From: an uncultured Pseudomonadota bacterium
Lineage (GTDB): Bacteria > Pseudomonadota > Gammaproteobacteria > Steroidobacterales > Steroidobacteraceae
Assembly: GCA_903884235.1 (NCBI GenBank)
Contig: CAISEB010000016.1
Location: 124,001 to 188,000, forward strand
Length of the DNA: 64,000 bases
Reading direction: 5' to 3'
Program-made: the position numbers and the translations under genes
In this document: piece after piece, positions 1 to 64,000 of the stretch
Layout of the letters: each line of letters opens with the position of its first letter
How positions within the stretch are numbered: the first letter of the stretch is position 1
The notes under the pieces: generated by a model
The model's database searches: none
Told to the model about the DNA's origin: nothing
What the model saw: only the letters and a program-made list of their open reading frames with translations

Positions 1-1
1 G

Positions 2-250
2 CTGCCCCTGTCGATGCCCGGCGTGATCGCCGGTTCCATGCTGGTGTTCATCCCGGCCGTCGGTGAATACGTGATCCCGGCGCTGCTCGGCGGTCCCGAC
101 AACCTGATGATCGGCCGGGTCCTCTGGGACGAATTCTTCGCGAACCACGACTGGCCGGTGGCCGCGGCGGTGTCGATCGCGTTCCTCGTGCTGCTCGCGG
201 GGCCCATCGCGCTGCACCAGCACTACCGCGTCGGCCAGATGGAGCACTGA
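2..250 (+). CDS. ABC transporter permease, PotB/PotH type (C-terminal fragment)
   Basis: The gene enters from before the window, so only about 82 C-terminal residues are visible. They hold the end of the cytoplasmic coupling loop (LPLSMPGVIAG), a membrane segment, the GEYVIPALLGGP stretch typical of spermidine/putrescine-type inner permeases, and a last hydrophobic helix ending in HYRVGQMEH. The stop lies 2 nt before the next permease, so the two are surely co-translated and form the heterodimeric inner-membrane channel. The ATPase and binding protein are not adjacent inside the window and may lie upstream of base 1. The substrate is a polyamine or other cationic or organic amine by family; the sequence does not settle which. 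Confidence 0.85.
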   Translation: MPLSMPGVIAGSMLVFIPAVGEYVIPALLGGPDNLMIGRVLWDEFFANHDWPVAAAVSIAFLVLLAGPIALHQHYRVGQMEH

Positions 251-252
251 CC

Positions 253-1083
253 TTGGGTACCCGGCCGTCCACATTCCTGATCTCCGTGCTGTGTCTTGGC
301 ATCGCGTTCCTGTACCTGCCGATGGCGGCACTCGTCGGCTACTCCTTCAATGCCTCGGCGCTGGCGAGCGTGTGGGGCGGATTCTCGACGCAGTGGTACG
401 TCGCGCTGCTGCACAACCGGCAGGTCCTCAGCGCCGCGGGGCTGTCCCTCGAGATCGCGGTGCTCGCCTCGACTGGCGCGCTCGTGCTCGGCACGCTCGC
501 GGCGACCGCACTCGTGCGCTTCCGGAAATTCCGCGGGCGCCTGCTGCTGACCGGCATGGTGAATGCGCCGCTCGTGATGCCCGAGATCATCACCGGCATC
601 ACCCAGCTGCTGCTGTTCGTGTCGATGCTGCAGCTGATCGGCTGGCCGGCCCGCGGCGTGACCACGGTCGTGCTCGCGCACATCGCCTTCTGCACGGCCT
701 ACGTCACGGTCACCGTGCAGTCGCGCCTGCAGAGCGCGGACCGCTCGCTCGAGGAGGCCGCCATGGACCTCGGTGCGACGCCGTTCCGGGCGTTCATGGA
801 CGTGACGCTGCCGATCATCGCGCCGGCGCTCGTCTCCAGCTGGCTGCTCAGCTTCACCCTGTCGCTCGACGACCTCGTGATCTCGAGCTTCGTCTCCGGC
901 CCGCGTTCGAGCACGCTGCCGATGGTGATCTACTCGAAGGTGAAGCTCGGCGTGAGTCCCGACATCAACGCGCTCGCGACGCTGATCATCGCCATCGTCG
1001 GCAGCTGCGTGCTCGTGGCCGGTTACCTCGTGCGGCGCGGTGAGCGCCAGCGCCTCGCCGACGCACAGCTCGCGGCGGGCTGA
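253..1083 (+). CDS. ABC transporter permease, PotC/PotI type
   Basis: A 276-residue inner-membrane permease, the second subunit of a spermidine/putrescine-type importer. About six hydrophobic segments are visible. The coupling loop EEAAMDLGATPFRAF followed by LPIIAPALVSS is the EAA motif that contacts the ATPase, and SLDDLVISSFVSGP is typical of PotC/PotI. I chose the TTG at 253 as start because it follows the upstream stop by 2 nt and gives a normal N-terminus (MGTRPSTFL) before the first membrane helix. The gene forms the end of a transporter operon. It converges with the HD-domain gene, with only 11 nt between them. An orphan PotD/F-like binding protein is encoded at 35584-36711 and could serve this pair, but that is inference. 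Confidence 0.85.
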   Translation: MGTRPSTFLISVLCLGIAFLYLPMAALVGYSFNASALASVWGGFSTQWYVALLHNRQVLSAAGLSLEIAVLASTGALVLGTLAATALVRFRKFRGRLLLTGMVNAPLVMPEIITGITQLLLFVSMLQLIGWPARGVTTVVLAHIAFCTAYVTVTVQSRLQSADRSLEEAAMDLGATPFRAFMDVTLPIIAPALVSSWLLSFTLSLDDLVISSFVSGPRSSTLPMVIYSKVKLGVSPDINALATLIIAIVGSCVLVAGYLVRRGERQRLADAQLAAG

Positions 1084-1094
1084 CCCCCGTCCGG

Positions 1095-1676
1095 TCAGGC
1101 GGGCTGCGGTGCGAGGAACGTCAGGTCGTGGGCCGGGCGCGTGAAGATCGCGCGCACCATCGGCTCGAAGCGCGACAGCGGCTCGGTCGGGAAGTCCGGG
1201 TCGAACGAGGACTGGTCCCAGCGTTCGCAGAAGTCCACGCACCCCTGGTACCAGGGGTGGTCGCGGAAGCGATCGCGCCCGTTCCGGTTCCGGTCCTGGT
1301 GATGGGCGTAGTAGTAGCTCTGGAACAGCGCGTGCTGCTCGACGATCCACGTGACTTCGGCGCGCACGTATGGCCTCAGGATCGCGGCGGCGACCGCCGC
1401 GTGGTTGAAGGGTGACAGGTCGTCGCCGATGTCGTGCACGAGAGCCGCGACCACCAGCTCGTCGTCGGCGCCGTCCCTGAGCGCGCGCGTCGCGGTCTGC
1501 AGCGAATGCGCGTAGCGACTCACGGGATAGCCCTGCAGCCCGTCGTCGAGACGCTTGAGCGCGATCAGGATGCGATCCGGCAGCGCGGTCGCGTATTCAT
1601 GCTCCAGTCGCGACAGCAGCGCGTAGTCGGCGCGGGTGCCATCCTTCATCTGGTGGAAGCTGACGGTCTCGGACAT
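1095..1676 (-). CDS. HD-domain protein, probable PhnZ-like diiron oxygenase
   Basis: A 193-residue HD-superfamily protein that would normally be labelled phosphohydrolase. Numbered from the ATG at 1676, the putative metal ligands are H57 (AHSLQTA), H81-D82 (VHDIGD), H92 (NHAAVA), H115 (EQHALF) and D154 (ERWDQ). Their order, and the HSLQ...GADxE context, match the mixed-valent diiron oxygenases PhnZ and TmpB rather than plain hydrolases. The Tyr and Glu that gate the PhnZ active site (a YxxE just before HSLQ) are not present, so the substrate is probably not the PhnZ one. The start at 1676 has GGAG six bases upstream; the ATG at 1682 has no spacing. It lies 19 nt downstream of the GMC oxidoreductase on the same strand and is probably co-transcribed with it. 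Function beyond the fold is inference. Confidence 0.7.
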   Translation of the reverse strand: MSETVSFHQMKDGTRADYALLSRLEHEYATALPDRILIALKRLDDGLQGYPVSRYAHSLQTATRALRDGADDELVVAALVHDIGDDLSPFNHAAVAAAILRPYVRAEVTWIVEQHALFQSYYYAHHQDRNRNGRDRFRDHPWYQGCVDFCERWDQSSFDPDFPTEPLSRFEPMVRAIFTRPAHDLTFLAPQPA

Positions 1677-1695
1677 GGGCATCTCCAGGCTGGGC

Positions 1696-3306
1696 TCAGT
1701 CGGACAGGATCAGGTCGGCGGCCTTCTCGGCCACCATGATGGTCGGCGCATTCGTGTTGCCTGAGGTGACGGCGGGGAACACCGAGGCGTCGGCGACACG
1801 CAACCGGCCAAGACCATGCACGCGCAGGCGTGCATCGACGACCGCGGCGGACGGATCCGGCCCCATCGAGCACGTGCAGGACACGTGGTAGACGGAGCCT
1901 GCGCGGTTGCGGAAGTCCTCGAGCACGGCATCGTCCGAGAGCACGTCCGCGCCCGGCTGGTACTCGCGCTCGACGACGTCGGCGAGCGGTCGCGCCGCGG
2001 CGAGCCGCCGCAGGAAGCGGGCGCCATCCTGGACGTCGGCGAGGTCCTCCGCGGTCGACAGGAAATTCGTGCGGATCGCCGGTGCCGTGAACGGGTCCGC
2101 CGAGCGGATCGCGACCGAGCCGCGGCTCGTCGGGCGGCAGGTGTTGAAGGACAGCAGGAACGCCGACCACGGGTCCGGGCTCGTCAGCTTGCGGCGCGGG
2201 CCCTTGGCGGCCGTGTAGCTGAGCGGGTTGAAGTAGATGTGCAGGTTCGGTCGCTCGAGCCCCGGGCGGCTGCGTACGAACGCGCCGGCCTGGTTGACGC
2301 TCAGGCTGAGCGGGCCCTTGCGCGTCAGGACGTAGCGCACGCCGGCGCGCAGCTTGCCGAGCAGCGGGTAGAGCTCGTCGTTGAGCGTCGGCACCCGGGA
2401 GCGGTAGTAGTACGACACCGCGAGGTGGTCCTGCAGGCCCGCGCCGACGCGCGGTGCGGCGTGGACGAGCGGGATGCCGAGGCCGCCGAGCACGGCCGGA
2501 TCGCCCACGCCCGACAGCTGCAGCAGCTGCGGCGAGTTGATCGCGCCCGCTGCGAGCACCACCTCGCGGCGCGCGGTGGCGACGTGGCGCGTGCCGCCGC
2601 GGAGGTACTCGACGCCGGTCGCCTCGCGGCCCGCGAACAGGATCCGCGTCACCTGCGCGTGCGTGAGCACCGTGAGGTTCGCGCGACGCCGTGCCGGCGC
2701 GAGATACGCGGTCGCCGTTGAGACGCGGATCCCGCCCTGGATGGTCAGGTGCCACAGGCCAGCGCCTTCGCTGCGGGCGCCATTGAAGTCATCGGTGCGC
2801 GGGATGCCGAGCCCGTCCGTGGTGGCGAGGAACCGCTCGCACAGCGGGTGCGCCTCCTGCTCGATGCCGCGGATGTGCATCGGTCCGCCCGCGCCGTGGT
2901 ACTCCGAGGCGCCGAGGACGTGGTCCTCGACCTTGCGGAAGTAGGGCAGCACGTCCCGGTAGCCCCAGCCCGGGTTGCCGGCCGCGGCCCAGTCATCGAA
3001 GTCGCCGGGCTGGCCCCGCACCCACACCATCGCGTTGATCGAGCCGGAGCCGCCGAGCACCTTGCCGCGCGGGCACAGCGCGCTGCGATTGCCGAGCGCC
3101 GGATCCGGTTCGGTCTCGTACATCCAGTTCACGGCGGGATCCGTGAAGGTCCGGCCGTAGCCGATCGGCATCCGGATCCAGGGGCTCGCGTCGGACCCGC
3201 CGGCCTCGAGCAGCAGCACGCGCTGGCGCCCGTCGGCGCTGAGGCGCGCGGCCAGCACGCACCCGGCTGATCCGCCGCCGACGATCACGTAGTCGAATTC
3301 GGTCAC
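1696..3306 (-). CDS. GMC-family FAD oxidoreductase (choline-dehydrogenase-like)
   Basis: A 536-residue GMC flavoprotein that oxidises an alcohol, by family a choline-like or aliphatic alcohol, using FAD. The N-terminal ADP-binding motif is DYVIVGGGSAGCVLAARL. A VLGGSGSINAMVWVRG segment and the C-terminal pair YHVSC and SGNTNAPT follow; the His and Asn of these are the usual catalytic residues. I start it at the GTG at 3306 because AAGGA lies just upstream. A longer frame to 3369 adds a Pro/Gly-rich tail with no family match. The LysR gene is divergent with 149 nt between, and the PhnZ-like gene follows downstream, so this looks like a small regulated catabolic operon. It is clearly a paralogue of, not a copy of, the BetA gene at 60154. 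Confidence 0.88.
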   Translation of the reverse strand: MTEFDYVIVGGGSAGCVLAARLSADGRQRVLLLEAGGSDASPWIRMPIGYGRTFTDPAVNWMYETEPDPALGNRSALCPRGKVLGGSGSINAMVWVRGQPGDFDDWAAAGNPGWGYRDVLPYFRKVEDHVLGASEYHGAGGPMHIRGIEQEAHPLCERFLATTDGLGIPRTDDFNGARSEGAGLWHLTIQGGIRVSTATAYLAPARRRANLTVLTHAQVTRILFAGREATGVEYLRGGTRHVATARREVVLAAGAINSPQLLQLSGVGDPAVLGGLGIPLVHAAPRVGAGLQDHLAVSYYYRSRVPTLNDELYPLLGKLRAGVRYVLTRKGPLSLSVNQAGAFVRSRPGLERPNLHIYFNPLSYTAAKGPRRKLTSPDPWSAFLLSFNTCRPTSRGSVAIRSADPFTAPAIRTNFLSTAEDLADVQDGARFLRRLAAARPLADVVEREYQPGADVLSDDAVLEDFRNRAGSVYHVSCTCSMGPDPSAAVVDARLRVHGLGRLRVADASVFPAVTSGNTNAPTIMVAEKAADLILSD

Positions 3307-3455
3307 GTTGCTGTCCTTCGAGGGGCCAGATTGCCGCCCGGGCGGGGCGGCGGGGCCGACTGTGTCCATGGGCGGCGTCCTGATAGTCTAGCGGCCCGCC
3401 GGATCCCGGTGCCGCCGGACGCCCGGATCGGCCGCTCGGCCCGCGAGGAGGTTCC

Positions 3456-4370
3456 GTGTCCGCCAAGATCGACCTGCGCAAGCTGCCACCCCTCAACGCC
3501 CTGAAGGGCTTCGAGGCGACGACGCGGCGACAGAGCGTTCGCGAGGCAGCCGACGAGCTGTGCGTGACGCACCCGGCCGTCAGTCACCAGATCCAGCTCC
3601 TCGAGAACGACCTCGGCGTCGCGCTGTTCTCGCGCGAGGGGCGCAGCATCGTGCCGACGACCGAGGGCAAGCTGTTCTACACCTACGTCCGCAAGGCACT
3701 CGACATGCTGATCGAGGGCTCCGAGAGGCTGCGCCGCTCGCAGGCGGAACGGCCGCTGCGCGTGCAGACCTACGTCACCGCGTCGATCCGCTGGCTGACG
3801 CCCCGGCTGCCCGCCTTCATGGCGGCGCACCCGGACGTCCGGCTGCTGCTGTCGACCTGCGCCCCGGAGTGGGACTTCGACGAGTCGCTCGGCGACGTCG
3901 GTCTCGTCTACTGCGAGGCGCCGCCGGGCCCCGAATATTACTGGGTGCCGCTGTTCGACTACTCGGTGTTCCCCGTGTGCAGCCCGGCGCTGCGCGCGCG
4001 ACTGCCGGAGAACCCGGAGCCGCGCGACCTGCAGGGGCTGCCGCTCGTGGTGATCTATTCCGAGACGCGCAACTGGGACATCTGGTTCGAGTCGGCCGGC
4101 GTGTCCTTCGTGCCCGACAGCCAGGTCGTGGTCGATACGCTCGCCATCGCACTGCAGATGGCGCTCGACGGCACCGGCATCGCGCTCGTCAACGGCCCGT
4201 TCGCGGAGCAGGAGCTGAAGGACGGGCGCCTCGTACGGCCGGTGGCCCATCAGGTGCGCTGCCCGGGCAGCTGGGGCCTGATCTGCCGGCAGGACATGCG
4301 CGACAACGACCGGGTGCGCGTGTTCATGGATTGGTTCGCGAGCAACGCGGCCGCGCCCGGCGCGACCTGA
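3456..4370 (+). CDS. LysR-family transcriptional regulator (GcvA-like)
   Basis: A 304-residue LysR-type regulator. The N-terminal winged helix-turn-helix shows LNALKGFEATTRRQSVREAA and HPAVSHQIQLLENDLG, followed by a substrate-binding domain from about residue 95. The LPPLNALKGFEA start is typical of the GcvA subgroup, several members of which control glycine or amine metabolism genes. The GTG start at 3456 has a strong GAGGAGG upstream. It is divergent from the GMC oxidoreductase/HD pair, which is its most likely target. The 149-nt shared spacer should hold both promoters; I could not pick out a unique T-N11-A operator by eye. Confidence 0.9.
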   Translation: MSAKIDLRKLPPLNALKGFEATTRRQSVREAADELCVTHPAVSHQIQLLENDLGVALFSREGRSIVPTTEGKLFYTYVRKALDMLIEGSERLRRSQAERPLRVQTYVTASIRWLTPRLPAFMAAHPDVRLLLSTCAPEWDFDESLGDVGLVYCEAPPGPEYYWVPLFDYSVFPVCSPALRARLPENPEPRDLQGLPLVVIYSETRNWDIWFESAGVSFVPDSQVVVDTLAIALQMALDGTGIALVNGPFAEQELKDGRLVRPVAHQVRCPGSWGLICRQDMRDNDRVRVFMDWFASNAAAPGAT

Positions 4371-4386
4371 CGCCCGCGCGCGCGGT

Positions 4387-5367
4387 TCAGCCTGCAGGCT
4401 GCGTCCGGTTGCGCGGCACCACCTCGTAGCCTGCCTCCTTCGGCTTGTCATCCGTCATCAGCGGCGGGAAGCCGACGCCGAGCACCTTCACGCCCATCGG
4501 CTCTTCATAGCGGCGGATGATGTTCGGCGACAGTTCGCGCGGCCCGAACTGTTGCGCGCCATCCTTGAAGATGTTCAGCACGAGCGGCGACAGTTGCAGC
4601 GGGACCTGCTTCGACTTCGCGATCGAGTCGAACAGGCCGACGTCCTTGATCACGAGGTCCATCGTGAAGCTGATGTCGCGGCTGCCGTTCAGGATGACCT
4701 GCGACTCGGTCTCGTGCACGAAGGAGTTGCCCGAGGAGATCCGGATCGCCTCGTAGACTGTATTCATGTCCATGCCGACGACCTTCATCGTGGTCAGAGC
4801 CTCGGCGAGCGCGACGAGGTGCACGGTGCACAGGTAGTTGGTCATGACCTTGAGCACCGACGCCGAACCCAGCGGGCCCGTGTGCAGGATCTGGCAGCCG
4901 AGGATCGACAGGATCGGCAGCACGCGCTCGAACGCGGCACGGTCGCCGCCGGCGAAGATCGCGATGTTGCCGGTCGCGGCACGGTGGCAGCCGCCGGACA
5001 CCGGGCAGTCCATGGCGGTCGCGCCCTTCGCCTCGACCAGTGGCGCGAGGCGCTTCACCTCGGCTTCGTCCGTCGTGCTCATTTCCAGCCAGATCTTGCC
5101 GGCGCTGAGGCCCGCGAGGATGCCGTCGGCGGACTCCATCACGGCGGCGGTGGCGGCCGGCGAGGGCAGGCAGGTGATGACGACGTCGCACCGCTCGGCC
5201 ATCTCCTTCGGCGAGGCGGCGCTCTTGGCGCCGTCCGCGACGAACTTCGCGACGAGATCGGGGTTCAGGTCGCGGACGGTCAGGTCGACGCCGCTGCGCA
5301 GGAGGTTCCCGGCGAGGCTCGCCCCGACGTTGCCGAGCCCGATGAAGCCGATGCGGATGTTGTTCAA
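4387..5367 (-). CDS. NAD(P)-dependent beta-hydroxyacid dehydrogenase (3-hydroxyisobutyrate dehydrogenase family)
   Basis: A 326-residue cytoplasmic oxidoreductase. The N-terminal nucleotide-binding site is GFIGLGNVGASLAGNLL, the substrate signature is DCPVSGG, and the catalytic Lys is in the VLKVMTNYL helix. The family oxidises beta-hydroxyacids such as 3-hydroxyisobutyrate, tartronate semialdehyde or gamma-hydroxybutyrate. The C-terminal half is the usual all-alpha dimerisation domain, with a 20-30 residue tail (TDDKPKEAGYEVVP). The likely start is a TTG at 5367, with only a weak AGG upstream. It is divergent from the MFS transporter across a 295-nt spacer containing an 8-bp inverted repeat. 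With the transporter, aldehyde dehydrogenase and enolase-superfamily gene it may form one small-acid catabolic pathway; the substrate is unknown. Confidence 0.85.
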   Translation of the reverse strand: MNNIRIGFIGLGNVGASLAGNLLRSGVDLTVRDLNPDLVAKFVADGAKSAASPKEMAERCDVVITCLPSPAATAAVMESADGILAGLSAGKIWLEMSTTDEAEVKRLAPLVEAKGATAMDCPVSGGCHRAATGNIAIFAGGDRAAFERVLPILSILGCQILHTGPLGSASVLKVMTNYLCTVHLVALAEALTTMKVVGMDMNTVYEAIRISSGNSFVHETESQVILNGSRDISFTMDLVIKDVGLFDSIAKSKQVPLQLSPLVLNIFKDGAQQFGPRELSPNIIRRYEEPMGVKVLGVGFPPLMTDDKPKEAGYEVVPRNRTQPAG

Positions 5368-5491
5368 GTAATGCCGACCTGTGCTGTGGGGCCGTGCCCG
5401 ACAGGGGGCCCGCGTGGAGGATGGAGCGCCACCCGGCGACCCGAACCCCGAGGAGGCTAGCGGCTCTGGAAAAGCGCCAACAAGTCAATTT

Positions 5492-5511
5492 TTTTGCGCA
5501 TTGGCGCAAAA
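5492..5511. promoter_or_regulatory. Inverted repeat TTTTGCGC-N4-GCGCAAAA, candidate operator
   Basis: A perfect 8-bp inverted repeat (TTTTGCGC, ATTG, GCGCAAAA) sits in the 295-nt AT-richer spacer between the divergent dehydrogenase (starts 5367) and MFS gene (starts 5663). It could bind a dimeric regulator of both genes. A terminator is less likely because there is no gene end next to it. Its core GCGCATTGGCG resembles elements near 17139 and 44376. The rest of the spacer holds no gene that I can see. Confidence 0.4.
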
Positions 5512-5662
5512 GTCTTTGGCCCGGTTCCGGCCCTCCGAACTAGGGGGGTGCCGGCGGAATTCCTCAGGTTATGATGGCCTCGGGCGGCCGCAGCGGACGG
5601 AGCCGCCCGACCGACCGCCCGTCCGGGCGGGGCGGGGGTATCGTCGAGGGGGCCAGCACACG

Positions 5663-6982
5663 ATGGGCAGCGCAGCTACGACGCTCAAGGCGGACGTCGA
5701 GAACACCACGTCGGCGGCCGTCCGCTGGTACGTCCTGATCATGATGGTGCTCGTCTATACGCTCAGCATCGCCGATCGCTATGTCGTGTCGCAGGTGCTC
5801 GAGCCGATCCGGCTCGACCTTCACCTGTCCGAGTGGGGAGTCTCGAATGTCACGACGCTCGGCCTGGCGCTCTTCTACGTCGTCTTTGGCTTCCCGATCT
5901 CGTATCTGATCGACCGCTACAGCCGGCGCAATATCATCGCGATCTCGCTGGTCGTCTGGTCCGCGATGACCACCTTGACCGGGCGCGCGATCGGGACCTG
6001 GACGTTCCTCTGCACGCGTATCGGCGTCGGCATCGGCGAGGCCGGCGGGACCCCCGGCGCGAACTCCATCCTCTCGGACTATTTCCCGGCGATACGCCGG
6101 CCCATGGCGTTGACGATCTTCTCCCTGGGTGCGCCGATCGGTGCCTTCGTGGCGGCTCAGGTCGCGGGCCAGATCGCCGATCACTTTGGCTGGCGAGCCG
6201 TGTTCCTGTGCTTCGGCGTGCCAGGCATCGTCGTGGCGCTGCTCGTGTACTTCACGGTGCCGGAACCGAAGCGCGGCATACTCGATCACAAGGACGATGA
6301 CCGCTCGCCGAGCTTCCTCGAGACGATGCGGTTTCTCTGGCTGCAGCGCTCGGCGGTGCACGTGATGGCCGGCAGCGCCGTCACCGCCCTGTGGGGATGG
6401 GGCCTCATGTTCTACATCCCGACGTACATGCTGCGGCGCTTCGGCCTGTCACCGGGCGGATCCGGCGACATCCTGGGGCCCATCCACCTGATCGGCGGAA
6501 TCGGCGCGACGCTGTTCACGGGCTGGTTGCTCGTCTGGCCGAAGATGGCCGATCCCCGGCGCATCGTTCGACTCCTCGGCGCGTGGGTCGGGCTGGCGAC
6601 GATTGCCTCGATTGCGATCCTGCTCACGCAGTCGCTCCTGATGGTGAAGATCCTGTGTTGGATCTTCATCCCGTCGATCTACTTCTATATCGGGCCCTGC
6701 TTCGGCGTGCTGAACAACCTGGCACAGCCGAAGATGCGGGCCATCTTCTGCGCGTCGACCCTGTTCGTCGCGAACGTCGGCAACCTGATCATCGCCCCGC
6801 AGATGGTGGGCTTCCTGGATGACTTCTTCGCGGCGACTGCAGCCGGTCCCGACGCGGCCTCGATGCGACTCGCGCTCCTTTGCCTGGCCCCGACCGGCTT
6901 CTGGGCGACGGTTCACTATTTCCTGGCCGTGAAGAATATCTGCGCCGACCAGGAACGAGCGACGGGCGTACCCGTCGGATAA
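5663..6982 (+). CDS. MFS transporter (spinster/organic-acid type)
   Basis: A 439-residue inner-membrane major facilitator with about 12 hydrophobic segments. Visible hallmarks are SIADRYVVSQVLEPI in helix 1, the loop 2-3 segment YLIDRYSRRN, and the conserved GIGEAGGTPGANSILSDYF of the spinster-like/ACS branch. It probably imports a small organic acid or amine. I start it at the ATG at 5663; the frame remains open further upstream but codes for a low-complexity Arg/Gly/Pro stretch without family resemblance. It precedes the aldehyde dehydrogenase by about 110 nt on the same strand. The substrate cannot be read from the sequence. Confidence 0.87.
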   Translation: MGSAATTLKADVENTTSAAVRWYVLIMMVLVYTLSIADRYVVSQVLEPIRLDLHLSEWGVSNVTTLGLALFYVVFGFPISYLIDRYSRRNIIAISLVVWSAMTTLTGRAIGTWTFLCTRIGVGIGEAGGTPGANSILSDYFPAIRRPMALTIFSLGAPIGAFVAAQVAGQIADHFGWRAVFLCFGVPGIVVALLVYFTVPEPKRGILDHKDDDRSPSFLETMRFLWLQRSAVHVMAGSAVTALWGWGLMFYIPTYMLRRFGLSPGGSGDILGPIHLIGGIGATLFTGWLLVWPKMADPRRIVRLLGAWVGLATIASIAILLTQSLLMVKILCWIFIPSIYFYIGPCFGVLNNLAQPKMRAIFCASTLFVANVGNLIIAPQMVGFLDDFFAATAAGPDAASMRLALLCLAPTGFWATVHYFLAVKNICADQERATGVPVG

Positions 6983-7095
6983 GGACTCCATCGCGCGATT
7001 CGTGGCCGCTGCGTGACGCTCCGTCCCCGCGCGGCACGACGTCCATAGGGCCCTCACGGGTGCGCTTGAAATGTACGACGGAGCAGGAGAACCCC

Positions 7096-8529
7096 GTGAA
7101 GACCCTGCAGCACTATATCGCCGGCCGCTTCGTCAGCCCCATCAAGGGTGGCGGCCTCTTCGACGTCGTGAATCCCGCCACCGAGGAAGTCGTCGCCCAG
7201 ATCGAGATGGGCACCGCCGAGGATGCGAACCTCGCCGTCGAGGCGGCGGCGAAGGCCTTCCCGGCGTACGCCGCGACCTCGCTCGAGGAGCGCATCGCGC
7301 TGATGGAAAAGCTGCGCGCGGCCTACGCACGCCGCTATGCCGAGATGGCCGAGGCGATCACCGCGGAGATGGGCGCGCCCAAGGATTTCTCGTTCAATTC
7401 CCAGGCCGAGTGCGGCACGGGCCACATCGACCAGACCCTTGCCGCGGCGCGCGAACTCGACTGGGAGGCGAAGAGCGGCAAGCGCGGCAACGTCGTGCGC
7501 GAGCCCGTCGGCGTCTGCGGCCTGATCACGCCGTGGAACTGGCCGATGAACCAGGTCGCGGCGAAGGTCGTGCCGGCACTCCTGTCCGGCTGCACGGTCA
7601 TCCTGAAGCCGAGCGAGATGAGCCCGCTGTCGGCGCAGATCTGGGCCGAGTGCGTGCACGAGGCGGGCTACCCGGCTGGCGTGTTCAACATGGTCCATGG
7701 CACCGGCCCCGCCGTCGGCAGTGCGCTGTCCGTGCACCCGGACGTGGACATGATGTCGTTCACGGGTTCGACCCGGGCCGGCATCGCGGTCGCGAAGGCG
7801 GCCGCCGACACCGTCAAGCGCGTCGCCCAGGAACTCGGCGGCAAGTCGCCGAATATCGTGTTCGCCGACAACGACCTCGAGAAGGTGATCAAGCGCAGCG
7901 TGCTGCACTGCTTCGGCAACACGGGCCAGTCGTGCAACTCGCCGACGCGCATGCTCGTCGAGGCCTCGGTCTACGACAAGGCGGTTGAGATCGCGGCACG
8001 CGTCGCCAATTCGGTGAAGGTCGGTGATCCGTCGCAGCCGGGCAATCACCTCGGGCCCCTCGCGTCGAAGATCCAGTTCGAGCGGGTCCAGGGGCACATC
8101 CAGAAGGGCATCGCCGAAGGGGCCCGCGTCGCCGCGGGCGGTCTCGGCCGGCCGGACGGCCTCACCAAGGGCTACTACGTCCGCCCGACTGTGTTCGCCG
8201 ACGTGAACAACCAGATGCACGTCGCCCGCGAGGAGATCTTCGGGCCCGTGCTCGTGATGATCCCGTTCAAGGACTACGAGGACGCGATCGCGATCGCGAA
8301 CGACACGCCGTACGGACTCGCCGCCTACGTGCAGACCGAGGACTGGGACAAGGCGCGGCGCATCGCCCGCCGCCTGCGCGCCGGCAGCGTGTACCTCAAC
8401 GGCGTCGGCCAGGAATACCCGTCGCCGTTCGGCGGCTTCAAGCAGTCCGGCAACGGTCGTGAGTGGGGCAAGTACGGGCTGCTCGACTTCACGGAGTTCA
8501 AGGTCATCAACGGCTTCCACGAAGCCTGA
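7096..8529 (+). CDS. NAD(P)-dependent aldehyde dehydrogenase
   Basis: A 477-residue ALDH-superfamily enzyme oxidising an aldehyde to an acid. It has the catalytic Cys280 in GQSCNSPTR, general-base Glu246 in QELGGKSPN, the nucleotide-binding FTGSTRAG, and the PWNWPMNQ and EEIFGPV signatures. The GTG at 7096 is the best start: AGGAG lies six bases upstream and the N-terminus (KTLQHYIAGRFV) is typical. Its stop is 10 nt before the enolase-superfamily gene, so the two are probably co-translated. It is distinct from the betaine-aldehyde dehydrogenase domain at 58744-60143. The specific aldehyde is unknown. Confidence 0.92.
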   Translation: MKTLQHYIAGRFVSPIKGGGLFDVVNPATEEVVAQIEMGTAEDANLAVEAAAKAFPAYAATSLEERIALMEKLRAAYARRYAEMAEAITAEMGAPKDFSFNSQAECGTGHIDQTLAAARELDWEAKSGKRGNVVREPVGVCGLITPWNWPMNQVAAKVVPALLSGCTVILKPSEMSPLSAQIWAECVHEAGYPAGVFNMVHGTGPAVGSALSVHPDVDMMSFTGSTRAGIAVAKAAADTVKRVAQELGGKSPNIVFADNDLEKVIKRSVLHCFGNTGQSCNSPTRMLVEASVYDKAVEIAARVANSVKVGDPSQPGNHLGPLASKIQFERVQGHIQKGIAEGARVAAGGLGRPDGLTKGYYVRPTVFADVNNQMHVAREEIFGPVLVMIPFKDYEDAIAIANDTPYGLAAYVQTEDWDKARRIARRLRAGSVYLNGVGQEYPSPFGGFKQSGNGREWGKYGLLDFTEFKVINGFHEA

Positions 8530-8539
8530 GGTCGGTGCG

Positions 8540-9727
8540 ATGAAACTTCGCGACATCCAGACGTTCGTGGTCGGGAACCCACCGCCGCACTACGGCGGCC
8601 GGTACTTCGTGTTCGTGAAGATCACCACCGACGGCAACGTGTCGGGCGTCGGCGAGGCGTACTGCGTGCCGTTCGCGCCGCACCTCGTGGCAAAGATGTG
8701 CGAGGACATGTTCCATCGCTACATGGCAGGCGAAGACCCGCACAACATCGAGCGCATGTGGCGCCGGGTGTACTCGGCGGGTTTCACGCAGCACCCCGAC
8801 CTGACGGTGATGGGCGTCATGTCGGCGCTCGAGATGGCGTGCTGGGACATCATCGGCAAGGAGGCGGGGCAGCCCGTCTACAACCTGCTCGGTGGCAAGG
8901 TGCACGAGCGGCTGCGTTCGTACACCTACATCTATGCCCGTCCGGGCGACAAGGTGGATGTCTACCAGGACCCGGAACTGTCGGCGGAGCGGGCCCTCGA
9001 ATACGTGAAGCAGGGCTTCACGGCGATCAAGTTCGACCCGGCCGGCCCCTACACGGCTTTCGATGGCCGCCAGTTGTCGCTGCACGCGCTCGACCTCTCC
9101 GAGCGCTTCTGCAAGGTGCTGCGCGAGGCGGTGGGGTCGAAGGCAGACCTCCTGTTCGGGACGCATGGCCAGATGACGGCGGCGGGCGCGATCCGCCTCG
9201 CGCGACGCCTCGAGAAGTACGACCCGCTGTGGTTCGAGGAGCCGGTGCCGCCGGACGCGCCGGAGGAAATGGCCAAGGTCGCGCGCGCGACCAGCATCCC
9301 CATCGCCACCGGCGAGCGGCTGACGACCAAGTACGACTTTGCGCGGCTGCTGTCCGCCGGCTCCTGCGCGATCCTGCAGATGAATCTGGGTCGCGTCGGC
9401 GGCCTGCTGGAGGCGAAGAAGATCGCCGGGATGGCCGAGGTGCACCACGTGCAGATCGCGCCACACCTCTACTGCGGACCGATCGTGGGCGCGGCCAACG
9501 TGCACCTCGGGACCTGCAGCCCGAACTTCCTGATCCAGGAGAGCATCGAGCGCTGGGAGGGCTTCCATTCGGACATCCTCAAGAAGCCGATGCGCTGGGA
9601 GGAGGGCTACATCATCCCGCCGACCGAGCCTGGGCTTGGCGTCGAGCTGAACGAGGAGTTCATCGCCAAGTTCCCGTACACGGACACGCCGCTGCACCTC
9701 GACATGGCGTCGCAGCCGGCAGGCTGA
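8540..9727 (+). CDS. Enolase-superfamily (mandelate racemase/galactonate dehydratase-like) protein lacking the first metal ligand
   Basis: A 395-residue member of the mandelate racemase/muconate lactonizing family, closest in pattern to D-galactonate dehydratases. By spacing, E233 (WFEEPV) and E259 (TGERL) are metal ligands and H209 (THGQ) and H309 (APHLYCG) are the general acid/base residues. The first metal ligand, an Asp in E. coli galactonate dehydratase (Asp183), is Gly207 here (FGTHGQ), with exactly conserved 26- and 102-residue spacings to the other sites. I recall a widespread FGTHGQ subgroup, so this looks like a subgroup trait rather than an error. It probably dehydrates or isomerises a sugar acid or other alpha-hydroxy acid. 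The ATG at 8540 follows the aldehyde dehydrogenase stop by 10 nt. Confidence 0.85.
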   Translation: MKLRDIQTFVVGNPPPHYGGRYFVFVKITTDGNVSGVGEAYCVPFAPHLVAKMCEDMFHRYMAGEDPHNIERMWRRVYSAGFTQHPDLTVMGVMSALEMACWDIIGKEAGQPVYNLLGGKVHERLRSYTYIYARPGDKVDVYQDPELSAERALEYVKQGFTAIKFDPAGPYTAFDGRQLSLHALDLSERFCKVLREAVGSKADLLFGTHGQMTAAGAIRLARRLEKYDPLWFEEPVPPDAPEEMAKVARATSIPIATGERLTTKYDFARLLSAGSCAILQMNLGRVGGLLEAKKIAGMAEVHHVQIAPHLYCGPIVGAANVHLGTCSPNFLIQESIERWEGFHSDILKKPMRWEEGYIIPPTEPGLGVELNEEFIAKFPYTDTPLHLDMASQPAG

Positions 9728-9734
9728 CGGGGCG

Positions 9735-10142
9735 ATGAGCACCGAGCTGACTCGCGGCGGATGCCTCTGCGGGGGTGTGCGTTACGAGATCGAAGGGCCG
9801 CTGCGCGACATCGTCGCGTGCCACTGCTCGCAGTGTCGCAGGACCAGCGGGCACTACATGGCGGCGACGAACGCGCCACGCTCGGCGGTGCGCCTGACCG
9901 CATCCGACACGCTGCGCTGGTATCGGTCGTCCGACGCCGCCGAGCGCGGCTTCTGCGCGCGCTGCGGCGGAAACCTGTTCTGGCGCATGCTGCCGCCCCA
10001 TGTCGAGACGATCAGCATCGCGGCCGGCACGCTCGACGGGCCGGTGACGGGGCTCAGCATCAGCCGGCACATCTTTGTCGCCGACAAGCTCGACTACTAC
10101 CAGCTCGAGGATGGCGCGCCGCAGCACCCGGGCGACGGCTGA
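9735..10142 (+). CDS. GFA-family (CENP-V/GFA domain) zinc protein
   Basis: A 135-residue protein of the glutathione-dependent formaldehyde-activating enzyme family. The zinc cysteines are visible: C10 and C12 (GGCLCGG), C29, C31 and C34 (ACHCSQCRR) and C74 and C77 (FCARCGG). The founding member was proposed to speed glutathione-formaldehyde adduct formation, but the role of most homologues is unproven. It starts 7 nt after the enolase-superfamily gene and ends the plus-strand group, converging on the TPR-sulfotransferase with a 3-nt gap. In a region rich in demethylases that can release formaldehyde, a role in aldehyde handling is attractive but only inferred. Confidence 0.85.
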   Translation: MSTELTRGGCLCGGVRYEIEGPLRDIVACHCSQCRRTSGHYMAATNAPRSAVRLTASDTLRWYRSSDAAERGFCARCGGNLFWRMLPPHVETISIAAGTLDGPVTGLSISRHIFVADKLDYYQLEDGAPQHPGDG

Positions 10143-10145
10143 GCG

Positions 10146-12143
10146 TCAGCGCGTCGCCGCGTCGCCGAGTGCGGCCTTGAGGGGTCCGAGCCAGGGTTCG
10201 AAGTGCTTCCACTGGTCGAGGCCCTCGCGGAAGATCGGGCGCCGCACCTGCTCGGAGCTCGCGGTGCGGACGCTGCGCTCGGTCTTGTGGAACTCGAGGC
10301 AGGCCTGCTCGAAGGGCAGGCCGCAGTACTCGAGGATCCGGCGGACGTTGCCCTCGAGGTCGTCGACGACGTCCTCGTGCTGGATCCTGAGCACGCGGCC
10401 GGGCAGCACGGCGTCCCAGTGCGCCATCAGTTCGACGTAGGTGCGGTAGTAGCGGGCGATGTCCTCGAGGCTGTAGGTGAACTCCTGGCCGGAGGCGAAC
10501 AGCTGCTTGAAGTTGCTGAAGCAGCAGGCCATCGGCTCGCGACGGGCGTCGATGATCTTCGCGTTCGGCAGCATCAGGTGGATCAGCCCGACGTGCCGGA
10601 AGTTGTTCGGCATCTTGTCGATGAAGTAGGGCCTGTCCGTCCGGTACGCGCGTGTGTCGGTGAGGTACTTCTCGCCGATTCGGCGGAAGTCCTCGGCCCC
10701 GAGTGCGGCGAGCACGCCGGGATAGCGGCGCGCGTCTGTGCCGCGGCCCTCGAGCTCCACGACCGCCGTCGCGATGTCGGCGAGCTCCATCGTGCCCTCG
10801 ACCATCGAGTGCGAGGCGAGGATCTGTTCCAGCAGCGTCGACCCTGAGCGTGGCAGGCCGACGATGAAGATCGGATCCGGTTCCGGCGCACCCCAGCCGG
10901 CCCGGGTGGCGAAGAATTCCCGGCTGCAGACCGACTGCTGCGCCGTCGTGTTCGCCTCGATCTCGGCGATGTCGAAGCGGCTCTCCGATCGTCGCAACGC
11001 ATTGCCGCGAGCGTAGTAGTCGAACGACCGCGCATGTTCGCCCCGGTCCTCGAGCGCCTTGCCGAGGGCGAAGCACAGATGGTACCGGTCGACCAGCGTG
11101 ACCCCTGCATCCGCTTCGGATGCGGCCATGGCCGCCAGCTCGGCGTCGGAGAAACGGTAAGTCTTGAGGTTGGCGAGGCTCCAATACGCGTCGCCGAAAT
11201 GCGCTCGTGCCGCGGCCGCGTCGCGATAGGCGGCGATCGCCTCCTCGGTCCGGCCCAGCGTCTTCAGAGAGTGGGCGATCGACAGGTGCAGGTCCGCCGG
11301 CTGAGTCGCGCCCTCGAGCAGGCCGCGGTAGAGCGCCAGCGCGAGTTCGTGGTGGCCGAGGCCGACGTGGGCGGTCGCCCGGGTCGTGCGATAGGTGCGA
11401 TTGTCCGGCTCCTCGGAGACGAGGCGATCGAGCTCGGCGAGCGCCGGGGCGTACTTGTGGCGTCGGAGGAGGGTGCGGGCGTAGTCATAGCGCGCCGCGG
11501 TGTAGTCCGGTGCGATCTCGGTGATGGTCCCGAGCAGCAGCTCGGCGTCGTCAAGGACGTCGAGGTCGAGCGCGATCTTCGCGAGCAGGCGCATCGCCTC
11601 CACGTCGTCGCCCTTGCGCAGCAGGTAGGCGCGGACCAGGTTCTCCGCCTCGTGCAGGTCCCCGTCCGCGTGCAATGCGGTCGCGGTGAGGACCTCCGGC
11701 GCGATGCGTGCCGTGGCCTCGACGTGCGCCATGGCGATGCGCGCATTCTCGGCATCGCCGACCATCCCGTAGAGCGCCGCGAGCTGGCGCCAGCTGGCCA
11801 CCAGGGCCGGATTCCGCTGCACGGCCACGCGGTAGGATGCGATCGCGCGCGGCGCATCCTTGAGCGTGAAGTAGCAGTGCCCGCGCTCCTGGTGCACGCC
11901 ACTGAAGTTCGGGTGCTGGCGCTCGAGCACGTCGAGGGTGTCCAGCGCCTCTGGAATCCGCCGCAGGTATCGCAGGCAGGCGGCGAGCATGTAGCCGGCG
12001 TCGCGGTGTCCCGGGACGCGGGCCGAGAGCGCCTGGCTCGTCGCGAGCGCGTGGTCGAACTCGCGACGCGCGATCATCGCGCGCACCTCGGCGAGTTCCG
12101 TGGCGATCGCGGTCGATTGTGTCTCGGGGGGTGTCGTGGCCAT
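10146..12143 (-). CDS. TPR-repeat sulfotransferase family protein (copy 1)
   Basis: A 665-residue two-part protein. Residues 1 to about 400 are helical tetratricopeptide-type repeats (GLGHHELALALYRGLL, TLGRTEEAIAAYRDAA). Residues from about 425 are a sulfotransferase domain with the PAPS 5'-phosphosulfate motif FIVGLPRSGSTLLEQIL and the 3'-phosphate region DARREPMACCFSNFK. No signal peptide or membrane helix is seen, so it is probably cytoplasmic, adding sulfate to an unknown acceptor. It lies 87 nt downstream of copy 2 on the same strand. Its 3' 502 nt are nearly identical to those of copy 2 while the TPR halves differ strongly. Whether it is catalytically a sulfotransferase is inferred from motifs only. 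Confidence 0.85.
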   Translation of the reverse strand: MATTPPETQSTAIATELAEVRAMIARREFDHALATSQALSARVPGHRDAGYMLAACLRYLRRIPEALDTLDVLERQHPNFSGVHQERGHCYFTLKDAPRAIASYRVAVQRNPALVASWRQLAALYGMVGDAENARIAMAHVEATARIAPEVLTATALHADGDLHEAENLVRAYLLRKGDDVEAMRLLAKIALDLDVLDDAELLLGTITEIAPDYTAARYDYARTLLRRHKYAPALAELDRLVSEEPDNRTYRTTRATAHVGLGHHELALALYRGLLEGATQPADLHLSIAHSLKTLGRTEEAIAAYRDAAAARAHFGDAYWSLANLKTYRFSDAELAAMAASEADAGVTLVDRYHLCFALGKALEDRGEHARSFDYYARGNALRRSESRFDIAEIEANTTAQQSVCSREFFATRAGWGAPEPDPIFIVGLPRSGSTLLEQILASHSMVEGTMELADIATAVVELEGRGTDARRYPGVLAALGAEDFRRIGEKYLTDTRAYRTDRPYFIDKMPNNFRHVGLIHLMLPNAKIIDARREPMACCFSNFKQLFASGQEFTYSLEDIARYYRTYVELMAHWDAVLPGRVLRIQHEDVVDDLEGNVRRILEYCGLPFEQACLEFHKTERSVRTASSEQVRRPIFREGLDQWKHFEPWLGPLKAALGDAATR
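10159..10660 (-). repeat. Near-identical 502-bp sulfotransferase segment, copy A
   Basis: This stretch, the 3' end of the TPR-sulfotransferase gene at 10146-12143, aligns without gaps to 12244-12745. By eye I count about 16 mismatches in 502 bases (about 97 percent identity), whereas the sequences just upstream diverge abruptly. It codes for the C-terminal part of the sulfotransferase domain. The pattern suggests recent gene conversion or a partial duplication. Confidence 0.85.
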
Positions 12144-12230
12144 CGTGGATTCCGGCGACGGGCCAGGTCGCCCGTCACGTCATTCTACCCATGCGCGCCT
12201 GAGGTACCGTACATCCGGCCTCACGCAGCT

Positions 12231-14285
12231 TCAGTGCGGGAGCGCGTCGCCGAGTGCGGCCTTGAGGGGTCCGAGCCAGGGCTCGAAGTGCTTCCACTGG
12301 TCGAGACCCTCGCGGAAGATCGGGCGTCGCACCTGCTCGGAGCTCGCGGTGCGGACGCTGCGCTCGGTCTTGTGGAACTCGAGGCAGGCCTGCTCGAAGG
12401 GCAGGCCGCAGTAGTCGAGGATCCGGCGGACGTTGCCCTCGAGATCCTCCACCACGTCCTCGTGCTGGACCCTGAGCACGCGGCCGGGCAGCACGGCGTC
12501 CCAGTGCGCCATCAGCTCGACGTACGTCCGGTAGTAGCGGGCGATGTCCTCGAGGCTGTAGGTGAACTCCTGGCCGGAGGCGAACAGCTGCTTGAAGTTG
12601 CTGAAGCAGCAGGCCATCGGCTCGCGCCGGGCGTCGATGATCTTCGCGTTCGGCAGCATCAGGTGGATCAGGCCGACGTGCCGGAAGTTGTTCGGCATCT
12701 TGTCGATGAAGTACGGCTTGTCCGTCCGGTACGCGCGCGTGTCGGCCATGTACTGGTCGCCGAAGCGCGTCAGGTCCGCCGGCGTGAGGTCCGGGAGCAC
12801 CGCTGGATAGCGGGACTCCTCGTCCGTCATCTCCCGGCCGGAGAGCTCGAGCACGACGCGCTGGATATCGGCGAGCTCCGCCGTGCCTTCGACCATCGAG
12901 TGCGAGGCGAGGATCTGCTCGAGCAGCGTGGATCCCGATCTCGGCAGCCCGACGATGAAGATCGGGTCCGGTGCAGGATTGCCGCTGCCGGAAAACCTGG
13001 CGAACAGGTCCGGCGTGCAGACCCGCAGCTGGTCGCGCGTGTTGCGCTCGATCACGCCGACGCGGTATCCGCTCTCGGCCTTCTTCAGGGCATTGCCTCG
13101 CTCGTAGTAGCCGAAGGATTCCTCGTATCGGCCCCGGTCCTCGAAGCTCTTCCCCAGCGCAAAGCACAGGTGGTAGCGATCGGCGAGGCCCGTTCCCTCG
13201 GCGGACTCGGCCGACTGCATCGCCTCGATCTGCGCGGGATCGAATTCGTAGGTCTTGAGGTTGGCGAGGCTCCAGTATGCATCCCCGAAGTCCGGGCGCA
13301 CTGCGGCCGCGGCCCTGTAGGCCTCGATCGCCTCGTTGCGCCGACCCAGCGTCTTCAGCGAATGCGCGATCGAGATCCGCAGCATCGCCTCCTCGCGTAC
13401 CTGCATGCGCCGCACGCCAGCATCGACGTGCTCGGCTGGCGCCTGCCCGAGCATCTCGTTCAGGAGGGCCTCGTAGATCGCGAGCGCCCGGTCGTGGTCG
13501 CCGAGCCCCACGAGGATGCCAGCCTCGGCCATGCGATAGTTGCGGTTGGCCGGGTCCACCGCGAGCAACAACTTGATCTGCTGCTGCGCCGCGGCATGCT
13601 TGTGGCGCTTCAGAAGCGCGCTGACATAGTCGAACCGCGCCGCATGGTAGTCGGGGGCCAGCTGCACGACCGCCTCGAGCAAGAGCTCGCCATCGTCGAG
13701 TACGTCGAGCTCAAGCCCGATGCGGGCGAGCAGGCGCATTCCCTCGACGTGATTGCCGTTCTTGAGCAGGAACTGGCGGACGATGCCTTCCGCGAGGACG
13801 AGGTCGCCATCGGAAAAAAGGCCGGTCGCGACGACGATCTCGGGCGGCAGCTTTGAAAGCGCCGCGACATGCTCCGCGGCCATGCGGGCGTTGTCGGCCT
13901 GGCCGGTCATCCGGCTCAAGGCTTCGATCTTCTGCCAGCTTGCCGGCAGTGCCGGGTTCAGGTTGACCGCCCGGACGAAGGCGGCCAGTGCATGCGTGGC
14001 GTCACGCTGCATCACATAGCAGTGCCCGCGCTCCTGGTAGAGCCGGCTGAATCCAGGATGCGTCTGCTCGAGCCGCTCCAGCGTTGCGAGGGCGTCGGGG
14101 ATGCGCTGCAGGTACCGCTGGCAGACTGCGACCATGTACAGGGCATCGCGGTTGCGCGGATGCTTGCCGAGGATCTGGGCCGCAGCGTCGAGCGCCTCCG
14201 CGAAGTGGCCCTGCTCCATTCGACCCCTGACGCGGTTGATCTCGAGCTCGACCGCCGACGGGGTGGGACGGGGGGTGGGTTCCAT
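12231..14285 (-). CDS. TPR-repeat sulfotransferase family protein (copy 2)
   Basis: A 684-residue homologue of the neighbouring gene with the same plan: N-terminal TPR-like repeats (EALDAAAQILGKHPRNRDAL, GLGDHDRALAIYEALL), then a sulfotransferase domain with FIVGLPRSGSTLLEQIL and DARREPMACCFSNFK. An insertion near GQAPAEHVDAGVRRMQVR makes the TPR part longer than in copy 1. I start it at the ATG at 14285; the ATG-like start at 14312 would lie inside the terminator of the upstream receptor gene. The ribosome-binding site is poor and the T-tract of that terminator ends 10 nt before the ATG, so expression may depend on read-through. The acceptor is unknown. Confidence 0.85.
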   Translation of the reverse strand: MEPTPRPTPSAVELEINRVRGRMEQGHFAEALDAAAQILGKHPRNRDALYMVAVCQRYLQRIPDALATLERLEQTHPGFSRLYQERGHCYVMQRDATHALAAFVRAVNLNPALPASWQKIEALSRMTGQADNARMAAEHVAALSKLPPEIVVATGLFSDGDLVLAEGIVRQFLLKNGNHVEGMRLLARIGLELDVLDDGELLLEAVVQLAPDYHAARFDYVSALLKRHKHAAAQQQIKLLLAVDPANRNYRMAEAGILVGLGDHDRALAIYEALLNEMLGQAPAEHVDAGVRRMQVREEAMLRISIAHSLKTLGRRNEAIEAYRAAAAVRPDFGDAYWSLANLKTYEFDPAQIEAMQSAESAEGTGLADRYHLCFALGKSFEDRGRYEESFGYYERGNALKKAESGYRVGVIERNTRDQLRVCTPDLFARFSGSGNPAPDPIFIVGLPRSGSTLLEQILASHSMVEGTAELADIQRVVLELSGREMTDEESRYPAVLPDLTPADLTRFGDQYMADTRAYRTDKPYFIDKMPNNFRHVGLIHLMLPNAKIIDARREPMACCFSNFKQLFASGQEFTYSLEDIARYYRTYVELMAHWDAVLPGRVLRVQHEDVVEDLEGNVRRILDYCGLPFEQACLEFHKTERSVRTASSEQVRRPIFREGLDQWKHFEPWLGPLKAALGDALPH
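12244..12745 (-). repeat. Near-identical 502-bp sulfotransferase segment, copy B
   Basis: Partner of the segment at 10159-10660, with about 16 mismatches over 502 bases and no gaps. The third TPR-sulfotransferase gene (17529-19523) shares the same protein motifs here but is clearly more diverged at the DNA level, so the homogenisation is specific to the tandem pair. Confidence 0.85.
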
Positions 14286-14295
14286 GGTCGCGTCC

Positions 14296-14326
14296 AAAAA
14301 AAAGGCGGGCATCGCTGCCCGCCTTT
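14296..14326 (-). terminator. Rho-independent terminator of the TonB-dependent receptor gene
   Basis: A perfect 10-bp stem (AAAGGCGGGC with GCCCGCCTTT), a 6-nt loop, and eight consecutive A on the plus strand, which is a T-tract on the minus strand. It lies 53 nt after the receptor stop and only 10 nt before the ATG of the downstream sulfotransferase gene. Confidence 0.9.
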
Positions 14327-14378
14327 GAGTCTACTGCAATCGGCCGCCGTTGCGCGCGGCCGACGACAGGGTTGTCGA

Positions 14379-17045
14379 TTAGAACTTCATGCCGACCTTG
14401 ACGCCAAGGACGCGCGGACGAAGCGGCACTTCCGCCTTGATGAACTGCGCCGTCGACGTGAACACCGAGGCGTTCTCGTTCGACAGGTTCTGCCCGTAGA
14501 ACTGCACGCTCCAGGCGTCCTTCGAGAAGCCGAAGGATCCGTCCCAGGTGCTGTAAGCAGGCTGCTCGTAGCGCCACAGCGTCGAGGTGACCGGCTTGCC
14601 CTGGTTGGCCGGCAGGTCGCCGTTGATGCTGGGGTCGGTGTTGGCGTTGTTGTACATGTGACCGATGTGGTTCATGCCAATCTGCCAGAACGCCGAGTAG
14701 TCGCCGACCTGGAAGTCGTACCGCGCGCGCACGTTGTACTGCAGGGGCGGCGAATACGCGGTCGGCACGCCGGTGGCGCCGAACGTATTCGAGATCTGCA
14801 CCACGTGGCCCGAGGGGTCGATTTCCGACGTGATCGGCTTGCCGAAGTCCACGCTGGCCGGGTTGTTGTTGATGAGGTTCGGCGAGGTGACCTGCTTGCT
14901 CTGGTTCCAGGAGCCCGAACCCGTGATCGTCAGGCCCTGGGTGACGCGCGCCGTGACCTGCAGCTCGAGGCCGCGAACCTGGTAGTCCGCGCCATTGACG
15001 CCGAAGGTCGTGTTGCCGAAGAGCTGCGGATTGAAGATGCCCATCTGGACATTCTTCCACTTCTCCTCGTACAGCGAGCCGTCCACCTGGATGCGACGAT
15101 TCATGAACTCGGTCTTGAAGCCGACCTCGTTGTTCGTCAGCTCATCCGGCGACACCGTGAGCGGCTTGATGAACTGCTTGACCGGCTTGCCGTTGGCATC
15201 GACTTCCGTCGCGCTCGGCGCCACGCCGCCCGACGAACGGTTGAAGCCACCCGGACGGTAACCCTCGGAGTACGTGTAGTACACCATGGTGTCCGGCGTG
15301 ATGTGCCAGGTCAGGTTGCCACGCTTCTTGGTGCCCTTGTACTCGGCGTTGCGCTGCGGGTCCGACGGGTTCCAGCCGGCGCTGTACGTGAAGTTCGTGC
15401 AGGGGCCGGGCGTCGCCGTCGCGGCGTAGTTGAAGCAGTCGAAGCTGCTGACCACCGTGCCGCCGAAGTCCATCTTGTAGTCGTAGTGACGCGCGCCGAG
15501 GGTCGCGGTCAGCACCTTCGGGATGATGTCCGCATCGACCGACGCGAAGAACGCCGTCTGCGTGTAGTTGCGGGCGGTGTCCTCGAAGAACGCGACGTTG
15601 TCGTTGCGCGGGTTCGGGTTGCCGACCGGCGAGCCCGGCACCGGCTGCACGTTCTGGAAGCAGTACGGATCGCCGCCGGCCACGCAGGTCGGGACCGTCT
15701 TGTACGACCAGGAGGTGTCGTCGGTGATCTTGAAGTCTTCGTGGAACGCGCCGGCGACGAAGCGGATGCGCCAATCGTCCGGCGAGCTCACGCGAAACTC
15801 GTGGCTCTGGTGCGTGTTCTTCTCGTTTTCCTGCCAGCTCGCGCTCGGCGAGAAGCAGGTCGGCGTGCCGCCCGAGTACAGGCCATGGCACTGGTAGTAG
15901 TCGGCATACACGCCACGCGAGTAGTTCGTGTAGTCGTTGACCTGCTCGATGTTGCGGACCAGGTAGCCGCCCGAATACACGACCTTGAAGTCGCCGATCT
16001 TGCCGTTGATCGTCAGCGCGGTGTTGGTGAACCGGTCCTTGTCGTAGGCGTTGTTGAACACCGACGTCTCGAGCGGGTTCAGCGGCACGTTGTCGGAGCT
16101 CAGCGGCAGCTGGTAGAACACGCCGTCGGCCTGCATGTTCTGGTAGCTCTGCACGAGCAGCGCGTTCCAGTCGTCGTTGATCTGCCAGAGCAGCGACGTG
16201 CGCAGACCCTGGTAGCGAACCGGGTTCTGCGCGCGCTTCGCGATCGCGTAGTTGTTGATCGCGGCTGCGTTCGGCGGCACGCCGAACGTGCCGGTGGCCG
16301 GGTTGATGTAGCCCGCGTAGTAGATGCCGTAGTCGGTCGCACGGCGCGTGAACGTGCTCGGCACGTTGTCGATGTAGCCGCCACGATCGTCGCTGTAGAC
16401 CACCGCGCGCAGGGCCAGCTTGTCGTTGACCAGCGGCAGGTTCAGGGTCGCGTTGATGGCGGTGTTCGGGTCACCGTGCGCCGTCGTGCCGTAGCTCGCC
16501 TCGGCATTGCCCTCGAACTTGTTCAACTTCGGCTTATTGGTGATGTAACGCAGCACACCGGCCTGCGCGCCACCGCCGAACAGGGTGCCCTGCGGGCCCT
16601 CGAGGACTTCGACGCGCTCGAGGTCGACCGCGATGATGTCGAGGTTGCGGCTCGGGATCTGGCCCGACTGCTCGTCGAGGTAGACCGCGACGTTGGGGAA
16701 GCCGCCGATCGTGCCCGACGACTGCGTGCCGGCGGAGCCGAGCGCGAGGCCGCGCATGAAGATGTTGCCCTGGCCGGGACCGTTGGTGGCCAGCGAGACG
16801 TTCGGCAGGTACTTGATCAGGTCGTCGAACGACGAGACGCTCAGCTGGCTCAGGGTCTCAGCGCCGATCGCCTGGATCGTGATGGGCACGTTCTGGATGT
16901 TCTCCGAACGGCGCTGCGCGGTGACGACGATGTCGGCGATCTCGAGGCCCGAGGCCTTTTCTTCTGCCGGTGCCGCAAATGCGGTAGCACCGTGCGCACT
17001 GAGCACGGCCATGACCGCCAACGACAGCTTGTGATTGAGTTTCAA
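14379..17045 (-). CDS. TonB-dependent outer-membrane receptor (1)
   Basis: An 888-residue outer-membrane receptor. An N-terminal signal peptide (KLNHKLSLAVMAVLSAHG, cleavage near AFAA) is followed by IADIVVTAQRRSENIQNVPI, which marks the TonB-box/plug start. The plug (RVEVLEGPQGTLFGGGAQAG) and a beta-barrel follow, ending in the aromatic KVGMKF. The start is a TTG at 17045 with GGGGGATAG upstream. The set of features is that of nutrient or siderophore receptors; nothing shows the ligand. It shares about half its residues by eye with the receptor at 19638-22244, including the THGDPNT-like and FTRRATD segments. A strong terminator follows, then two TPR-sulfotransferase genes. Confidence 0.93.
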   Translation of the reverse strand: MKLNHKLSLAVMAVLSAHGATAFAAPAEEKASGLEIADIVVTAQRRSENIQNVPITIQAIGAETLSQLSVSSFDDLIKYLPNVSLATNGPGQGNIFMRGLALGSAGTQSSGTIGGFPNVAVYLDEQSGQIPSRNLDIIAVDLERVEVLEGPQGTLFGGGAQAGVLRYITNKPKLNKFEGNAEASYGTTAHGDPNTAINATLNLPLVNDKLALRAVVYSDDRGGYIDNVPSTFTRRATDYGIYYAGYINPATGTFGVPPNAAAINNYAIAKRAQNPVRYQGLRTSLLWQINDDWNALLVQSYQNMQADGVFYQLPLSSDNVPLNPLETSVFNNAYDKDRFTNTALTINGKIGDFKVVYSGGYLVRNIEQVNDYTNYSRGVYADYYQCHGLYSGGTPTCFSPSASWQENEKNTHQSHEFRVSSPDDWRIRFVAGAFHEDFKITDDTSWSYKTVPTCVAGGDPYCFQNVQPVPGSPVGNPNPRNDNVAFFEDTARNYTQTAFFASVDADIIPKVLTATLGARHYDYKMDFGGTVVSSFDCFNYAATATPGPCTNFTYSAGWNPSDPQRNAEYKGTKKRGNLTWHITPDTMVYYTYSEGYRPGGFNRSSGGVAPSATEVDANGKPVKQFIKPLTVSPDELTNNEVGFKTEFMNRRIQVDGSLYEEKWKNVQMGIFNPQLFGNTTFGVNGADYQVRGLELQVTARVTQGLTITGSGSWNQSKQVTSPNLINNNPASVDFGKPITSEIDPSGHVVQISNTFGATGVPTAYSPPLQYNVRARYDFQVGDYSAFWQIGMNHIGHMYNNANTDPSINGDLPANQGKPVTSTLWRYEQPAYSTWDGSFGFSKDAWSVQFYGQNLSNENASVFTSTAQFIKAEVPLRPRVLGVKVGMKF

Positions 17046-17528
17046 GCGACTATCCCCCTTGATGAAATTCCAAACTCAGGCCTCGCGGCAAACTGCAGCG
17101 ATAGCTGAAGGCCGAGTTTGCTCCGGCGTGTTGCCCGTACGCAAATGCGATTATTTTGCATCATCGGTCAAAAATATTTTACGCGCCTATGGTTCCCGGC
17201 ACTTTTGGCAGGATCGATGCGGGGCGCGTGGCCGATTTCCATTGTTGCAGATTTGCCACATTCAGTAGGTCCTGGACCCCCCGGCCGCGCCGACGGCCCG
17301 CCGAGGCGCCTGTAGGGCGGCAGGACGGGCGTTCGGCCGGTCCGACCGTCCCGGTCAGGCCCCGACACCCACGCGGTCAGGCGCCTCCGGGTTCCAGGCG
17401 TCGGGTTCGCCACCTTGCATGGCTCGATCCGGGCGGAGGCCCGGCGACGGGACGCTGCGTGCCGCTGGGGCACCCGCTTAAGGGCGAATTGTCGCCGTCC
17501 TCGCGGCCCAGCCGGGCGCGCGCGCGGC
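17046..17528. other. 483-nt non-coding spacer upstream of receptor 1
   Basis: The half next to the receptor start is AT-rich compared with the surroundings and should hold its promoter. It includes ACGCAAATGCG at 17139-17149, also found upstream of the GlxA-type regulator, and CATCGGTCAAAAAT at 17162-17175, almost repeated at 22635-22648. The half next to the sulfotransferase end (about 17250-17528) is GC-rich with several possible hairpins but no clear terminator, tRNA or gene. Confidence 0.5.
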
Positions 17529-19523
17529 TCAGGCGACCGGGCCCGCCTCCAGCGCGCGGCGCAGGGGCGTGAGCCAGGGCTCGAAGTGCCGCCACTGGTC
17601 GAGCCCCTCGCGGAAGATCGGCCGACGGACCTGCTCGGAACTCGCGGTGCGCACGCTGCGCTGCGTCTTGTGGAAATCGAGGCAGCCGGCCTCGAACTCG
17701 AGCCCGAGGTAGTCGAGCATCCGGCGGACGCTGCCCTCGAGGTCGTCGACGACATCCTCGTGCTGGATCCTGAGCACGCGGCCCGGCAGCACGCGGTCCC
17801 AATGGTCCATCACCTCGACGTAGGCGCGGTAGTAGCGGCCGATGTCCTCGAGCCCGTACGTGAACTCCTGGCCGGTCGCGAACAGCTGCTTGAAGTTGCT
17901 GAAGCAGCACGCCATCGGTTCGCGGCGTGCGTCGATGATCTTCGCGTTCGGCAGGATCAGGTGGATCAGGCCGACATGGCGGAAGTTGTTCGGCATCTTG
18001 TCGATGAAGTACGGCTTGCCCGTCCGGTAGACCCGCGTGTCAGCGAGGTATTTCTCGCCGAATTCCCGGACATGGTCCGCCGTCAGCTCGCGCAGCACGC
18101 CCGGATACCGCGCCGCCGGGTCCGACGCGTCGCGGCCGTTGAGGCGTTGTGCGAGCCGGGCGACGTCGGCGAGTTCCATCGTGCCCTCGACGCACGAATG
18201 CGACGAGAGGATCTGCTCCAGCAGGGTCGATCCCGCGCGCGGCAGGCCGACGATGAAGATCGGATCGGGGCTCTGGCAGCCCCAGCCGCGACGTGCCGCG
18301 AAGAAATCCGCCGTGCACACGACCCGCTGCTCGTCCAGCGTCCGCTCGATGACCCGGGCCTGGTATCGGCTCTCCGATTTCTTCAGCGAGTTGCCGCGCT
18401 CGTAGTAGCGGAAGGACTCCTCGTACTCGCCACGGTCCTCGTACGCCTTGCCGAGCGCGAAGCACAGGTGGTACCGATCGACGAGGCCGACGGAGTCGCG
18501 TGCCTCCTCGGTGCGCATGCGTTCGAGCTCGTCGTCCCCGAACCGGTACGTCTTGAGATTCGCGAGGCTCCAGTAGGCATCGCCGAAGCTCGGTGCCGCG
18601 GCGGCGGCCGCGCGATACGCCTCGACGGCCGCGTCACCGTGGCCCAGGGTCTTCAGGGCGTGCGCGATCGACAGGTGCAGGTCGGCCGTGGACGCGGCGC
18701 CAACGAGCAGGTCGCGGAACACCGCGAGCGCCTCGTCATGGCGGCCGAGGCCGACGAGGGCATTGGCCTTCAGGATCCTGAACGCGCGGTTTCCAGGCTC
18801 GATGCCGAGGAGCGTGCCCGCCTCCGCGAGGGCCTGCAGGTGCTTGTGCCGCCGCGACAGGACCGTCGCATAGTCGTATCGGGCGGCGTGGTAGTCCGGC
18901 GAAAACACAAGCACGCTCTCCAGCAGGAACTCGGCGTCGTCGAGCACGTCGAGCTTCACGCCGATCTGCGCGAGCAGGCGCATCGCCTCGATGTGGTCAC
19001 CGTGTTCCTGCAGGAAGCGCCGCACGATCTGTTCGGCGAGGAGGACATCGCCTTCGGCGAACAGGCTCGTGGCGGTCACGACCGGTGGTGGCAGGCCGCG
19101 CACATAGTCGAGCACGGACTGCGCGGTCTCGGCGTCCGCAGACCGTCCCGCGGCCCGGTGCAGTTCGGTCAGCGCCTTCCAACTGGCGGGTAGCGCCGCA
19201 TTCAACGCGACCGCGCGCTGGTAAGCCTGCGTCGCGCCGTCCTCGTCGCCGCGGCGCCGAAGGCAGTGTCCGCGTTCCTGGAAGAGGCGGCCATAACCAG
19301 GATGGTGGCGCTCGAGCCGCCCAAGGGTCGTGAGTGCGTCGTCGAGGTCATCCAGGTAGCGCGACGCCACCGCGCGGGCGTACAGCACGTCCCGGTTCTC
19401 GGGCACCTGCGCCTCGAGCTGGATGGCGATCGCGCGCGCGTCAGCGTAGGCGCCGCGTCCCAGCAGTGCTTGAGCGCGCTTGACCTCAGACTCGACGGAA
19501 GGCGAAGGAGGAGGCGTGGACAT
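17529..19523 (-). CDS. TPR-repeat sulfotransferase family protein (copy 3)
   Basis: A 664-residue protein with the same order as the other two copies: TPR-like repeats (LLGRGAYADARAIAIQL, GLGRHDEALAVFRDLL) over residues 1 to about 400, then a sulfotransferase domain with FIVGLPRAGSTLLEQIL and DARREPMACCFSNFK. The start at 19523 has GGAAGG just upstream; a longer frame reaches into the terminator of receptor 2. It is the only downstream gene of receptor 2, repeating the receptor-terminator-sulfotransferase order seen at 12231-17045. The substrate is unknown. Conserved HVGLIHL and NFKQLFA segments suggest all three copies recognise a related acceptor or cofactor. Confidence 0.85.
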   Translation of the reverse strand: MSTPPPSPSVESEVKRAQALLGRGAYADARAIAIQLEAQVPENRDVLYARAVASRYLDDLDDALTTLGRLERHHPGYGRLFQERGHCLRRRGDEDGATQAYQRAVALNAALPASWKALTELHRAAGRSADAETAQSVLDYVRGLPPPVVTATSLFAEGDVLLAEQIVRRFLQEHGDHIEAMRLLAQIGVKLDVLDDAEFLLESVLVFSPDYHAARYDYATVLSRRHKHLQALAEAGTLLGIEPGNRAFRILKANALVGLGRHDEALAVFRDLLVGAASTADLHLSIAHALKTLGHGDAAVEAYRAAAAAAPSFGDAYWSLANLKTYRFGDDELERMRTEEARDSVGLVDRYHLCFALGKAYEDRGEYEESFRYYERGNSLKKSESRYQARVIERTLDEQRVVCTADFFAARRGWGCQSPDPIFIVGLPRAGSTLLEQILSSHSCVEGTMELADVARLAQRLNGRDASDPAARYPGVLRELTADHVREFGEKYLADTRVYRTGKPYFIDKMPNNFRHVGLIHLILPNAKIIDARREPMACCFSNFKQLFATGQEFTYGLEDIGRYYRAYVEVMDHWDRVLPGRVLRIQHEDVVDDLEGSVRRMLDYLGLEFEAGCLDFHKTQRSVRTASSEQVRRPIFREGLDQWRHFEPWLTPLRRALEAGPVA

Positions 19524-19554
19524 CTGGCCTTCCGGCGGGTCCGGTGGCTGCAAT

Positions 19555-19584
19555 AAAAAAGGGCGGGCACTGCTGCCCGCCCTT
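19555..19584 (-). terminator. Rho-independent terminator of receptor gene 2
   Basis: A perfect stem of AAGGGCGGGCA with TGCCCGCCCTT around a CTGC loop, preceded on the plus strand by six A (a minus-strand T-tract). It lies about 54 nt after the receptor stop and about 31 nt before the start of the downstream sulfotransferase gene. It closely resembles the terminator at 14296-14326. Confidence 0.9.
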
Positions 19585-19637
19585 GATCTTAACCGAGCCG
19601 GACCACCGGGTCTCCCCGGCGATCCGTTCGGGACGCG

Positions 19638-22244
19638 TCAGAACTTGTAGCCGAGGCGCAGGCCGATGGTCCGCGGCCGGGAGACCGTATCCATCTTGAT
19701 CCACTCGTTGTAGTTCGAGGCGACGATGCTGCGCTTGTCGGTCAGATTGCTCGCGTAGATCTGCGCGCTCCAGGCGTCCTTCGACACGCCGGTGGAGGCA
19801 TCGAGCTGCGAGTACGACGGTTGCAGGTAGGCGATCGAGTTGTTGTTGAGGTCGCGGCTGAGGCGGTCCGTCGTCGAATACGACGAGCCGTGGTACTGCG
19901 CCGCGATCTGCCAGAAGGCCTCGTAGTCGTTCAGGCTGAAGTCGTAGCGCGCGCGCACGCTGCCCTGGAACTTGGGTGACTGCGACAGCGGATCGCCGAG
20001 CACACCGAACGGGTTGCGAAGCGGATTGCCGTTGCGATCCGTGAACGCGGACCAGTTGATCGGATTGCCGCTCAGATCGTTGAAGTTGACCTCGCGAACC
20101 AGCTCGCTCTTGTTGTAGGAGCCCGCGGCCTGCACGGTCAGCTCGTGCGTGATCTTCGCGACAATCTCGAACTCGGCACCCTTGACCTTGTAATCCGGGC
20201 CATTGGTCGTGAAGGTCAGGTTGCCGGTCACGCCCGGGTCGAAGATCGAGATCTGGACGTCCTTCCAGTCCTCCTCGTAGACGGCGCCGTTGAACTGCAG
20301 GCGGTGACCCAGCCACTGCGTCTTCCAGCCGAGTTCCTTGTTGACGAGCGTATCCGACGAGAACGCCGCCGGCGGCGACCAGATGCTGTTCAGTGGCGAA
20401 CTGGAGCCGACATTGCCGGGACCGCGGTTGAAGCCACCGGGGCGGAAGCCCTGCGACCATGTGGCGTAGGCGAGCGCATCCGGCGTGATCTTCCACGTCA
20501 GGTTGGCGCGGCTCTTGAAGCCCGTGTAGGTCTTCTGCAGCCCGAGCGCATCGAGATTCTTCGCGCTGTAGCCGTTGACGCACGGGTTCGGGACGGCCAC
20601 GCCACCGTAGTTCGAGTACAGGCCGCCATCGCGGCAGCCGAAGCTGCCGACCTTGGCGCCCAGTTCGTACGTGTCCATGTTGTAGTAGCGCGACCCGAGC
20701 GTCAGCGTGAGCGTCTTCGGCAACAGGTCGAAGTCCATCGACAGGAACGCCGCCTTCTGCTTGTAGCCGCGCGTCACATCGTCGAAGAACGCGTCGTTCG
20801 GGCCGCGCGTGTTCGGATTGTTGACGGTGGCGCCGGTGGGCGGTGCGATCGGGCTGAAGCCGACCGTCGGGTCCTTGTAGTTCCAGTCGGACTGGTCCTC
20901 GATCTTGAAGTCTTCCCAGAACAGGCCGCCGATTGCACGAACGCGCCAGTCGTCCGGCGTGCTGAGCCTGAACTCGTGGCTCTGGTGGATATTCTTCTCG
21001 ATGACCTTGAAGGTCGCCGACGGCGAGCCGCAGCGGCCCGGGTTCGTCGGATCGAGCGAGGTGTGGTAGCTGGGGGCATTCGCGTTGTACACGAACGGCG
21101 AGCCGGGGAGCACGCACTGGTAGTAGTCCGCATACACGCCACGAGCGTAGTTCGTGTAGTCGGCGACCTGGTCGACGTTGCGGACGAGGTAGCCGCCGGT
21201 GTACACGGCCTTCAGTGCGCCGATGCGGCCGTTCACGGTCAGCGCGGTGTTGGTGAACTTGTCCTTGTTATAGGACGGGTTGAACAGCGTCACCGAGAGT
21301 TCCGGGAGCTTCTGGCCCTCAGAGCCGTAGGCCATCTGCGAGAAGACGCCGTCCGCCTCCATCGCCTGGTACGACTGCGTCAGCAGTACATTCCAGTCCT
21401 CGTCGATCTGATAGAGGCCCGACAGGCGCATGCCCTGGTAGGTGACGGTGTTGATGCCCTTGCCGACATTCGCGTAGTTGTTGATCGACGGTGCGTCCGC
21501 CGGGACCACCCCGCCGAAGTAGCTCGCAATACCGACGTCGGTTGCACGGCGTGTGAACGTGCTCGGCACGTTGTTGATGTAGCCGCCGCGCGCCTCGTTG
21601 TAGATCACCGCGCGCACCGCGAACTTGTCCGGGATCAGCGGGAGGTTGATGGTCGCGTCGAGATTGCTGCTCGGGTCGCCGTGGGCCGTCGTCGAGTAGC
21701 CGCCGTTGAAGATCGTCTCGACCTTGTTGAGCTTGGGCTTGTTCGTGATGTAGCGCACGACGCCCGCCTGGGCGCCGGCGCCGAACAAGGTTCCCTGCGG
21801 GCCCTCGAGCACCTCGATGCGCTCCATGTCGGCCGCGTAGATGTCGAGGTTGCGGCCGGGGAGCTGGGCCGACTGCTCGTCGAGGTAGACGGCGACGTTG
21901 GGGAAGCTGCCGGTGGCGCCGGTGGACTGGGCGCCATCCTGGGTGGTGGATAGGCCGCGCATGTAGATCTGGCCGATGCCGGGCATCTCGGCGCTGGTCG
22001 TGACGTTCGGCAGGAACTTCGCGTAGTCCTCGAAGGTGGTCACGTTGAGCTGGGCGAGGGCCTCGCCGGTCAGCGCCTGGATCGCGATCGGGACGTTCTG
22101 GATGCTCTCCGAGCGGCGCTGCGCGGTGACGACGACGTCCGCGATCTCGCCCGTGTTCTTCGCGTCCTCGGCTGCGATCGCGCTGCCGGCATGGGCGCTC
22201 AGCACGGCCATGATCGCGTACGTGAGCTTCTGGTTGGCTTTCAA
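19638..22244 (-). CDS. TonB-dependent outer-membrane receptor (2)
   Basis: An 868-residue receptor with a signal peptide (KANQKLTYAIMAVLSAHAG, cleavage near AIAA). The IADVVVTAQRRSESIQNVPI start of the plug, RIEVLEGPQGTLFGAGAQAG and a barrel ending RLGYKF follow. The TTG start at 22244 is preceded by GGGGAGAG and mirrors the TTG start and signal peptide of receptor 1. The two are paralogues from an old duplication. Frames extending further upstream lack any family resemblance. The ligand is unknown. The gene is divergent from the MttB-family methyltransferase across a 550-nt spacer, which leaves open that the receptor serves amine or corrinoid uptake for that pathway; this is only a guess. 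Confidence 0.93.
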   Translation of the reverse strand: MKANQKLTYAIMAVLSAHAGSAIAAEDAKNTGEIADVVVTAQRRSESIQNVPIAIQALTGEALAQLNVTTFEDYAKFLPNVTTSAEMPGIGQIYMRGLSTTQDGAQSTGATGSFPNVAVYLDEQSAQLPGRNLDIYAADMERIEVLEGPQGTLFGAGAQAGVVRYITNKPKLNKVETIFNGGYSTTAHGDPSSNLDATINLPLIPDKFAVRAVIYNEARGGYINNVPSTFTRRATDVGIASYFGGVVPADAPSINNYANVGKGINTVTYQGMRLSGLYQIDEDWNVLLTQSYQAMEADGVFSQMAYGSEGQKLPELSVTLFNPSYNKDKFTNTALTVNGRIGALKAVYTGGYLVRNVDQVADYTNYARGVYADYYQCVLPGSPFVYNANAPSYHTSLDPTNPGRCGSPSATFKVIEKNIHQSHEFRLSTPDDWRVRAIGGLFWEDFKIEDQSDWNYKDPTVGFSPIAPPTGATVNNPNTRGPNDAFFDDVTRGYKQKAAFLSMDFDLLPKTLTLTLGSRYYNMDTYELGAKVGSFGCRDGGLYSNYGGVAVPNPCVNGYSAKNLDALGLQKTYTGFKSRANLTWKITPDALAYATWSQGFRPGGFNRGPGNVGSSSPLNSIWSPPAAFSSDTLVNKELGWKTQWLGHRLQFNGAVYEEDWKDVQISIFDPGVTGNLTFTTNGPDYKVKGAEFEIVAKITHELTVQAAGSYNKSELVREVNFNDLSGNPINWSAFTDRNGNPLRNPFGVLGDPLSQSPKFQGSVRARYDFSLNDYEAFWQIAAQYHGSSYSTTDRLSRDLNNNSIAYLQPSYSQLDASTGVSKDAWSAQIYASNLTDKRSIVASNYNEWIKMDTVSRPRTIGLRLGYKF

Positions 22245-22794
22245 ACGTCTCTCCCCATTCTGGATATTGTTGTCGCGGGCGTTCCGGTCGGCGTCACCGC
22301 CGCATCGGAGCCGGACCACGAGTGTGCTCTGCGTCGTTGCCTCGTCGCAAATCGCTGCTGCCCGCCGGAACCTCGCGAATCGCACCCTTCCCCGGGAATT
22401 GCCGGATGCGACCGGTGGCCGGACGCTCCTCGGCGACATCCCGCGGGTGGTGGTGCTTCCGCCACACTAGAGTCCGCGTCCCGGATTCCCGCTCCGCCGA
22501 CCGAGCGTTCCACAGGCCCGCATCCCGTCCAAGACGAAAAAATGAATCGGCGTATCTCAAAAAAGCATGGCGCTGTCCGGCGTTGGCGAGCGGATCCGAC
22601 CGAGCCGGCCGGTCACCGGAGCCAAAAATTTTCCCATTGGTCAAAAATCTGTTCTTTTTCAAAATGGTGGTCATGCGACGCTTGGGGCGCCCGAGGATCC
22701 CCGGCCCGCCCAGGTGGGCCGGCGGCTGCCCGAGGCGCGCCGGCGTTCCGGCCGGTCCAAACAAGCGAGTGCCCTCGGGCACGGGAGCAATATC
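22245..22794. other. 550-nt divergent spacer between receptor 2 and MttB-family gene 1
   Basis: No convincing gene lies here; open frames run through it only because of the high GC. An AT-rich island at about 22535-22675 contains CATTGGTCAAAAAT (22635-22648), nearly the same as an element upstream of receptor 1, followed by runs of T and A that could form a promoter. The rest is GC-rich with no recognised RNA or terminator. Confidence 0.5.
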
Positions 22795-24351
22795 TTGAGT
22801 GACGAGTGTCAGACCAAGGCCCGGCGGTCCGGACGTGATGCGCGGCGTGCCCTGCGTGCCGGGCCCCTGCCGGATCACCTGCGCCCGGTGACGCCCGGGA
22901 TGGTGTCGGGCCGGTACCGCCCGCTGAGCGACCAGGACATGGTCGAGATCCACCGCACCGCGTTGCGGCTGCTGGCCGAGGTTGGCCTTGCCGACGCGCC
23001 GCCGTCCGGCGTCGAGATCCTGACCCGGGCCGGCTGTACGGTGTCCGATCGTGGCCGCCTGCTGTTCCCGAAGGCGCTGGTCGAGGACACGCTGGCCAAG
23101 GCCGCGCGGCATTTCCCGCTCTACGCGCAGAACCCGCGCTTCGACCTGGAGCCTTGGGGCAAGAAGTCCTATTTCGGCACCGCCGGCGCCGCGGTCAACA
23201 TGGTGAACGCGGACGGGACCTACCGGGAGTCGACGGTCCAGGACCTGTTCGACATCGGTCGCATCGTCGACACGATGGACCACATCCATTTCTTCCAGCG
23301 CGCGGTCGTGCCGCGGGACCTCCCGGACCCGTTCGAGATGGATTTCAACACCTGCTATGCCGCCGTCTCGAGCACCACCAAGCACGTCGGTTCGAGCTGG
23401 GTGCTGCCGGAACACCTGAAGGCATCGCTCGAGATGCTGCACAAGATCGCAGGCAGCGAGGCAAAGTGGCGCGAGCGTCCGTTCGTCAGCCAGTCGAACT
23501 GCTTCGTCGTGCCGCCGATGAAGTTCGCGACCGACGCCTGCAAGTGCCTCGAAGTCGCCGTAGAGGGTGGCATGCCGGTCCTGCTGCTCTCCGCCGGCCA
23601 GGCCGGCGCGACGGCACCGGCGGCGCTCGCCGGCGCACTCGCACAGGAAGTGGCCGAGTGCCTCGCGGGTCTCGTCTACGTGAACGCGATCAAGCCGGGG
23701 CATCCGGCGATCTTCGGGACCTGGTGCTTCGTCTCCGACCTACGCACCGGCGCGATGTCGGGCGGCAGCCCGGAACAGGCGCTGCTGTCCTCCGCCGCAG
23801 GGCAGATGGCGCATTTCTACGACCTGACCGGTGGCACGGCCTCGGGCATGACCGACTCCAAGACGGCCGATGGCCAGGCCGGCGCCGAGAAGGGCATCAA
23901 CCACGCGCTCGTCGGCAACGCCGGCGCGAACCTGATCTACGAGTCGGCGGGCATGCACGCGAGCCTGCTCGGGTTCTCGCTCGAGAGCCTGATCATCGAC
24001 AACGACACGATCGGCATGGCCCAGCGCACGATCAAGGGCATCGACGTCACCGAAGAGAAGCTGTCCTTCGAGACGATCAAGGACGTCTGCCTCAACGGGC
24101 CCGGCCACTACCTCGGCTCGAGCCAGACGCTCGAGCTGATGCAGACTGAGTACATCTACCCGGGCGTCGGCGACCGCCGCAGCCCGAACGAGTGGATCGA
24201 GCAGGGCTCGACCGACGTCATCCAGCGCGCCCACAAGAAGGTGCGCGAGATCCTCGCGTCCCACTATCCCAGCCACGTGCCGGAGAGCGTCGACGCGGAG
24301 ATCCGTGCGCAGTTCCCGGTGCGCCTGCCGCGCGAGAAGATGCGCCCCTGA
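22795..24351 (+). CDS. MttB-superfamily methyltransferase (1)
   Basis: A 518-residue member of the trimethylamine/glycine-betaine methyltransferase superfamily, which moves a methyl group from a methylated amine to a corrinoid protein. The frame is uninterrupted, so no amber-encoded pyrrolysine is used, which places it with the non-pyrrolysine MtgB-like branch. Segments fitting the TIM-barrel fold include FGTAGAAVNMVNADG, HIHFFQRAVVPRDLPD and LLSAGQAGATAPAALAGAL. The TTG at 22795 has GGGAG seven bases upstream, and the first residues are basic (KARRSGRDARRALRAG), as in the two other copies. It is the most diverged of the three copies in the window and converges with the second one, with 7 nt between. 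The substrate may be glycine betaine, carnitine, stachydrine or another quaternary amine. Confidence 0.87.
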   Translation: MSDECQTKARRSGRDARRALRAGPLPDHLRPVTPGMVSGRYRPLSDQDMVEIHRTALRLLAEVGLADAPPSGVEILTRAGCTVSDRGRLLFPKALVEDTLAKAARHFPLYAQNPRFDLEPWGKKSYFGTAGAAVNMVNADGTYRESTVQDLFDIGRIVDTMDHIHFFQRAVVPRDLPDPFEMDFNTCYAAVSSTTKHVGSSWVLPEHLKASLEMLHKIAGSEAKWRERPFVSQSNCFVVPPMKFATDACKCLEVAVEGGMPVLLLSAGQAGATAPAALAGALAQEVAECLAGLVYVNAIKPGHPAIFGTWCFVSDLRTGAMSGGSPEQALLSSAAGQMAHFYDLTGGTASGMTDSKTADGQAGAEKGINHALVGNAGANLIYESAGMHASLLGFSLESLIIDNDTIGMAQRTIKGIDVTEEKLSFETIKDVCLNGPGHYLGSSQTLELMQTEYIYPGVGDRRSPNEWIEQGSTDVIQRAHKKVREILASHYPSHVPESVDAEIRAQFPVRLPREKMRP

Positions 24352-24358
24352 GGGCGCG

Positions 24359-25912
24359 TCAGCCGACCTCGTCCGGCATCGTCGCCTTGCGCGACTGCAC
24401 GTAGGCGACGAGGGCCTCGTCGGTCGCGGAGTCGATGGTCGGCGGTTCGTACGAGGCGAGCAGGGCCTTCCAGCGCCTGTTCGCCCGTGCGAGCTGGTCG
24501 TGCGATCCCTCGAGGCTCCACTGCTCGTACGGCGTGTTGTCGGCGAGCTCGAAGTCGTAGAACGCCGTCTGGTAGTTCGACAGCGTGTGCGCGGAGCCCA
24601 GGTAGTGCTTGCCGGGCCCCACCTCGCGAAACGCATCCATGCCGAAGCCGTTATCGTCGAGCGAGATCCCGCGGGCAAGCGTGTGGAACGCGCCCAGCTG
24701 GTCGGCGTCCATCACGAACTTCTCGTAGGACATCGCGAGCCCGGCCTCCAGCCAGCCGGCGGCGTGCAGCATGAAGTTCGCGCCGGCCATGAACGACGGC
24801 CACAGCGAGTTCGCGCTTTCGGACGCCGCCTGCGCGTCGGCGACCTTGGAGGCGCACAGGTTGCCGCCGCAGCGCAGCGGCACGCCGAGGCGGCGCGCGA
24901 GCTGGCCGATCGCGAGGTAGGCGAGCGCGGGCTCCGGCGTGCCGAAGGTGGGCGCGCCGCTGCGCAGCGACATCGACGAGAGGAAGTTGCCGAGGATCGC
25001 CGGCGACCCGGGGCGTTCGAGCTGGCCGAGCGCGACGCAGAAGGTCGCCTCGGCAAAGCACTGCGCGAGTGCCCCGGCCGTCGTCACCGGTCCCATCGCG
25101 CCACCCAGTATGAACGGCACGCACACCGGTGCCTGGTTCGCCGCTGCGTAGACCCGGATCACGCGGCTCGCCTCGCCGTCGAGCACGAGCGGCGAGTTCA
25201 CGTTGACGTTGCCGAGGATCACGCAGTGCTCGTCGACGAACCCGGCGCCGAAGAGGATGCGGCACATCTCGATGGAGTCGCGCGCCCGCGCCGCGGTCGT
25301 CACCGAGCCCATGAACGGCTTGTCGGACAGGCGCATGTGCGCGTAGAGCATGTCGAAGTGGCGCTTGTTCACCGGCACGTCGACCGGCTCGCACACGGTG
25401 CCGCCCGAATGGTGCAGCCACGGCGAGGCGTAGGCGAGCTTCACGAAATTGTGGAAGTCCTCGAGCGTGCCATAGCGCCGCCCGCGGTCGAGGTCCGAGA
25501 CGAAGGGTGGACCGTAGGCCGGGGCGAACACGGTGTGCCGGCCGCCGATGCGCACGTTGCGCGCCGGATTGCGCGCATGCTGCGTGAACTCCCGGGGCGC
25601 CGTCCTGCGCACGATCTCCCGGGCGAGTCCCGCAGGCACGTGGACGCGGCAGCCAGCGACGATCCGTGCGCCGGCGCGGCGCCACAGCTCGATAGCCTCG
25701 TCATCACCGCGGATCTCGAGCCCGATCTCCTCGAGGATCCGGTCCGCATGAGACTCGATGCTCGCGAGTCCCTCTTCCCCGAGCAGTTCGTAGGGCGGGA
25801 TCTCGCGCGTGAGGTAGGGCGGCGCCGTCGGCGTGAGCGCGCGCTGGCTGCGACGTGCATCCCGCCCGCTCGGGCGGGCTCGCCTCGGAGCGGGGTCGGC
25901 GGGTTCGTTCAT
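24359..25912 (-). CDS. MttB-superfamily methyltransferase (2)
   Basis: A 517-residue non-pyrrolysine MttB homologue, much closer to the copy at 54002-55570 than to its neighbour. Shared landmarks are EFTQHARNPARNVRIGG, TVFAPAYGPPFVSDLDRG, HHSGGTVCEPVDVPVNKRHF and SDKPFMGSVTT. The ATG at 25912 has GGAG about eight bases upstream; a longer frame to 25954 is possible but starts inside unrelated sequence. The N-terminus is again basic (RRARPSGRDARRSQRAL). It would methylate a corrinoid protein, presumably the one encoded at 45756. FolD is encoded divergently 446 nt away. The exact amine substrate is unknown. Confidence 0.87.
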   Translation of the reverse strand: MNEPADPAPRRARPSGRDARRSQRALTPTAPPYLTREIPPYELLGEEGLASIESHADRILEEIGLEIRGDDEAIELWRRAGARIVAGCRVHVPAGLAREIVRRTAPREFTQHARNPARNVRIGGRHTVFAPAYGPPFVSDLDRGRRYGTLEDFHNFVKLAYASPWLHHSGGTVCEPVDVPVNKRHFDMLYAHMRLSDKPFMGSVTTAARARDSIEMCRILFGAGFVDEHCVILGNVNVNSPLVLDGEASRVIRVYAAANQAPVCVPFILGGAMGPVTTAGALAQCFAEATFCVALGQLERPGSPAILGNFLSSMSLRSGAPTFGTPEPALAYLAIGQLARRLGVPLRCGGNLCASKVADAQAASESANSLWPSFMAGANFMLHAAGWLEAGLAMSYEKFVMDADQLGAFHTLARGISLDDNGFGMDAFREVGPGKHYLGSAHTLSNYQTAFYDFELADNTPYEQWSLEGSHDQLARANRRWKALLASYEPPTIDSATDEALVAYVQSRKATMPDEVG

Positions 25913-26358
25913 GTACGTTCTCCGGAACTCAGGCGTGCGACCGCGCATGGCCATTGCGGGCGTGGTACGGGCCCGCGCTCGCCGGGGACGAGCTTGCGCC
26001 AGCCGGGTTTCACCCGCTGGCAGGGGACGCTGCTGCCCTTGGCCCCAGCGCCGATCACGGCAAACTGGGCGTGGTTCTCGATGGCGCGCACCCGTGCTCC
26101 TGAGCCTCGATCTGGCAGCACCTTATCCGGAAAGGTACCCGACCCGGGCACGCTGGTCGCGGCAATCCTTCAAAACGCTGTGCAACCGCCATGGCGGCTC
26201 CTGTGGACGCCGCCGCAACGAGGCGGCTGTCGTCAACTGGATAGTGCACGCCGCAATCCGGCAATTCGGAAAATTCGCGGCACTTCGGCCTGTGAAGGCA
26301 ACGTCCGGCAGTTAGAATTGCGGCCCTTCCAGATTGCCGCCCGCCGAGGCAAGAGACC
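25913..26358. other. 446-nt divergent spacer between MttB-family gene 2 and folD
   Basis: I see no gene, tRNA or terminator here. A TAGAAT at 26313-26318, about 40 nt before the folD ATG, could be a -10 element, but no good -35 box precedes it. The remainder is mixed-composition sequence with no repeated element. Confidence 0.4.
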
Positions 26359-27246
26359 ATGACCGCGCGAATCATCGATGGCAAGGCCGTAGCCAAGAAG
26401 CTGCGCGCCGAATACCACGGACGCCTCGAGCACCTAGTGGCCGAGCATGGCCTCACCCCGGGTCTCGCGGTGATCCTGGTCGGCAGCAATCCTGCCTCGC
26501 GCCTGTACGTCAACAACAAGGTCAAGGCCTGCGCCGAGGTCGGCATCCGCTCCGAGCGCATCGAGATGCCTGTCGACGTCGCCGAGGATCTGGTGCTCGC
26601 CGAGATCGACCGGCTGAATGCCGACCCGACGGTCCATGGCATCCTCGTGCAGCTGCCGCTGCCGCCGCACATCGAGATCCGCCGCGTGCTCGAGCGCATC
26701 TCGATCACGAAGGACGTCGACGGGTTCCACCTCTACAACGTCGGCAGCCTGCTCGCCGGCTCGACGATCTTCCCGCCGTGCACGCCGTATGGCGTGCAGA
26801 AGCTGCTCGAGCACGAGAACGTGCAGATCGCCGGGCGAAATGTCGTCGTGGTCGGTGCCAGCAACATCGTCGGCAAGCCGGTCGCGATGATGCTGATGGC
26901 GCAGGACGCCACCGTCGCGATCTGCCACAAGATGACCCGGGACCTGGCGATGTTCACGCTGATGGCGGACATCCTGGTCGTCGCCGCGGGCGTGCCGAAC
27001 CTGATCGTTCCGCAGATGGTGCGCACCGGAGCTGTCGTCATCGACGTCGGCATCAACCGCCTGACGGATGGCCGTGTCGTCGGCGACGTCGACTTCGAGG
27101 GAGTCCGCAAGAAGGCATCGCTGATCACGCCGGTGCCGGGCGGCGTCGGCCCGATGACGATCACGATGCTGCTCTACAACACGCTGCGCTCGGCCGAGCG
27201 CACCGTCGGCATCGGCGACCCGACCGAGGCGCTGCTCTCGGCCTGA
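26359..27246 (+). CDS. folD: Bifunctional methylenetetrahydrofolate dehydrogenase/cyclohydrolase
   Basis: A 295-residue FolD that interconverts 5,10-methylene-, methenyl- and 10-formyl-tetrahydrofolate with NADP. Signatures are VGSNPASRLY with the Y50-x3-K54 catalytic pair, VQLPLPPH, KDVDGFH, PPCTPYG, the dinucleotide-binding VVVGASNIVGKPVA and PVPGGVGPMT. Length and motifs are complete. It is likely the housekeeping or pathway enzyme that oxidises methylene-THF produced by the MetF-like protein (47949-48971) and by sarcosine/dimethylglycine oxidation. Its place between an MttB-family gene and the flavoprotein demethylases supports this. It converges with the quinone-oxidoreductase-like gene, 1 nt apart. 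Confidence 0.96.
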   Translation: MTARIIDGKAVAKKLRAEYHGRLEHLVAEHGLTPGLAVILVGSNPASRLYVNNKVKACAEVGIRSERIEMPVDVAEDLVLAEIDRLNADPTVHGILVQLPLPPHIEIRRVLERISITKDVDGFHLYNVGSLLAGSTIFPPCTPYGVQKLLEHENVQIAGRNVVVVGASNIVGKPVAMMLMAQDATVAICHKMTRDLAMFTLMADILVVAAGVPNLIVPQMVRTGAVVIDVGINRLTDGRVVGDVDFEGVRKKASLITPVPGGVGPMTITMLLYNTLRSAERTVGIGDPTEALLSA

Positions 27247-27247
27247 A

Positions 27248-28297
27248 TCAGGGCACGAGCACGATCTTGCCGACGTGGCGTTTCGCGAGGAACGCCTCCT
27301 GCGCTGCGGCGATTTCGGCGAGCGGGTAGGTCGCGGCAACGAGCGGGCGGATCTCGCCGCGCTCGATGTAGCTCACGAGGTTCCCGAAGACTTCAGAGTC
27401 CTGGATCGTGCCGCCGAGCAACGCCAGGTCCTTGAGGTACAGCGTCCGCAGGTCGAGCGTGACGATCGGGCCTGCGATCGCGCCTGATACCGCGTATCGG
27501 CCGCGCGACTTCAATACCGCGAGCAGCGCCGGGAACTGCGGCCCGCCGACGACATCGATCACGACGTCGACCGAGTCCGCCCCGAGTGCGGCCACGAGGT
27601 CGGCGTCGCGTCCGAGGACGCGATCGGCCCCGAGCTCGGTCAGCGTTGCCGCCTTGTCCGCGGCGGCGAGAGCCACGACGTGCGCGCCGCGTCGACGCGC
27701 GAGCTGCACCGCCGCCGAGCCGACGCCGCCGGATGCGCCCGTCACGAGTACGCGTTCGCCGCCACCGAGGAGAGCGCGTGTCAGCAGGTTCTCGGCGGTC
27801 GAATAGGCGCACGGGAAGGACGCGAGTTCGACGTCGCTCAAGGTACTTTCGATGCGCACGGCGTTCGCGGTGGGCACCTTCGTGTATTCGGCGAACGCGC
27901 CGTCGCATTCGGATGCGAAATATCCGGCGGGTCCGTACGCAGGGCGCAGCACGGGGTCGACCAGGACGCGTTCCCCGACGCGACTGGAGGGCACCGAGGC
28001 GCCGACCGCAACGATGCGCCCGCAAGCATCCGTGCCCTGGATCCGGGGGAACGACAGCGCGCCCGTCCAGCCGCCCTCGTCCGTGGCTCCAGCGACCACG
28101 GCCGAGTCGGTCGAGGTGGACACCGACTTCGAATACCAGCCGATCCGCGTATTGATGTCCGTGTTGTTGACGGCGGCGGCGCCGATTCTGATGAGCACTT
28201 CGTTGTCCCGCGGGATCGGGATCGGCACGTCGTCCCGGAGTTGCAGTTGGTCGAGGCCACCGTGCCCGGTGAGCAGCACTGCACGCATGGTGTTCAT
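27248..28297 (-). CDS. Zinc-independent medium-chain alcohol dehydrogenase/quinone oxidoreductase
   Basis: A 349-residue MDR-superfamily enzyme. It has the GroES-like N-terminal half (RIGAAAVNNTDINTRIGWYS) and a nucleotide-binding domain with VLVTGASGGVGSAAVQLARR. The cysteines that bind catalytic zinc in alcohol dehydrogenases are missing, so it is a quinone-oxidoreductase-like NADPH enzyme. Conserved TYPLAEIAAAQEAFLAKRHVG closes the family pattern. The start could be the ATG at 28297 or the one at 28288; neither has a clear ribosome-binding site. It lies between folD and a VapBC module and has no evident link with methyl metabolism. Confidence 0.85.
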   Translation of the reverse strand: MNTMRAVLLTGHGGLDQLQLRDDVPIPIPRDNEVLIRIGAAAVNNTDINTRIGWYSKSVSTSTDSAVVAGATDEGGWTGALSFPRIQGTDACGRIVAVGASVPSSRVGERVLVDPVLRPAYGPAGYFASECDGAFAEYTKVPTANAVRIESTLSDVELASFPCAYSTAENLLTRALLGGGERVLVTGASGGVGSAAVQLARRRGAHVVALAAADKAATLTELGADRVLGRDADLVAALGADSVDVVIDVVGGPQFPALLAVLKSRGRYAVSGAIAGPIVTLDLRTLYLKDLALLGGTIQDSEVFGNLVSYIERGEIRPLVAATYPLAEIAAAQEAFLAKRHVGKIVLVP

Positions 28298-28365
28298 GTG
28301 GAGCGACTCTGGCCTGGGGGAGATATGACTGTCGACTACCGCTGCTGTCGAGACCGAGCGCCGCG

Positions 28366-28788
28366 TTAGCCGAGCACCAGCGTCACGCCGGCGGCGCGCG
28401 CGGCAGTTGCCAGGTCACTGTCGAGTGTCGCCAGTGGCAATCTCTCGCGGCAGGCGAGTTCAAGGTAGGACGCATCGTAGCTGGAGAGCCGGTATCGCCT
28501 GGCGAGCGCCAAGGTTGCCGAGAGCGCGAGCTCCGCAGTCGCCGGGTCCACCTCGATCGGCGCTCGCAGTAGCAGATCCAGGAATGCGCTGCTGTCGGCC
28601 GCGGTGGTCTGGCCGCGGATTTCCGCGCGCACCACCACATTGGCGATCTCGAGGCTCCAGGTCGCCGGAACCCGAATTTCAGTGTCTGGCCGCGCCAGCC
28701 ACTCGACGATCGCAAATGCCGCACCGCCGTCGGCGGCATCGCGAAGCAGCCAGGTCATCGCGACCGACGCGTCCAGCACGAACCTCAT
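28366..28788 (-). CDS. vapC: VapC-family PIN-domain toxin (1)
   Basis: A 140-residue PIN-domain ribonuclease of a type II toxin-antitoxin pair. The acidic residues expected at the active site are present: Asp6 (FVLDASV), Glu in SLEIANV, Asp in SSYDASYLELA and Asp in TLDSDLA. It overlaps the upstream antitoxin gene by 4 nt (ATGA), the usual translational coupling. By family it cleaves tRNA or rRNA when the antitoxin is lost. Confidence 0.88.
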   Translation of the reverse strand: MRFVLDASVAMTWLLRDAADGGAAFAIVEWLARPDTEIRVPATWSLEIANVVVRAEIRGQTTAADSSAFLDLLLRAPIEVDPATAELALSATLALARRYRLSSYDASYLELACRERLPLATLDSDLATAARAAGVTLVLG

Positions 28789-29027
28789 TCGCGGCCTTCT
28801 TCAATCAGCGCCCGGATGTCAGGACGCTCGGTGCGCGGGTTCGCAGCTTTGAATTCGAGGAAGCGGGCGACGGCGGCCGCGGCATCCGGGCGTGCGTCCC
28901 TGACCGGCCCGAGTTCAGCGACAGCGCGCCCTCGATGCGTGATCGTGAACCGCTGTCCGGCCGCGACTTGCCGCAGCAACTCCGGAAGCTTGGTCTTGGC
29001 TTCGTAGGCGCCGATTTGGAGTTTCAT
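28785..29027 (-). CDS. vapB: VapB-family antitoxin (1), Phd/YefM-like
   Basis: An 80-residue antitoxin: KLQIGAYEAKTKLPELL followed by QRFTITHRGRAVAEL is the Phd/YefM DNA-binding fold, and the acidic C-terminal tail (RTERPDIRALIEEGRE) would wrap the toxin. The ATG at 29027 has AAGGAA seven bases upstream, so a longer frame to 29078 running through the operator is not the gene start. It should repress its own operon through the inverted repeat at 29044-29069. Confidence 0.88.
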   Translation of the reverse strand: MKLQIGAYEAKTKLPELLRQVAAGQRFTITHRGRAVAELGPVRDARPDAAAAVARFLEFKAANPRTERPDIRALIEEGRE

Positions 29028-29043
29028 GCAGGGTTCCTTCGAT

Positions 29044-29069
29044 TTAGACCAGTCTATCATCTGGTCTAA
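29044..29069. promoter_or_regulatory. Perfect inverted repeat, operator of the vapBC module
   Basis: TTAGACCAG, eight bases, CTGGTCTAA: a perfect 9-bp inverted repeat 17 nt upstream of the vapB start. Its position and symmetry are those of an autoregulatory VapB/VapC binding site. It also lies 130 nt from the start of the divergent XRE-cupin gene and could influence it. Confidence 0.8.
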
Positions 29070-29198
29070 TATCCGCAACCAAGGGAAAGGTTTGCCAGTA
29101 ACGTGAAAAATTGACTCGGATTTTCACCCTTGTGAATATTTCAGCGAATAGAATTGCGGTACTCCGGTGCTCGACCGGCTGCCGCGAACGGAGGGATC

Positions 29199-29816
29199 GT
29201 GAGCAAGACCGCACCAAATCTCACGGGTGTCCCCGATGCCACAGCGTCCGCGCTCAATGACAGCCCGCTGGGGCGCCAGATCCGCGACCTCCGCGAGGCC
29301 CGGCGTGTGACCCTCGCTGGCCTCGCGACCTCGATCGGCAAGTCCATCGGCTATGTCAGCCAGATCGAGCGCGGCCGCTCCGAAATCTCGATCTCGACGT
29401 TGAAGTCGATCAGCGAGGCGCTCGGCGTCAACATCAGCTGGTTCTTCCAGGGCTACGACCCGAGCGAACCGGCCGAGCATGGCTACGTCGTGCGCCGCGA
29501 GCATCGTCGCCCCCTCAACTTCCCCGGTACCGGCATCGAGGAGGAACTGCTCTCCCCGACGCTGTCCGGCGAGGCCGAGATGATCCTCAGCACCTTCGCG
29601 CCGGGCGCGAGGAGTGGCGATGAGCAGGTGTCGCGCATGGCCGAGCAGTCCGGCTACGTGATCAGTGGCGAGCTCGAGCTGCTCGTCGGCGACCGCAGAT
29701 TCGTGCTGCGCGCGGGAGATGCGTTTCGCATCGGCCGCGGCGAACCCTTCACGGCGCACAACCCCGGCACGGACACCTCCGTGTCGCTGTGGGTGATCGC
29801 GCCGCCCCGTTACTGA
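29199..29816 (+). CDS. XRE-family regulator with cupin domain
   Basis: A 205-residue regulator. A helix-turn-helix domain lies at residues about 25-85 (LREARRVTLAGLATSIGKSI, IERGRSEISISTLKSISEAL), followed by a C-terminal cupin fold (SGYVISGELELLVGDRRFVL, RAGDAFRIGRGEPF). Such proteins often sense small acids or amines through the cupin pocket. The GTG at 29199 follows GGAGG. It starts 27 nt before the first dimethylglycine-dehydrogenase-like gene on the same strand, so it probably controls both flavoprotein genes and itself. The effector is unknown. Confidence 0.9.
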   Translation: MSKTAPNLTGVPDATASALNDSPLGRQIRDLREARRVTLAGLATSIGKSIGYVSQIERGRSEISISTLKSISEALGVNISWFFQGYDPSEPAEHGYVVRREHRRPLNFPGTGIEEELLSPTLSGEAEMILSTFAPGARSGDEQVSRMAEQSGYVISGELELLVGDRRFVLRAGDAFRIGRGEPFTAHNPGTDTSVSLWVIAPPRY

Positions 29817-29842
29817 GAAAGAGTCCCCGGAGGACGTCCAGG

Positions 29843-32302
29843 ATGTCACTTCCCCACCACGCGAACGTGGTCATCGTCGGCGGCGGCATCGCCGGCTGCT
29901 CGGTGGCCTACCACCTGACGAAGCTCGGCATCACCGATGTCGTGCTGCTCGAGCGCAAGCAGCTGACCTGTGGCACGACCTGGCACGCCGCCGGGCTGGT
30001 CGGCCAGCTGCGCGCGACGCGCAATCTCACCGAGCTCGCGAAGTACACGGCGGGCCTGTATCACTCGCTGGAGGCTGAGACCGGCCAGGCGACGGGCTTC
30101 AAGCAGAACGGCTCGGTCAGCGTCGCGAAGACCGAGGAGCGGTTCGAGGAGCTGAAACGCGGCATGTCGATGGGCAAGACGTTCGGCCTCGAGGTCGAAC
30201 TGCTGACGCCCGCCGACATCAAGCGCCACTGGCCGCTGCTCGAGGTCGGCGACGTCGTCGGCGGCATCTTCCTGCCGAAGGACGGCCAGACCAACCCGAT
30301 CGACACGACCCAGGCGCTCGCCAAGGGAGCGAAGATGCGCGGCGCGAAGATCCTCGAGAACACCCGGGTCGTGCGGATCCTGGTCGAGAACGGCCGCGCG
30401 GTGGGCGTCGAGACTGCCGAGGGCACGATCAAGGCCGATACCGTCGTCCTGGCAGGTGGCATGTGGTCGCACGGGCTCGCCGCCGAGGTCGGCGTCGCGG
30501 TGCCGCTGCACGCCGCGGAGCACTTCTACATCGTCACCGAGCCCGTCGCGGGGATTCCCTCGAACCTGCCGGTGCTGCGCATCCCGGACGAGTGCGCGTA
30601 CTACAAGGAGGATGCCGGCAAGATCCTGATGGGCTGCTTCGAGCCGATCGCGAAGCCGTGGGGCATGAAGGGCATCTCCGAGGACTTCTGCTTCGACACG
30701 CTGCCCGAGGACTATGACCACTTCGAGCCGATCCTGAACGATGCGATCAGGCGCGTACCGGCGCTTGCGACGACCGGCATCCAGCTCTTCTTCAACGGTC
30801 CGGAGAGCTTCACACCGGATGATCGCTACTACCTGGGCGAAACGCCCGAGGTAAAGGACCTGTTCGTCGCGACTGGCTTCAATTCGGTCGGCATCGCCGC
30901 GAGCGGTGGCGTCGGCAAGGTGCTGGCCGAATGGATCGCGAAGCGCCATCCGCCGCTCGACCTCTGCGACGTCGACGTGCGGCGCGTGCAGCCGTTCCAG
31001 AAGAACCGCAAGTACCTCCACGACCGGACGGTCGAGACGCTCGGGCTCCTGTATGCGATGCACTGGCCGTACTACCAGTACAAGACGGCCCGCAACGCGC
31101 GCCGCACGCCGCTGCATGATCGGCTCGTGGCGGCGGGCGCCTGCATGGGCGAGCTCGCCGGGTGGGAGCGCCCGAACTGGTACGCGGAGCCGGGATCGAA
31201 GCCGGAATACCAGTATTCCTACGGCCGCCAGAACTGGTTCGACGCCTGCCGCGTCGAGAGCGTGGCGGTGCGCGATGCGGTCGGTCTCTTCGACGAGACC
31301 TGCTTCGCCAAGTTCCTCGTGCAGGGCCCGGACGCACTCGCGCTCCTGGACCGGATCTCGGTCTCGAAGGTCGATGTCGCGCCGGGCAAGCTCGTCTACA
31401 CCCAGTGGCTGAACGAGCGCGCGGGCATCGAGGCGGATCTCACGATCACGCGCCTCGCGGCGGACGAATTCATGGTCGTGACGGCGGCCGCCTGCCAGAC
31501 GCGCGACCTCGCGTGGCTGCGCCACCAGCGCGAGGCGCTAGGCCTCAAGAGTTGCTGGGTCACGGACGTGACGCCAGGGATCGCGATGCTGGGCCTGATG
31601 GGCCCCAACAGCCGGCCGCTGCTCGAGAAGCTGACCGGGCTCGACTTCTCCAATGCCGCGCATCCCTTCGCGTGGTCTCGCGAGGTCGAGATCGGCTACG
31701 CCACCGTGCGCGCGAGCCGCATCACCTACGTCGGCGAGCTCGGCTGGGAGCTTTACGTCTCCGCGGAGCATTGTCTCGACGTCTACGAGCGCATCCTTGA
31801 GGCCGGCCGGGAATTCGGCCTCCGGCACGTGGGCTACCACGTCATGGGCGCGTGCCGGGTCGAGAAGGGCTACCGCAGCTGGGGCCATGACATCGCCGAC
31901 GAGGATACGCCGCTCGATGCCGGGCTCGGGTTCACCGTGGCCTGGGAGAAGCCGGGTGGCTTCATCGGGCGCGAGGCGCTCGTGGCCCAGAAGGCGAAGG
32001 GCGTGCTGCCGAAACGCCTCGTGCAGGTGATGCTCCTCGACGATTCGAGCTCTGCACCCCTGATGTACCACGAGGAACCGATCCTGCGGGACGGCGTCAT
32101 CGTCGGCTCCATCAAGTCGGGCGCCTGGGGGCATCGCATTGCCAAGTCCATCGGCATGGGCTTCGTCGCCTGCGACGCCGGCGTCACGAAGGAGTGGCTC
32201 GCGAGCGGCTCCTGGGAAGTCGAGGTGGCGTGCAAGCGCTATGCGGCGAAGGTGCAGCTCGAGCCGCTCTACGACCCCAAGAACGAACGAATCAAGGCCT
32301 GA
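29843..32302 (+). CDS. Dimethylglycine/sarcosine dehydrogenase-like FAD protein with GcvT domains (1)
   Basis: An 819-residue flavoprotein with an N-terminal DAO-type FAD domain (VVIVGGGIAGCSVAYHL), the TTWHAAG motif whose His48 corresponds to the covalent FAD-His of mitochondrial dimethylglycine dehydrogenase, a central linker domain, and C-terminal GcvT-like tetrahydrofolate-binding domains (ITYVGELGWELYVSAEH, KSGAWGHRIAKSIGMGFV). The family oxidatively removes an N-methyl group and gives methylene-THF or formaldehyde. The ATG at 29843 has GGAGG nine bases upstream. It is followed 67 nt later by a paralogue, and the two are clearly diverged, so they likely act on different N-methyl amines. 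Confidence 0.88.
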   Translation: MSLPHHANVVIVGGGIAGCSVAYHLTKLGITDVVLLERKQLTCGTTWHAAGLVGQLRATRNLTELAKYTAGLYHSLEAETGQATGFKQNGSVSVAKTEERFEELKRGMSMGKTFGLEVELLTPADIKRHWPLLEVGDVVGGIFLPKDGQTNPIDTTQALAKGAKMRGAKILENTRVVRILVENGRAVGVETAEGTIKADTVVLAGGMWSHGLAAEVGVAVPLHAAEHFYIVTEPVAGIPSNLPVLRIPDECAYYKEDAGKILMGCFEPIAKPWGMKGISEDFCFDTLPEDYDHFEPILNDAIRRVPALATTGIQLFFNGPESFTPDDRYYLGETPEVKDLFVATGFNSVGIAASGGVGKVLAEWIAKRHPPLDLCDVDVRRVQPFQKNRKYLHDRTVETLGLLYAMHWPYYQYKTARNARRTPLHDRLVAAGACMGELAGWERPNWYAEPGSKPEYQYSYGRQNWFDACRVESVAVRDAVGLFDETCFAKFLVQGPDALALLDRISVSKVDVAPGKLVYTQWLNERAGIEADLTITRLAADEFMVVTAAACQTRDLAWLRHQREALGLKSCWVTDVTPGIAMLGLMGPNSRPLLEKLTGLDFSNAAHPFAWSREVEIGYATVRASRITYVGELGWELYVSAEHCLDVYERILEAGREFGLRHVGYHVMGACRVEKGYRSWGHDIADEDTPLDAGLGFTVAWEKPGGFIGREALVAQKAKGVLPKRLVQVMLLDDSSSAPLMYHEEPILRDGVIVGSIKSGAWGHRIAKSIGMGFVACDAGVTKEWLASGSWEVEVACKRYAAKVQLEPLYDPKNERIKA

Positions 32303-32369
32303 ACCGCGACCGCCCGACGAGCGGTCCCGATCAACGCGGCGCCAAGGCGCCCACGGAGCAGAGACAGAC

Positions 32370-34793
32370 ATGAAGACGCATGCAGAGGTAGTGGTCATCG
32401 GTGGCGGAGCGGTTGGCTGCAGCGCCCTCTATCACCTGACGGAACTCGGGGTGACCGACGTCGTGCTGATCGAGCGCGACGAGCTGACGGCGGGGTCCAC
32501 GTGGCATGCCGCGGGCAACTGCCCGAACTTCTCGACGTCCTGGAACCTGATCAAGCTGCAGCGCCACAGCACCAAGCTGTACGCCGACCTCGCGCGGCGC
32601 ACCGGCTACGACATCAACTACCACGTCACGGGCAGCATCCGCATCGCCCACAAGCCCGATCGCGTCGACGAGTTCAAGCACGTCGTCTCGCAGGCACGGG
32701 CGCAGGGCATCGACTTCCAGATGATGACGCCGGCCGAGATCAAGGCCCGCCACCCGTACCTCGAGACGGGCGACGTGCTCGCCGGCCTCTGGGACCCGTA
32801 CGACGGCGACATCGATCCCGCGCAGCTGACCCAGGCGATGGCGAAGGGCGCCCGCGACAAGGGTGCCGAGGTCTACCGCAACACCAAGGTCACGGCCATC
32901 ACGCGCCTGCCGTCCGGCGAGTGGAAGATCACGACGGACAAGGGCGAGATCGTCGCCGGGAAGGTCATCAATGCGGCCGGCTACCGCGGCGGCGAGGTCG
33001 CGGCGATGGTTGGCGTGTATCTCCCGATCGTGACGCTCTCGCACCAGTACATGGTGACCGAGGACATCCCCGAACTCGTCGCGCGCGGCACCGAGCGCCT
33101 GCCGCTCGTGCGCGATCCCGACGTCAGCTACTACCTGCGCCAGGAGCGCCACTCGCTGCTGCTCGGCCCCTACGAGTGGCAGGCGACCGCGCACTGGCAG
33201 GACGGGATCCCGGAGGAGTTCGCGAACCAGCTGTTCGACGATGACCTCGACCGTCTCGGCAACTACATCGAGGCGGCGATCGGCCAGGCGCCGATCCTCG
33301 GCACCGTCGGCATCAAGACCGTGATCAACGGCCCGATCCCGTACGCGCCGGATGGCAATCCGTTGATGGGTCCGGCCCCGGGCCTGCCGGGCTTCTACCA
33401 CGCGTGTGCGTTTACGTTCGGCATCGTGCAGGCCGGCGGCGCCGGCAAGTCGATCGCCGAATGGGTCGTCAACGGCCATCCCGAGTGGGACATGTGGCCG
33501 CTCGACGCGCGCCGCTACCTGCCGCACGCGAACAACAAGTTCACGCTTGCGAAGGCCATCGAGACCTACCAGCACGAGTACGGCATCGGCTACCCGCAGG
33601 AGGAGCGCCCGGCAGGCCGTCCGGCGAAGACCTCGCCGTGCTACCAGACGCTCAAGAACAAGGGCGCCAAGTTCGGCGTCCGCGGCGGCTGGGAGCGCGC
33701 GATCTACTTCCCGCAGCCGGGCGACAAGGGCGGCACCGACACCTCGTTCCGCCGCCCGCACTGGCACGAGGCCGTGAAGCGCGAGTGCGAGGCGGTCGAG
33801 AAGCGCGTGGCCGTGCTCGACCTGCCGGGCTTCACGAAGTTCGAGATCTCGGGTCCCGGCGCTGCGAAGTGGATCGACGGCATGGTCGCGGGCACCGTGC
33901 CGAAGGCTGGGCGCACCGCGCTCAACTACTTCTGCGCCCCGAGCGGCGGCATCGTCACCGAGATGACGATCACGACGCTCGGCGACGAGCGCTACTGGCT
34001 GATCAGCGCCGCCTCGGGCGAGCTGCACGACGAGCATTGGCTCATCGAGCACCTGCCGAAGGACGGATCAGTCCGTTTCGAGAACCAGAGCGCGCGCTAC
34101 GGCACGCTGATCGTCGTGGGACCCCGCTCGCGCGAGGTGCTCGCGAAGCTGACGAGCGCGGACCTGTCGAACGCCGCGTTCCCGTGGCTGTCGGTGCGCA
34201 CGATCGAAATGGGGTACACGAAGCTGCTCGCGTTCCGGGTCAACTACGTCGGCGAACTGGGCTGGGAGCTCCATATCCCGGTCGAGCACGTGCAGTCGAT
34301 CTACGAGCTGCTGTGGGAGGCGGGGCAGGAGTTCGGCATTGCCGACTTCGGCCTCTACGCGATGGAGAGCCTGCGCCTCGAGAAGTGCTACCGCTCCTGG
34401 AAGGCCGACCTCACTACCGAGTACACGCCGGCCATGGCCTCGCTCGATCGCTTCGTGAAGCTCGACAAGCCCGGTGGCTTCATCGGCCAGGAGGCGCTGA
34501 AGCGTGAGGCGGTCGCGGGACCCAAGGAGAAGTTCGTGCCGCTGATCGTCGAGGCGGCGGATGCCGATGCGCCGGCCGTGTCGATCGTCTACCAGGGCGA
34601 CACGGTGGTCGGGCTCGTGACGTCCGGCGGGTTCGGCTACCGACTCAACAAGAGCATCGCGCTCGCGTACGTGCGCACTGATCTCGCGGTGACCGGGACG
34701 CAGCTCGAAGTCGAGGTCCTCGGGGAGCGACGCAAGGCCACGGTTGCCGTGGAGCCGCTCTACGATCCGGCGAACGCCAAGCTTCGCGCCTAA
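32370..34793 (+). CDS. Dimethylglycine/sarcosine dehydrogenase-like FAD protein with GcvT domains (2)
   Basis: An 807-residue paralogue of the preceding gene. It keeps the FAD fold (VVVIGGGAVGCSALYHL), STWHAAG with His46, and the C-terminal folate-binding half (VNYVGELGWELHIPVEH, TSGGFGYRLNKSIALAYV). It resembles the sox-operon copy at 41796-44255 more in its first 50 residues than the gene beside it. The ATG at 32370 lies after CGGAGCAGAGACAGAC, a moderate ribosome-binding site. By family it is cytoplasmic and passes electrons to an electron-transfer flavoprotein or oxygen; no ETF gene is in the window. The substrate is unassigned. Confidence 0.88.
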   Translation: MKTHAEVVVIGGGAVGCSALYHLTELGVTDVVLIERDELTAGSTWHAAGNCPNFSTSWNLIKLQRHSTKLYADLARRTGYDINYHVTGSIRIAHKPDRVDEFKHVVSQARAQGIDFQMMTPAEIKARHPYLETGDVLAGLWDPYDGDIDPAQLTQAMAKGARDKGAEVYRNTKVTAITRLPSGEWKITTDKGEIVAGKVINAAGYRGGEVAAMVGVYLPIVTLSHQYMVTEDIPELVARGTERLPLVRDPDVSYYLRQERHSLLLGPYEWQATAHWQDGIPEEFANQLFDDDLDRLGNYIEAAIGQAPILGTVGIKTVINGPIPYAPDGNPLMGPAPGLPGFYHACAFTFGIVQAGGAGKSIAEWVVNGHPEWDMWPLDARRYLPHANNKFTLAKAIETYQHEYGIGYPQEERPAGRPAKTSPCYQTLKNKGAKFGVRGGWERAIYFPQPGDKGGTDTSFRRPHWHEAVKRECEAVEKRVAVLDLPGFTKFEISGPGAAKWIDGMVAGTVPKAGRTALNYFCAPSGGIVTEMTITTLGDERYWLISAASGELHDEHWLIEHLPKDGSVRFENQSARYGTLIVVGPRSREVLAKLTSADLSNAAFPWLSVRTIEMGYTKLLAFRVNYVGELGWELHIPVEHVQSIYELLWEAGQEFGIADFGLYAMESLRLEKCYRSWKADLTTEYTPAMASLDRFVKLDKPGGFIGQEALKREAVAGPKEKFVPLIVEAADADAPAVSIVYQGDTVVGLVTSGGFGYRLNKSIALAYVRTDLAVTGTQLEVEVLGERRKATVAVEPLYDPANAKLRA

Positions 34794-34867
34794 AGCTGGA
34801 GGGGGTCGGCGCGCCGCGCCGGCTGCCCTTGGCGCCGCACCGCGAGGGGCGAGTGGCTTGACCTCAG

Positions 34868-34897
34868 CTACTTCCTTACCTTATAGTAAGGAAGTAG
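34868..34897. promoter_or_regulatory. Perfect 12-bp inverted repeat, operator of second toxin-antitoxin module
   Basis: CTACTTCCTTAC, six bases (CTTATA), GTAAGGAAGTAG: a perfect 12-bp inverted repeat ending 14 nt before the antitoxin ATG. It is strongly AT-rich against the background. An AbrB-type antitoxin is expected to bind such a site to repress its own operon. Confidence 0.85.
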
Positions 34898-34911
34898 TCT
34901 AGGAGTCGGAA

Positions 34912-35157
34912 ATGACCACCGCCGCCTTAAGCAGCAAGGGCCAAATCACCATCCCGGCACGCGTCCGTGCAGCGCTCGGAGTCGAAGCGGGGGACCGGGT
35001 CGAGTTCGTCGAAGTCGCACCGGGCCGATTCGAGATCAACGCTGCCACTCGGTCCGTGACCGCGCTGAAGGGCATGTTCGGCAAATATGAGGGCCCCGCG
35101 GTTTCGATCGAGGAGATGAACGCCGTAATCGAGGCGCGCGGCGCGTCCGCGAAATGA
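34912..35157 (+). CDS. vapB: AbrB/SpoVT-type antitoxin (VapB-like, 2)
   Basis: An 81-residue swapped-hairpin DNA-binding protein: LSSKGQITIPARVRAAL and GVEAGDRVEFVEVAPGRFEI are the AbrB signature. The C-terminal region (EEMNAVIEARGASAK) should bind the toxin. The ATG at 34912 has AGGAG seven bases upstream and the gene overlaps the toxin by 4 nt (ATGA). It is unrelated in fold to the antitoxin at 28785-29027. Confidence 0.9.
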   Translation: MTTAALSSKGQITIPARVRAALGVEAGDRVEFVEVAPGRFEINAATRSVTALKGMFGKYEGPAVSIEEMNAVIEARGASAK

Positions 35158-35549
35158 TTGGTATCGATACCAACATTCTCGTCCGCTATATCATGCAGGA
35201 CGACGTTGGTCAGGCGCGCGCCGCGAATCGCTTCGTGGATTCGCTTTCGGCAGAGGCACCCGGCTTTGTGCCGATCGTTGTGATCGTGGAACTCGCCTGG
35301 GTACTGGGCTCGGCCTATGGGCTCGATCGCGCCCAGCTCATGTCCGCAATCACGGGGATCCTGAGTACGAAGGAACTCGTCGCTGAGCAACCCGAGATAG
35401 TGTGGAAGGCGGTGCGGGCATTCGAAGCCGACGGGGCCGATTTCGCTGATTGCCTGATTGCGCAGACTGCGATGGCCGCTGGCTGTTCCGGGGTCATGAC
35501 CTTCGACCGCGGAGCGGCCACGCGTGCCGGGATGTCGCTACTCGCGTGA
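35154..35549 (+). CDS. vapC: PIN-domain toxin (VapC-like, 2)
   Basis: A 131-residue PIN-domain ribonuclease. Asp5 (IGIDTNILVRY), Glu46 (VIVELAWVL), the Asp of ADFADCLIA and the Asp of TFDRGA fit the acidic active site. It overlaps its antitoxin by 4 nt and converges on the PotD/F-like gene, 34 nt away. Together with the first module it brackets the two flavoprotein genes at 29843-34793. Confidence 0.9.
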   Translation: MIGIDTNILVRYIMQDDVGQARAANRFVDSLSAEAPGFVPIVVIVELAWVLGSAYGLDRAQLMSAITGILSTKELVAEQPEIVWKAVRAFEADGADFADCLIAQTAMAAGCSGVMTFDRGAATRAGMSLLA

Positions 35550-35583
35550 CAGGTAGGCGCCATCCGCGCGAGATGTCCGTAAA

Positions 35584-36711
35584 TCAATGTGCCGTCTTGA
35601 TCCTCGTCCACGTGCGCGTGACGACCCGTTCCGTCGCCTGACTCACTTCGTTGCTCAGGAACATCCGCCGGCGCACTTCCGGGGTCGGGTAGAGCGTCGG
35701 GTCGTTGCGGATCTCGGGCTCCACCAGCGGGTTCGCGGCGATGTTGTCGTTGCCGTAATGCGTGTCGTTGGTGATCGCGGCGATCACGTCCGGCCGCAGG
35801 ATGTAGTTCAGGAATTCGTAGGCCTCGGCCACATGGGTCGAATCGGCCGGGATCAGGAACGCGGAATAGTCGACGTTCGTCCCTTCCTTCGGCACGGTGA
35901 ACGCGAGGTGGACGTCGAGGCCGGCGGCCTTCGCGCGCGCTATCGAGATCGCATAGTCGCTCGACCAGCTCATCGACACGCAGTACTCCCCGTTCGCAAG
36001 GGAATTGAGGTATTCGGAGGAATCGAAGTTCTTGATGTAGGGTCGGACCTTCATCAAGAGGTCCTCGGCGGCCTTGAAGTCTTCCTTGCGCGTCGTGTTG
36101 GGATCGAGGTGCAGGTACACGAACGCGAGCTGCAGCACGTCCCGGGATGAATCCAGGAACGTGACGCCGCAGTCGGCGAAGCGCTTGACGACGTCGGGCT
36201 TGAACAGCATGTCGAGGCTGTCCACGGGCGCGTTGGGCATCCGCTCCCGGATCTTGTCGACGTCGTACGCGAAGCCGTTCAGGGAGTGCAGGTAGGGGAC
36301 CGCATGCTCGTTGCCCGGGTCGAAGCGGGCATAGAGCGCGAGGATCTCGGGATCGAGGTTTTTCAGGTTCGGCAGCAGAGACTTGTCGAGCTTGCGGTAG
36401 GCGCCGGCCTTGATCTGCCGGCTGAACATCAGCGTCGAGGTCTCGACGACGTCGTAGCCGGAGCCGCCGGCGAGGATCTTCGCCTCGAGCGCCTGGTCCG
36501 AATCCATGATGTCGTAGTCGACCTTGATGGCCGTGTCGCGCTCGAAGTCGGCGATGGTGTGCTTGCCGATGAAGTCCGCCCAGTTGAGGACGCTGACGAC
36601 GCGCTCCGGCTGGGTGGGCTTGGAGCAGCCGGCGAGGGCGAGGAGGGCCGCCGCGAGTGCGGCGCCCCCGAGGGCCGCGACGAACCGTGCCGCGACCCGA
36701 GGTGACCTCAA
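35584..36711 (-). CDS. Polyamine-type ABC substrate-binding lipoprotein (PotD/PotF-like)
   Basis: A 375-residue periplasmic binding protein. From the TTG start at 36711 the N-terminus is a basic region, a hydrophobic stretch and a lipobox (LLALAGCS, Cys29), so it is a lipoprotein anchored in a membrane. The mature part has SVLNWADFIGKHTIADFE, YDVVETSTLMFSRQI and YVFLNY-like segments of the PotD/PotF family. The TTG overlaps the soxG stop (TTGA), so it is translationally coupled to sarcosine oxidase; frames upstream of it only antisense soxG. This context suggests it binds sarcosine, a betaine or another amine rather than putrescine. No ATPase is next to it. Confidence 0.87.
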   Translation of the reverse strand: MRSPRVAARFVAALGGAALAAALLALAGCSKPTQPERVVSVLNWADFIGKHTIADFERDTAIKVDYDIMDSDQALEAKILAGGSGYDVVETSTLMFSRQIKAGAYRKLDKSLLPNLKNLDPEILALYARFDPGNEHAVPYLHSLNGFAYDVDKIRERMPNAPVDSLDMLFKPDVVKRFADCGVTFLDSSRDVLQLAFVYLHLDPNTTRKEDFKAAEDLLMKVRPYIKNFDSSEYLNSLANGEYCVSMSWSSDYAISIARAKAAGLDVHLAFTVPKEGTNVDYSAFLIPADSTHVAEAYEFLNYILRPDVIAAITNDTHYGNDNIAANPLVEPEIRNDPTLYPTPEVRRRMFLSNEVSQATERVVTRTWTRIKTAH

Positions 36712-37250
36712 GCGGTGAGTTCCAGGGCGGACTCTTCGAGCATCCCGACGACGTACTCGGCGAACGATCGCCAGATCTCGAGGCGGAACGTGTCGGCACC
36801 GGTGCGCCACAGCGTGATCTCGGCCTTCAGGTACACCGTGCGCGTGCACATGCCGACCGGGAACTGGCTGGCATCGAGGTCGAGCGGGCAGCCCGCCTGC
36901 AGCAGCCATTCGGCGTCGGGCCCCTTCACCTCGAACGCGACCTGCCGGTGGCTGATGTCGACGATCGAGTGCGGGATCGACTCGAGCGCCGCTGCAAGCG
37001 CCGCACGGGCGGCCGTGGCGTCGCCCTCGGGTGCGATCAGGAGTTGCTCGTCCGGGCCGAGCCAGAGTGCGGCGCGGGCGCCCGCCACGTTGGCGCGGCA
37101 GGCCGTGGCCGGCAGTTCCACGCCGAAGGCGCGGGATGCCGCCTGGGCGGCGGCGGCGCCACCGCGGAAGATGAATCGCGTCGCCGCGGGCAACGGTGCG
37201 AGCCAGGCGCGGGATTCGATCCGCGGCGGCTGCCTCTTCGGGTCAGACAT
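36708..37250 (-). CDS. soxG: Sarcosine oxidase gamma subunit
   Basis: The 180-residue gamma subunit of heterotetrameric sarcosine oxidase. It shows LPATACRANVAGARAALWLG, the conserved DISHRQVAFEVKGPDAEWLL and CTRTVYLKAEITLWR segments. It has a GcvT-like fold and stabilises the alpha subunit. It overlaps soxA by 8 nt and its stop overlaps the next gene's TTG, fixing it inside the operon. Gene order soxB-D-A-G is the usual one. Confidence 0.93.
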   Translation of the reverse strand: MSDPKRQPPRIESRAWLAPLPAATRFIFRGGAAAAQAASRAFGVELPATACRANVAGARAALWLGPDEQLLIAPEGDATAARAALAAALESIPHSIVDISHRQVAFEVKGPDAEWLLQAGCPLDLDASQFPVGMCTRTVYLKAEITLWRTGADTFRLEIWRSFAEYVVGMLEESALELTA

Positions 37251-40242
37251 TGATGCGAGCCCCTTGCGGATCGTAGAACACGGGCGAGACCACCTTGACG
37301 GGGATGTCCCCGCCCGGCATCGCGACCCAGATCGTCTCGCCCATGCGGGCGCGACCGTTGGCGACTGCGGCCATCGCGATCGAGCGGCCGAGTGCCGCGC
37401 TGCGGTACGAGCTCGTGACGTAGCCGATCATCGGGAACGGGATCGGGCGATTGGGTGCATCGACCACCTGCGCGCCTTCCTCGAGCACGACCTTGGGGTC
37501 GATGGTCTCGAGCCCGACGAGCTGCTTGCGCCCCGGGGCCGTCAGCGCCGGCCGGGTGAGGCCGCGCTTGCCGATGAAGTCCGGTTTCGTCTTGCCGATC
37601 GCCCAGGCGACACCGGCGTCGTCCGGGGTCATCGTGCCGTCCGTGTCCTGGCCGACGATGATGTAGCCCTTCTCGGCGCGCAGCACGTGCATCGCCTCGG
37701 TGCCGTACGGCGTGATGCCGAACTCCTGGCCGGCGGCATGGATCGCCTCCCAGACCATCGTGCCGTAGTCGGCGGGGACGTTGACCTCGAAGCCGAGCTC
37801 GCCGCTGAAGCTGACCCGGAACAGCATCAGCGGCACGCCGCAGATCTCGCCGTTCGCGATAGCCATGTGCGGCAGTGCCGCGGGTGACAGGTCGATGCCG
37901 GTGACGAGCTTCGCGAGCACGTCGCGCGCCTTCGGGCCCTGCACGGCGACGACTGCCCACTGCTCGGTGGTGGAGGTGATCCAGACCGAGAGGTCCGTCC
38001 ACTCGGTCTGCAGGTAGTCCTCCATCATCCCGAACACACGCGCCGCGCCACCGGTCGTGGTCGTGACGTGGAAACGATCCGCCGCCAGGCGACCGATGAC
38101 GCCGTCGTCGTAGACGAAGCCGTCGTCGCGCAGCAGGATGCCGTAGCGCGCGCGGCCGGGCGCCAGGCTGGACCAGTTGTTGACGTAGAACCGGTTGAGG
38201 AATTCAGCTGCGTCCTTGCCCACGACCTCGATCTTGCCGAGCGTCGAGGCGTCGAACATGCCGACCGAGTTGCGCACGGCAAGGCATTCGCGATCGACCG
38301 CCGCATGCATGTTCTCGCCGCCGACCGGGAAGAAGCGCGTGCGCTTCCAGAGGCCGACGTCCTCGAACACGCCGCCGCGTGCGACTGCCCACTCGTGGCT
38401 CGGCGTCTTGCGCACCGGATCGAACTGGTCGCCGCGGGCCACGCCGGCGAAGCTGCCGAAGGTCACCGGCGTGTACGGCATCCGGTAGGTCGTCAGGCCC
38501 ACGTCCGGAATGCGCCGGTCGGACGAGGCGGCGACCATCGCCAGCGCATTGAGGCCGGACGTCTTGCCCTGGTCCGTCGCCATGCCGGTCGTCGTGTAGC
38601 GCTTGATGTGCTCGATCGACTCGAAGCCCTCGCGCTGGGCGAGCGCGATGTCGCGCGTCGTGACGTCGTTCTGGAAGTCGACGAACGCCTTGGCGGGCGG
38701 TACCGGCGTCGCCGGTTGGGCAAGCGCGCCCGGTGTGCCCCTGATGTCGGCATCCAGCGTCTGCGCGGCGTAGGTGCGGCCCGTCGCCGCGAATCCGGCG
38801 GCGGTTGCGGCGGCGGCGCCCGCCGCGGCGCCATCTCCGAGCGTGGCCGCGAGGCCGGACACGCCGCGGCAGTTGCCGGCCGAGCGAGTCCGCTCGGCGG
38901 CGGCCGCCGGGACGAACCCGCCGAACGCGTCGTCCCAGGCGAGCTTGCCGCGGGACTGCGAGTGCAGGTGCACGCTCGGCGTGTAGCCGCCGGACATCAA
39001 TACGACGTCGCAGGCATGGGTGACCGATGGCACCACTGTGCCGTCCGAGGCGACGCGTCCGAGGCGGATGCCGCTGACGTGGAGCTTGCCGGTGGTGCCG
39101 AGCACCGTGTTTCCGGTGCTGATGGGCAGGCCGGCCGCACGGGCTGCAGAGGCGGCAGGGCCGTCGTTGCCCGTGCGCACGTCCGCGATCGCGACGATCG
39201 TCACGCCCGCGGCCGCGAGATCGAGTGCCGCGGCGTACGCGGCATCGCTGCCGGCGACGATGACGGCGCGCTCGCCGACCTTCGTCCCGTAGCGGTTCGC
39301 GTAGGTGCGCCCGGCGCCGGCGAGCATGACGCCCGGACGGTCGTTGCCCGGGAAGATCAGCGGCCGTTCGATGGCGCCGGTCGTCAGCACCACCTCGCGT
39401 GCACGCACCTGCCACATCCGCTCGCGCGGCTGCTGGCTGCCGGGCGATGCGAGATGATCCGTGATCCGCTCGCAGAGGCCGATGTGGTTGTGCGGGAAGT
39501 AGCCGAACGCGGTCGTCCGCGGCAGCAGGCGCACGCGGGGGTTCGCGCCGAGCGTCTTGACCGCCGACTCGAGCCAGGTCGCGACCGGCTGGCCCTCGAC
39601 CGAGGCGTCGCGCTCGGCGAGCAGCGAGCCACCCAGTTCCTGCTGCTCGTCGCAGAGGATGACCCGTGCCCCGGCAGCGGCGGCCTCGAGTGCCGCGGCG
39701 AGGCCGGCGGGACCTGCGCCGACGACAAGCACATCGCAGTGCACGAACTGCTGGGCGTAGCGATCGGGGTCCGGGAGCTTCGGCGCGATGCCGAGGCCCG
39801 CGGCCTTGCGGATCGGCGGCTCGTACAGGGCCTTCCAGGCCGACCGCGGCCACATGAAGGTCTTGTTGTAGAAGCCCGCCGGGATGAACGGCGACAGCAG
39901 GCTCGTGACCGCGCCGACGTCGAACTTGAGGCTCGGCCAGCGGTGCTGGCTCTCGGCGACGAGGCCGTCGTAGAGCTCGACCTGCGTCGCGCGCAGGTTC
40001 GGCGTGTGACGGGCGGCGTCACGGATCACCGTGACGAGCGCATTCGGCTCCTCGGCGCCCGCGGAGACGATGCCACGGGGACGGTGGTACTTGAACGAGC
40101 GGTTCACGAGGTGCACGCCGTTGGCAAGCAGTGCCGAGGCGAGCGTGTCGCCTGCGAAACCCTGGCAACGCTGGCCGTCGAACGTGAACGAGATCGCCCG
40201 CGTGCGGTCGATGCGGCCACCCTTGGCGGTGCGCAGCGTCAT
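37243..40242 (-). CDS. soxA: Sarcosine oxidase alpha subunit
   Basis: A 999-residue alpha subunit. Residues 1 to about 100 form the ferredoxin-like domain (RAISFTFDGQRCQGFAGDTL) without an iron-sulfur cluster. A nucleotide-binding domain starts at about 170 (CDVLVVGAGPAGLAAALEAA), and the last third is a GcvT-like tetrahydrofolate-binding half (RVSFSGELGFEVNVPADYG). The enzyme oxidises sarcosine to glycine, giving methylene-THF and hydrogen peroxide. A small Ala-rich stretch near residues 470-510 resembles a linker. It overlaps soxD by 4 nt and soxG by 8 nt. Confidence 0.95.
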   Translation of the reverse strand: MTLRTAKGGRIDRTRAISFTFDGQRCQGFAGDTLASALLANGVHLVNRSFKYHRPRGIVSAGAEEPNALVTVIRDAARHTPNLRATQVELYDGLVAESQHRWPSLKFDVGAVTSLLSPFIPAGFYNKTFMWPRSAWKALYEPPIRKAAGLGIAPKLPDPDRYAQQFVHCDVLVVGAGPAGLAAALEAAAAGARVILCDEQQELGGSLLAERDASVEGQPVATWLESAVKTLGANPRVRLLPRTTAFGYFPHNHIGLCERITDHLASPGSQQPRERMWQVRAREVVLTTGAIERPLIFPGNDRPGVMLAGAGRTYANRYGTKVGERAVIVAGSDAAYAAALDLAAAGVTIVAIADVRTGNDGPAASAARAAGLPISTGNTVLGTTGKLHVSGIRLGRVASDGTVVPSVTHACDVVLMSGGYTPSVHLHSQSRGKLAWDDAFGGFVPAAAAERTRSAGNCRGVSGLAATLGDGAAAGAAAATAAGFAATGRTYAAQTLDADIRGTPGALAQPATPVPPAKAFVDFQNDVTTRDIALAQREGFESIEHIKRYTTTGMATDQGKTSGLNALAMVAASSDRRIPDVGLTTYRMPYTPVTFGSFAGVARGDQFDPVRKTPSHEWAVARGGVFEDVGLWKRTRFFPVGGENMHAAVDRECLAVRNSVGMFDASTLGKIEVVGKDAAEFLNRFYVNNWSSLAPGRARYGILLRDDGFVYDDGVIGRLAADRFHVTTTTGGAARVFGMMEDYLQTEWTDLSVWITSTTEQWAVVAVQGPKARDVLAKLVTGIDLSPAALPHMAIANGEICGVPLMLFRVSFSGELGFEVNVPADYGTMVWEAIHAAGQEFGITPYGTEAMHVLRAEKGYIIVGQDTDGTMTPDDAGVAWAIGKTKPDFIGKRGLTRPALTAPGRKQLVGLETIDPKVVLEEGAQVVDAPNRPIPFPMIGYVTSSYRSAALGRSIAMAAVANGRARMGETIWVAMPGGDIPVKVVSPVFYDPQGARINV

Positions 40243-40532
40243 CGCGCACCTCCGGCCGTCGGGGCCGGGCGTGCTTCGCCGGCCTTGTAGGTCACCACGA
40301 AGTGATCCGTGGTCGTGTCGCGAATCGCGTTGAAGAAGCGGCCGCAGCCGCGCGCGTGGCGCCAGCGCTCCGCGAACAGGCCGCGGGTGTTGTCACGCAG
40401 GTACAGGAATTCGAGCCACTCCTGGTCGCTCGCCTTCGAGGGGTCGGCGGGGCGCGCGATGTGGGCCTGTCCGCCGTAGGCGAACTCGAGCTCCGGCCGT
40501 GGGCCGCAGTAGGGGCATTCGATCAACAGCAT
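40239..40532 (-). CDS. soxD: Sarcosine oxidase delta subunit
   Basis: A 97-residue zinc-binding subunit. The ligands are C6 and C9 (IECPYCG) and H59 and C63 (RHARGCGRFF), with the conserved WLEFLYLRDN and GLFAERWRH segments. It lies 10 nt after soxB and overlaps soxA by 4 nt. Complete for the family. Confidence 0.96.
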   Translation of the reverse strand: MLLIECPYCGPRPELEFAYGGQAHIARPADPSKASDQEWLEFLYLRDNTRGLFAERWRHARGCGRFFNAIRDTTTDHFVVTYKAGEARPAPTAGGAR

Positions 40533-40542
40533 GGGGGTGCCT

Positions 40543-41796
40543 TCAGTGCGCGACGGCCGCAGCCGCCGCTTCGTCGATCAGGAATCCTTCGCGGAAGCGC
40601 TCGATCGTGAACGGTGCCGCGATCGGGTGCGGCTCGTCGTGGGCGATCGTATGCGCGAATACGTGTGCCGATCCTGGCGTCGCCTTGAAGCCGCCCGTGC
40701 CCCAGCCGCAGTTGACGTACAGTCCCTTGACCTCGGTCTTCGCGATGATCGGCGAGCGATCCGGCGTGCAGTCGACGATGCCGCCCCAGTTGCGCAGCAT
40801 CCTGAGGCGCCGCACCACCGGGAACAGTTCGCAGATCGACTCGAGCGTGTGCGTGTTGATGTGCAACGCGCCCCGCTGGGTGTAGGAGTTGTAGGCATCG
40901 GTACCGGCGCCGATCACGAGCTCGCCTTTGTCGGACTGGCTCATGTAGGCGTGGATCGTGTTCGACATCACGACGCACGGCATGATCGGGTCCACCGGCT
41001 CAGAGACCAGCGCCTGCAGCGGGTAGCTCTCGAGCGGCAGCTTGATGCCGGCATAGCCCATCACGACACTGGTGTTGCCTGCGGCCGAGACGCCGATCTT
41101 CTTCGAGCGGATGTAGCCGCGCGACGTCTCGATGCCCTCGACGGCGCCCTGCGCGTCGCGGCGGATGCCGGTGACCTCGCAGTTCTCGATGATGTCGACG
41201 CCGAGCGCGTCCGCCGCACGGGCGTAGCCCCAGGCGATCGTGTCGTGGCGGGCGACGCCGCCGCGCCGCTGCAGCGCCGCGCCGACGACCGGATAGCGGA
41301 TGTTCTTCTCGATGTTCAGCAGCGGGCAGAATTCCTTAGCCTGCTCCGGCTCCAGCCACTCGTTGTCGACGCCGTTGCCGCGGTTCGCGTGGATGTGGCG
41401 CTTCAGCACCTGGATGTCGTGCACGGTGTGCGCGAGCATCATCACGCCACGCGGCGAGAACATCGTGTTGTAGTTGAGGACCTGCGACAGGTCCTCCCAC
41501 AGCTTTAGCGAATGGTCGTAGAGCCGGGCGCTCTCGTCGAACAGGTAGTTCGAGCGGATGATCGTCGTGTTGCGGCCGGTGTTGCCGCCGCCGATCCAGC
41601 CCTTCTCGACGACCGCGATGTTCGTCAGGCCGTGCTCGGCCGCGAGGTAGTAGGCGGCCCCGAGTCCGTGGCCGCCACCGCCGACGATGATCGCGTCGTA
41701 CTCAGCCTTCGGCGTGGCGCGCCGCCACTGCGACTTCCACCCCTGGTGGCCGCCGAAGGCTTCCTTGAACAGTGACCAGGCCGAGAACTTTTGCAT
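40543..41796 (-). CDS. soxB: Sarcosine oxidase beta subunit
   Basis: The 417-residue catalytic beta subunit. It has the FAD fold YDAIIVGGGGHGLGAAYYL, H184 in GVARHDTIAWG (the position of the covalent FMN histidine in characterised enzymes) and GWGTGGFKATPGSA near the C-terminus. It accepts sarcosine at the FAD site and passes electrons to FMN and oxygen. Its ATG shares one base with the stop of the upstream flavoprotein gene, so the dimethylglycine-dehydrogenase-like enzyme and sarcosine oxidase are made from one message. Confidence 0.96.
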   Translation of the reverse strand: MQKFSAWSLFKEAFGGHQGWKSQWRRATPKAEYDAIIVGGGGHGLGAAYYLAAEHGLTNIAVVEKGWIGGGNTGRNTTIIRSNYLFDESARLYDHSLKLWEDLSQVLNYNTMFSPRGVMMLAHTVHDIQVLKRHIHANRGNGVDNEWLEPEQAKEFCPLLNIEKNIRYPVVGAALQRRGGVARHDTIAWGYARAADALGVDIIENCEVTGIRRDAQGAVEGIETSRGYIRSKKIGVSAAGNTSVVMGYAGIKLPLESYPLQALVSEPVDPIMPCVVMSNTIHAYMSQSDKGELVIGAGTDAYNSYTQRGALHINTHTLESICELFPVVRRLRMLRNWGGIVDCTPDRSPIIAKTEVKGLYVNCGWGTGGFKATPGSAHVFAHTIAHDEPHPIAAPFTIERFREGFLIDEAAAAAVAH

Positions 41797-44255
41797 CAGG
41801 CCCTCAGATCGTTGTTGTCGGGGTCGTACGGCGACTCGACCAGCACGGTCGCGCGCTTGCGCTCGCCGAGCACCTCGACGACGAGCTCGGTGCCCGGCGT
41901 CGCGTAGTCGGGCTTCACGTAGCCGATGATGAGGCTCTTCTTGATCGTGTGGCCATAGTACCCCGAGGTCGCGCGGCCGATCATCTTGCCGCCCTTCTCG
42001 AAGATCGGCTCGTTGCCGAGCGGGTCGGCATCGACGACGTCATGGACCTCGAGCGTCACGAAACGGTGCGGCACGCCGTCGGCGAGCTGCTTCTCGAGCG
42101 CCTCGCGACCGATGAACGGACCCTTCTTCATGCGCACGAAGCGATCCAGCGAGCACTCGAACGGCGTGTAGTCGCGCGTCATGTCGCTGCCCCACATGCG
42201 GTAGGACTTCTCCATGCGCAGCGATTCCATGGCGCGCATGCCGACCATGCCGATGCCGTATTCGGCGCCGGCCTCGAAGATCGCGTCGAACAGGCTGTGC
42301 GCGTACTCGATCGGGAAATGCAGCTCCCAGCCGAGCGCGCCGACGAAGTTCACGCGCAGCGCGTAGACGTCGGTCGCATAGCCGGCCTCGATGACCTGGC
42401 TCGTCAGCCACGGGAACGACTCGTTGTCGAGCTTCGAGTCGGTGAGCTTGGCCATCAGGTCGCGCGCGCGCGGGCCGCCGATCACGAAGCAGCCACGGCT
42501 CGTCGTGATGTCGGTGAGCGTCACCGAGCCGTCGGTCGGCACGCGCTTCTTCAGATAGTCGCTGTCGTAGCGCTCGGCGGCGCCGGCGCTGACGCAGTAG
42601 TAGTGGTCGTCCGCGATCTTGGTGATCGTGAACTCGGAGCGGATGCCGCCGCGCTTCGTCAGCGCGTGGCAGAGCGCGATGCGGCCGATCTTGGTCGGCA
42701 CCTTGTTCGCGACCAGGCTGTCGAGCCAGGCCTCGGCACCGGCGCCCTTGACCTCGTACTTCGTGAACGGGGCCAGGTCGATCACGCCGACCTTCTCGCG
42801 CATCAGCGCCACTTCACGGGCGACGTGCGGGAAGTAGTTCGTGCGACGGAAGCTCCACACGTCCTTCGGCTCGACGCCCTTCGGCGCGAACCACATCGCG
42901 CGTTCCCAGCCGTAGCGCTGGCCCATCACCGCGCCCATCTGCTTGAGCTTGTCGTAGACGGGGCTCGTCTTGACCGGACGGGCGGCCGGGCGTTCCTCGT
43001 CGGGGAAGTGGATCGTGAAGACCTCGCGGTAGGTCTCCTCGTTCTTCTGCACGACGTAGCGCTTCGACGTGTACGAGCCGTAGCGGCGCGGGTCGACGGC
43101 GAGCATGTCGATGCCCGGCTCGCCCTCGACGATCCACTCGGCGAGCTGCCAGCCGGAGCCGCCGGCGGCCGTGATGCCGAAGCTGTGGCCCTCGTTGAGC
43201 CACAGGCCACGCCTGGTTCCGGCGGGACCGACGAGGGGACTGCCATCCGGCGTGTACGAGATCGGCCCGTTGACGATGTCCTTGATGCCGCAGTGCTCGA
43301 GCGCCGGGACGCGACGCTGCGCCGCCTCGATGTGCGGCACGAGGCGCTCGAGGTCACCCTCGAACAGGCTCTTGCCGAACCAGTCGGGCACGCCGTCCGC
43401 GAAGCGCGCCGGGGCGCCGTGCTCGTAGGGCCCGAGGATCCAGCCGAGGCGCTCCTCGCGCAGGTAGTAGGACTTGTCCGATTCGCGCAGCACGGCGAGT
43501 TCCGGGCCACCCTGGGCGCGGTACGCCTCGAGTTCCGGCGACTTGTCGTAGACGATGTACTGGTGCTCGACGGGGATCGCCGGGACGTTGATGCCGAACA
43601 TGCGGCCGGTCTGGCGGGCGTAGTTGCCGGTCGCGCAGACGACGTGCTCGCAGGTGATCTCGCCCTTGTTGGTCGTCAGCTTCCACTCGCCCGACGCGGT
43701 CTGGGCGACGAAGAGCACTTCGGTCTGCTCGTAGATCTCGGCACCGCCCGTGCGCGCGCCCTTGCGCAGCGCCATCGTCAGGTCGGCCGGTGCGATGTGG
43801 CCGTCATCGGGATGGTAGAGCGCGCCGACGATGGGCGGCGTGTCGCCATGCCCGCCGAGGTCGACCAGCGGCCACAGCTTCTTGACCTCGGCCGGCGTGA
43901 TGACCTGGAAGGGCACGCCGATGGTGTTCGCGGTGCCGCAGTACTTGTAGTACTCGTCCATGCGGTCGCGGTTCGTCGCGAGACGCAGGTTGCCGGTGAC
44001 GTGGAAGCTCACGTCCTGGCCGGTCTCCGCCGGCAGCGACTTGTAGAGGTCGACCGAGTACTTGTGCAGCTGGCCGACCGTGTAGCTCATGTTGAACAGC
44101 GGCAGGAGGCCGGCCGCGTGCCAGGTGGACCCGGCGGTCAGTTCGGAGCGCTCGAGCAGCACCACGTCCGACCAGCCTTTCTTCACCAAGTGGTACAGCG
44201 TGCTGACGCCGACGACGCCGCCGCCGATCACCACCACCCGGGCATGAGTCTTCAT
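41796..44255 (-). CDS. Dimethylglycine dehydrogenase-like FAD protein with GcvT domains (3)
   Basis: An 819-residue flavoprotein, first gene of the sarcosine oxidase operon. It has VVVIGGGVVGVSTLYHL, STWHAAG (His46, position of the covalent FAD-His in mitochondrial dimethylglycine dehydrogenase) and the folate-binding half with VNFVGALGWELHFPIEYA and TSGYYGHTIKKSLIIGYV. Placement before soxB makes dimethylglycine the most likely substrate, giving sarcosine for the next enzyme. It is divergent from the GlxA-type regulator across 183 nt that contain a perfect inverted repeat. Of the three related genes in the window, this has the strongest context for a true dimethylglycine dehydrogenase. Confidence 0.9.
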   Translation of the reverse strand: MKTHARVVVIGGGVVGVSTLYHLVKKGWSDVVLLERSELTAGSTWHAAGLLPLFNMSYTVGQLHKYSVDLYKSLPAETGQDVSFHVTGNLRLATNRDRMDEYYKYCGTANTIGVPFQVITPAEVKKLWPLVDLGGHGDTPPIVGALYHPDDGHIAPADLTMALRKGARTGGAEIYEQTEVLFVAQTASGEWKLTTNKGEITCEHVVCATGNYARQTGRMFGINVPAIPVEHQYIVYDKSPELEAYRAQGGPELAVLRESDKSYYLREERLGWILGPYEHGAPARFADGVPDWFGKSLFEGDLERLVPHIEAAQRRVPALEHCGIKDIVNGPISYTPDGSPLVGPAGTRRGLWLNEGHSFGITAAGGSGWQLAEWIVEGEPGIDMLAVDPRRYGSYTSKRYVVQKNEETYREVFTIHFPDEERPAARPVKTSPVYDKLKQMGAVMGQRYGWERAMWFAPKGVEPKDVWSFRRTNYFPHVAREVALMREKVGVIDLAPFTKYEVKGAGAEAWLDSLVANKVPTKIGRIALCHALTKRGGIRSEFTITKIADDHYYCVSAGAAERYDSDYLKKRVPTDGSVTLTDITTSRGCFVIGGPRARDLMAKLTDSKLDNESFPWLTSQVIEAGYATDVYALRVNFVGALGWELHFPIEYAHSLFDAIFEAGAEYGIGMVGMRAMESLRMEKSYRMWGSDMTRDYTPFECSLDRFVRMKKGPFIGREALEKQLADGVPHRFVTLEVHDVVDADPLGNEPIFEKGGKMIGRATSGYYGHTIKKSLIIGYVKPDYATPGTELVVEVLGERKRATVLVESPYDPDNNDLRA

Positions 44256-44357
44256 CGTTGGGGTCTCCGTTCCAGCCGTTCCGGCACCCGGCGGGCGCCG
44301 GGTGGGGGTCAGAATTCAAGCCGGAAAGTGTAACGGGAGACCATCCGGGCACGGCTC

Positions 44358-44384
44358 CATTTGCGACAAATTCTGACGCAAATG
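44358..44384. promoter_or_regulatory. Inverted repeat CATTTGCG-N11-CGCAAATG, candidate regulator site
   Basis: A perfect 8-bp inverted repeat with 11-nt spacer in the 183-nt space between the divergent flavoprotein/sox operon (start 44255) and the GlxA-type regulator (start 44439). One arm is part of ACGCAAATGCG (44376-44386), which also occurs at 17139-17149 upstream of receptor 1. The most likely binder is the AraC-type regulator encoded beside it. Confidence 0.6.
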
Positions 44385-44438
44385 CGCCAGTCGGACTTAT
44401 ACTTCGGTTTGTCCCTAAATTTCCGCCGGGGAGGGCAC

Positions 44439-45446
44439 GTGAAGGCCCCACCGCAGATCCGCAAGAGCCGGTTCGCATTCCTGACGCTTCCGCAGTATTC
44501 GGCGATCGCACTGACGAACGCCGTCGAACCCCTGCGGATGGCCAACTCGCTGGCCGGGCAGGCCGCCTATGAATGGGTGATCGCGAGCCTGGATGGCCGC
44601 AGCATCGTCGCCAGCAACGGGTTGTCGCTGGCGCCGACCGTCGCGCTGGACCAGGTCGGACGGGTCGACACCGTGTTCGTCTGCGGCGGCGTCCAGATCC
44701 GGGACGCCGTATCCCCGGCACTTCTCGCGGCGCTGCGGCGCCTGTCGGAGCAGCGGATCGGCCTCGGCAGCCTGTGCACCGGGGGCTATGCGCTCGCCCG
44801 GGCGGGGCTCCTCGATCGCTACCGGGCGACCATCCATTGGGAAAACGTCTCGGCGCTGCGCGAGGAATTCCCCAGGATCATCATTTCCGACCAGGTGTTC
44901 ACGGTCGACCGGAACCGGTTCACGGCGTCCGGCGGGGTCGCCCCCCTCGACATGATGCTGAACCTGATCGAGGAAAAGCTCGGCAGCCGCATCGCCCAGC
45001 GGGTGTCCGAGCAGTTCATCGTCGACCGGATCCGCAGCGACAAGGACCGCCAGTACGTACCGCTGCGGGCCCAGGTCGGGGTCTCCCACCAGAGCCTGAT
45101 CAAGGTCGCTGAGCTGATGGAGGCGAACGTCGAGCGCCCGATGTCGCTCGAGCGGATCGCCCAGGAGACGGGCCTGTCCCGCCGCCAGATCGAGCGCCTG
45201 TTCAAGCGGCACCTGAACTGCGTCCCGAAGCGCTACTACCTGGAACTGCGGCTGAAGCGGGCACGCGAGCTGCTGCTGCAGACCGCCATGCCGATCATGG
45301 ACATCACGACCGCCTGCGGCTTCCAGTCCCCGCCGCACTTCTCGAAGTGCTACCGCAAGCAGTTCGGCTACCCGCCAAGCATCGAGCGGCAGACCCGCCA
45401 GAAGGCGGCGCCGGTGGTCGAGGACGACCGGCCGGTGGGGATCTAG
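44439..45446 (+). CDS. GlxA/GbdR-type AraC-family regulator with DJ-1/PfpI domain
   Basis: A 335-residue regulator. The N-terminal DJ-1/PfpI-like domain (RFAFLTLPQYSAIALTNAVE, GSLCTGGYALARAGLL) should bind a small ligand, and the C-terminal AraC domain carries two helix-turn-helix units (MSLERIAQETGLSRRQIERL, ITTACGFQSPPHFSKCYRKQ). GbdR of Pseudomonas and related proteins switch on glycine betaine, dimethylglycine and sarcosine genes. The GTG at 44439 has GGGGAGG five bases upstream. Its place between the divergent sox operon and the corrinoid operon makes it the natural activator of both. This role is inferred from family and context. Confidence 0.9.
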   Translation: MKAPPQIRKSRFAFLTLPQYSAIALTNAVEPLRMANSLAGQAAYEWVIASLDGRSIVASNGLSLAPTVALDQVGRVDTVFVCGGVQIRDAVSPALLAALRRLSEQRIGLGSLCTGGYALARAGLLDRYRATIHWENVSALREEFPRIIISDQVFTVDRNRFTASGGVAPLDMMLNLIEEKLGSRIAQRVSEQFIVDRIRSDKDRQYVPLRAQVGVSHQSLIKVAELMEANVERPMSLERIAQETGLSRRQIERLFKRHLNCVPKRYYLELRLKRARELLLQTAMPIMDITTACGFQSPPHFSKCYRKQFGYPPSIERQTRQKAAPVVEDDRPVGI

Positions 45447-45755
45447 CCCCGAAGTCGGTTGTCGGAATGCGACCGAGGGTCGGTCGACCGGGAGGCCGGG
45501 TGGCGCGGTCGGTCACAATTTCGCACCGGCTTTAAAAGTAAATTTACTCATACGCCTAGCGAAAAAACGCAGTGCGCCTCATTTGCCCTCGCGCACGCCA
45601 CGGATCGGGGCCACGGGCGGGACGATGTCGCATGCAGGCATGTGTCGGTCGCGAAACCGCCACTGTCCTAGGCCGTCAGCCCGTACCATCGTGGGCCTGC
45701 GTGAACCGCCGCCCGGCGGGGGTCACCGAGTGCACAAATCCTTGGGAGTACGTCG
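45447..45755. other. 309-nt spacer and probable leader upstream of the corrinoid operon
   Basis: An AT-rich island (about 45515-45570) contains the palindrome AGTAAATTTACT (45537-45548) and ACGCAGTGCGCC (45567-45578), similar to the ACGCAAATGCGCC upstream of the regulator. The following roughly 180 nt are GC-rich and could form a structured leader, with GCCACTGTCC near 45657-45666 and a CCGCCGCCCGGCGGGG hairpin near 45707. The rest of the cobalamin riboswitch consensus is not visible, so I do not call one. No gene is seen. Confidence 0.5.
45537..45548. promoter_or_regulatory. Perfect 12-bp palindrome AGTAAATTTACT
   Basis: A perfect palindrome in a GC-rich region, about 210 nt upstream of the corrinoid protein start. 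It lies in the only AT-rich patch of the spacer, where a promoter is expected, so it could be an operator or part of an activator site. Confidence 0.45.
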
Positions 45756-46457
45756 ATGGCCGACGAGCAGGAATTCGATCTCAACAGCCTGAACGATCAG
45801 GAACTCACCGAGCAGGTGCACGACGACCTGTACAACGGCCTGAAGGACGAGGTCGAAGAGGCCACGCACATCTTCCTGAAGCGCGGCTGGTCGCCGGAGC
45901 GGGTGCTCAACGACGCGCTCGTCGAGGGCATGCGCATCGTCGGCGTCGATTTCCGCGACGGCATCCTGTTCGTCCCCGAAGTGCTGCTCGCCGCGAACGC
46001 GATGAAGGGCGGCATGGAGATCCTGCGTCCGCTGCTCGCCGAGACCGGCGTCGAGCCGATCGGCAAGATCGTGATCGGCACCGTCAAGGGCGACATCCAC
46101 GACATCGGCAAGAACCTCGTCGGGATGATGCTCGAGGGCGCGGGTTTCGAGGTCATCGACCTCGGCATCAACAACCCGGTCGAGAAGTACCTCGCGGCAA
46201 TCGAGGAGCACAAGCCGGACATCCTCGGGATGTCGGCGCTGCTGACCACGACGATGCCGTACATGAAGGTCGTGATCGACACGTTGAAGGAAAAGGGCAT
46301 CCGCGAGAACTTCATCGTGCTCGTCGGCGGCGCGCCGCTGAACGAGGAGTTCGGCAAGGCTGTCGGCGCCGACGCGTACTGCCGCGACGCGGCCATTGCC
46401 GTGGAGACCGCCAAGCAGCTCGTGGCCGCCCGCCGCGCGGCTGCGCACGCGCACTGA
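45756..46457 (+). CDS. Methyltransferase corrinoid protein (MtgC/MttC-like)
   Basis: A 233-residue cobalamin-binding protein that carries a methyl group between methyltransferases. Residues about 20-105 form the helical cap domain. The B12 domain has the DxHxxG motif D113-I-H115-D-I-G118 with cobalt ligand H115, the GMSALLTTTM segment and the C-terminal LVGGAPLNEEFGKAVGAD. The ATG at 45756 has GGGAG upstream. It opens the C1 operon and is the only corrinoid protein in the window. The three MttB-family enzymes encoded elsewhere must share it, or use one from outside the window. Confidence 0.94.
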   Translation: MADEQEFDLNSLNDQELTEQVHDDLYNGLKDEVEEATHIFLKRGWSPERVLNDALVEGMRIVGVDFRDGILFVPEVLLAANAMKGGMEILRPLLAETGVEPIGKIVIGTVKGDIHDIGKNLVGMMLEGAGFEVIDLGINNPVEKYLAAIEEHKPDILGMSALLTTTMPYMKVVIDTLKEKGIRENFIVLVGGAPLNEEFGKAVGADAYCRDAAIAVETAKQLVAARRAAAHAH

Positions 46458-46480
46458 CCTACCCCCGGGAGGGTGCCGCC

Positions 46481-47125
46481 GTGGACGCTGCGAGCCGAGT
46501 GCTCGTCATAGCCTGCGGTGCACTCGCGAGGGAGATCATGGCGCTCAAGCGCGCCAATGACTGGGAGGGCATGGACGTCACGTGCCTCCCCCCGGAGCTT
46601 CACAACCGGCCCGAGCGAATCCCGGAGAGCGTCGCGAACGCCATCCGGGAGGCACGCCAGACCCACTCGCGGATCTTCGTCGCCTACGCCGACTGCGGCA
46701 CGGGGGGCATGCTGGACCGGGTGCTGGAGGCCGAGGGGATCGAGCGCCTGCCGGGTGCCCATTGCTACGAGTTCTACGCGACGAGCGCTGAATTCATGGC
46801 GCTGCACGATGCGGAGCCCGGGACGTTCTACCTGACCGACTTCCTGGTCAGGCATTACGAGAGGCTGGTGACGGTGGGTCTCGGCATCGACCGGCATCCG
46901 CAGCTGGCCCGGGAGTACTTCCGCCACTACCGCCGGGTCGTCTACCTGGTGCAGGCGGCGGACGCCGGGCTCAGCGCCCAGGCGGCCGGGATCGCGGCGC
47001 GACTGGGGCTCGAATACGAGGAGCGCCGGACTGGCTTTGGCGAGATGGCGACTTCGCTCGCCGACGTCATGCACCGGGCCGGCGTCGAAATGGTCATCGA
47101 ACCGCCGCGCAGCGTGCGTGGCTGA
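46481..47125 (+). CDS. DUF1638-family protein
   Basis: A 214-residue protein with the DUF1638 pattern: VLVIACGALAREIMAL near the N-terminus, CLPPELHNRPERIPESV, VAYADCGTGGMLDRVL and LPGAHCYEFYA. The family is regularly encoded beside MttB/MtgC-type methyltransferase genes, but I know of no established biochemical role; the conserved Cys residues suggest a metal or cofactor. The GTG at 46481 follows GGGAGGG. It sits 23 nt after the corrinoid protein gene and 9 nt before the next gene. Function unassigned. Confidence 0.85.
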   Translation: MDAASRVLVIACGALAREIMALKRANDWEGMDVTCLPPELHNRPERIPESVANAIREARQTHSRIFVAYADCGTGGMLDRVLEAEGIERLPGAHCYEFYATSAEFMALHDAEPGTFYLTDFLVRHYERLVTVGLGIDRHPQLAREYFRHYRRVVYLVQAADAGLSAQAAGIAARLGLEYEERRTGFGEMATSLADVMHRAGVEMVIEPPRSVRG

Positions 47126-47134
47126 GGGTCGGGC

Positions 47135-47479
47135 ATGGGTCAGCTGATCGTCATCTCGTGGCGCGACATCCCGGCGCAGGTGATCGCCAAGCGCGGTCGC
47201 GAAACCTCCAAGGTGCAGCTGTCGCACCGCTTCCAGGAGGCGGTCGACCGTGCCGCGATGCGCGCCGGCAAGGGCAGCTCGGACGCATATCTCGCGGACT
47301 GGAAGCGTGCCGCACCGGTCGCCTGCGATGACGATCTCGCCGCAGCGGCGAGCGCCGCGGCGGCCGAACTCGAGGCGCGCTACACGGACGCCGACCTCGA
47401 CCGCATCATCCGCAACAAGGGCATCGACGCCAACCTCGCGCCTGCGGCGACGCCCGTCGACCCGCCGGGAGCCGCCTGA
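47135..47479 (+). CDS. Virulence-factor-domain (PF13769-like) small protein
   Basis: A 114-residue protein: LIVISWRDIPAQVIAKRG, VQLSHRFQEAVDRAAMRAG and SDAYLADWKR match the small conserved family labelled virulence factor, which is usually found beside MetV/MetF-like genes. The C-terminal half is acidic and helical (AAAASAAAAELEARYTDAD). Despite the name nothing connects it to virulence here; co-location points to a helper role in folate C1 metabolism. Its TGA shares one base with the next ATG. Confidence 0.78.
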   Translation: MGQLIVISWRDIPAQVIAKRGRETSKVQLSHRFQEAVDRAAMRAGKGSSDAYLADWKRAAPVACDDDLAAAASAAAAELEARYTDADLDRIIRNKGIDANLAPAATPVDPPGAA

Positions 47480-47952
47480 TGTATTCGGTCCGACTCTGGT
47501 CGGTCCGCCATGCCGGCGGCCTCAACCGGTTCTACAACGGCCTCGAGAGCCTGCTCGTCGCGCTCGCGCCGGTGTTCCGCGCGATCGGCTACCAGCGCCT
47601 CGAGCGGCCGTTCGCGTTCCTCGAGCGCAACGTCAAGGGCCTGCTGTTCGACTGCAAGATGTGCGGCCAGTGCGTGCTGAGCTCGACCGGCATGTCGTGT
47701 TCGATGAACTGCCCGAAGAACCTGCGCAACGGTCCCTGCGGCGGCGTGCGCGCCAACGGCCACTGCGAAGTGAAGCCCGAGATGCGCTGCGTGTGGGTCG
47801 AGGGCTGGACCGGCGCCGGCCGCATCAAGGGCGGGCTCGACAAGATCCGCGTCGTGCAGCAGCCGGTCGATCGTCGCCTCGAGGGGCGCTCGTCCTGGCT
47901 CAAGGTCGTGCGCGAGCGCACTGACCCGCCGAAGGCGGAGGTGAAGAAATGA
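47479..47952 (+). CDS. Methylenetetrahydrofolate reductase C-terminal-domain protein (MetV-like)
   Basis: A 157-residue protein dominated by a cysteine cluster: DCKMCGQCVLSSTGMSCSM, NCPKNLRNGPCGGVR, GHCEVKPEMRCVW. These cysteines fit the zinc or iron-sulfur MetV-type subunit that accompanies MetF in non-canonical methylenetetrahydrofolate reductases. It overlaps the MetF-like gene by 4 nt, so a complex is likely. In this pathway the reaction would run in the oxidative direction, methyl-THF to methylene-THF; the electron acceptor is not evident. Confidence 0.87.
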   Translation: MYSVRLWSVRHAGGLNRFYNGLESLLVALAPVFRAIGYQRLERPFAFLERNVKGLLFDCKMCGQCVLSSTGMSCSMNCPKNLRNGPCGGVRANGHCEVKPEMRCVWVEGWTGAGRIKGGLDKIRVVQQPVDRRLEGRSSWLKVVRERTDPPKAEVKK

Positions 47953-48971
47953 TCTTCCAGGACGAGCCAGTGCCGGGCTACCCGCTGCCGATCCTGCCGG
48001 GCCACACCTCGCCCGGGCGCCTGGAGCGCGTGCTGCGCGCAGGCCACTTCGCGATCACGACCGAACTCGCGCCCCCCGATTCGGCCGACCCCGAGGACGT
48101 GTACAAGCGCGCCCGGGTGTTCGACGGCTACGCCGACGCGATCAACGCGACCGACGGCTCGGGCGCCAACTGCCACATGTCGAGCCTCGCCGTGTGCGCG
48201 CTGCTGACGAGGATCGGCTACGCGCCGGTGATGCAGATCTCCTGCCGCGACAAGAACCGCATCGCGATCCAGGGCGACATCCTCGGCGGCGCCGCGATGG
48301 GCGTGTGCAACATGCTCTGCCTGTCCGGCGACGGCGTGCAGTCGGGTGACCATCCGCAGGCGAAGCCGGTCTTCGACCTCGACTCGCTGTCGTTGCTCGA
48401 GATCGGCAGGACGCTGCGTGACGAACAGCGCTTCCAGAGCGGCCGCAAGCTCACCTCGGCGCCGCGCGTGTTCTTCGGTGCCGCGGAGAATCCGACGGTA
48501 CCGCCGCTCGAGCACCGCGCGATGCGGCTCGCGAAGAAGGTTGCCGCCGGCGCCCAGTTCATCCAGACCCAGTACGTCTACGACATGGCGCGGTTCCGCG
48601 ACTTCATGCGCGGCGTCGAGGACCTCGGCCTGCTCGACAAGGTCTTCATCCTCGTCGGCGTGGGTCCGTTCAAGACCGCCAAGGGCGCGGAGTGGATGCG
48701 CAACAACGTCCCGGGCATGCACGTGCCGGACGAGATGATCAAGCGCCTCGCGGGCGCCAAGGACCAGGCGGCCGAGGGTCGCCAGGTCTGCGTCGATTTG
48801 ATCCAGGAAGCGCGGACGATCAAGGGTGTGCACGGCGTGCACATCATGGCGTACCGCCAGGAGGAGACTGTCGCCGAGATCGTGCAGCGATCGGGCGTGC
48901 TCCAGGGGCGGGTACCCTGGTACCCGGATCGAGACAAGAATTCCGAGAGTTCCGACAGGAAGACATCATGA
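47949..48971 (+). CDS. metF: Methylenetetrahydrofolate reductase (MetF-like)
   Basis: A 340-residue TIM-barrel flavoprotein interconverting methyl-THF and methylene-THF. Family segments are HFAITTELAPPDSADPEDVY, INATDGSGANCHMSSLAVC, LCLSGDGVQSGDHPQAKPV and GAQFIQTQYVYDM. Its genetic coupling to the MetV-like gene and to the pterin methyltransferase (4-nt overlaps on both sides) places it in the C1 route from methyl-corrinoid to FolD. Length is slightly above that of E. coli MetF (about 296). Confidence 0.92.
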   Translation: MIFQDEPVPGYPLPILPGHTSPGRLERVLRAGHFAITTELAPPDSADPEDVYKRARVFDGYADAINATDGSGANCHMSSLAVCALLTRIGYAPVMQISCRDKNRIAIQGDILGGAAMGVCNMLCLSGDGVQSGDHPQAKPVFDLDSLSLLEIGRTLRDEQRFQSGRKLTSAPRVFFGAAENPTVPPLEHRAMRLAKKVAAGAQFIQTQYVYDMARFRDFMRGVEDLGLLDKVFILVGVGPFKTAKGAEWMRNNVPGMHVPDEMIKRLAGAKDQAAEGRQVCVDLIQEARTIKGVHGVHIMAYRQEETVAEIVQRSGVLQGRVPWYPDRDKNSESSDRKTS

Positions 48972-49888
48972 CCGACACCGTGATCAGTTCGGCGACCAAA
49001 GAGGTCGTCATCGGCTTCAACCGTCCGTTCGTCATCATCGGCGAGCGCATCAACCCGACCGGTCGCAAGATCCTCGCCGCCGAGATGGCCGCGGGCGACT
49101 TCAGCCGGGTCGAGGCCGATGCTCGCGCGCAGATCGAGGCGGGCGCCCACATGCTGGACGTGAATGCCGGGATCCCGCTCGCCGACGAGCCGGCGATCCT
49201 CGCCCGTGCCATCCAGCTGGTGCAGTCGATCACCGACGTGCCGCTGTCGATCGACTCGTCGATCGTCGCCGCCCTCGAGGCGGGCCTCGCCGTCTACAAG
49301 GGCAAGGCCCTCGTGAACTCCGTGACCGGCGAGGACGACCGCCTCGAGACCGTGCTGCCGCTGGTCAAGAAGTACGGCGCCGCGGTCGTCGCGATCTCGA
49401 ACGACGAGACCGGCATTTCCGAGGACCCGGACGTCCGCTTCCTCGTCGCCAAGAAGATCGTCGAGCGCGCGATGGACTACGGCATCCCGGCCAGCGACGT
49501 CGTCGTCGATCCGCTCGTGATGCCGATCGGCGCCATCAACCAGGCCGGCGTGCAGGTGATGCGCCTCGTCCACCGCCTGAAGACCGAGCTCAAGGTCAAC
49601 ACGACCTGCGGCGCCTCCAACGTCAGCTTCGGCCTGCCGAACCGCCACGGCATCAACGCCGCGTTCCTGACCATGGCGATCGGCTCCGGCATGACCTCGG
49701 CCATCACCAATCCGCTGCACATCGAGACGATGCAGGCGGTCATGGGTGCGGACGTCATGATGGGCCACGACCCCGACTGCGCGCGCTGGATCCGCAAGTA
49801 CCGCGATGTGCCGGCCGCCGGTGCGCCCACCGAAGGCGCCGGTCGCGGTCGTCGCGAAGGCGGCCTGCGCCGTCGTTCGACCCCCTGA
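48968..49888 (+). CDS. Methyltetrahydrofolate:corrinoid methyltransferase (MtgA/AcsE-like, DHPS fold)
   Basis: A 306-residue pterin-binding TIM barrel that moves a methyl group between corrinoid protein and tetrahydrofolate. Visible are IIGERINPTGRKILAAEM, GAHMLDVNAGIPLADE, PLSIDSSIVAALEAGL, DPLVMPIG and NTTCGASNVSFGLPNR, the last carrying the Asn that acts on N5 of folate in homologues. The C-terminal 25 residues are an extra Arg/Gly-rich tail (GRGRREGGLRRR) beyond the family's usual end. The ATG at 48968 overlaps metF by 4 nt. In this operon the reaction should run towards methyl-THF. Confidence 0.93.
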   Translation: MTDTVISSATKEVVIGFNRPFVIIGERINPTGRKILAAEMAAGDFSRVEADARAQIEAGAHMLDVNAGIPLADEPAILARAIQLVQSITDVPLSIDSSIVAALEAGLAVYKGKALVNSVTGEDDRLETVLPLVKKYGAAVVAISNDETGISEDPDVRFLVAKKIVERAMDYGIPASDVVVDPLVMPIGAINQAGVQVMRLVHRLKTELKVNTTCGASNVSFGLPNRHGINAAFLTMAIGSGMTSAITNPLHIETMQAVMGADVMMGHDPDCARWIRKYRDVPAAGAPTEGAGRGRREGGLRRRSTP

Positions 49889-49895
49889 GGTTGCC

Positions 49896-51911
49896 GTGAC
49901 CGAGCCCGACGCCCTCGTCGTATTCACGCCGTCCGGCAAGCGCGGGCGGTTCCGGATCGGCACGCCGCTGCTGTCGGCCGCCCGCACGCTGGGAGTCGAT
50001 ATCGACTCGGTGTGCGGCGGGCGGGCGCTGTGCACGCGCTGCCAGGTGCTGATCCAGGAAGGTGAATTCGCCAAGCATGGCGTGCGCTCGGCGGCGGATC
50101 ACCTCTCGGCGATGACGACCCCGGAGCAGCGCCTGTCCAATCGCAAGGTGCTGGCGCCGGGGCGGCGCCTGTCCTGCCAGGCCCGGGTCCAGGGCGACGT
50201 CGTCGTCGACGTCCCGGAGACGAGCCAGGTGCATCGCCAGGTCGTCCGCAAGGCGGCCGAGGCGCGGGACATCGAGCTCTATCCGGTCATCACGCTGCAC
50301 TACGTCGAGGTGGCCGAACCCGACATGCACGACCCTTCGGGCGATCTCAAGCGACTGACGGACGCGCTCGCGAAGGAATGGCAGCTCACGGGCCTTGGCT
50401 GCGACCTAAAGGTGCTGCAGGGCCTGCAGCCGACGCTGCGTGCCGGCGAGTGGAAGGTCACGGTCGCGGTGCACAGCCGCTCGCAGATCGTCGCGGTCTG
50501 GCCCGGCTTCCGCGAGAAGGTCTATGGCCTCGCCGTCGACGTCGGTTCCACGACGATCGCGGCGCACCTGTGCGATCTCACCAATGGCGAGGTCGTCGCC
50601 TCGGCAGGGCTCATGAACCCGCAGATCCGCTTCGGCGAGGATCTGATGAGCCGCGTGTCGTATTCCATGATGAATCCCGGCGGCGCCGCGCAGATGACCG
50701 AGGCGGTGCGCACGGCGCTCAGCGACCTCGCGGCGGATGTCTCGCGCCTGGCCGGCATCGAGATGTCCTCGATCCTCGAGATGACGCTGGTCGGCAACCC
50801 GATCATGCACCACCTGGTGCTGGGGCTCGATCCGGTCGAGCTCGGCGGTGCGCCGTTCGCGCTCGCGGTCGACAGCGCCACGACCGTCACGGCCGACCAG
50901 ATCGGGCTCGCGCTCAATCCGAGCGCGCGCGTCTACGTGCTGCCCTGCATCGCGGGCCACGTCGGTGCGGATACCGCAGGCGTCGTCCTCGCGGAACGGC
51001 CCGATCTCGCCACCGAGATCACGCTCGTGGTCGACGTCGGCACCAATGCCGAGATCGTCCTCGGCAACCGCGACCGGCTCGTCGCCTGCTCCAGCCCGAC
51101 AGGCCCGGCCTTCGAGGGTGCCCAGATCAGCTGCGGCCAGCGTGCGGCGCCGGGTGCCATCGAGCGCGTGCGCATCGATCCGGTCACGCTCGAGCCGCGC
51201 TTCAAGGTGATCGGTTCGGACCTCTGGTCGGACGAGCCTGGTTTCGCCGAGGCGGTCGCCAAGACCGGCGTCACCGGCATCTGCGGCTCCGGGATCATCG
51301 AGGTGATGGCGGAGCTCTACCTGTCCGGCATCATCAACCAGGATGGCGTCGTCGATGGCGCGCTGTCCGCCCGCAACCCGCGCGTCGTCACCAACGGCCG
51401 CACGCACGCGTACGTGCTGCATGACGGCGAGCCGCGGCTGATGATCACGCAGAACGATGTGCGCGCGATCCAGCTGGCCAAGGCCGCGCTGCACGCCGGC
51501 ATCCTGCTGCTGATGGAGCGCCTCGGCGTCGAGAACGTCGAGCGCATCCGGCTCGCCGGCGCCTTCGGAAGCCACATCGACGTCAAGTACGCGATGGTGC
51601 TCGGGCTGATCCCGGACTGCGACCTCGCGAAGGTCGCCTCCGCCGGCAACGCGGCGGGGACCGGTGCGCGCATCGCGCTGCTGGATTCGCGCTCGCGCGA
51701 GACGATCGAGAAGATCGTGCGCCGAGTAGAGAAGATCGAGACCGCGATCGAGCCGCGCTTCCAGGCGCACTTCGTGGAATCGATGGCGATCCCGCACAAG
51801 ACGGCGCCCTATCCGAACCTGCGCCGCGCGGTGGACCTGCCTGAACCGAAGGCCGCGGTGCAGCCGGAAGGGCGCGAACGGCGCAGTCGGCGCCCGGTGA
51901 CGCAGGGCTAG
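49896..51911 (+). CDS. Corrinoid-protein reductive activator (RACo/RamA-like, ASKHA fold, 2Fe-2S)
   Basis: A 671-residue activator that reduces inactive Co(II) corrinoid to Co(I) with ATP. A 2Fe-2S ferredoxin-type site is made by C40, C46, C49 (VCGGRALCTRCQ) and C94 (LSCQARV). The linker is followed by an ASKHA-type domain with VYGLAVDVGSTTIAAHLCDL and LVVDVGTNAEIVLGNRD. The GTG at 49896 has GAGG nearby and follows the methyltransferase by 7 nt. Such repair is needed wherever methyl-corrinoids meet oxygen, fitting an aerobe. Downstream genes follow at 17 nt. Confidence 0.93.
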   Translation: MTEPDALVVFTPSGKRGRFRIGTPLLSAARTLGVDIDSVCGGRALCTRCQVLIQEGEFAKHGVRSAADHLSAMTTPEQRLSNRKVLAPGRRLSCQARVQGDVVVDVPETSQVHRQVVRKAAEARDIELYPVITLHYVEVAEPDMHDPSGDLKRLTDALAKEWQLTGLGCDLKVLQGLQPTLRAGEWKVTVAVHSRSQIVAVWPGFREKVYGLAVDVGSTTIAAHLCDLTNGEVVASAGLMNPQIRFGEDLMSRVSYSMMNPGGAAQMTEAVRTALSDLAADVSRLAGIEMSSILEMTLVGNPIMHHLVLGLDPVELGGAPFALAVDSATTVTADQIGLALNPSARVYVLPCIAGHVGADTAGVVLAERPDLATEITLVVDVGTNAEIVLGNRDRLVACSSPTGPAFEGAQISCGQRAAPGAIERVRIDPVTLEPRFKVIGSDLWSDEPGFAEAVAKTGVTGICGSGIIEVMAELYLSGIINQDGVVDGALSARNPRVVTNGRTHAYVLHDGEPRLMITQNDVRAIQLAKAALHAGILLLMERLGVENVERIRLAGAFGSHIDVKYAMVLGLIPDCDLAKVASAGNAAGTGARIALLDSRSRETIEKIVRRVEKIETAIEPRFQAHFVESMAIPHKTAPYPNLRRAVDLPEPKAAVQPEGRERRSRRPVTQG

Positions 51912-51928
51912 GCCGGGTCGGCGTCGCC

Positions 51929-53152
51929 ATGTACGAGAAGGTGCTTCTCTGGGCGACGCCGGTGTTCCTCGTGCTGATGGCGCTCGAGTGCGTCGTCGCG
52001 GCCGTCCGGCGCAAGAGCACGTATCGCCTTGGCGACGCGGTCGCGAGCGTGAGCCTCGGCGCACTGTCGACCTATGTCGGCGTCTACACCCGGCTCCTCA
52101 GCTTCGGCCTGTACGTGCTCGTCTTCGACGCGTGGCGACTGACGACGCTCGACGATCGCCTGCCGTGGGTCTGGTGCGCGGCGCTCGTCGCCTATGACTT
52201 CCTCTACTACTGGAACCATCGCCTCGGCCACGAGATCAACGTGCTCTGGGCCGCGCACGTCGTCCACCACCAGAGCGAGGAGTTCAACCTCTCCACGGCG
52301 CTGCGCCAGACGTCGAGCGGATTCCTGCTGTCGTGGATCTTCTACGTGCCGATGGCGCTCGCGGGCGTGCCGCCGAAGCTGTTCCTCTTCGTGAGCCTCG
52401 TCGACCTGCTGTACCAGTTCTGGATCCACACGGAACAGATCGGCTCCCTCGGCGTGCTCGACCGGATCCTGGCGACCCCGTCGAACCACCGTGTCCACCA
52501 CGGCGTCAACGACCGCTACGTGGACACGAACTACGGCGGCATCCTGATTCTCTGGGATCGGCTGTTCGGTACGTTCCAGCCGGAGCTTGCCGACGAGCCG
52601 GTCGTCTACGGCACCCGCGATCCGCTGCGCTCCTGGAATCCGCTCTGGGCGAACCTCCATACGTACGCAGGGCTCGTCCGCGACGCGCTCGACGCGCGCA
52701 GCTGGGCCGACCGTGTGCGCGTGTTCGTCGCGCGTCCGGGCTGGCGTCCGCAGGAGGCCATCGCGCGGCGTCCGAAGCCGACCTTCGAGCTGGCAGCGGT
52801 GCGCAAGTACGACCCGAGCCTCGAGACGGGTCTCGGCGCGTACTGCCTGCTGCAGGGGTTCATCGTGCTCGCGATCGGTGCGTACTTCATGGCGGTGGCG
52901 CCGTCGTGGGACCCGTCCCGCGCGCTGGCGCTGCTCGGCATCCTCGTGGTGTCGCAGTGGATCGTCGGCGGACTCACCGAGGGGCGGCGTGGTTACCTGT
53001 GGTTCGAGGCGCTGCGCGTCCCGCTCGTGGCCACGGCGCTGGCCGTGCTGGTTCCGGGCGCCGCACCTGCGCTCGTGGTCTTCCCGATTGTCGCCGGGTG
53101 CCTGGTCTGGCTATGGTTCGCTGCGCGGCCGTTGCCGCCAGTGGCTGCCTGA
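51929..53152 (+). CDS. Fatty-acid hydroxylase/sterol desaturase-family membrane oxygenase (alkylglycerol monooxygenase-like)
   Basis: A 407-residue integral membrane diiron protein. The histidine boxes are YYWNHRLGHE, HVVHHQ and SNHRVHHG, within about eight hydrophobic segments; the long C-terminal membrane half (QGFIVLAIGAYFMAVAP onward) is like alkylglycerol monooxygenase. It would hydroxylate a lipid or other hydrophobic substrate with oxygen. It begins 17 nt after the corrinoid activator and ends 12 nt before the PhyH-family gene, so it looks co-transcribed with the C1 operon, which is unexpected. The link to methyl metabolism is unknown. Confidence 0.87.
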   Translation: MYEKVLLWATPVFLVLMALECVVAAVRRKSTYRLGDAVASVSLGALSTYVGVYTRLLSFGLYVLVFDAWRLTTLDDRLPWVWCAALVAYDFLYYWNHRLGHEINVLWAAHVVHHQSEEFNLSTALRQTSSGFLLSWIFYVPMALAGVPPKLFLFVSLVDLLYQFWIHTEQIGSLGVLDRILATPSNHRVHHGVNDRYVDTNYGGILILWDRLFGTFQPELADEPVVYGTRDPLRSWNPLWANLHTYAGLVRDALDARSWADRVRVFVARPGWRPQEAIARRPKPTFELAAVRKYDPSLETGLGAYCLLQGFIVLAIGAYFMAVAPSWDPSRALALLGILVVSQWIVGGLTEGRRGYLWFEALRVPLVATALAVLVPGAAPALVVFPIVAGCLVWLWFAARPLPPVAA

Positions 53153-53164
53153 GGAGACGCGTGC

Positions 53165-53995
53165 ATGGCTCGTAGGTTGCAGGACGGTCTCGTCGACGAT
53201 GCCGTCGTCGAGACGTATCGAGCGGATGGCGCGATCTGCCTGAAGGGACTGCTGACGCCGGGGGAGGTCGCGACGCTGCGGACCGGGATCGACGCGAACC
53301 TGGCGGCGCCAAGCCCGCGCGCCAAGATCGCGAGCAGGCCCGGGGATCCGGGGCTGTTCATCGAGGACTTCTGCTGCTGGTCCGAGAACCCGCACTACGA
53401 GCGCTTCATCCGAGAGGCGCCTCTCGCAGAAGTCGCGGCGCGGCTCACGGGTAGCCGGGTCATCCGGCTCTACCATGACCACATGCTGACCAAGGAGGCC
53501 GGGACGGTGCAGCGCACGCCGTGGCACCAGGACCAGCCGTACTACAACATCGACGGCGTGCAGAACGTCAGCTTCTGGATCCCGGTGGATCCGGTCAGTC
53601 GTGCCTCGACGCTGGAGTTCGTGGCCGGATCGCACCGCGGGCCGTGGCTGATGCCGCGCTCGTTCATGTCCAACGAGGCGAAGTGGTTCCCCGAGGGATC
53701 GCTCGCGGACCTCCCGGACGTCGAGGCGGAGCGCTCGAAGCACCGCATTCTCGGCTGGGACGTCGAGCCGGGCGACGTGGTGGCGTTCCACATGCTCGCG
53801 CTGCACGCCTCGGCGGGCGTCGAGCCCGGCCGCAGGCGACGGGTGTTCTCGCTGCGGGTGACCGGCGACGACGTGACGCACGCGCCACGGCATTGGGTGA
53901 CGTCCCCGGCCTTCCCGGGCCTCGAGGACGAGCTGCCGGCCGGCGCGCCCCTCGAGCACCGGCTGTTCCCGGTGCTGTGGCCCGCGGCCGGCTAG
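53165..53995 (+). CDS. PhyH-family Fe(II)/2-oxoglutarate dioxygenase
   Basis: A 276-residue double-stranded beta-helix oxygenase of the phytanoyl-CoA dioxygenase family. Iron ligands are H121 and D123 (TPWHQDQPYYN) and H214 (MLALHASAG); the 2-oxoglutarate Arg is in the RRRRVFSLRV segment (residues 223-231). Related enzymes PhnY and TmpA hydroxylate aminophosphonates, including a choline-like trimethylammonium compound, before a PhnZ/TmpB HD oxygenase acts. A PhnZ-like protein is encoded at 1095-1676, but far away. The ATG at 53165 has GAGGAG eight bases upstream. It is the last gene of the plus-strand unit and converges on the third MttB-family gene, 6 nt away. Substrate unknown. Confidence 0.87.
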   Translation: MARRLQDGLVDDAVVETYRADGAICLKGLLTPGEVATLRTGIDANLAAPSPRAKIASRPGDPGLFIEDFCCWSENPHYERFIREAPLAEVAARLTGSRVIRLYHDHMLTKEAGTVQRTPWHQDQPYYNIDGVQNVSFWIPVDPVSRASTLEFVAGSHRGPWLMPRSFMSNEAKWFPEGSLADLPDVEAERSKHRILGWDVEPGDVVAFHMLALHASAGVEPGRRRRVFSLRVTGDDVTHAPRHWVTSPAFPGLEDELPAGAPLEHRLFPVLWPAAG

Positions 53996-54001
53996 GACGG
54001 C

Positions 54002-55570
54002 CTACACGTTCGAGTCGGGGAACGAGGCCTTACGACGGTTCATGTAGTCGACGAGTGCCTCGTCGATCGCCGGATCGAGCGCCGGGGCCTCGTACTCGGC
54101 GAGCTGCTTCTTCCAGTAGGCGTTCGCGCGCTTGGTCATGTCGCTCGCGCCTTCCGCTTCCCACTGCTCGAAGCTGTTGTTGTCCGTCAGCGGCGAGCGG
54201 TAGAACGCCGTCTCGAAGTTCGCCTGCGTATGCGCGCAGCCGAGGAAGTGCTTGCCGGGGCCGACTTCGCGGATCGCGGACATCGCCTGGCCGTTCTCCG
54301 ACATGTCCACGCCCGACAGGAACGTCTGCATCATGCCCGCCTGGTCGGCGTCCATGACGAACTTCTCGTAGCCCATCGACAGGCCGCCTTCGAGCCAGCC
54401 TGCGGTGTGCAGCACGAAGTTGACGCCCGCGAGGCAGGTCGGCAGCAGCGTGTTCGCCGATTCGTACGCCGCCTGCGCATCGGAGATCTTCGAGCCGCAG
54501 AGCCCGCCGCCGGAGCGGAACGGGACGCCGAGGCGGCGTGCGAGCGAGGCCATCACGTACAGCACGAGTGCCGGTTCCGGCGTGCCGAAGGTCGGCGCGC
54601 CCGACTGCATCGAGATCGACGAGGCGAAGCTGCCGAAGATGACCGGCGCGCCCGGGCTCACGAGCTGGGCGAAGGCCATGCCTGCCAGCGACTCCGCCAG
54701 CGTCTGGGCGGCGGTCCCGGCCACCGTGACCGGCGACATCGCGCCGGCGAGGATGAACGGCGTGACGATCGTCGCCTGGTTCGCGCGCGCGTAGACCTTG
54801 AGCGCGCCGAGCATCGTCGAGTCGAAGGTCATCGGCGAGTTGGCGTTGATCAGGCTGACCAGGACGGTCTTGTTCTTGCCCGTCAGCGGGTCGACGAAGT
54901 CGGGGCCGAAGGCGATCTTCGCCATCTCGACCGTGTCCTCGGCGCGTTCCGGCGCCGTGACGGAGCCCATGAACGGCTTGTCGCTGTACTTGATGTGGCT
55001 GTACACCATGTCGAAGTGCCGCTTGTTGACCGGCAGGTCGACGGGTTCGCAGATGGTGCCGCCCGAGTGGTGCAGCGCCGGCGCCATGTACGCCAGCTTC
55101 ACGAAGTTCCGGAAGTCCTCGATGCGCGCGTAGCGGCGGCCATCATCCAGGCTGCGGATGAACGGCGAGCCGTACGCCGGCGCGAAGACCGTGTTCGGGC
55201 CGCCGATGACGACGTTGCGGGCGGGGTTGCGCGCGTGCTGCACGAACTCGCGCGGCGCGCTCTTCTGGACGATCGAGCGGCACATGCCGCGCGGGAAGCG
55301 GACCCGCTCGCCATCGACCTCGGCGCCGGCCGTGCGCCAGATCTCGAGTGCCTCCGGATCGTCGCGGAAGTCGATCCCGACCTCGGCGAGGATCGTGTCG
55401 GCGTTGGCCTCGATCGTCGCGAGCGCCTCGTCGCCGAGGACCTCGAAGTAGGGGATCTTGCGGGTGATGTACGGGATCGTGACCGCCGAGCGGGCGGCGC
55501 GGGCGGCCCGCTTCGCCTCGCGGCCACCGCCACGGTTACGCCGCGCCGAGACTTCCTGCTGTTCGTCCAT
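54002..55570 (-). CDS. MttB-superfamily methyltransferase (3)
   Basis: A 522-residue non-pyrrolysine MttB homologue, uninterrupted by amber codons. Landmarks are EFVQHARNPARNVVIGG, TVFAPAYGSPFIRSLDDG, HHSGGTICEPVDLPVNKRHF and SDKPFMGSVTAPERAED, closely matching copy 2. The N-terminus is again basic (RRNRGGGREAKRAARAARSA), a feature common to all three copies and not part of the barrel. The ATG at 55570 has AGGAGG about ten bases upstream. It lies between the end of the corrinoid operon and a ProVW-type importer, so a quaternary amine imported by that system is a reasonable substrate. Confidence 0.88.
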   Translation of the reverse strand: MDEQQEVSARRNRGGGREAKRAARAARSAVTIPYITRKIPYFEVLGDEALATIEANADTILAEVGIDFRDDPEALEIWRTAGAEVDGERVRFPRGMCRSIVQKSAPREFVQHARNPARNVVIGGPNTVFAPAYGSPFIRSLDDGRRYARIEDFRNFVKLAYMAPALHHSGGTICEPVDLPVNKRHFDMVYSHIKYSDKPFMGSVTAPERAEDTVEMAKIAFGPDFVDPLTGKNKTVLVSLINANSPMTFDSTMLGALKVYARANQATIVTPFILAGAMSPVTVAGTAAQTLAESLAGMAFAQLVSPGAPVIFGSFASSISMQSGAPTFGTPEPALVLYVMASLARRLGVPFRSGGGLCGSKISDAQAAYESANTLLPTCLAGVNFVLHTAGWLEGGLSMGYEKFVMDADQAGMMQTFLSGVDMSENGQAMSAIREVGPGKHFLGCAHTQANFETAFYRSPLTDNNSFEQWEAEGASDMTKRANAYWKKQLAEYEAPALDPAIDEALVDYMNRRKASFPDSNV

Positions 55571-55629
55571 GGGGCCTGAGCCTCCTGATTCGATGCCGCA
55601 GTATGGTCACCGCCCGGGGGCGGGGCTTC

Positions 55630-56859
55630 TCAGTTTGCGGCATTCGCTTGCTTCGGAGCGGCATCGCCGGTCGACAGGGCGCGAATCACCTCCCCGGGGC
55701 CGCAGCTGCCGGCAAAGGCGCCACCCTCGGTCAGCAGGACCGGGTGGCCCGTCTGGCGCTGCAGCTGGATCAGCCAGCGCAGCGGTGCCGAGACGGGCAC
55801 GACGGCGATCCCGGGACCGGGGGTGGGTGCACCCCCCGGGACGGGGACCGGGAGGAGCGCCAGGGCGCCCCCGGGCCCCCGGACGGCGACCGGTTCGCCG
55901 GCCGGACCGAGCGTCACCCGGTAGCGGCCCTCCGGGTCCAGCGCCACGGCACCGTCCTGGGTGCCGAGCACCGCGCGGGGGGTCATCACCATGTGGCCGG
56001 TCAGGACCGTGAGGGGGTTCATGTGCTGCACGAACTCGGCGACGTAGCCGTCCGCAGGTCGCAGCACGATGTCCTCGGCAGCGCCGGTCTGGACGATGCG
56101 CCCCCCTTGCAGCACCGAGATCTGGTTGCCGAGCTTCAGGGCCTCGTCGAGATCGTGCGTCACGAACAGGATTGTCTTCCTCACGCGCGCCTGCAGCTGG
56201 CAGAGCTCGTCCTGCAGCTTCGTGCGGATCAACGGGTCGAGGGCGGAGAACGGTTCGTCCATGAGCAGGACGTCGGCGTCGGTCGCGAACGCGCGCGCGA
56301 GGCCGACGCGCTGCTGCATGCCGCCCGACAGTTCGGCGACGTGCCGATCGGCCCACTGCGCGAGCCCCACGAGTTCGAGCTTCTCGTCGACGACCCGCCG
56401 CCGGGTCGCGGCGGATTCGCCGCGCAGCTCGAGCCCAAAGCCGACGTTGTCGCGCACCGTGCGCCACGGCAGCAGCCCGAACTGCTGGAACATCATCGCG
56501 ATGGTGCCGCGCCGCAGCCGGCGCAGCGTCGAGGCATCGCAGCTCGCCACGTCGGTGATGGCGTCGCCGTCGGCGAGGAGGACCCGGCCTCGCGTCACCG
56601 GGTTCAGCCGGTTCGCGGCCCGCAGCAGCGTCGACTTGCCGGAACCGGACAGGCCCATCAGCACCGAGATGTGGCCGCGCGAGACGACGAGGCTGGCGCC
56701 GGCGACGCCGACGATGACGCCATTCTCGGCCTGGATCTCCGCGCGCGACTGGCCCGCATCGAGCGACTCGAGCGCGCGCCGGATCCGCGTCCGACCGTCG
56801 CGGCCGCGCTCCCGCGAGAACAGGATATCGACGTTCTGGAATTCGAGTGCGGTCGTCAC
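55630..56859 (-). CDS. Quaternary-amine ABC transporter ATPase (ProV/OpuAA-like)
   Basis: A 409-residue ATPase with Walker A GLSGSGKST, Q-loop MMFQQFGLLPWRTV, signature ELSGGMQQRVGLARAF, Walker B VLLMDEPFSALDP and H-loop VTHDLDEAL. The FGLLPWRTV Q-loop and an N-terminal extension before the core are typical of the glycine betaine/proline betaine branch. After about residue 270 a region (HMNPLTVLTGHMVMTP onward) replaces the usual paired CBS domains with a Gly/Pro-rich, less recognisable stretch. The GTG at 56859 overlaps the permease stop by 4 nt. No periplasmic binding protein is adjacent, which is incomplete for this family. Confidence 0.88.
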   Translation of the reverse strand: MTTALEFQNVDILFSRERGRDGRTRIRRALESLDAGQSRAEIQAENGVIVGVAGASLVVSRGHISVLMGLSGSGKSTLLRAANRLNPVTRGRVLLADGDAITDVASCDASTLRRLRRGTIAMMFQQFGLLPWRTVRDNVGFGLELRGESAATRRRVVDEKLELVGLAQWADRHVAELSGGMQQRVGLARAFATDADVLLMDEPFSALDPLIRTKLQDELCQLQARVRKTILFVTHDLDEALKLGNQISVLQGGRIVQTGAAEDIVLRPADGYVAEFVQHMNPLTVLTGHMVMTPRAVLGTQDGAVALDPEGRYRVTLGPAGEPVAVRGPGGALALLPVPVPGGAPTPGPGIAVVPVSAPLRWLIQLQRQTGHPVLLTEGGAFAGSCGPGEVIRALSTGDAAPKQANAAN

Positions 56860-57833
56860 TGTGGTCCTGCCTCGTCGGTGGAACGCGTCATTCGATCGAG
56901 GATGACCGCCAGCAGCACGATCGCAAGGCCTGCCTCGAAGCCCATGCCGACCTGCACGGCGTTCAGGGCCCGGACCACCGGCACGCCAAGGCCACCTGCA
57001 CCGACCAGCGCGGCGATCACCACCATCGACAGGCTGAGCATGATGCACTGGGTGATGCCGGCGATGATCGTGGGGGCCGCGCTCGGCAGCTCGACCTTCA
57101 GCAGCAGTTGCAGGCGCGTGGCGCCGAAGGCTTCGCCGGCCTCCCGGATCGATGCCGGGACCGAGGAGATGCCGAGATGGGTCAGCCGGATCGGCGCCGG
57201 CAGCGCGAAGATGACGGTCGAGATCAGGCCCGGGACGACACCGAGGCCGAACAGCACCAGCGTCGGCGTCAGGTACACGAATGTCGGCAGCGTCTGCATC
57301 AGGTCGAGAACGGGGCGCATCGCCGCGTGCAGGCGCGGCCTGCGTGCGGAAGCGATCCCGAGCGGAACGCCAATGATCGTCGAGGTCGTCGCCGCGACGA
57401 GCACCAGCGAGAGCGTCTCGAGGGTCGCGATCCAATAGCCCTGGTTGATGATGAACGCGAGCGCGAGCACGACGAAGATCGCGAGCGGGATCGACCGGCG
57501 CAGCCACCAGGCGAGCGCAGCCACCGCGAGGATGAGCGCCGGGGCCGGAATGGCGAGGAGCACGGACAGGACGGCATCGATGCTGCCCCTGACCACGACC
57601 GAGAGTCCGTCGAAGAACCCCGCGCCATGGTGCTTCACGAACTCGACCAGCGCCGTGACCGCATCACCAACCGGGATCTTGTGCCGGGCAACCCAGCCTT
57701 CGAAGCCGGCCGGTTCGCGCTCGGCGGTGCCCTCTGCGGCGAGCGCGAGGGCGGGAGCGAGCGCGGCGAGCGCAATGCTGCCTGCCATGGTGGTTGGCCG
57801 GGTTCTCTCGGGGCGCACCGTCGGGTGCCTCAA
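56856..57833 (-). CDS. Quaternary-amine ABC transporter permease (ProW/OpuAB-like)
   Basis: A 325-residue inner-membrane permease. The TTG at 57833 has GGGAGGT four bases upstream; the ATG at 57788 has none, although from it the N-terminus (MAGSIALAALAPALALAAEG) would look like a signal peptide. Hydrophobic segments follow, with the family-typical DLMQTLPTFVYLTPTLVLFG and the EAA-like loop REAGEAFGATRLQLLLKVEL. It probably imports glycine betaine, proline betaine or choline. It is divergent from the betIB fusion across 216 nt holding a BetI-like palindrome. Confidence 0.87.
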   Translation of the reverse strand: MRHPTVRPERTRPTTMAGSIALAALAPALALAAEGTAEREPAGFEGWVARHKIPVGDAVTALVEFVKHHGAGFFDGLSVVVRGSIDAVLSVLLAIPAPALILAVAALAWWLRRSIPLAIFVVLALAFIINQGYWIATLETLSLVLVAATTSTIIGVPLGIASARRPRLHAAMRPVLDLMQTLPTFVYLTPTLVLFGLGVVPGLISTVIFALPAPIRLTHLGISSVPASIREAGEAFGATRLQLLLKVELPSAAPTIIAGITQCIMLSLSMVVIAALVGAGGLGVPVVRALNAVQVGMGFEAGLAIVLLAVILDRMTRSTDEAGPQ

Positions 57834-57888
57834 TCCGACCTCCCTTGACCCCGTCGGCGCCGGGTCGGCATCATTCCGGGGAACCGAC

Positions 57889-57902
57889 TGAATAGCTGTT
57901 CA
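57889..57902. promoter_or_regulatory. Near-palindrome TGAATAGCTGTTCA, candidate BetI operator
   Basis: A 14-bp sequence symmetric except at one base pair, in the 216-nt spacer between the divergent ABC permease (57833) and betIB (58050). TetR-family BetI proteins bind palindromes of the TGAAC...GTTCA type upstream of choline genes. The resemblance and position make this a reasonable operator for both directions. Confidence 0.5.
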
Positions 57903-58049
57903 ATCCGGTCGCTGTCAAGGCCGGCCCGGAAATCTCAACTATTTGATTACAAAGACAAGACATCGCAGACTCGACCGTGGCAGCGGGGCGCCGCTTCGCG
58001 GCCTAGAGACCTCTTCGCGAGGTCGGGATGGAGTACAGGGAGCAGTCAG

Positions 58050-60143
58050 CTGAACAACCAGTCAAGCAAAGGTGGGCCGTCGGATTCCGATCCCACGCGT
58101 TCCACCGGCGGCGAGCGCCTCGAGGAGGACCGCCGCGACCAACTGATCGCCGTCGCGATCGACTGCCTGGCCGAACTCGGCTATGTCGGCAGTACGCTCG
58201 CGCAGATCGCCGGTCGTGCCGGCGTCTCGCCGGGGCTCATCGCGCACTACTTCGGCGACAAGGACGGGCTCCTGGAGGCGGCATTCCGCCAGTTGAGTCG
58301 TCGCGTGCATGCCAACGTGCGCGCCAAGCTCAGGCTCGCGCGCACGCCGCGCGGTCGCGTGCAGGCGGTGATCGACGCGAACCTCGCGCCCGAGGAATTC
58401 AACCAGCGCACGGGCAATGCGTGGCTCGCCTTCTGGGGGCAGCTCCGCCACGTCCCGCAACTGCTGCGGGTGCAGCGCGCGTACCAGCGCCGCATGCTCT
58501 CGAACCTGCGCCACGCACTGCGTTCGCTCCTGCCCGAAGCCGAGGCCCGCACGCTCGCGGCCATGATCGCGGCGATGATCGACGGGGTCTGGCTGCGCGC
58601 GGCCCTGTCCGACTGGGCCGAGGCGGACAGCGAAGCCGCACGGGCGCTGCTGACGGCGTTTGTCGAAGGTCGGTTGCGCGAGCGCGCATTGCACTCCACT
58701 GTCGCGGCACCGGTTGCCGGTGCGAGCGCGAGTGGCGCGAGCAGCTTTCGCACGATCAATCCCGCCACGGGCGAGGTGCTCGCCGAGATCCGCATCGATG
58801 GCGCCGCCGACGTCGACGCCGCGGTCGCGAGGGCGGCCGAGGGCCAGCGCCGCTGGGCGGCGATGACGGGCACCGAACGCGGCCGGATCCTGCGTCGCAC
58901 GGCCGACATCCTCAGGTCACGCAATGCCGAGCTCGCCGAGCTCGAGACGCGCGATACCGGCAAGCCGATCCAGGAGACCAGCGTCGTCGACGTGATGTCC
59001 GGCGCCGACTGCCTCGAGTACTACGGTGGCATCGCCGCGACCATCGCGGGCGAGCACCTCGACCTCGGACCGGGTGCCTTCGGCTACACGCGGCGCGAGC
59101 CGCTCGGGGTCGTCGCCGGCATCGGCGCGTGGAACTATCCGATCCAGATCGCCTGCTGGAAGTCGGCGCCGGCGCTCGCCTGCGGCAACGCGATGATCTT
59201 CAAGCCCGCCGAGCTGACACCGCTGACGGCGATCGAGCTCGGCAAGGCCTTCGATGCGGCCGGCCTGCCGCCTGGCGTGTTCCAGGTGGTGCAGGGCAAG
59301 GCCGATACCGGACGCCTGCTGAGCCGGCATCCCGGCATCCGCAAGGTGTCGCTGACCGGCGAAGTCGGCACCGGCAAGGCCGTGATGAGCGATGCATCCT
59401 CCACGCTCAAGTACGTCACGCTCGAGCTGGGTGGCAAGTCGCCGCTGATCGTGTTCGACGACGCGAAGCTCGACAACGCCGTCGGCGCCGCGCTGCTCGC
59501 GAACTTCTACTCGGCGGGCGAAGTCTGCTCGAACGGCACGCGCGTCTTCGTTCACAAGAAGGTGAAGGCCGCCTTCCTCGAGAAGCTCGAGGCGCGCGTC
59601 GCCGCGATGCGCGTCGGCGATCCGCTGGATCCCGCGACGCAGGTGGGCGCGCTCATCTCCGAGGCGCACATGGAGAAAGTGCTCGGGTACATCGCGCGCG
59701 GGCGCGCCGAAGGGGCGCGCCTGCTCGTCGGCGGGCACCGCGTGACCAGCGGCGACCTCGCGAACGGGTTCTTCGTGGCGCCCACGGTCTTCGACGGATG
59801 CCACGACGACATGGCGATCGTGCGCGAGGAGATCTTCGGGCCGGTGATGAGCGTGCTCGAGTTCGAGGACGAGGATGAAGTGGTGGCGCGGGCCAACGCG
59901 ACGGACTTCGGGCTGTCGGCGGGCGTGTTCACGAACGACCTGACCCGCGGGCATCGCGTGATCGCCCGGCTCGAGGCCGGGACCTGCTGGATAAACCACT
60001 ACAACATCACGCCGATCGAGCTGCCGTTCGGAGGCCACAAGCGCTCCGGGCTCGGCCGCGAGAACGGCAAGGCCGCGATCGAGCACTACACCCAACTCAA
60101 GAGCGTCTACGTCGCGATGGGCGACGTGGACGCCCCGTACTGA
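58050..60143 (+). CDS. betI-betB: BetI (TetR) repressor fused to betaine-aldehyde dehydrogenase BetB
   Basis: One uninterrupted frame of 697 codons. Residues about 26-213 are a complete BetI: helix-turn-helix [20 protein letters not shown] and the ligand-domain [12 protein letters not shown] and DGVWLRAAL. An Ala/Ser/Gly linker ([17 protein letters not shown], 217-232) leads into BetB from FRTINPATG (233) to the end, with general base E459 (LELGGKSP) and catalytic C493 (GEVCSNGTR). The first roughly 23 residues of a normal BetB are absent. No stop separates the parts. The start is uncertain: no in-frame ATG, GTG or TTG lies nearby, and a CTG at 58050 with AGGGAG seven bases upstream is the best candidate. 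An internal TTG at 58674 with AAGG upstream could also give free BetB. betA follows by 10 nt. Confidence 0.85.
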
Positions 60144-60153
60144 GGCAGACGCC

Positions 60154-61812
60154 GTGGATGACTCGACCTACGACTACGTGATCGTCGGAGCAGGCTCTGC
60201 GGGCTGCGTGCTAGCCAACCGCCTGAGCGAGGACGGCCGGAATACCGTGCTGCTGCTCGAGTACGGTGGTTCCGATCGGTCGATCTTCGTGCAGATGCCC
60301 TCGGCTCTGGCGATTCCGATGAACAAGGAACAGTTCAACTGGTTCTACTACTCGGAACCGGAGCCCCACCTCAATGGGCGGCGCATCCATACCGCGCGCG
60401 GCAAGGTGCTGGGTGGCTCGTCCTCGATCAACGGCCTCGTCTACATCCGCGGCAACGCGTTCGACTTCCAGCGCTGGGAGGCCGAGGGTGCGCGTGGCTG
60501 GAGCTATGCCGACGTGCTGCCGTACTTCAAGCGCGCCGAGCGGCGTGCCGAGGGCGGTGACGAATATCGTGGCGGCGACGGCCCGATGGGCACGAGCTAC
60601 GGCACGGTCAAGAATCCGCTCCACGCCGCATGGCTCGCGGCGGCGAAGGAGGCCGGCTACGCGCTGACCGACGACGTCAATGGCTTCCGGCAGGAAGGCT
60701 TCGGCCGGATGGACATGACCGTCGATCGTGGCGTGCGCGCGAGCACCGCGAATGCGTACCTGAGGCCCGCGATGTCGCGCCCCAACCTGCGCGTCGAGAC
60801 CCGCGCGCTCGCGACCCAGGTGGTGTTCGAGAGCAAGCGGGCGATGGGCGTGCGCTACCAGCAGGGCAGCACCGAGCGGGTTGCCCGCGCGCGCCGCGAG
60901 GTCATCGTGTCGGCCGGATCCATCGCATCGCCGCAGCTGCTCAAGCTGTCCGGGGTAGGCCCGGGCGCGGAGCTGCAGCAGCTCGGGATCCCGGTCGTCC
61001 ACGACCTGCCAGGCGTCGGCGAGAACCTGCAGGATCACCTGGAATTCTTCTTCCAGGTCGCCTGCAAGGAGCCGGTCACCCTGTTCTCCGCGATGAGCCC
61101 GTTCGCCAAGCTCAAGATCGGCGTCGAGTGGGTCCTGCTCAAGAGCGGGCTCGGCGCGAGCAACCACTTCGAGACCTGCGGCTTCCTGCGCAGCCGCGCC
61201 GGGATCCAGTACCCGGACATCCAGTACCATTTCCTGCCGCTCGCGGTCAGCTACGACGGCAATTCGATGGCCACCGAGCACGGCTTCCAGGCGCACGTCG
61301 GGCCAATGCGCTCGAAGAGCCGCGGCAACATCCGCCTCGCGGGCCGCAACCCGCTCGACAAGCCCAAGGTGCTGTTCAACTACATGAGCCATCCGGACGA
61401 CTGGGTGGAGATGCGCGCGTGCGTGCGGCTGACGCGCGAGATCTTCGGGCAGCGCGCCTTCGATCGCTATCGCGGTCGCGAGATCCAGCCCGGCGCGAAC
61501 GTGACCAGCGACGAGCAGATCGACGAGTTCATCCGCCAGAAGGTCGAGACGGCGTACCACCCGTCCTGCTCCAACAAGATGGGCGCGGCCGACGATCCGA
61601 TGGCGGTCGTGGATCCCGAGACGCGCGTCCGCGGCCTCGAGGGGATCCGCGTGGTCGATTCGTCGATCATGCCGTCGATCACCAACGGCAACCTGAACGC
61701 GCCGACGATCATGATCGCGGAGAAGGCCGCCGATCATATCCTCGGCAAGCCGCTGCTGCGTTCGGATGCCCCGTTCTACGAGTCGCCGAACTGGCAGACG
61801 ACCCAGCGCTGA
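60154..61812 (+). CDS. betA: Choline dehydrogenase
   Basis: A 552-residue GMC flavoprotein oxidising choline to betaine aldehyde. It has YDYVIVGAGSAGCVLANRLS, VLGGSSSINGLVYIRG, GVGENLQDHLEFFFQ, and the catalytic His and Asn in AYHPSCSNKMG and NGNLNAPTIMIAEKAA. The length and the NKEQFNWFYYSEPE segment fit BetA. It starts at a GTG 10 nt after the BetI-BetB gene, with GAGG upstream, so the product of BetA is passed to the fused dehydrogenase. It converges on the NCS1 transporter gene, 14 nt away. Confidence 0.95.
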   Translation: MDDSTYDYVIVGAGSAGCVLANRLSEDGRNTVLLLEYGGSDRSIFVQMPSALAIPMNKEQFNWFYYSEPEPHLNGRRIHTARGKVLGGSSSINGLVYIRGNAFDFQRWEAEGARGWSYADVLPYFKRAERRAEGGDEYRGGDGPMGTSYGTVKNPLHAAWLAAAKEAGYALTDDVNGFRQEGFGRMDMTVDRGVRASTANAYLRPAMSRPNLRVETRALATQVVFESKRAMGVRYQQGSTERVARARREVIVSAGSIASPQLLKLSGVGPGAELQQLGIPVVHDLPGVGENLQDHLEFFFQVACKEPVTLFSAMSPFAKLKIGVEWVLLKSGLGASNHFETCGFLRSRAGIQYPDIQYHFLPLAVSYDGNSMATEHGFQAHVGPMRSKSRGNIRLAGRNPLDKPKVLFNYMSHPDDWVEMRACVRLTREIFGQRAFDRYRGREIQPGANVTSDEQIDEFIRQKVETAYHPSCSNKMGAADDPMAVVDPETRVRGLEGIRVVDSSIMPSITNGNLNAPTIMIAEKAADHILGKPLLRSDAPFYESPNWQTTQR

Positions 61813-61826
61813 CGCGCTGGCGCCGG

Positions 61827-63236
61827 TCAGGCCGGATCGAGCCCCTCGTCGGCGATCGTCGCCTTGCGGATCTCGCCCTCGATGTCCATCGAGCGGCAGG
61901 CGAACACGTAGACGAGCGCCGATACGGGCAGGCCGACCAGCATCGCGACGTCGGCTCCGCCGAGCATCTTCGCGATCGGTCCCTGCCATGACGAGGTGCT
62001 GAAGAACGGCACCATCGCCAGGAAACCGACTCCGTAGCCGAGCAGGCCGCGCCAGTTCCAGCGGCCGTACAGGCCGTTCGGATTGAAGATCTCACGGACC
62101 GAATAGTGGCCGCGCCGCACCCAGTAGAAGTCGACGAGGTTGATCGCGGTCCACGGCGTGAACAGGTAGAGCAGGATCGCCAGGAACTCGTCGAACGCCG
62201 CGACAAAGTCCTTCGAGGCCGACAGCGAGATGCTGACCGACAGGACGAGCGAGAGCACGATCGTGCCGACGCGCTTGCCAACCGTCGCCTTGATGGGCTT
62301 CAGCGAGTCCGCCACGCTGAGCAGCGTCAGCGACGCGCCATAGAAATTGAGGGTCGTGATCGTCACGAGGCCGAGCAGCGAGGCGATCAGCAGCGGCTTG
62401 CCCGAGCCCGGCAGCAGCTGGTCCGCCGCGGCCTGCAGCGCGGGCGTCAGCTTGAGTGCCGGGAACATCGCGGCCGCGACGGTGCCGACGAGCATGGTCC
62501 ACGAGCCGCCGATGTACGCGCCGAGCGCCGTCCACCAGAAGGACGGCGCCACGCCGACGTCGCGCGGCAGGTAGCGCGAGTAGTCCGAGACGTAGATCGA
62601 CCAGGCGAGCTGGTACGACGCTGCCGCGAACAGCTGCACGAGGAACGGGATCGGCTTGAAGGCGCCGGGGTCCAGCTGGACGGGCGTGAAGTGGGCGGAG
62701 GTGGCGACGGCGAACGTCATCACCGCGAGGCCCGCGATCAGGATGAAGGCGAGGATGCGCTGGATCCGGTGGATCCAGTCGTAGCCGACGACCGCGAGCA
62801 GCGCCGCGATGATCGCGACGATCGGCATCGTCGTGTTGCGGTCGTATCCCCACAGCGTCGTCAGCGTGTCGGCGGCGAGCAGCTGGTTGAACGCATTGAA
62901 GCCGATGTAGGTGACCAGCGCCACGCCCCAGACGAGCAGCGCGCCGACGTAGCCGAACTGGGGCCGCGACTGGATCATCTGCGGCAGGCCGAGCTGCGGG
63001 CCCTGCGTCGAGTGGAATGCCATGAAGAACGTGCCGAGCGCCGATCCGATCAGGACGGCGATCGTCGTCCAGAGCAGGTTGCCGCCGAGCGCGATGCCGA
63101 CCGCGCCGGTGGCGATCGTCGCGAGGTGCGCGTCGCCCACGAACCAGACCGGCCACAGGTGCCAGACCTTGCCGTGGCGTTCCTTGAGCGGCACGTAATC
63201 GATGGAACGGGCTTCGATGAACGATCGTTCTGACAC
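61827..63236 (-). CDS. NCS1-family transporter (cytosine/allantoin permease-like)
   Basis: A 469-residue inner-membrane transporter with about 12 hydrophobic segments. VWHLWPVWFVGDAHLATIAT in helix 1, QSRPQFGYVGALLVW, SDYSRYLPRDV and WTAINLVDFYWVRRGHYSV are NCS1 hallmarks. The family imports nucleobases, hydantoins, allantoin or related compounds with sodium or protons. The GTG at 63236 follows GAGGTGG; a longer frame to 63383 runs through the upstream receptor terminator and is not favoured. The substrate is unknown; a small methylated compound would suit the neighbours but is not shown. Confidence 0.88.
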   Translation of the reverse strand: MSERSFIEARSIDYVPLKERHGKVWHLWPVWFVGDAHLATIATGAVGIALGGNLLWTTIAVLIGSALGTFFMAFHSTQGPQLGLPQMIQSRPQFGYVGALLVWGVALVTYIGFNAFNQLLAADTLTTLWGYDRNTTMPIVAIIAALLAVVGYDWIHRIQRILAFILIAGLAVMTFAVATSAHFTPVQLDPGAFKPIPFLVQLFAAASYQLAWSIYVSDYSRYLPRDVGVAPSFWWTALGAYIGGSWTMLVGTVAAAMFPALKLTPALQAAADQLLPGSGKPLLIASLLGLVTITTLNFYGASLTLLSVADSLKPIKATVGKRVGTIVLSLVLSVSISLSASKDFVAAFDEFLAILLYLFTPWTAINLVDFYWVRRGHYSVREIFNPNGLYGRWNWRGLLGYGVGFLAMVPFFSTSSWQGPIAKMLGGADVAMLVGLPVSALVYVFACRSMDIEGEIRKATIADEGLDPA

Positions 63237-63311
63237 GGCCACCTCGTCTTGGAGTTCCCCCACGGCGCGACCAAGAATACACGGTGCCGCGGGGGCGGGG
63301 ATTGCGGGGCC

Positions 63312-63336
63312 AAAAAAACGGGACCCGAAGGTCCCG
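63312..63336 (-). terminator. Rho-independent terminator of receptor gene 3
   Basis: A perfect 7-bp stem (CGGGACC with GGTCCCG) around a CGAA tetraloop, with seven A on the plus strand, a minus-strand T-tract. It lies 57 nt after the receptor stop and 76 nt before the NCS1 start. Confidence 0.9.
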
Positions 63337-63392
63337 TCTCGTGTCCCGAGTCTTCGGCCGGCAGCGGGCAGGCCCGCTGCCACCGGTCCCGG

Positions 63393-64000
63393 TCAGAATT
63401 TCCAGCCGAAGTTCATGCTGAGGACCCGCGGACGCAGCGGCGTCTGGGCCTCGATGAACTGGTCCGTGCTGGTGAACGTCGCCGCGTTCGAGTTGGAGAG
63501 GTTCTCGCCGACGATCGACACGTTCCACTGGTCCTTGGAAATGCCGAACGACGCATCGAAGGTCGAGTAGGCCGGGTCCTCGAAGCGCAGCCGGCCGGTG
63601 GTGATGACGCCCCCGCTCTCGGCGATGGACGGGTTCGAGCCGGCCTGCGTGTACGAGTGCCCGACATGCGAGGCGCCGCCCTGCAGGAACGCCTCGTACT
63701 CGCCGATGGCGAACTGATAGCGCGCCCGCACGCTGAACTGCAGCGGCGGCGAGTTTGCGGTCGGGGAGCCGATCGGGCCGTACGGATTCGTGACCGGCGC
63801 GCAAGCGGTCGGGTCGAAGACCGTGCCGCCGCAGCTCGTCGTGATCGGCTGGCCGTTGATGCCGATCAGCTGCGGCGAGTTGGTCTGGCGGCTGCGGTTC
63901 CAGGACCCTGCGGCCTGGAGAGTGAGTCCCGGAATCGGCCGGGCGACCAACGACAGCTCGAGTCCCTTCACGTCGAAATTCTGGCCATTCGTGTTGTAGA
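63393..64000 (-). CDS. TonB-dependent outer-membrane receptor (3), C-terminal fragment
   Basis: About 200 residues of the C-terminal beta-barrel of a third receptor; the gene continues past the end of the window. LELSLVARPIPGLTLQAAGS, FSVRARYQFAIGEYEAF and the ending LSMNFGWKF, with a final aromatic residue, match receptors 1 and 2. Repeated segments FDASFGISKDQWN and NLSNSNAATFTSTDQF are homologous to the same places in receptor 1, so all three belong to one paralogous group. The ligand is unknown. Confidence 0.9.
   Translation of the reverse strand, partial: YNTNGQNFDVKGLELSLVARPIPGLTLQAAGSWNRSRQTNSPQLIGINGQPITTSCGGTVFDPTACAPVTNPYGPIGSPTANSPPLQFSVRARYQFAIGEYEAFLQGGASHVGHSYTQAGSNPSIAESGGVITTGRLRFEDPAYSTFDASFGISKDQWNVSIVGENLSNSNAATFTSTDQFIEAQTPLRPRVLSMNFGWKF

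Follow-up and report, generated by a model that had tools for sequence, protein, structure and literature searches.

The choline-responsive repressor BetI and the aldehyde dehydrogenase BetB are encoded as one continuous protein in the genome of an uncultured Steroidobacteraceae bacterium. In the stretch of 64,000 nucleotides analyzed here (the window), their fused gene is shared with many relatives, is under purifying selection, and is accompanied by two operator-type sites, designated O1 and O2 (Table 1). We consider it probable, at roughly three chances in four, that the fusion is a self-repressing enzyme with a two-operator switch. As a single autoregulatory enzyme, it would bind through its BetI domain to O1, just 3′ of the promoter, and to O2, across the start codon. 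Such binding would repress betIB-betA and perhaps also the divergent choline importer, and the fusion probably also controls a TonB receptor in the genus of the window. The fusion would come off DNA in response to choline, the effector known for BetI, and its BetB domain would oxidize betaine aldehyde. That the fusion binds DNA, senses choline, represses, and is active as an enzyme is what we infer from its sequence.

Table 1. Features at the betI-betB locus, in coordinates of the window.
Feature	Position	Strand	Basis or remark
ABC transporter ATPase domain	56248..56700	-	PF00005, residues 270-420 of the ORF searched as 55633-57507; adjoins the permease
ChoW-type choline ABC permease	56856..57833	-	TIGR03416 over cut-off; divergent from the fusion
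Sigma-70-like promoter TTGACC-18-CATCAT	57845..57874	+	Motif scan; kept in most of the genus alignment
Operator-type palindrome O1, CTGAATAGCTGTTCAA	57888..57903		Alignment, site scans
Shine-Dalgarno-like GGGAG	58038..58042	+	7 nt 5′ of CTG; alignment
BetI-BetB fusion gene	58050..60143	+	CTG start, 697 codons and stop; relatives carry the same fusion
Operator-type palindrome O2, CTGAACAACCAGTCAA	58050..58065		Overlaps the start codon and codons 2-6
BetI part	58122..58685	+	Residues 25-212; TetR_N residues 32-78, TetR_C_6 residues 100-209
Variable Ala/Ser/Gly-rich linker	58686..58739	+	Residues 213-230; identity, dN/dS, pLDDT
BetB part	58740..60140	+	Residues 231-697; profile matches, invariant catalytic residues
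betA, choline dehydrogenase	60154..61812	+	TIGR01810 over cut-off

Repressor and enzyme in one chain

First, the reading frame is free of stops over all 697 codons, and a single chain matches the TetR HTH profile TetR_N (PF00440), the BetI-type C-terminal domain TetR_C_6 (PF13977), and Aldedh (residues 231-686), each above its cut-off. This confirms the proposal of an earlier note on this DNA that BetI, a linker, and BetB are joined in one protein, and the linker is indeed a variable stretch rich in Ala, Ser, and Gly. TIGR03384 (BetI) scores 201.1 bits on the fusion, or 201.4 with its in-frame neighbours, relative to a cut-off of 201.3, and is therefore passed only just; the fusion is the sole match above this cut-off in its own genome. 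The BetB part passes two NCBIfam equivalogs of betaine aldehyde dehydrogenase (BADH), TIGR01804 (676.5 vs. cut-off 668.6) and NF009725 (785 vs. 593). Its profile match begins at position 18, so that about 17 N-terminal residues are absent, rather than the 23 or so given in the earlier note, and the fusion of the window does not have a complete BetB N-terminal arm. N362, E459, and C493, the catalytic Asn, Glu, and Cys, are invariant across 70 sequences. By offset, E459 and C493 are presumably Glu252 and Cys286 of Pseudomonas aeruginosa BADH, in which we likewise take Asn153 to be the catalytic Asn. Glu252 and Cys286 are named in PDB titles of that enzyme. The AlphaFold monomer of the fusion has a mean pLDDT of 83.8, with values below 50 at the N-terminus, in the linker (219-229), and in some BetB loops; the structure matches listed are aldehyde dehydrogenases throughout, the best being 6wsa.

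Among 15 fused genes, BetI has a median dN/dS of 0.155 and BetB one of 0.157, and the linker (residues 213-232) has a dN/dS of 0.73 and an identity of 21%; 12 BetB pairs and 22 linker pairs with saturated dS are omitted from these medians. By this comparison of sequences, the two domains are under equal purifying selection, and the HTH is constrained like the enzyme.

The start of the gene is unusual. No ATG, GTG, or TTG occurs in the frame between the upstream stop and 58293, and an ATG at 58028 was rejected as the start because it lies in a different frame. Judging from relatives, translation begins with the CTG at 58050, a codon whose homolog in most other genera is TTG. CTG is aligned at this place in all nine fused genomes of the window's genus, one of which (G013) has an ATG directly 5′ of it, and TTG is the start in most relatives outside that genus. 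Gene callers limited to ATG, GTG, and TTG would thus be expected to clip the repressor half in the genus of the window.

In 76 of the 77 fused loci with room to see, betA lies directly 3′ of the fusion. Adjoining the choline transporter, a frame on the minus strand (54002-55570) encodes an MttB-family methyltransferase (PF06253, under the TIGR02369 cut-off), for which another methylamine may be the substrate. An NCS1-type permease (PF02133; 61827-63383, minus strand) is located 3′ of betA.

Distribution and history of the fusion

A continuous fusion is present in 11 of 60 related genomes, its own included. In a search of 217 genomes of the family, 56 have a stop-free match running from residue 25 or earlier to residue 697, a count of full-length fusions that leaves out pieces cut by contig ends, and in a phylum sample of 398 genomes a stop-free fusion was found in five, again with its own. 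Named genomes were scanned with the BetI part, and the best 80 of 156 loci were kept. Among the 120 loci examined, 104 have the fusion in frame, five are split or disturbed, and 11 are without one half in the stretch examined; some genomes are in this set twice, and the distinct fused loci number 79. The fusions belong to Steroidobacteraceae, Caulobacterales, and Sphingomonadaceae MAGs, and also to Acidocella, Ancylobacter, Bosea, Methylobrevis, and Faunimonas. A Komagataeibacter plasmid carries the fusion as well, and its record, the single annotated one examined, calls the gene just betB. Since the same in-frame fusion recurs in so many assemblies, named strains included, a sequencing error that hides a stop between the domains, the first objection foreseen in the earlier note, is ruled out. 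No paper on such a fusion turned up in searches of open-access PMC, and the available portion of PMC7824335 names betI and betB clusters without such a fusion.

The second objection foreseen was that close relatives might have two separate genes. Such relatives do exist (G014 and G007), but the place of both in the trees is within the fused clade, so that their split genes are taken as a later fission, and two separate genes were rejected as the ancestral state of the clade. In the BetB tree (127 distinct rows, quick method, midpoint root; rows shorter than 380 residues or with unknown residues dropped), a 98% branch has 83 fused, 15 BetB-alone, and two split rows on one side, and 18 split and nine BetB-alone rows on the other; one of the 15 BetB-alone rows (G012) is in fact a fusion truncated where its contig stops. 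The BetI tree of 107 rows, from which two disturbed and three repeated loci were excluded beforehand, needs two changes, and its bootstrap had not settled. We interpret the two changes as a single fusion, followed by a fission in G014/G007.

The TetR part has been lost in several BetB-alone relatives that retain the LN-type start, and regulation is thus dispensable in these lineages. In three loci of genus g13 (L174, L175, and L176 of G215, G217, and G219), also nested in the fused clade, the TetR part is replaced by an FdsD-like formate dehydrogenase delta domain, which is in frame with BetB via an Ala-rich linker (PF11390 match of 6.7e-22 for the L175 protein). By eye, the fusions at L136, L137, and L147 retain the BetB N-terminal arm, and the fusions of Steroidobacteraceae are without it.

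Paired operator-type sites and how they may work

In the window, O1 begins 14 bp 3′ of the only sigma-70-like promoter found (one by the scan vs. 0.0 in shuffles). In 80 of the 84 fused loci that extend far enough upstream, O1 agrees with at least 11 of the 12 fixed positions (shuffled mean 8.0), and it is the sole site at this level in a scan of the whole window, with O2 among four sites at 10 or more. BetI exerts choline-responsive repression at a palindromic box (PMC12442346). The fusion has a TTGA-type palindrome of the kind expected of BetI at its own promoter. Fifteen TetR-less loci that nest within the fused clade were scanned over 700 nt around BetB; 14 of them have no O1-type site, and L166 is the one such relative with an O1-like site. 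The genome has exact O1-type sites at two more places, on contigs C2 and C18, which were set aside for want of a clear tie to choline genes. Between O1 and O2, the genus alignment contains a second conserved TTGATT box (57943-57958 and its relatives), which agrees with the operator pattern at 9 of 12 positions here.

O2 lies over the CTG start, and it was missed in the earlier note together with the paired sites at the TonB-receptor promoter described below. Codons 1-6 resemble O1, and an in-frame TTG or CTG with AAY as the next codon is found in 56 of 87 fused loci, a set in which some genomes are repeated, cut differently. Codon 5 is Ser in 51 of these 56, always as TCA (51/51), and ACA or GCA in the other five. 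TCA makes up 68 of 1732 Ser codons (3.9%) in these genes; from codon 6 to the HTH, it makes up three of 83. The residue at codon 6 varies, and its first base is A in 49 of 56. The bias at codon 5 indicates that conservation of O2 is at the level of DNA; a protein motif, LNxQS, was discarded, since the constraint tracks bases and not residues. The first bases of O1 and O2 match in 52 of 53 loci (TT in 43, CC in nine, CT in one; L035, a cut locus in which both are the same site, is omitted), and all nine CC loci are in the window's genus, so that they possibly reflect one event. Some fusions outside the family have a single site only.

A strict pattern of two sites with 122-152 bases between them matches 48 places in 47 of the 217 family genomes, and the same pattern read backwards as a control has no match in the 217. 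Forty-four of the places lie beside fused betI coding. Thirty were examined as loci: 27 are beside BetI coding, two are at contig ends, and one is near a TonB receptor. As for the remaining 18, 17 abut the fusion gene by coordinates, and the pair in G138 is on a different contig from the BetB piece. The pattern finds 35 of the 56 full-length fusions; the 21 missed include G010, of the same genus as the window, and six of g13, and some of those missed show different spacings or weaker sites. Two loci have O1-O2 spacings of 41 and 66. The pair near a TonB receptor (L223; G067:C5:557072-557238) lies about 10 kb away from betIB of G067 and is the second pair in that genome. The frame that adjoins it resembles a GlxA/GbdR-type regulator.

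Sites of this kind also occur at a second promoter. Beyond the window, at a distance of 8.6 kb from O1, an exact O1-type site is located between gcvT and a TonB receptor whose end is at 63393-63998 of the window. It is one member of a pair of sites 167 bp apart (L204, 422-437 and 589-604; G000:C16). The pair is present in all eight testable fused genomes of the genus (G008, whose contig stops short, is left out), with spacings of 167 in G000, G006, and G001, 166 in G010, G005, G011, and G003, and 170 in G013; there is no pair on the gcvT side in G001. The pair lies anywhere between about 56 and 241 from the TonB start; what is kept is therefore the spacing between the operators. The TonB receptors that match best in G014 and G007 (BetI split) and in G009 (no BetI beside betB) have no site of at least 10/12 in 900 nt; these three genomes are mutually related, and their receptors and betB are on separate contigs. 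As control DNA, nine further loci of the window's genome, 46,521 bases in all, contain two sites of at least 11/12.

How two sites are used by one protein may be considered in two ways. In the first, a tetrameric BetB would carry two BetI dimers that grip O1 and O2 to form a repression loop, with the enzyme as the looping scaffold. BetB would thus clamp the paired operators at both the betIB and TonB promoters, O2 in the first codons would fix the rare CTG/TTG start, and second operators would be gone where BetI is split or lost. BADH of P. aeruginosa is a tetramer (PMC3554688). Matching pairs at two promoters, the steady spacing of the TonB pair, and the state of G014 and G007, which with free BetI keep O1 and are without O2, all agree with a loop. 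So does the clustering of 51 O1-O2 spacings (125-162), with 21 at 138-142, 12 at 148-152, and nine at 158-162, which suggests steps of one helical turn. However, the other nine spacings are outside these groups, and jumps of 8 and 5 between nearest relatives stand beside those of 21 (L014) and 10 (L043). The Rayleigh value has a broad peak near 11.5 (0.50) rather than a sharp one at 10.5 (0.44), with related loci not independent; the betIB pair (161) and the TonB pair (166-167) are half a turn apart, and a common phase is absent from fusions outside the family. The spacings give mixed signals on strict helical phasing and do not by themselves prove a loop. We hold looping by the tetramer to be plausible, at slightly less than even odds; it extends the explanation by an autoregulatory enzyme and does not exclude it.

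In the second, O1 and O2 are independent sites without a loop. O1 would block the promoter, O2 would be a transcription roadblock or hide the start, and the fusion would merely fix the dose of repressor to enzyme. This accords with the overlap of O2 and the start codon and with phasing that is not strict, but it leaves unexplained why the spacing of the TonB pair is so steady away from any start codon and why O2 is missing in G014 and G007 with free BetI. We regard independent action as a real possibility, to be put below even odds. That the TetR part is a decaying passenger of a gene acting solely as BetB is very improbable: the missing in-frame ATG, GTG, or TTG start and the loss of the TetR part in several relatives would fit it, but purifying selection on BetI equal to that on BetB, the wide conservation of the fusion, and the conserved operators go against it.

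An autoregulatory enzyme is favored by the retention of the fusion, the like selection on its two domains, its being the only BetI over the cut-off in the genome, the invariant N362, E459, and C493, the conservation of O1 and O2, the lack of O1 in 14 of 15 TetR-less loci, the TonB pairs, and betA downstream. The misses of the strict pattern, the odd spacings, the non-Ser codon 5 in five of 56 loci, the one-site fusions, L166, and the losses of the TetR part were counted against it. The reading of this gene in the earlier note as a repressor-enzyme fusion stands to the extent that the fusion is real, old, and selected, with an HTH as constrained as the enzyme and operator-type palindromes at its own promoter; its repression, its sensing of choline or betaine aldehyde, and a PutA-like switch, as put forward in that note, would be predictions.

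Comparison with known systems

The fusion locus shares its domains, the order betI-betB-betA, and an upstream TTGA-type palindrome with split betIBA operons. The latter, however, produce two proteins, whereas the fusion locus has one protein and two distant sites. A single operator place is found in 15 of 18 canonical split loci, the other three having a second, and the operator consists of two overlapping 16-mers 4 bp apart in 11 of the 18 (the compact form is seen, e.g., in L150, L160, and L161). In the fusion, the distant sites might correspond to this overlapping pair spread apart. In Ruegeria pomeroyi, the bet promoter likewise has two BetI-type sites and choline is the effector of BetI2, but the boxes overlap and are bound by free BetI2 (PMC12442346). 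Here, the sites are 162 bp apart and would be bound by a fusion protein.

A wider comparison is with trigger enzymes. In PutA, one chain contains a DNA-binding domain and a catabolic enzyme from the same pathway. The fusion, as judged from its domains, has the same arrangement in one chain, though PutA combines a ribbon-helix-helix with a flavoenzyme and the fusion combines TetR with an aldehyde dehydrogenase. It would thus be a trigger enzyme made from a TetR repressor and an enzyme of its own operon, retained widely among Proteobacteria, cultured strains among them. It makes testable the ideas that the quaternary structure of an enzyme shapes DNA, that repressor dose is locked to enzyme dose, and that an operator dictates the start codon.

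Repression loops of GalR and LacI use two operators, one of which is inside a gene. The fusion locus also has two operator-type sites, one intragenic, at a distance that permits a loop. In such a hypothetical loop, unlike those of GalR and LacI, the bridging part would be a metabolic enzyme.
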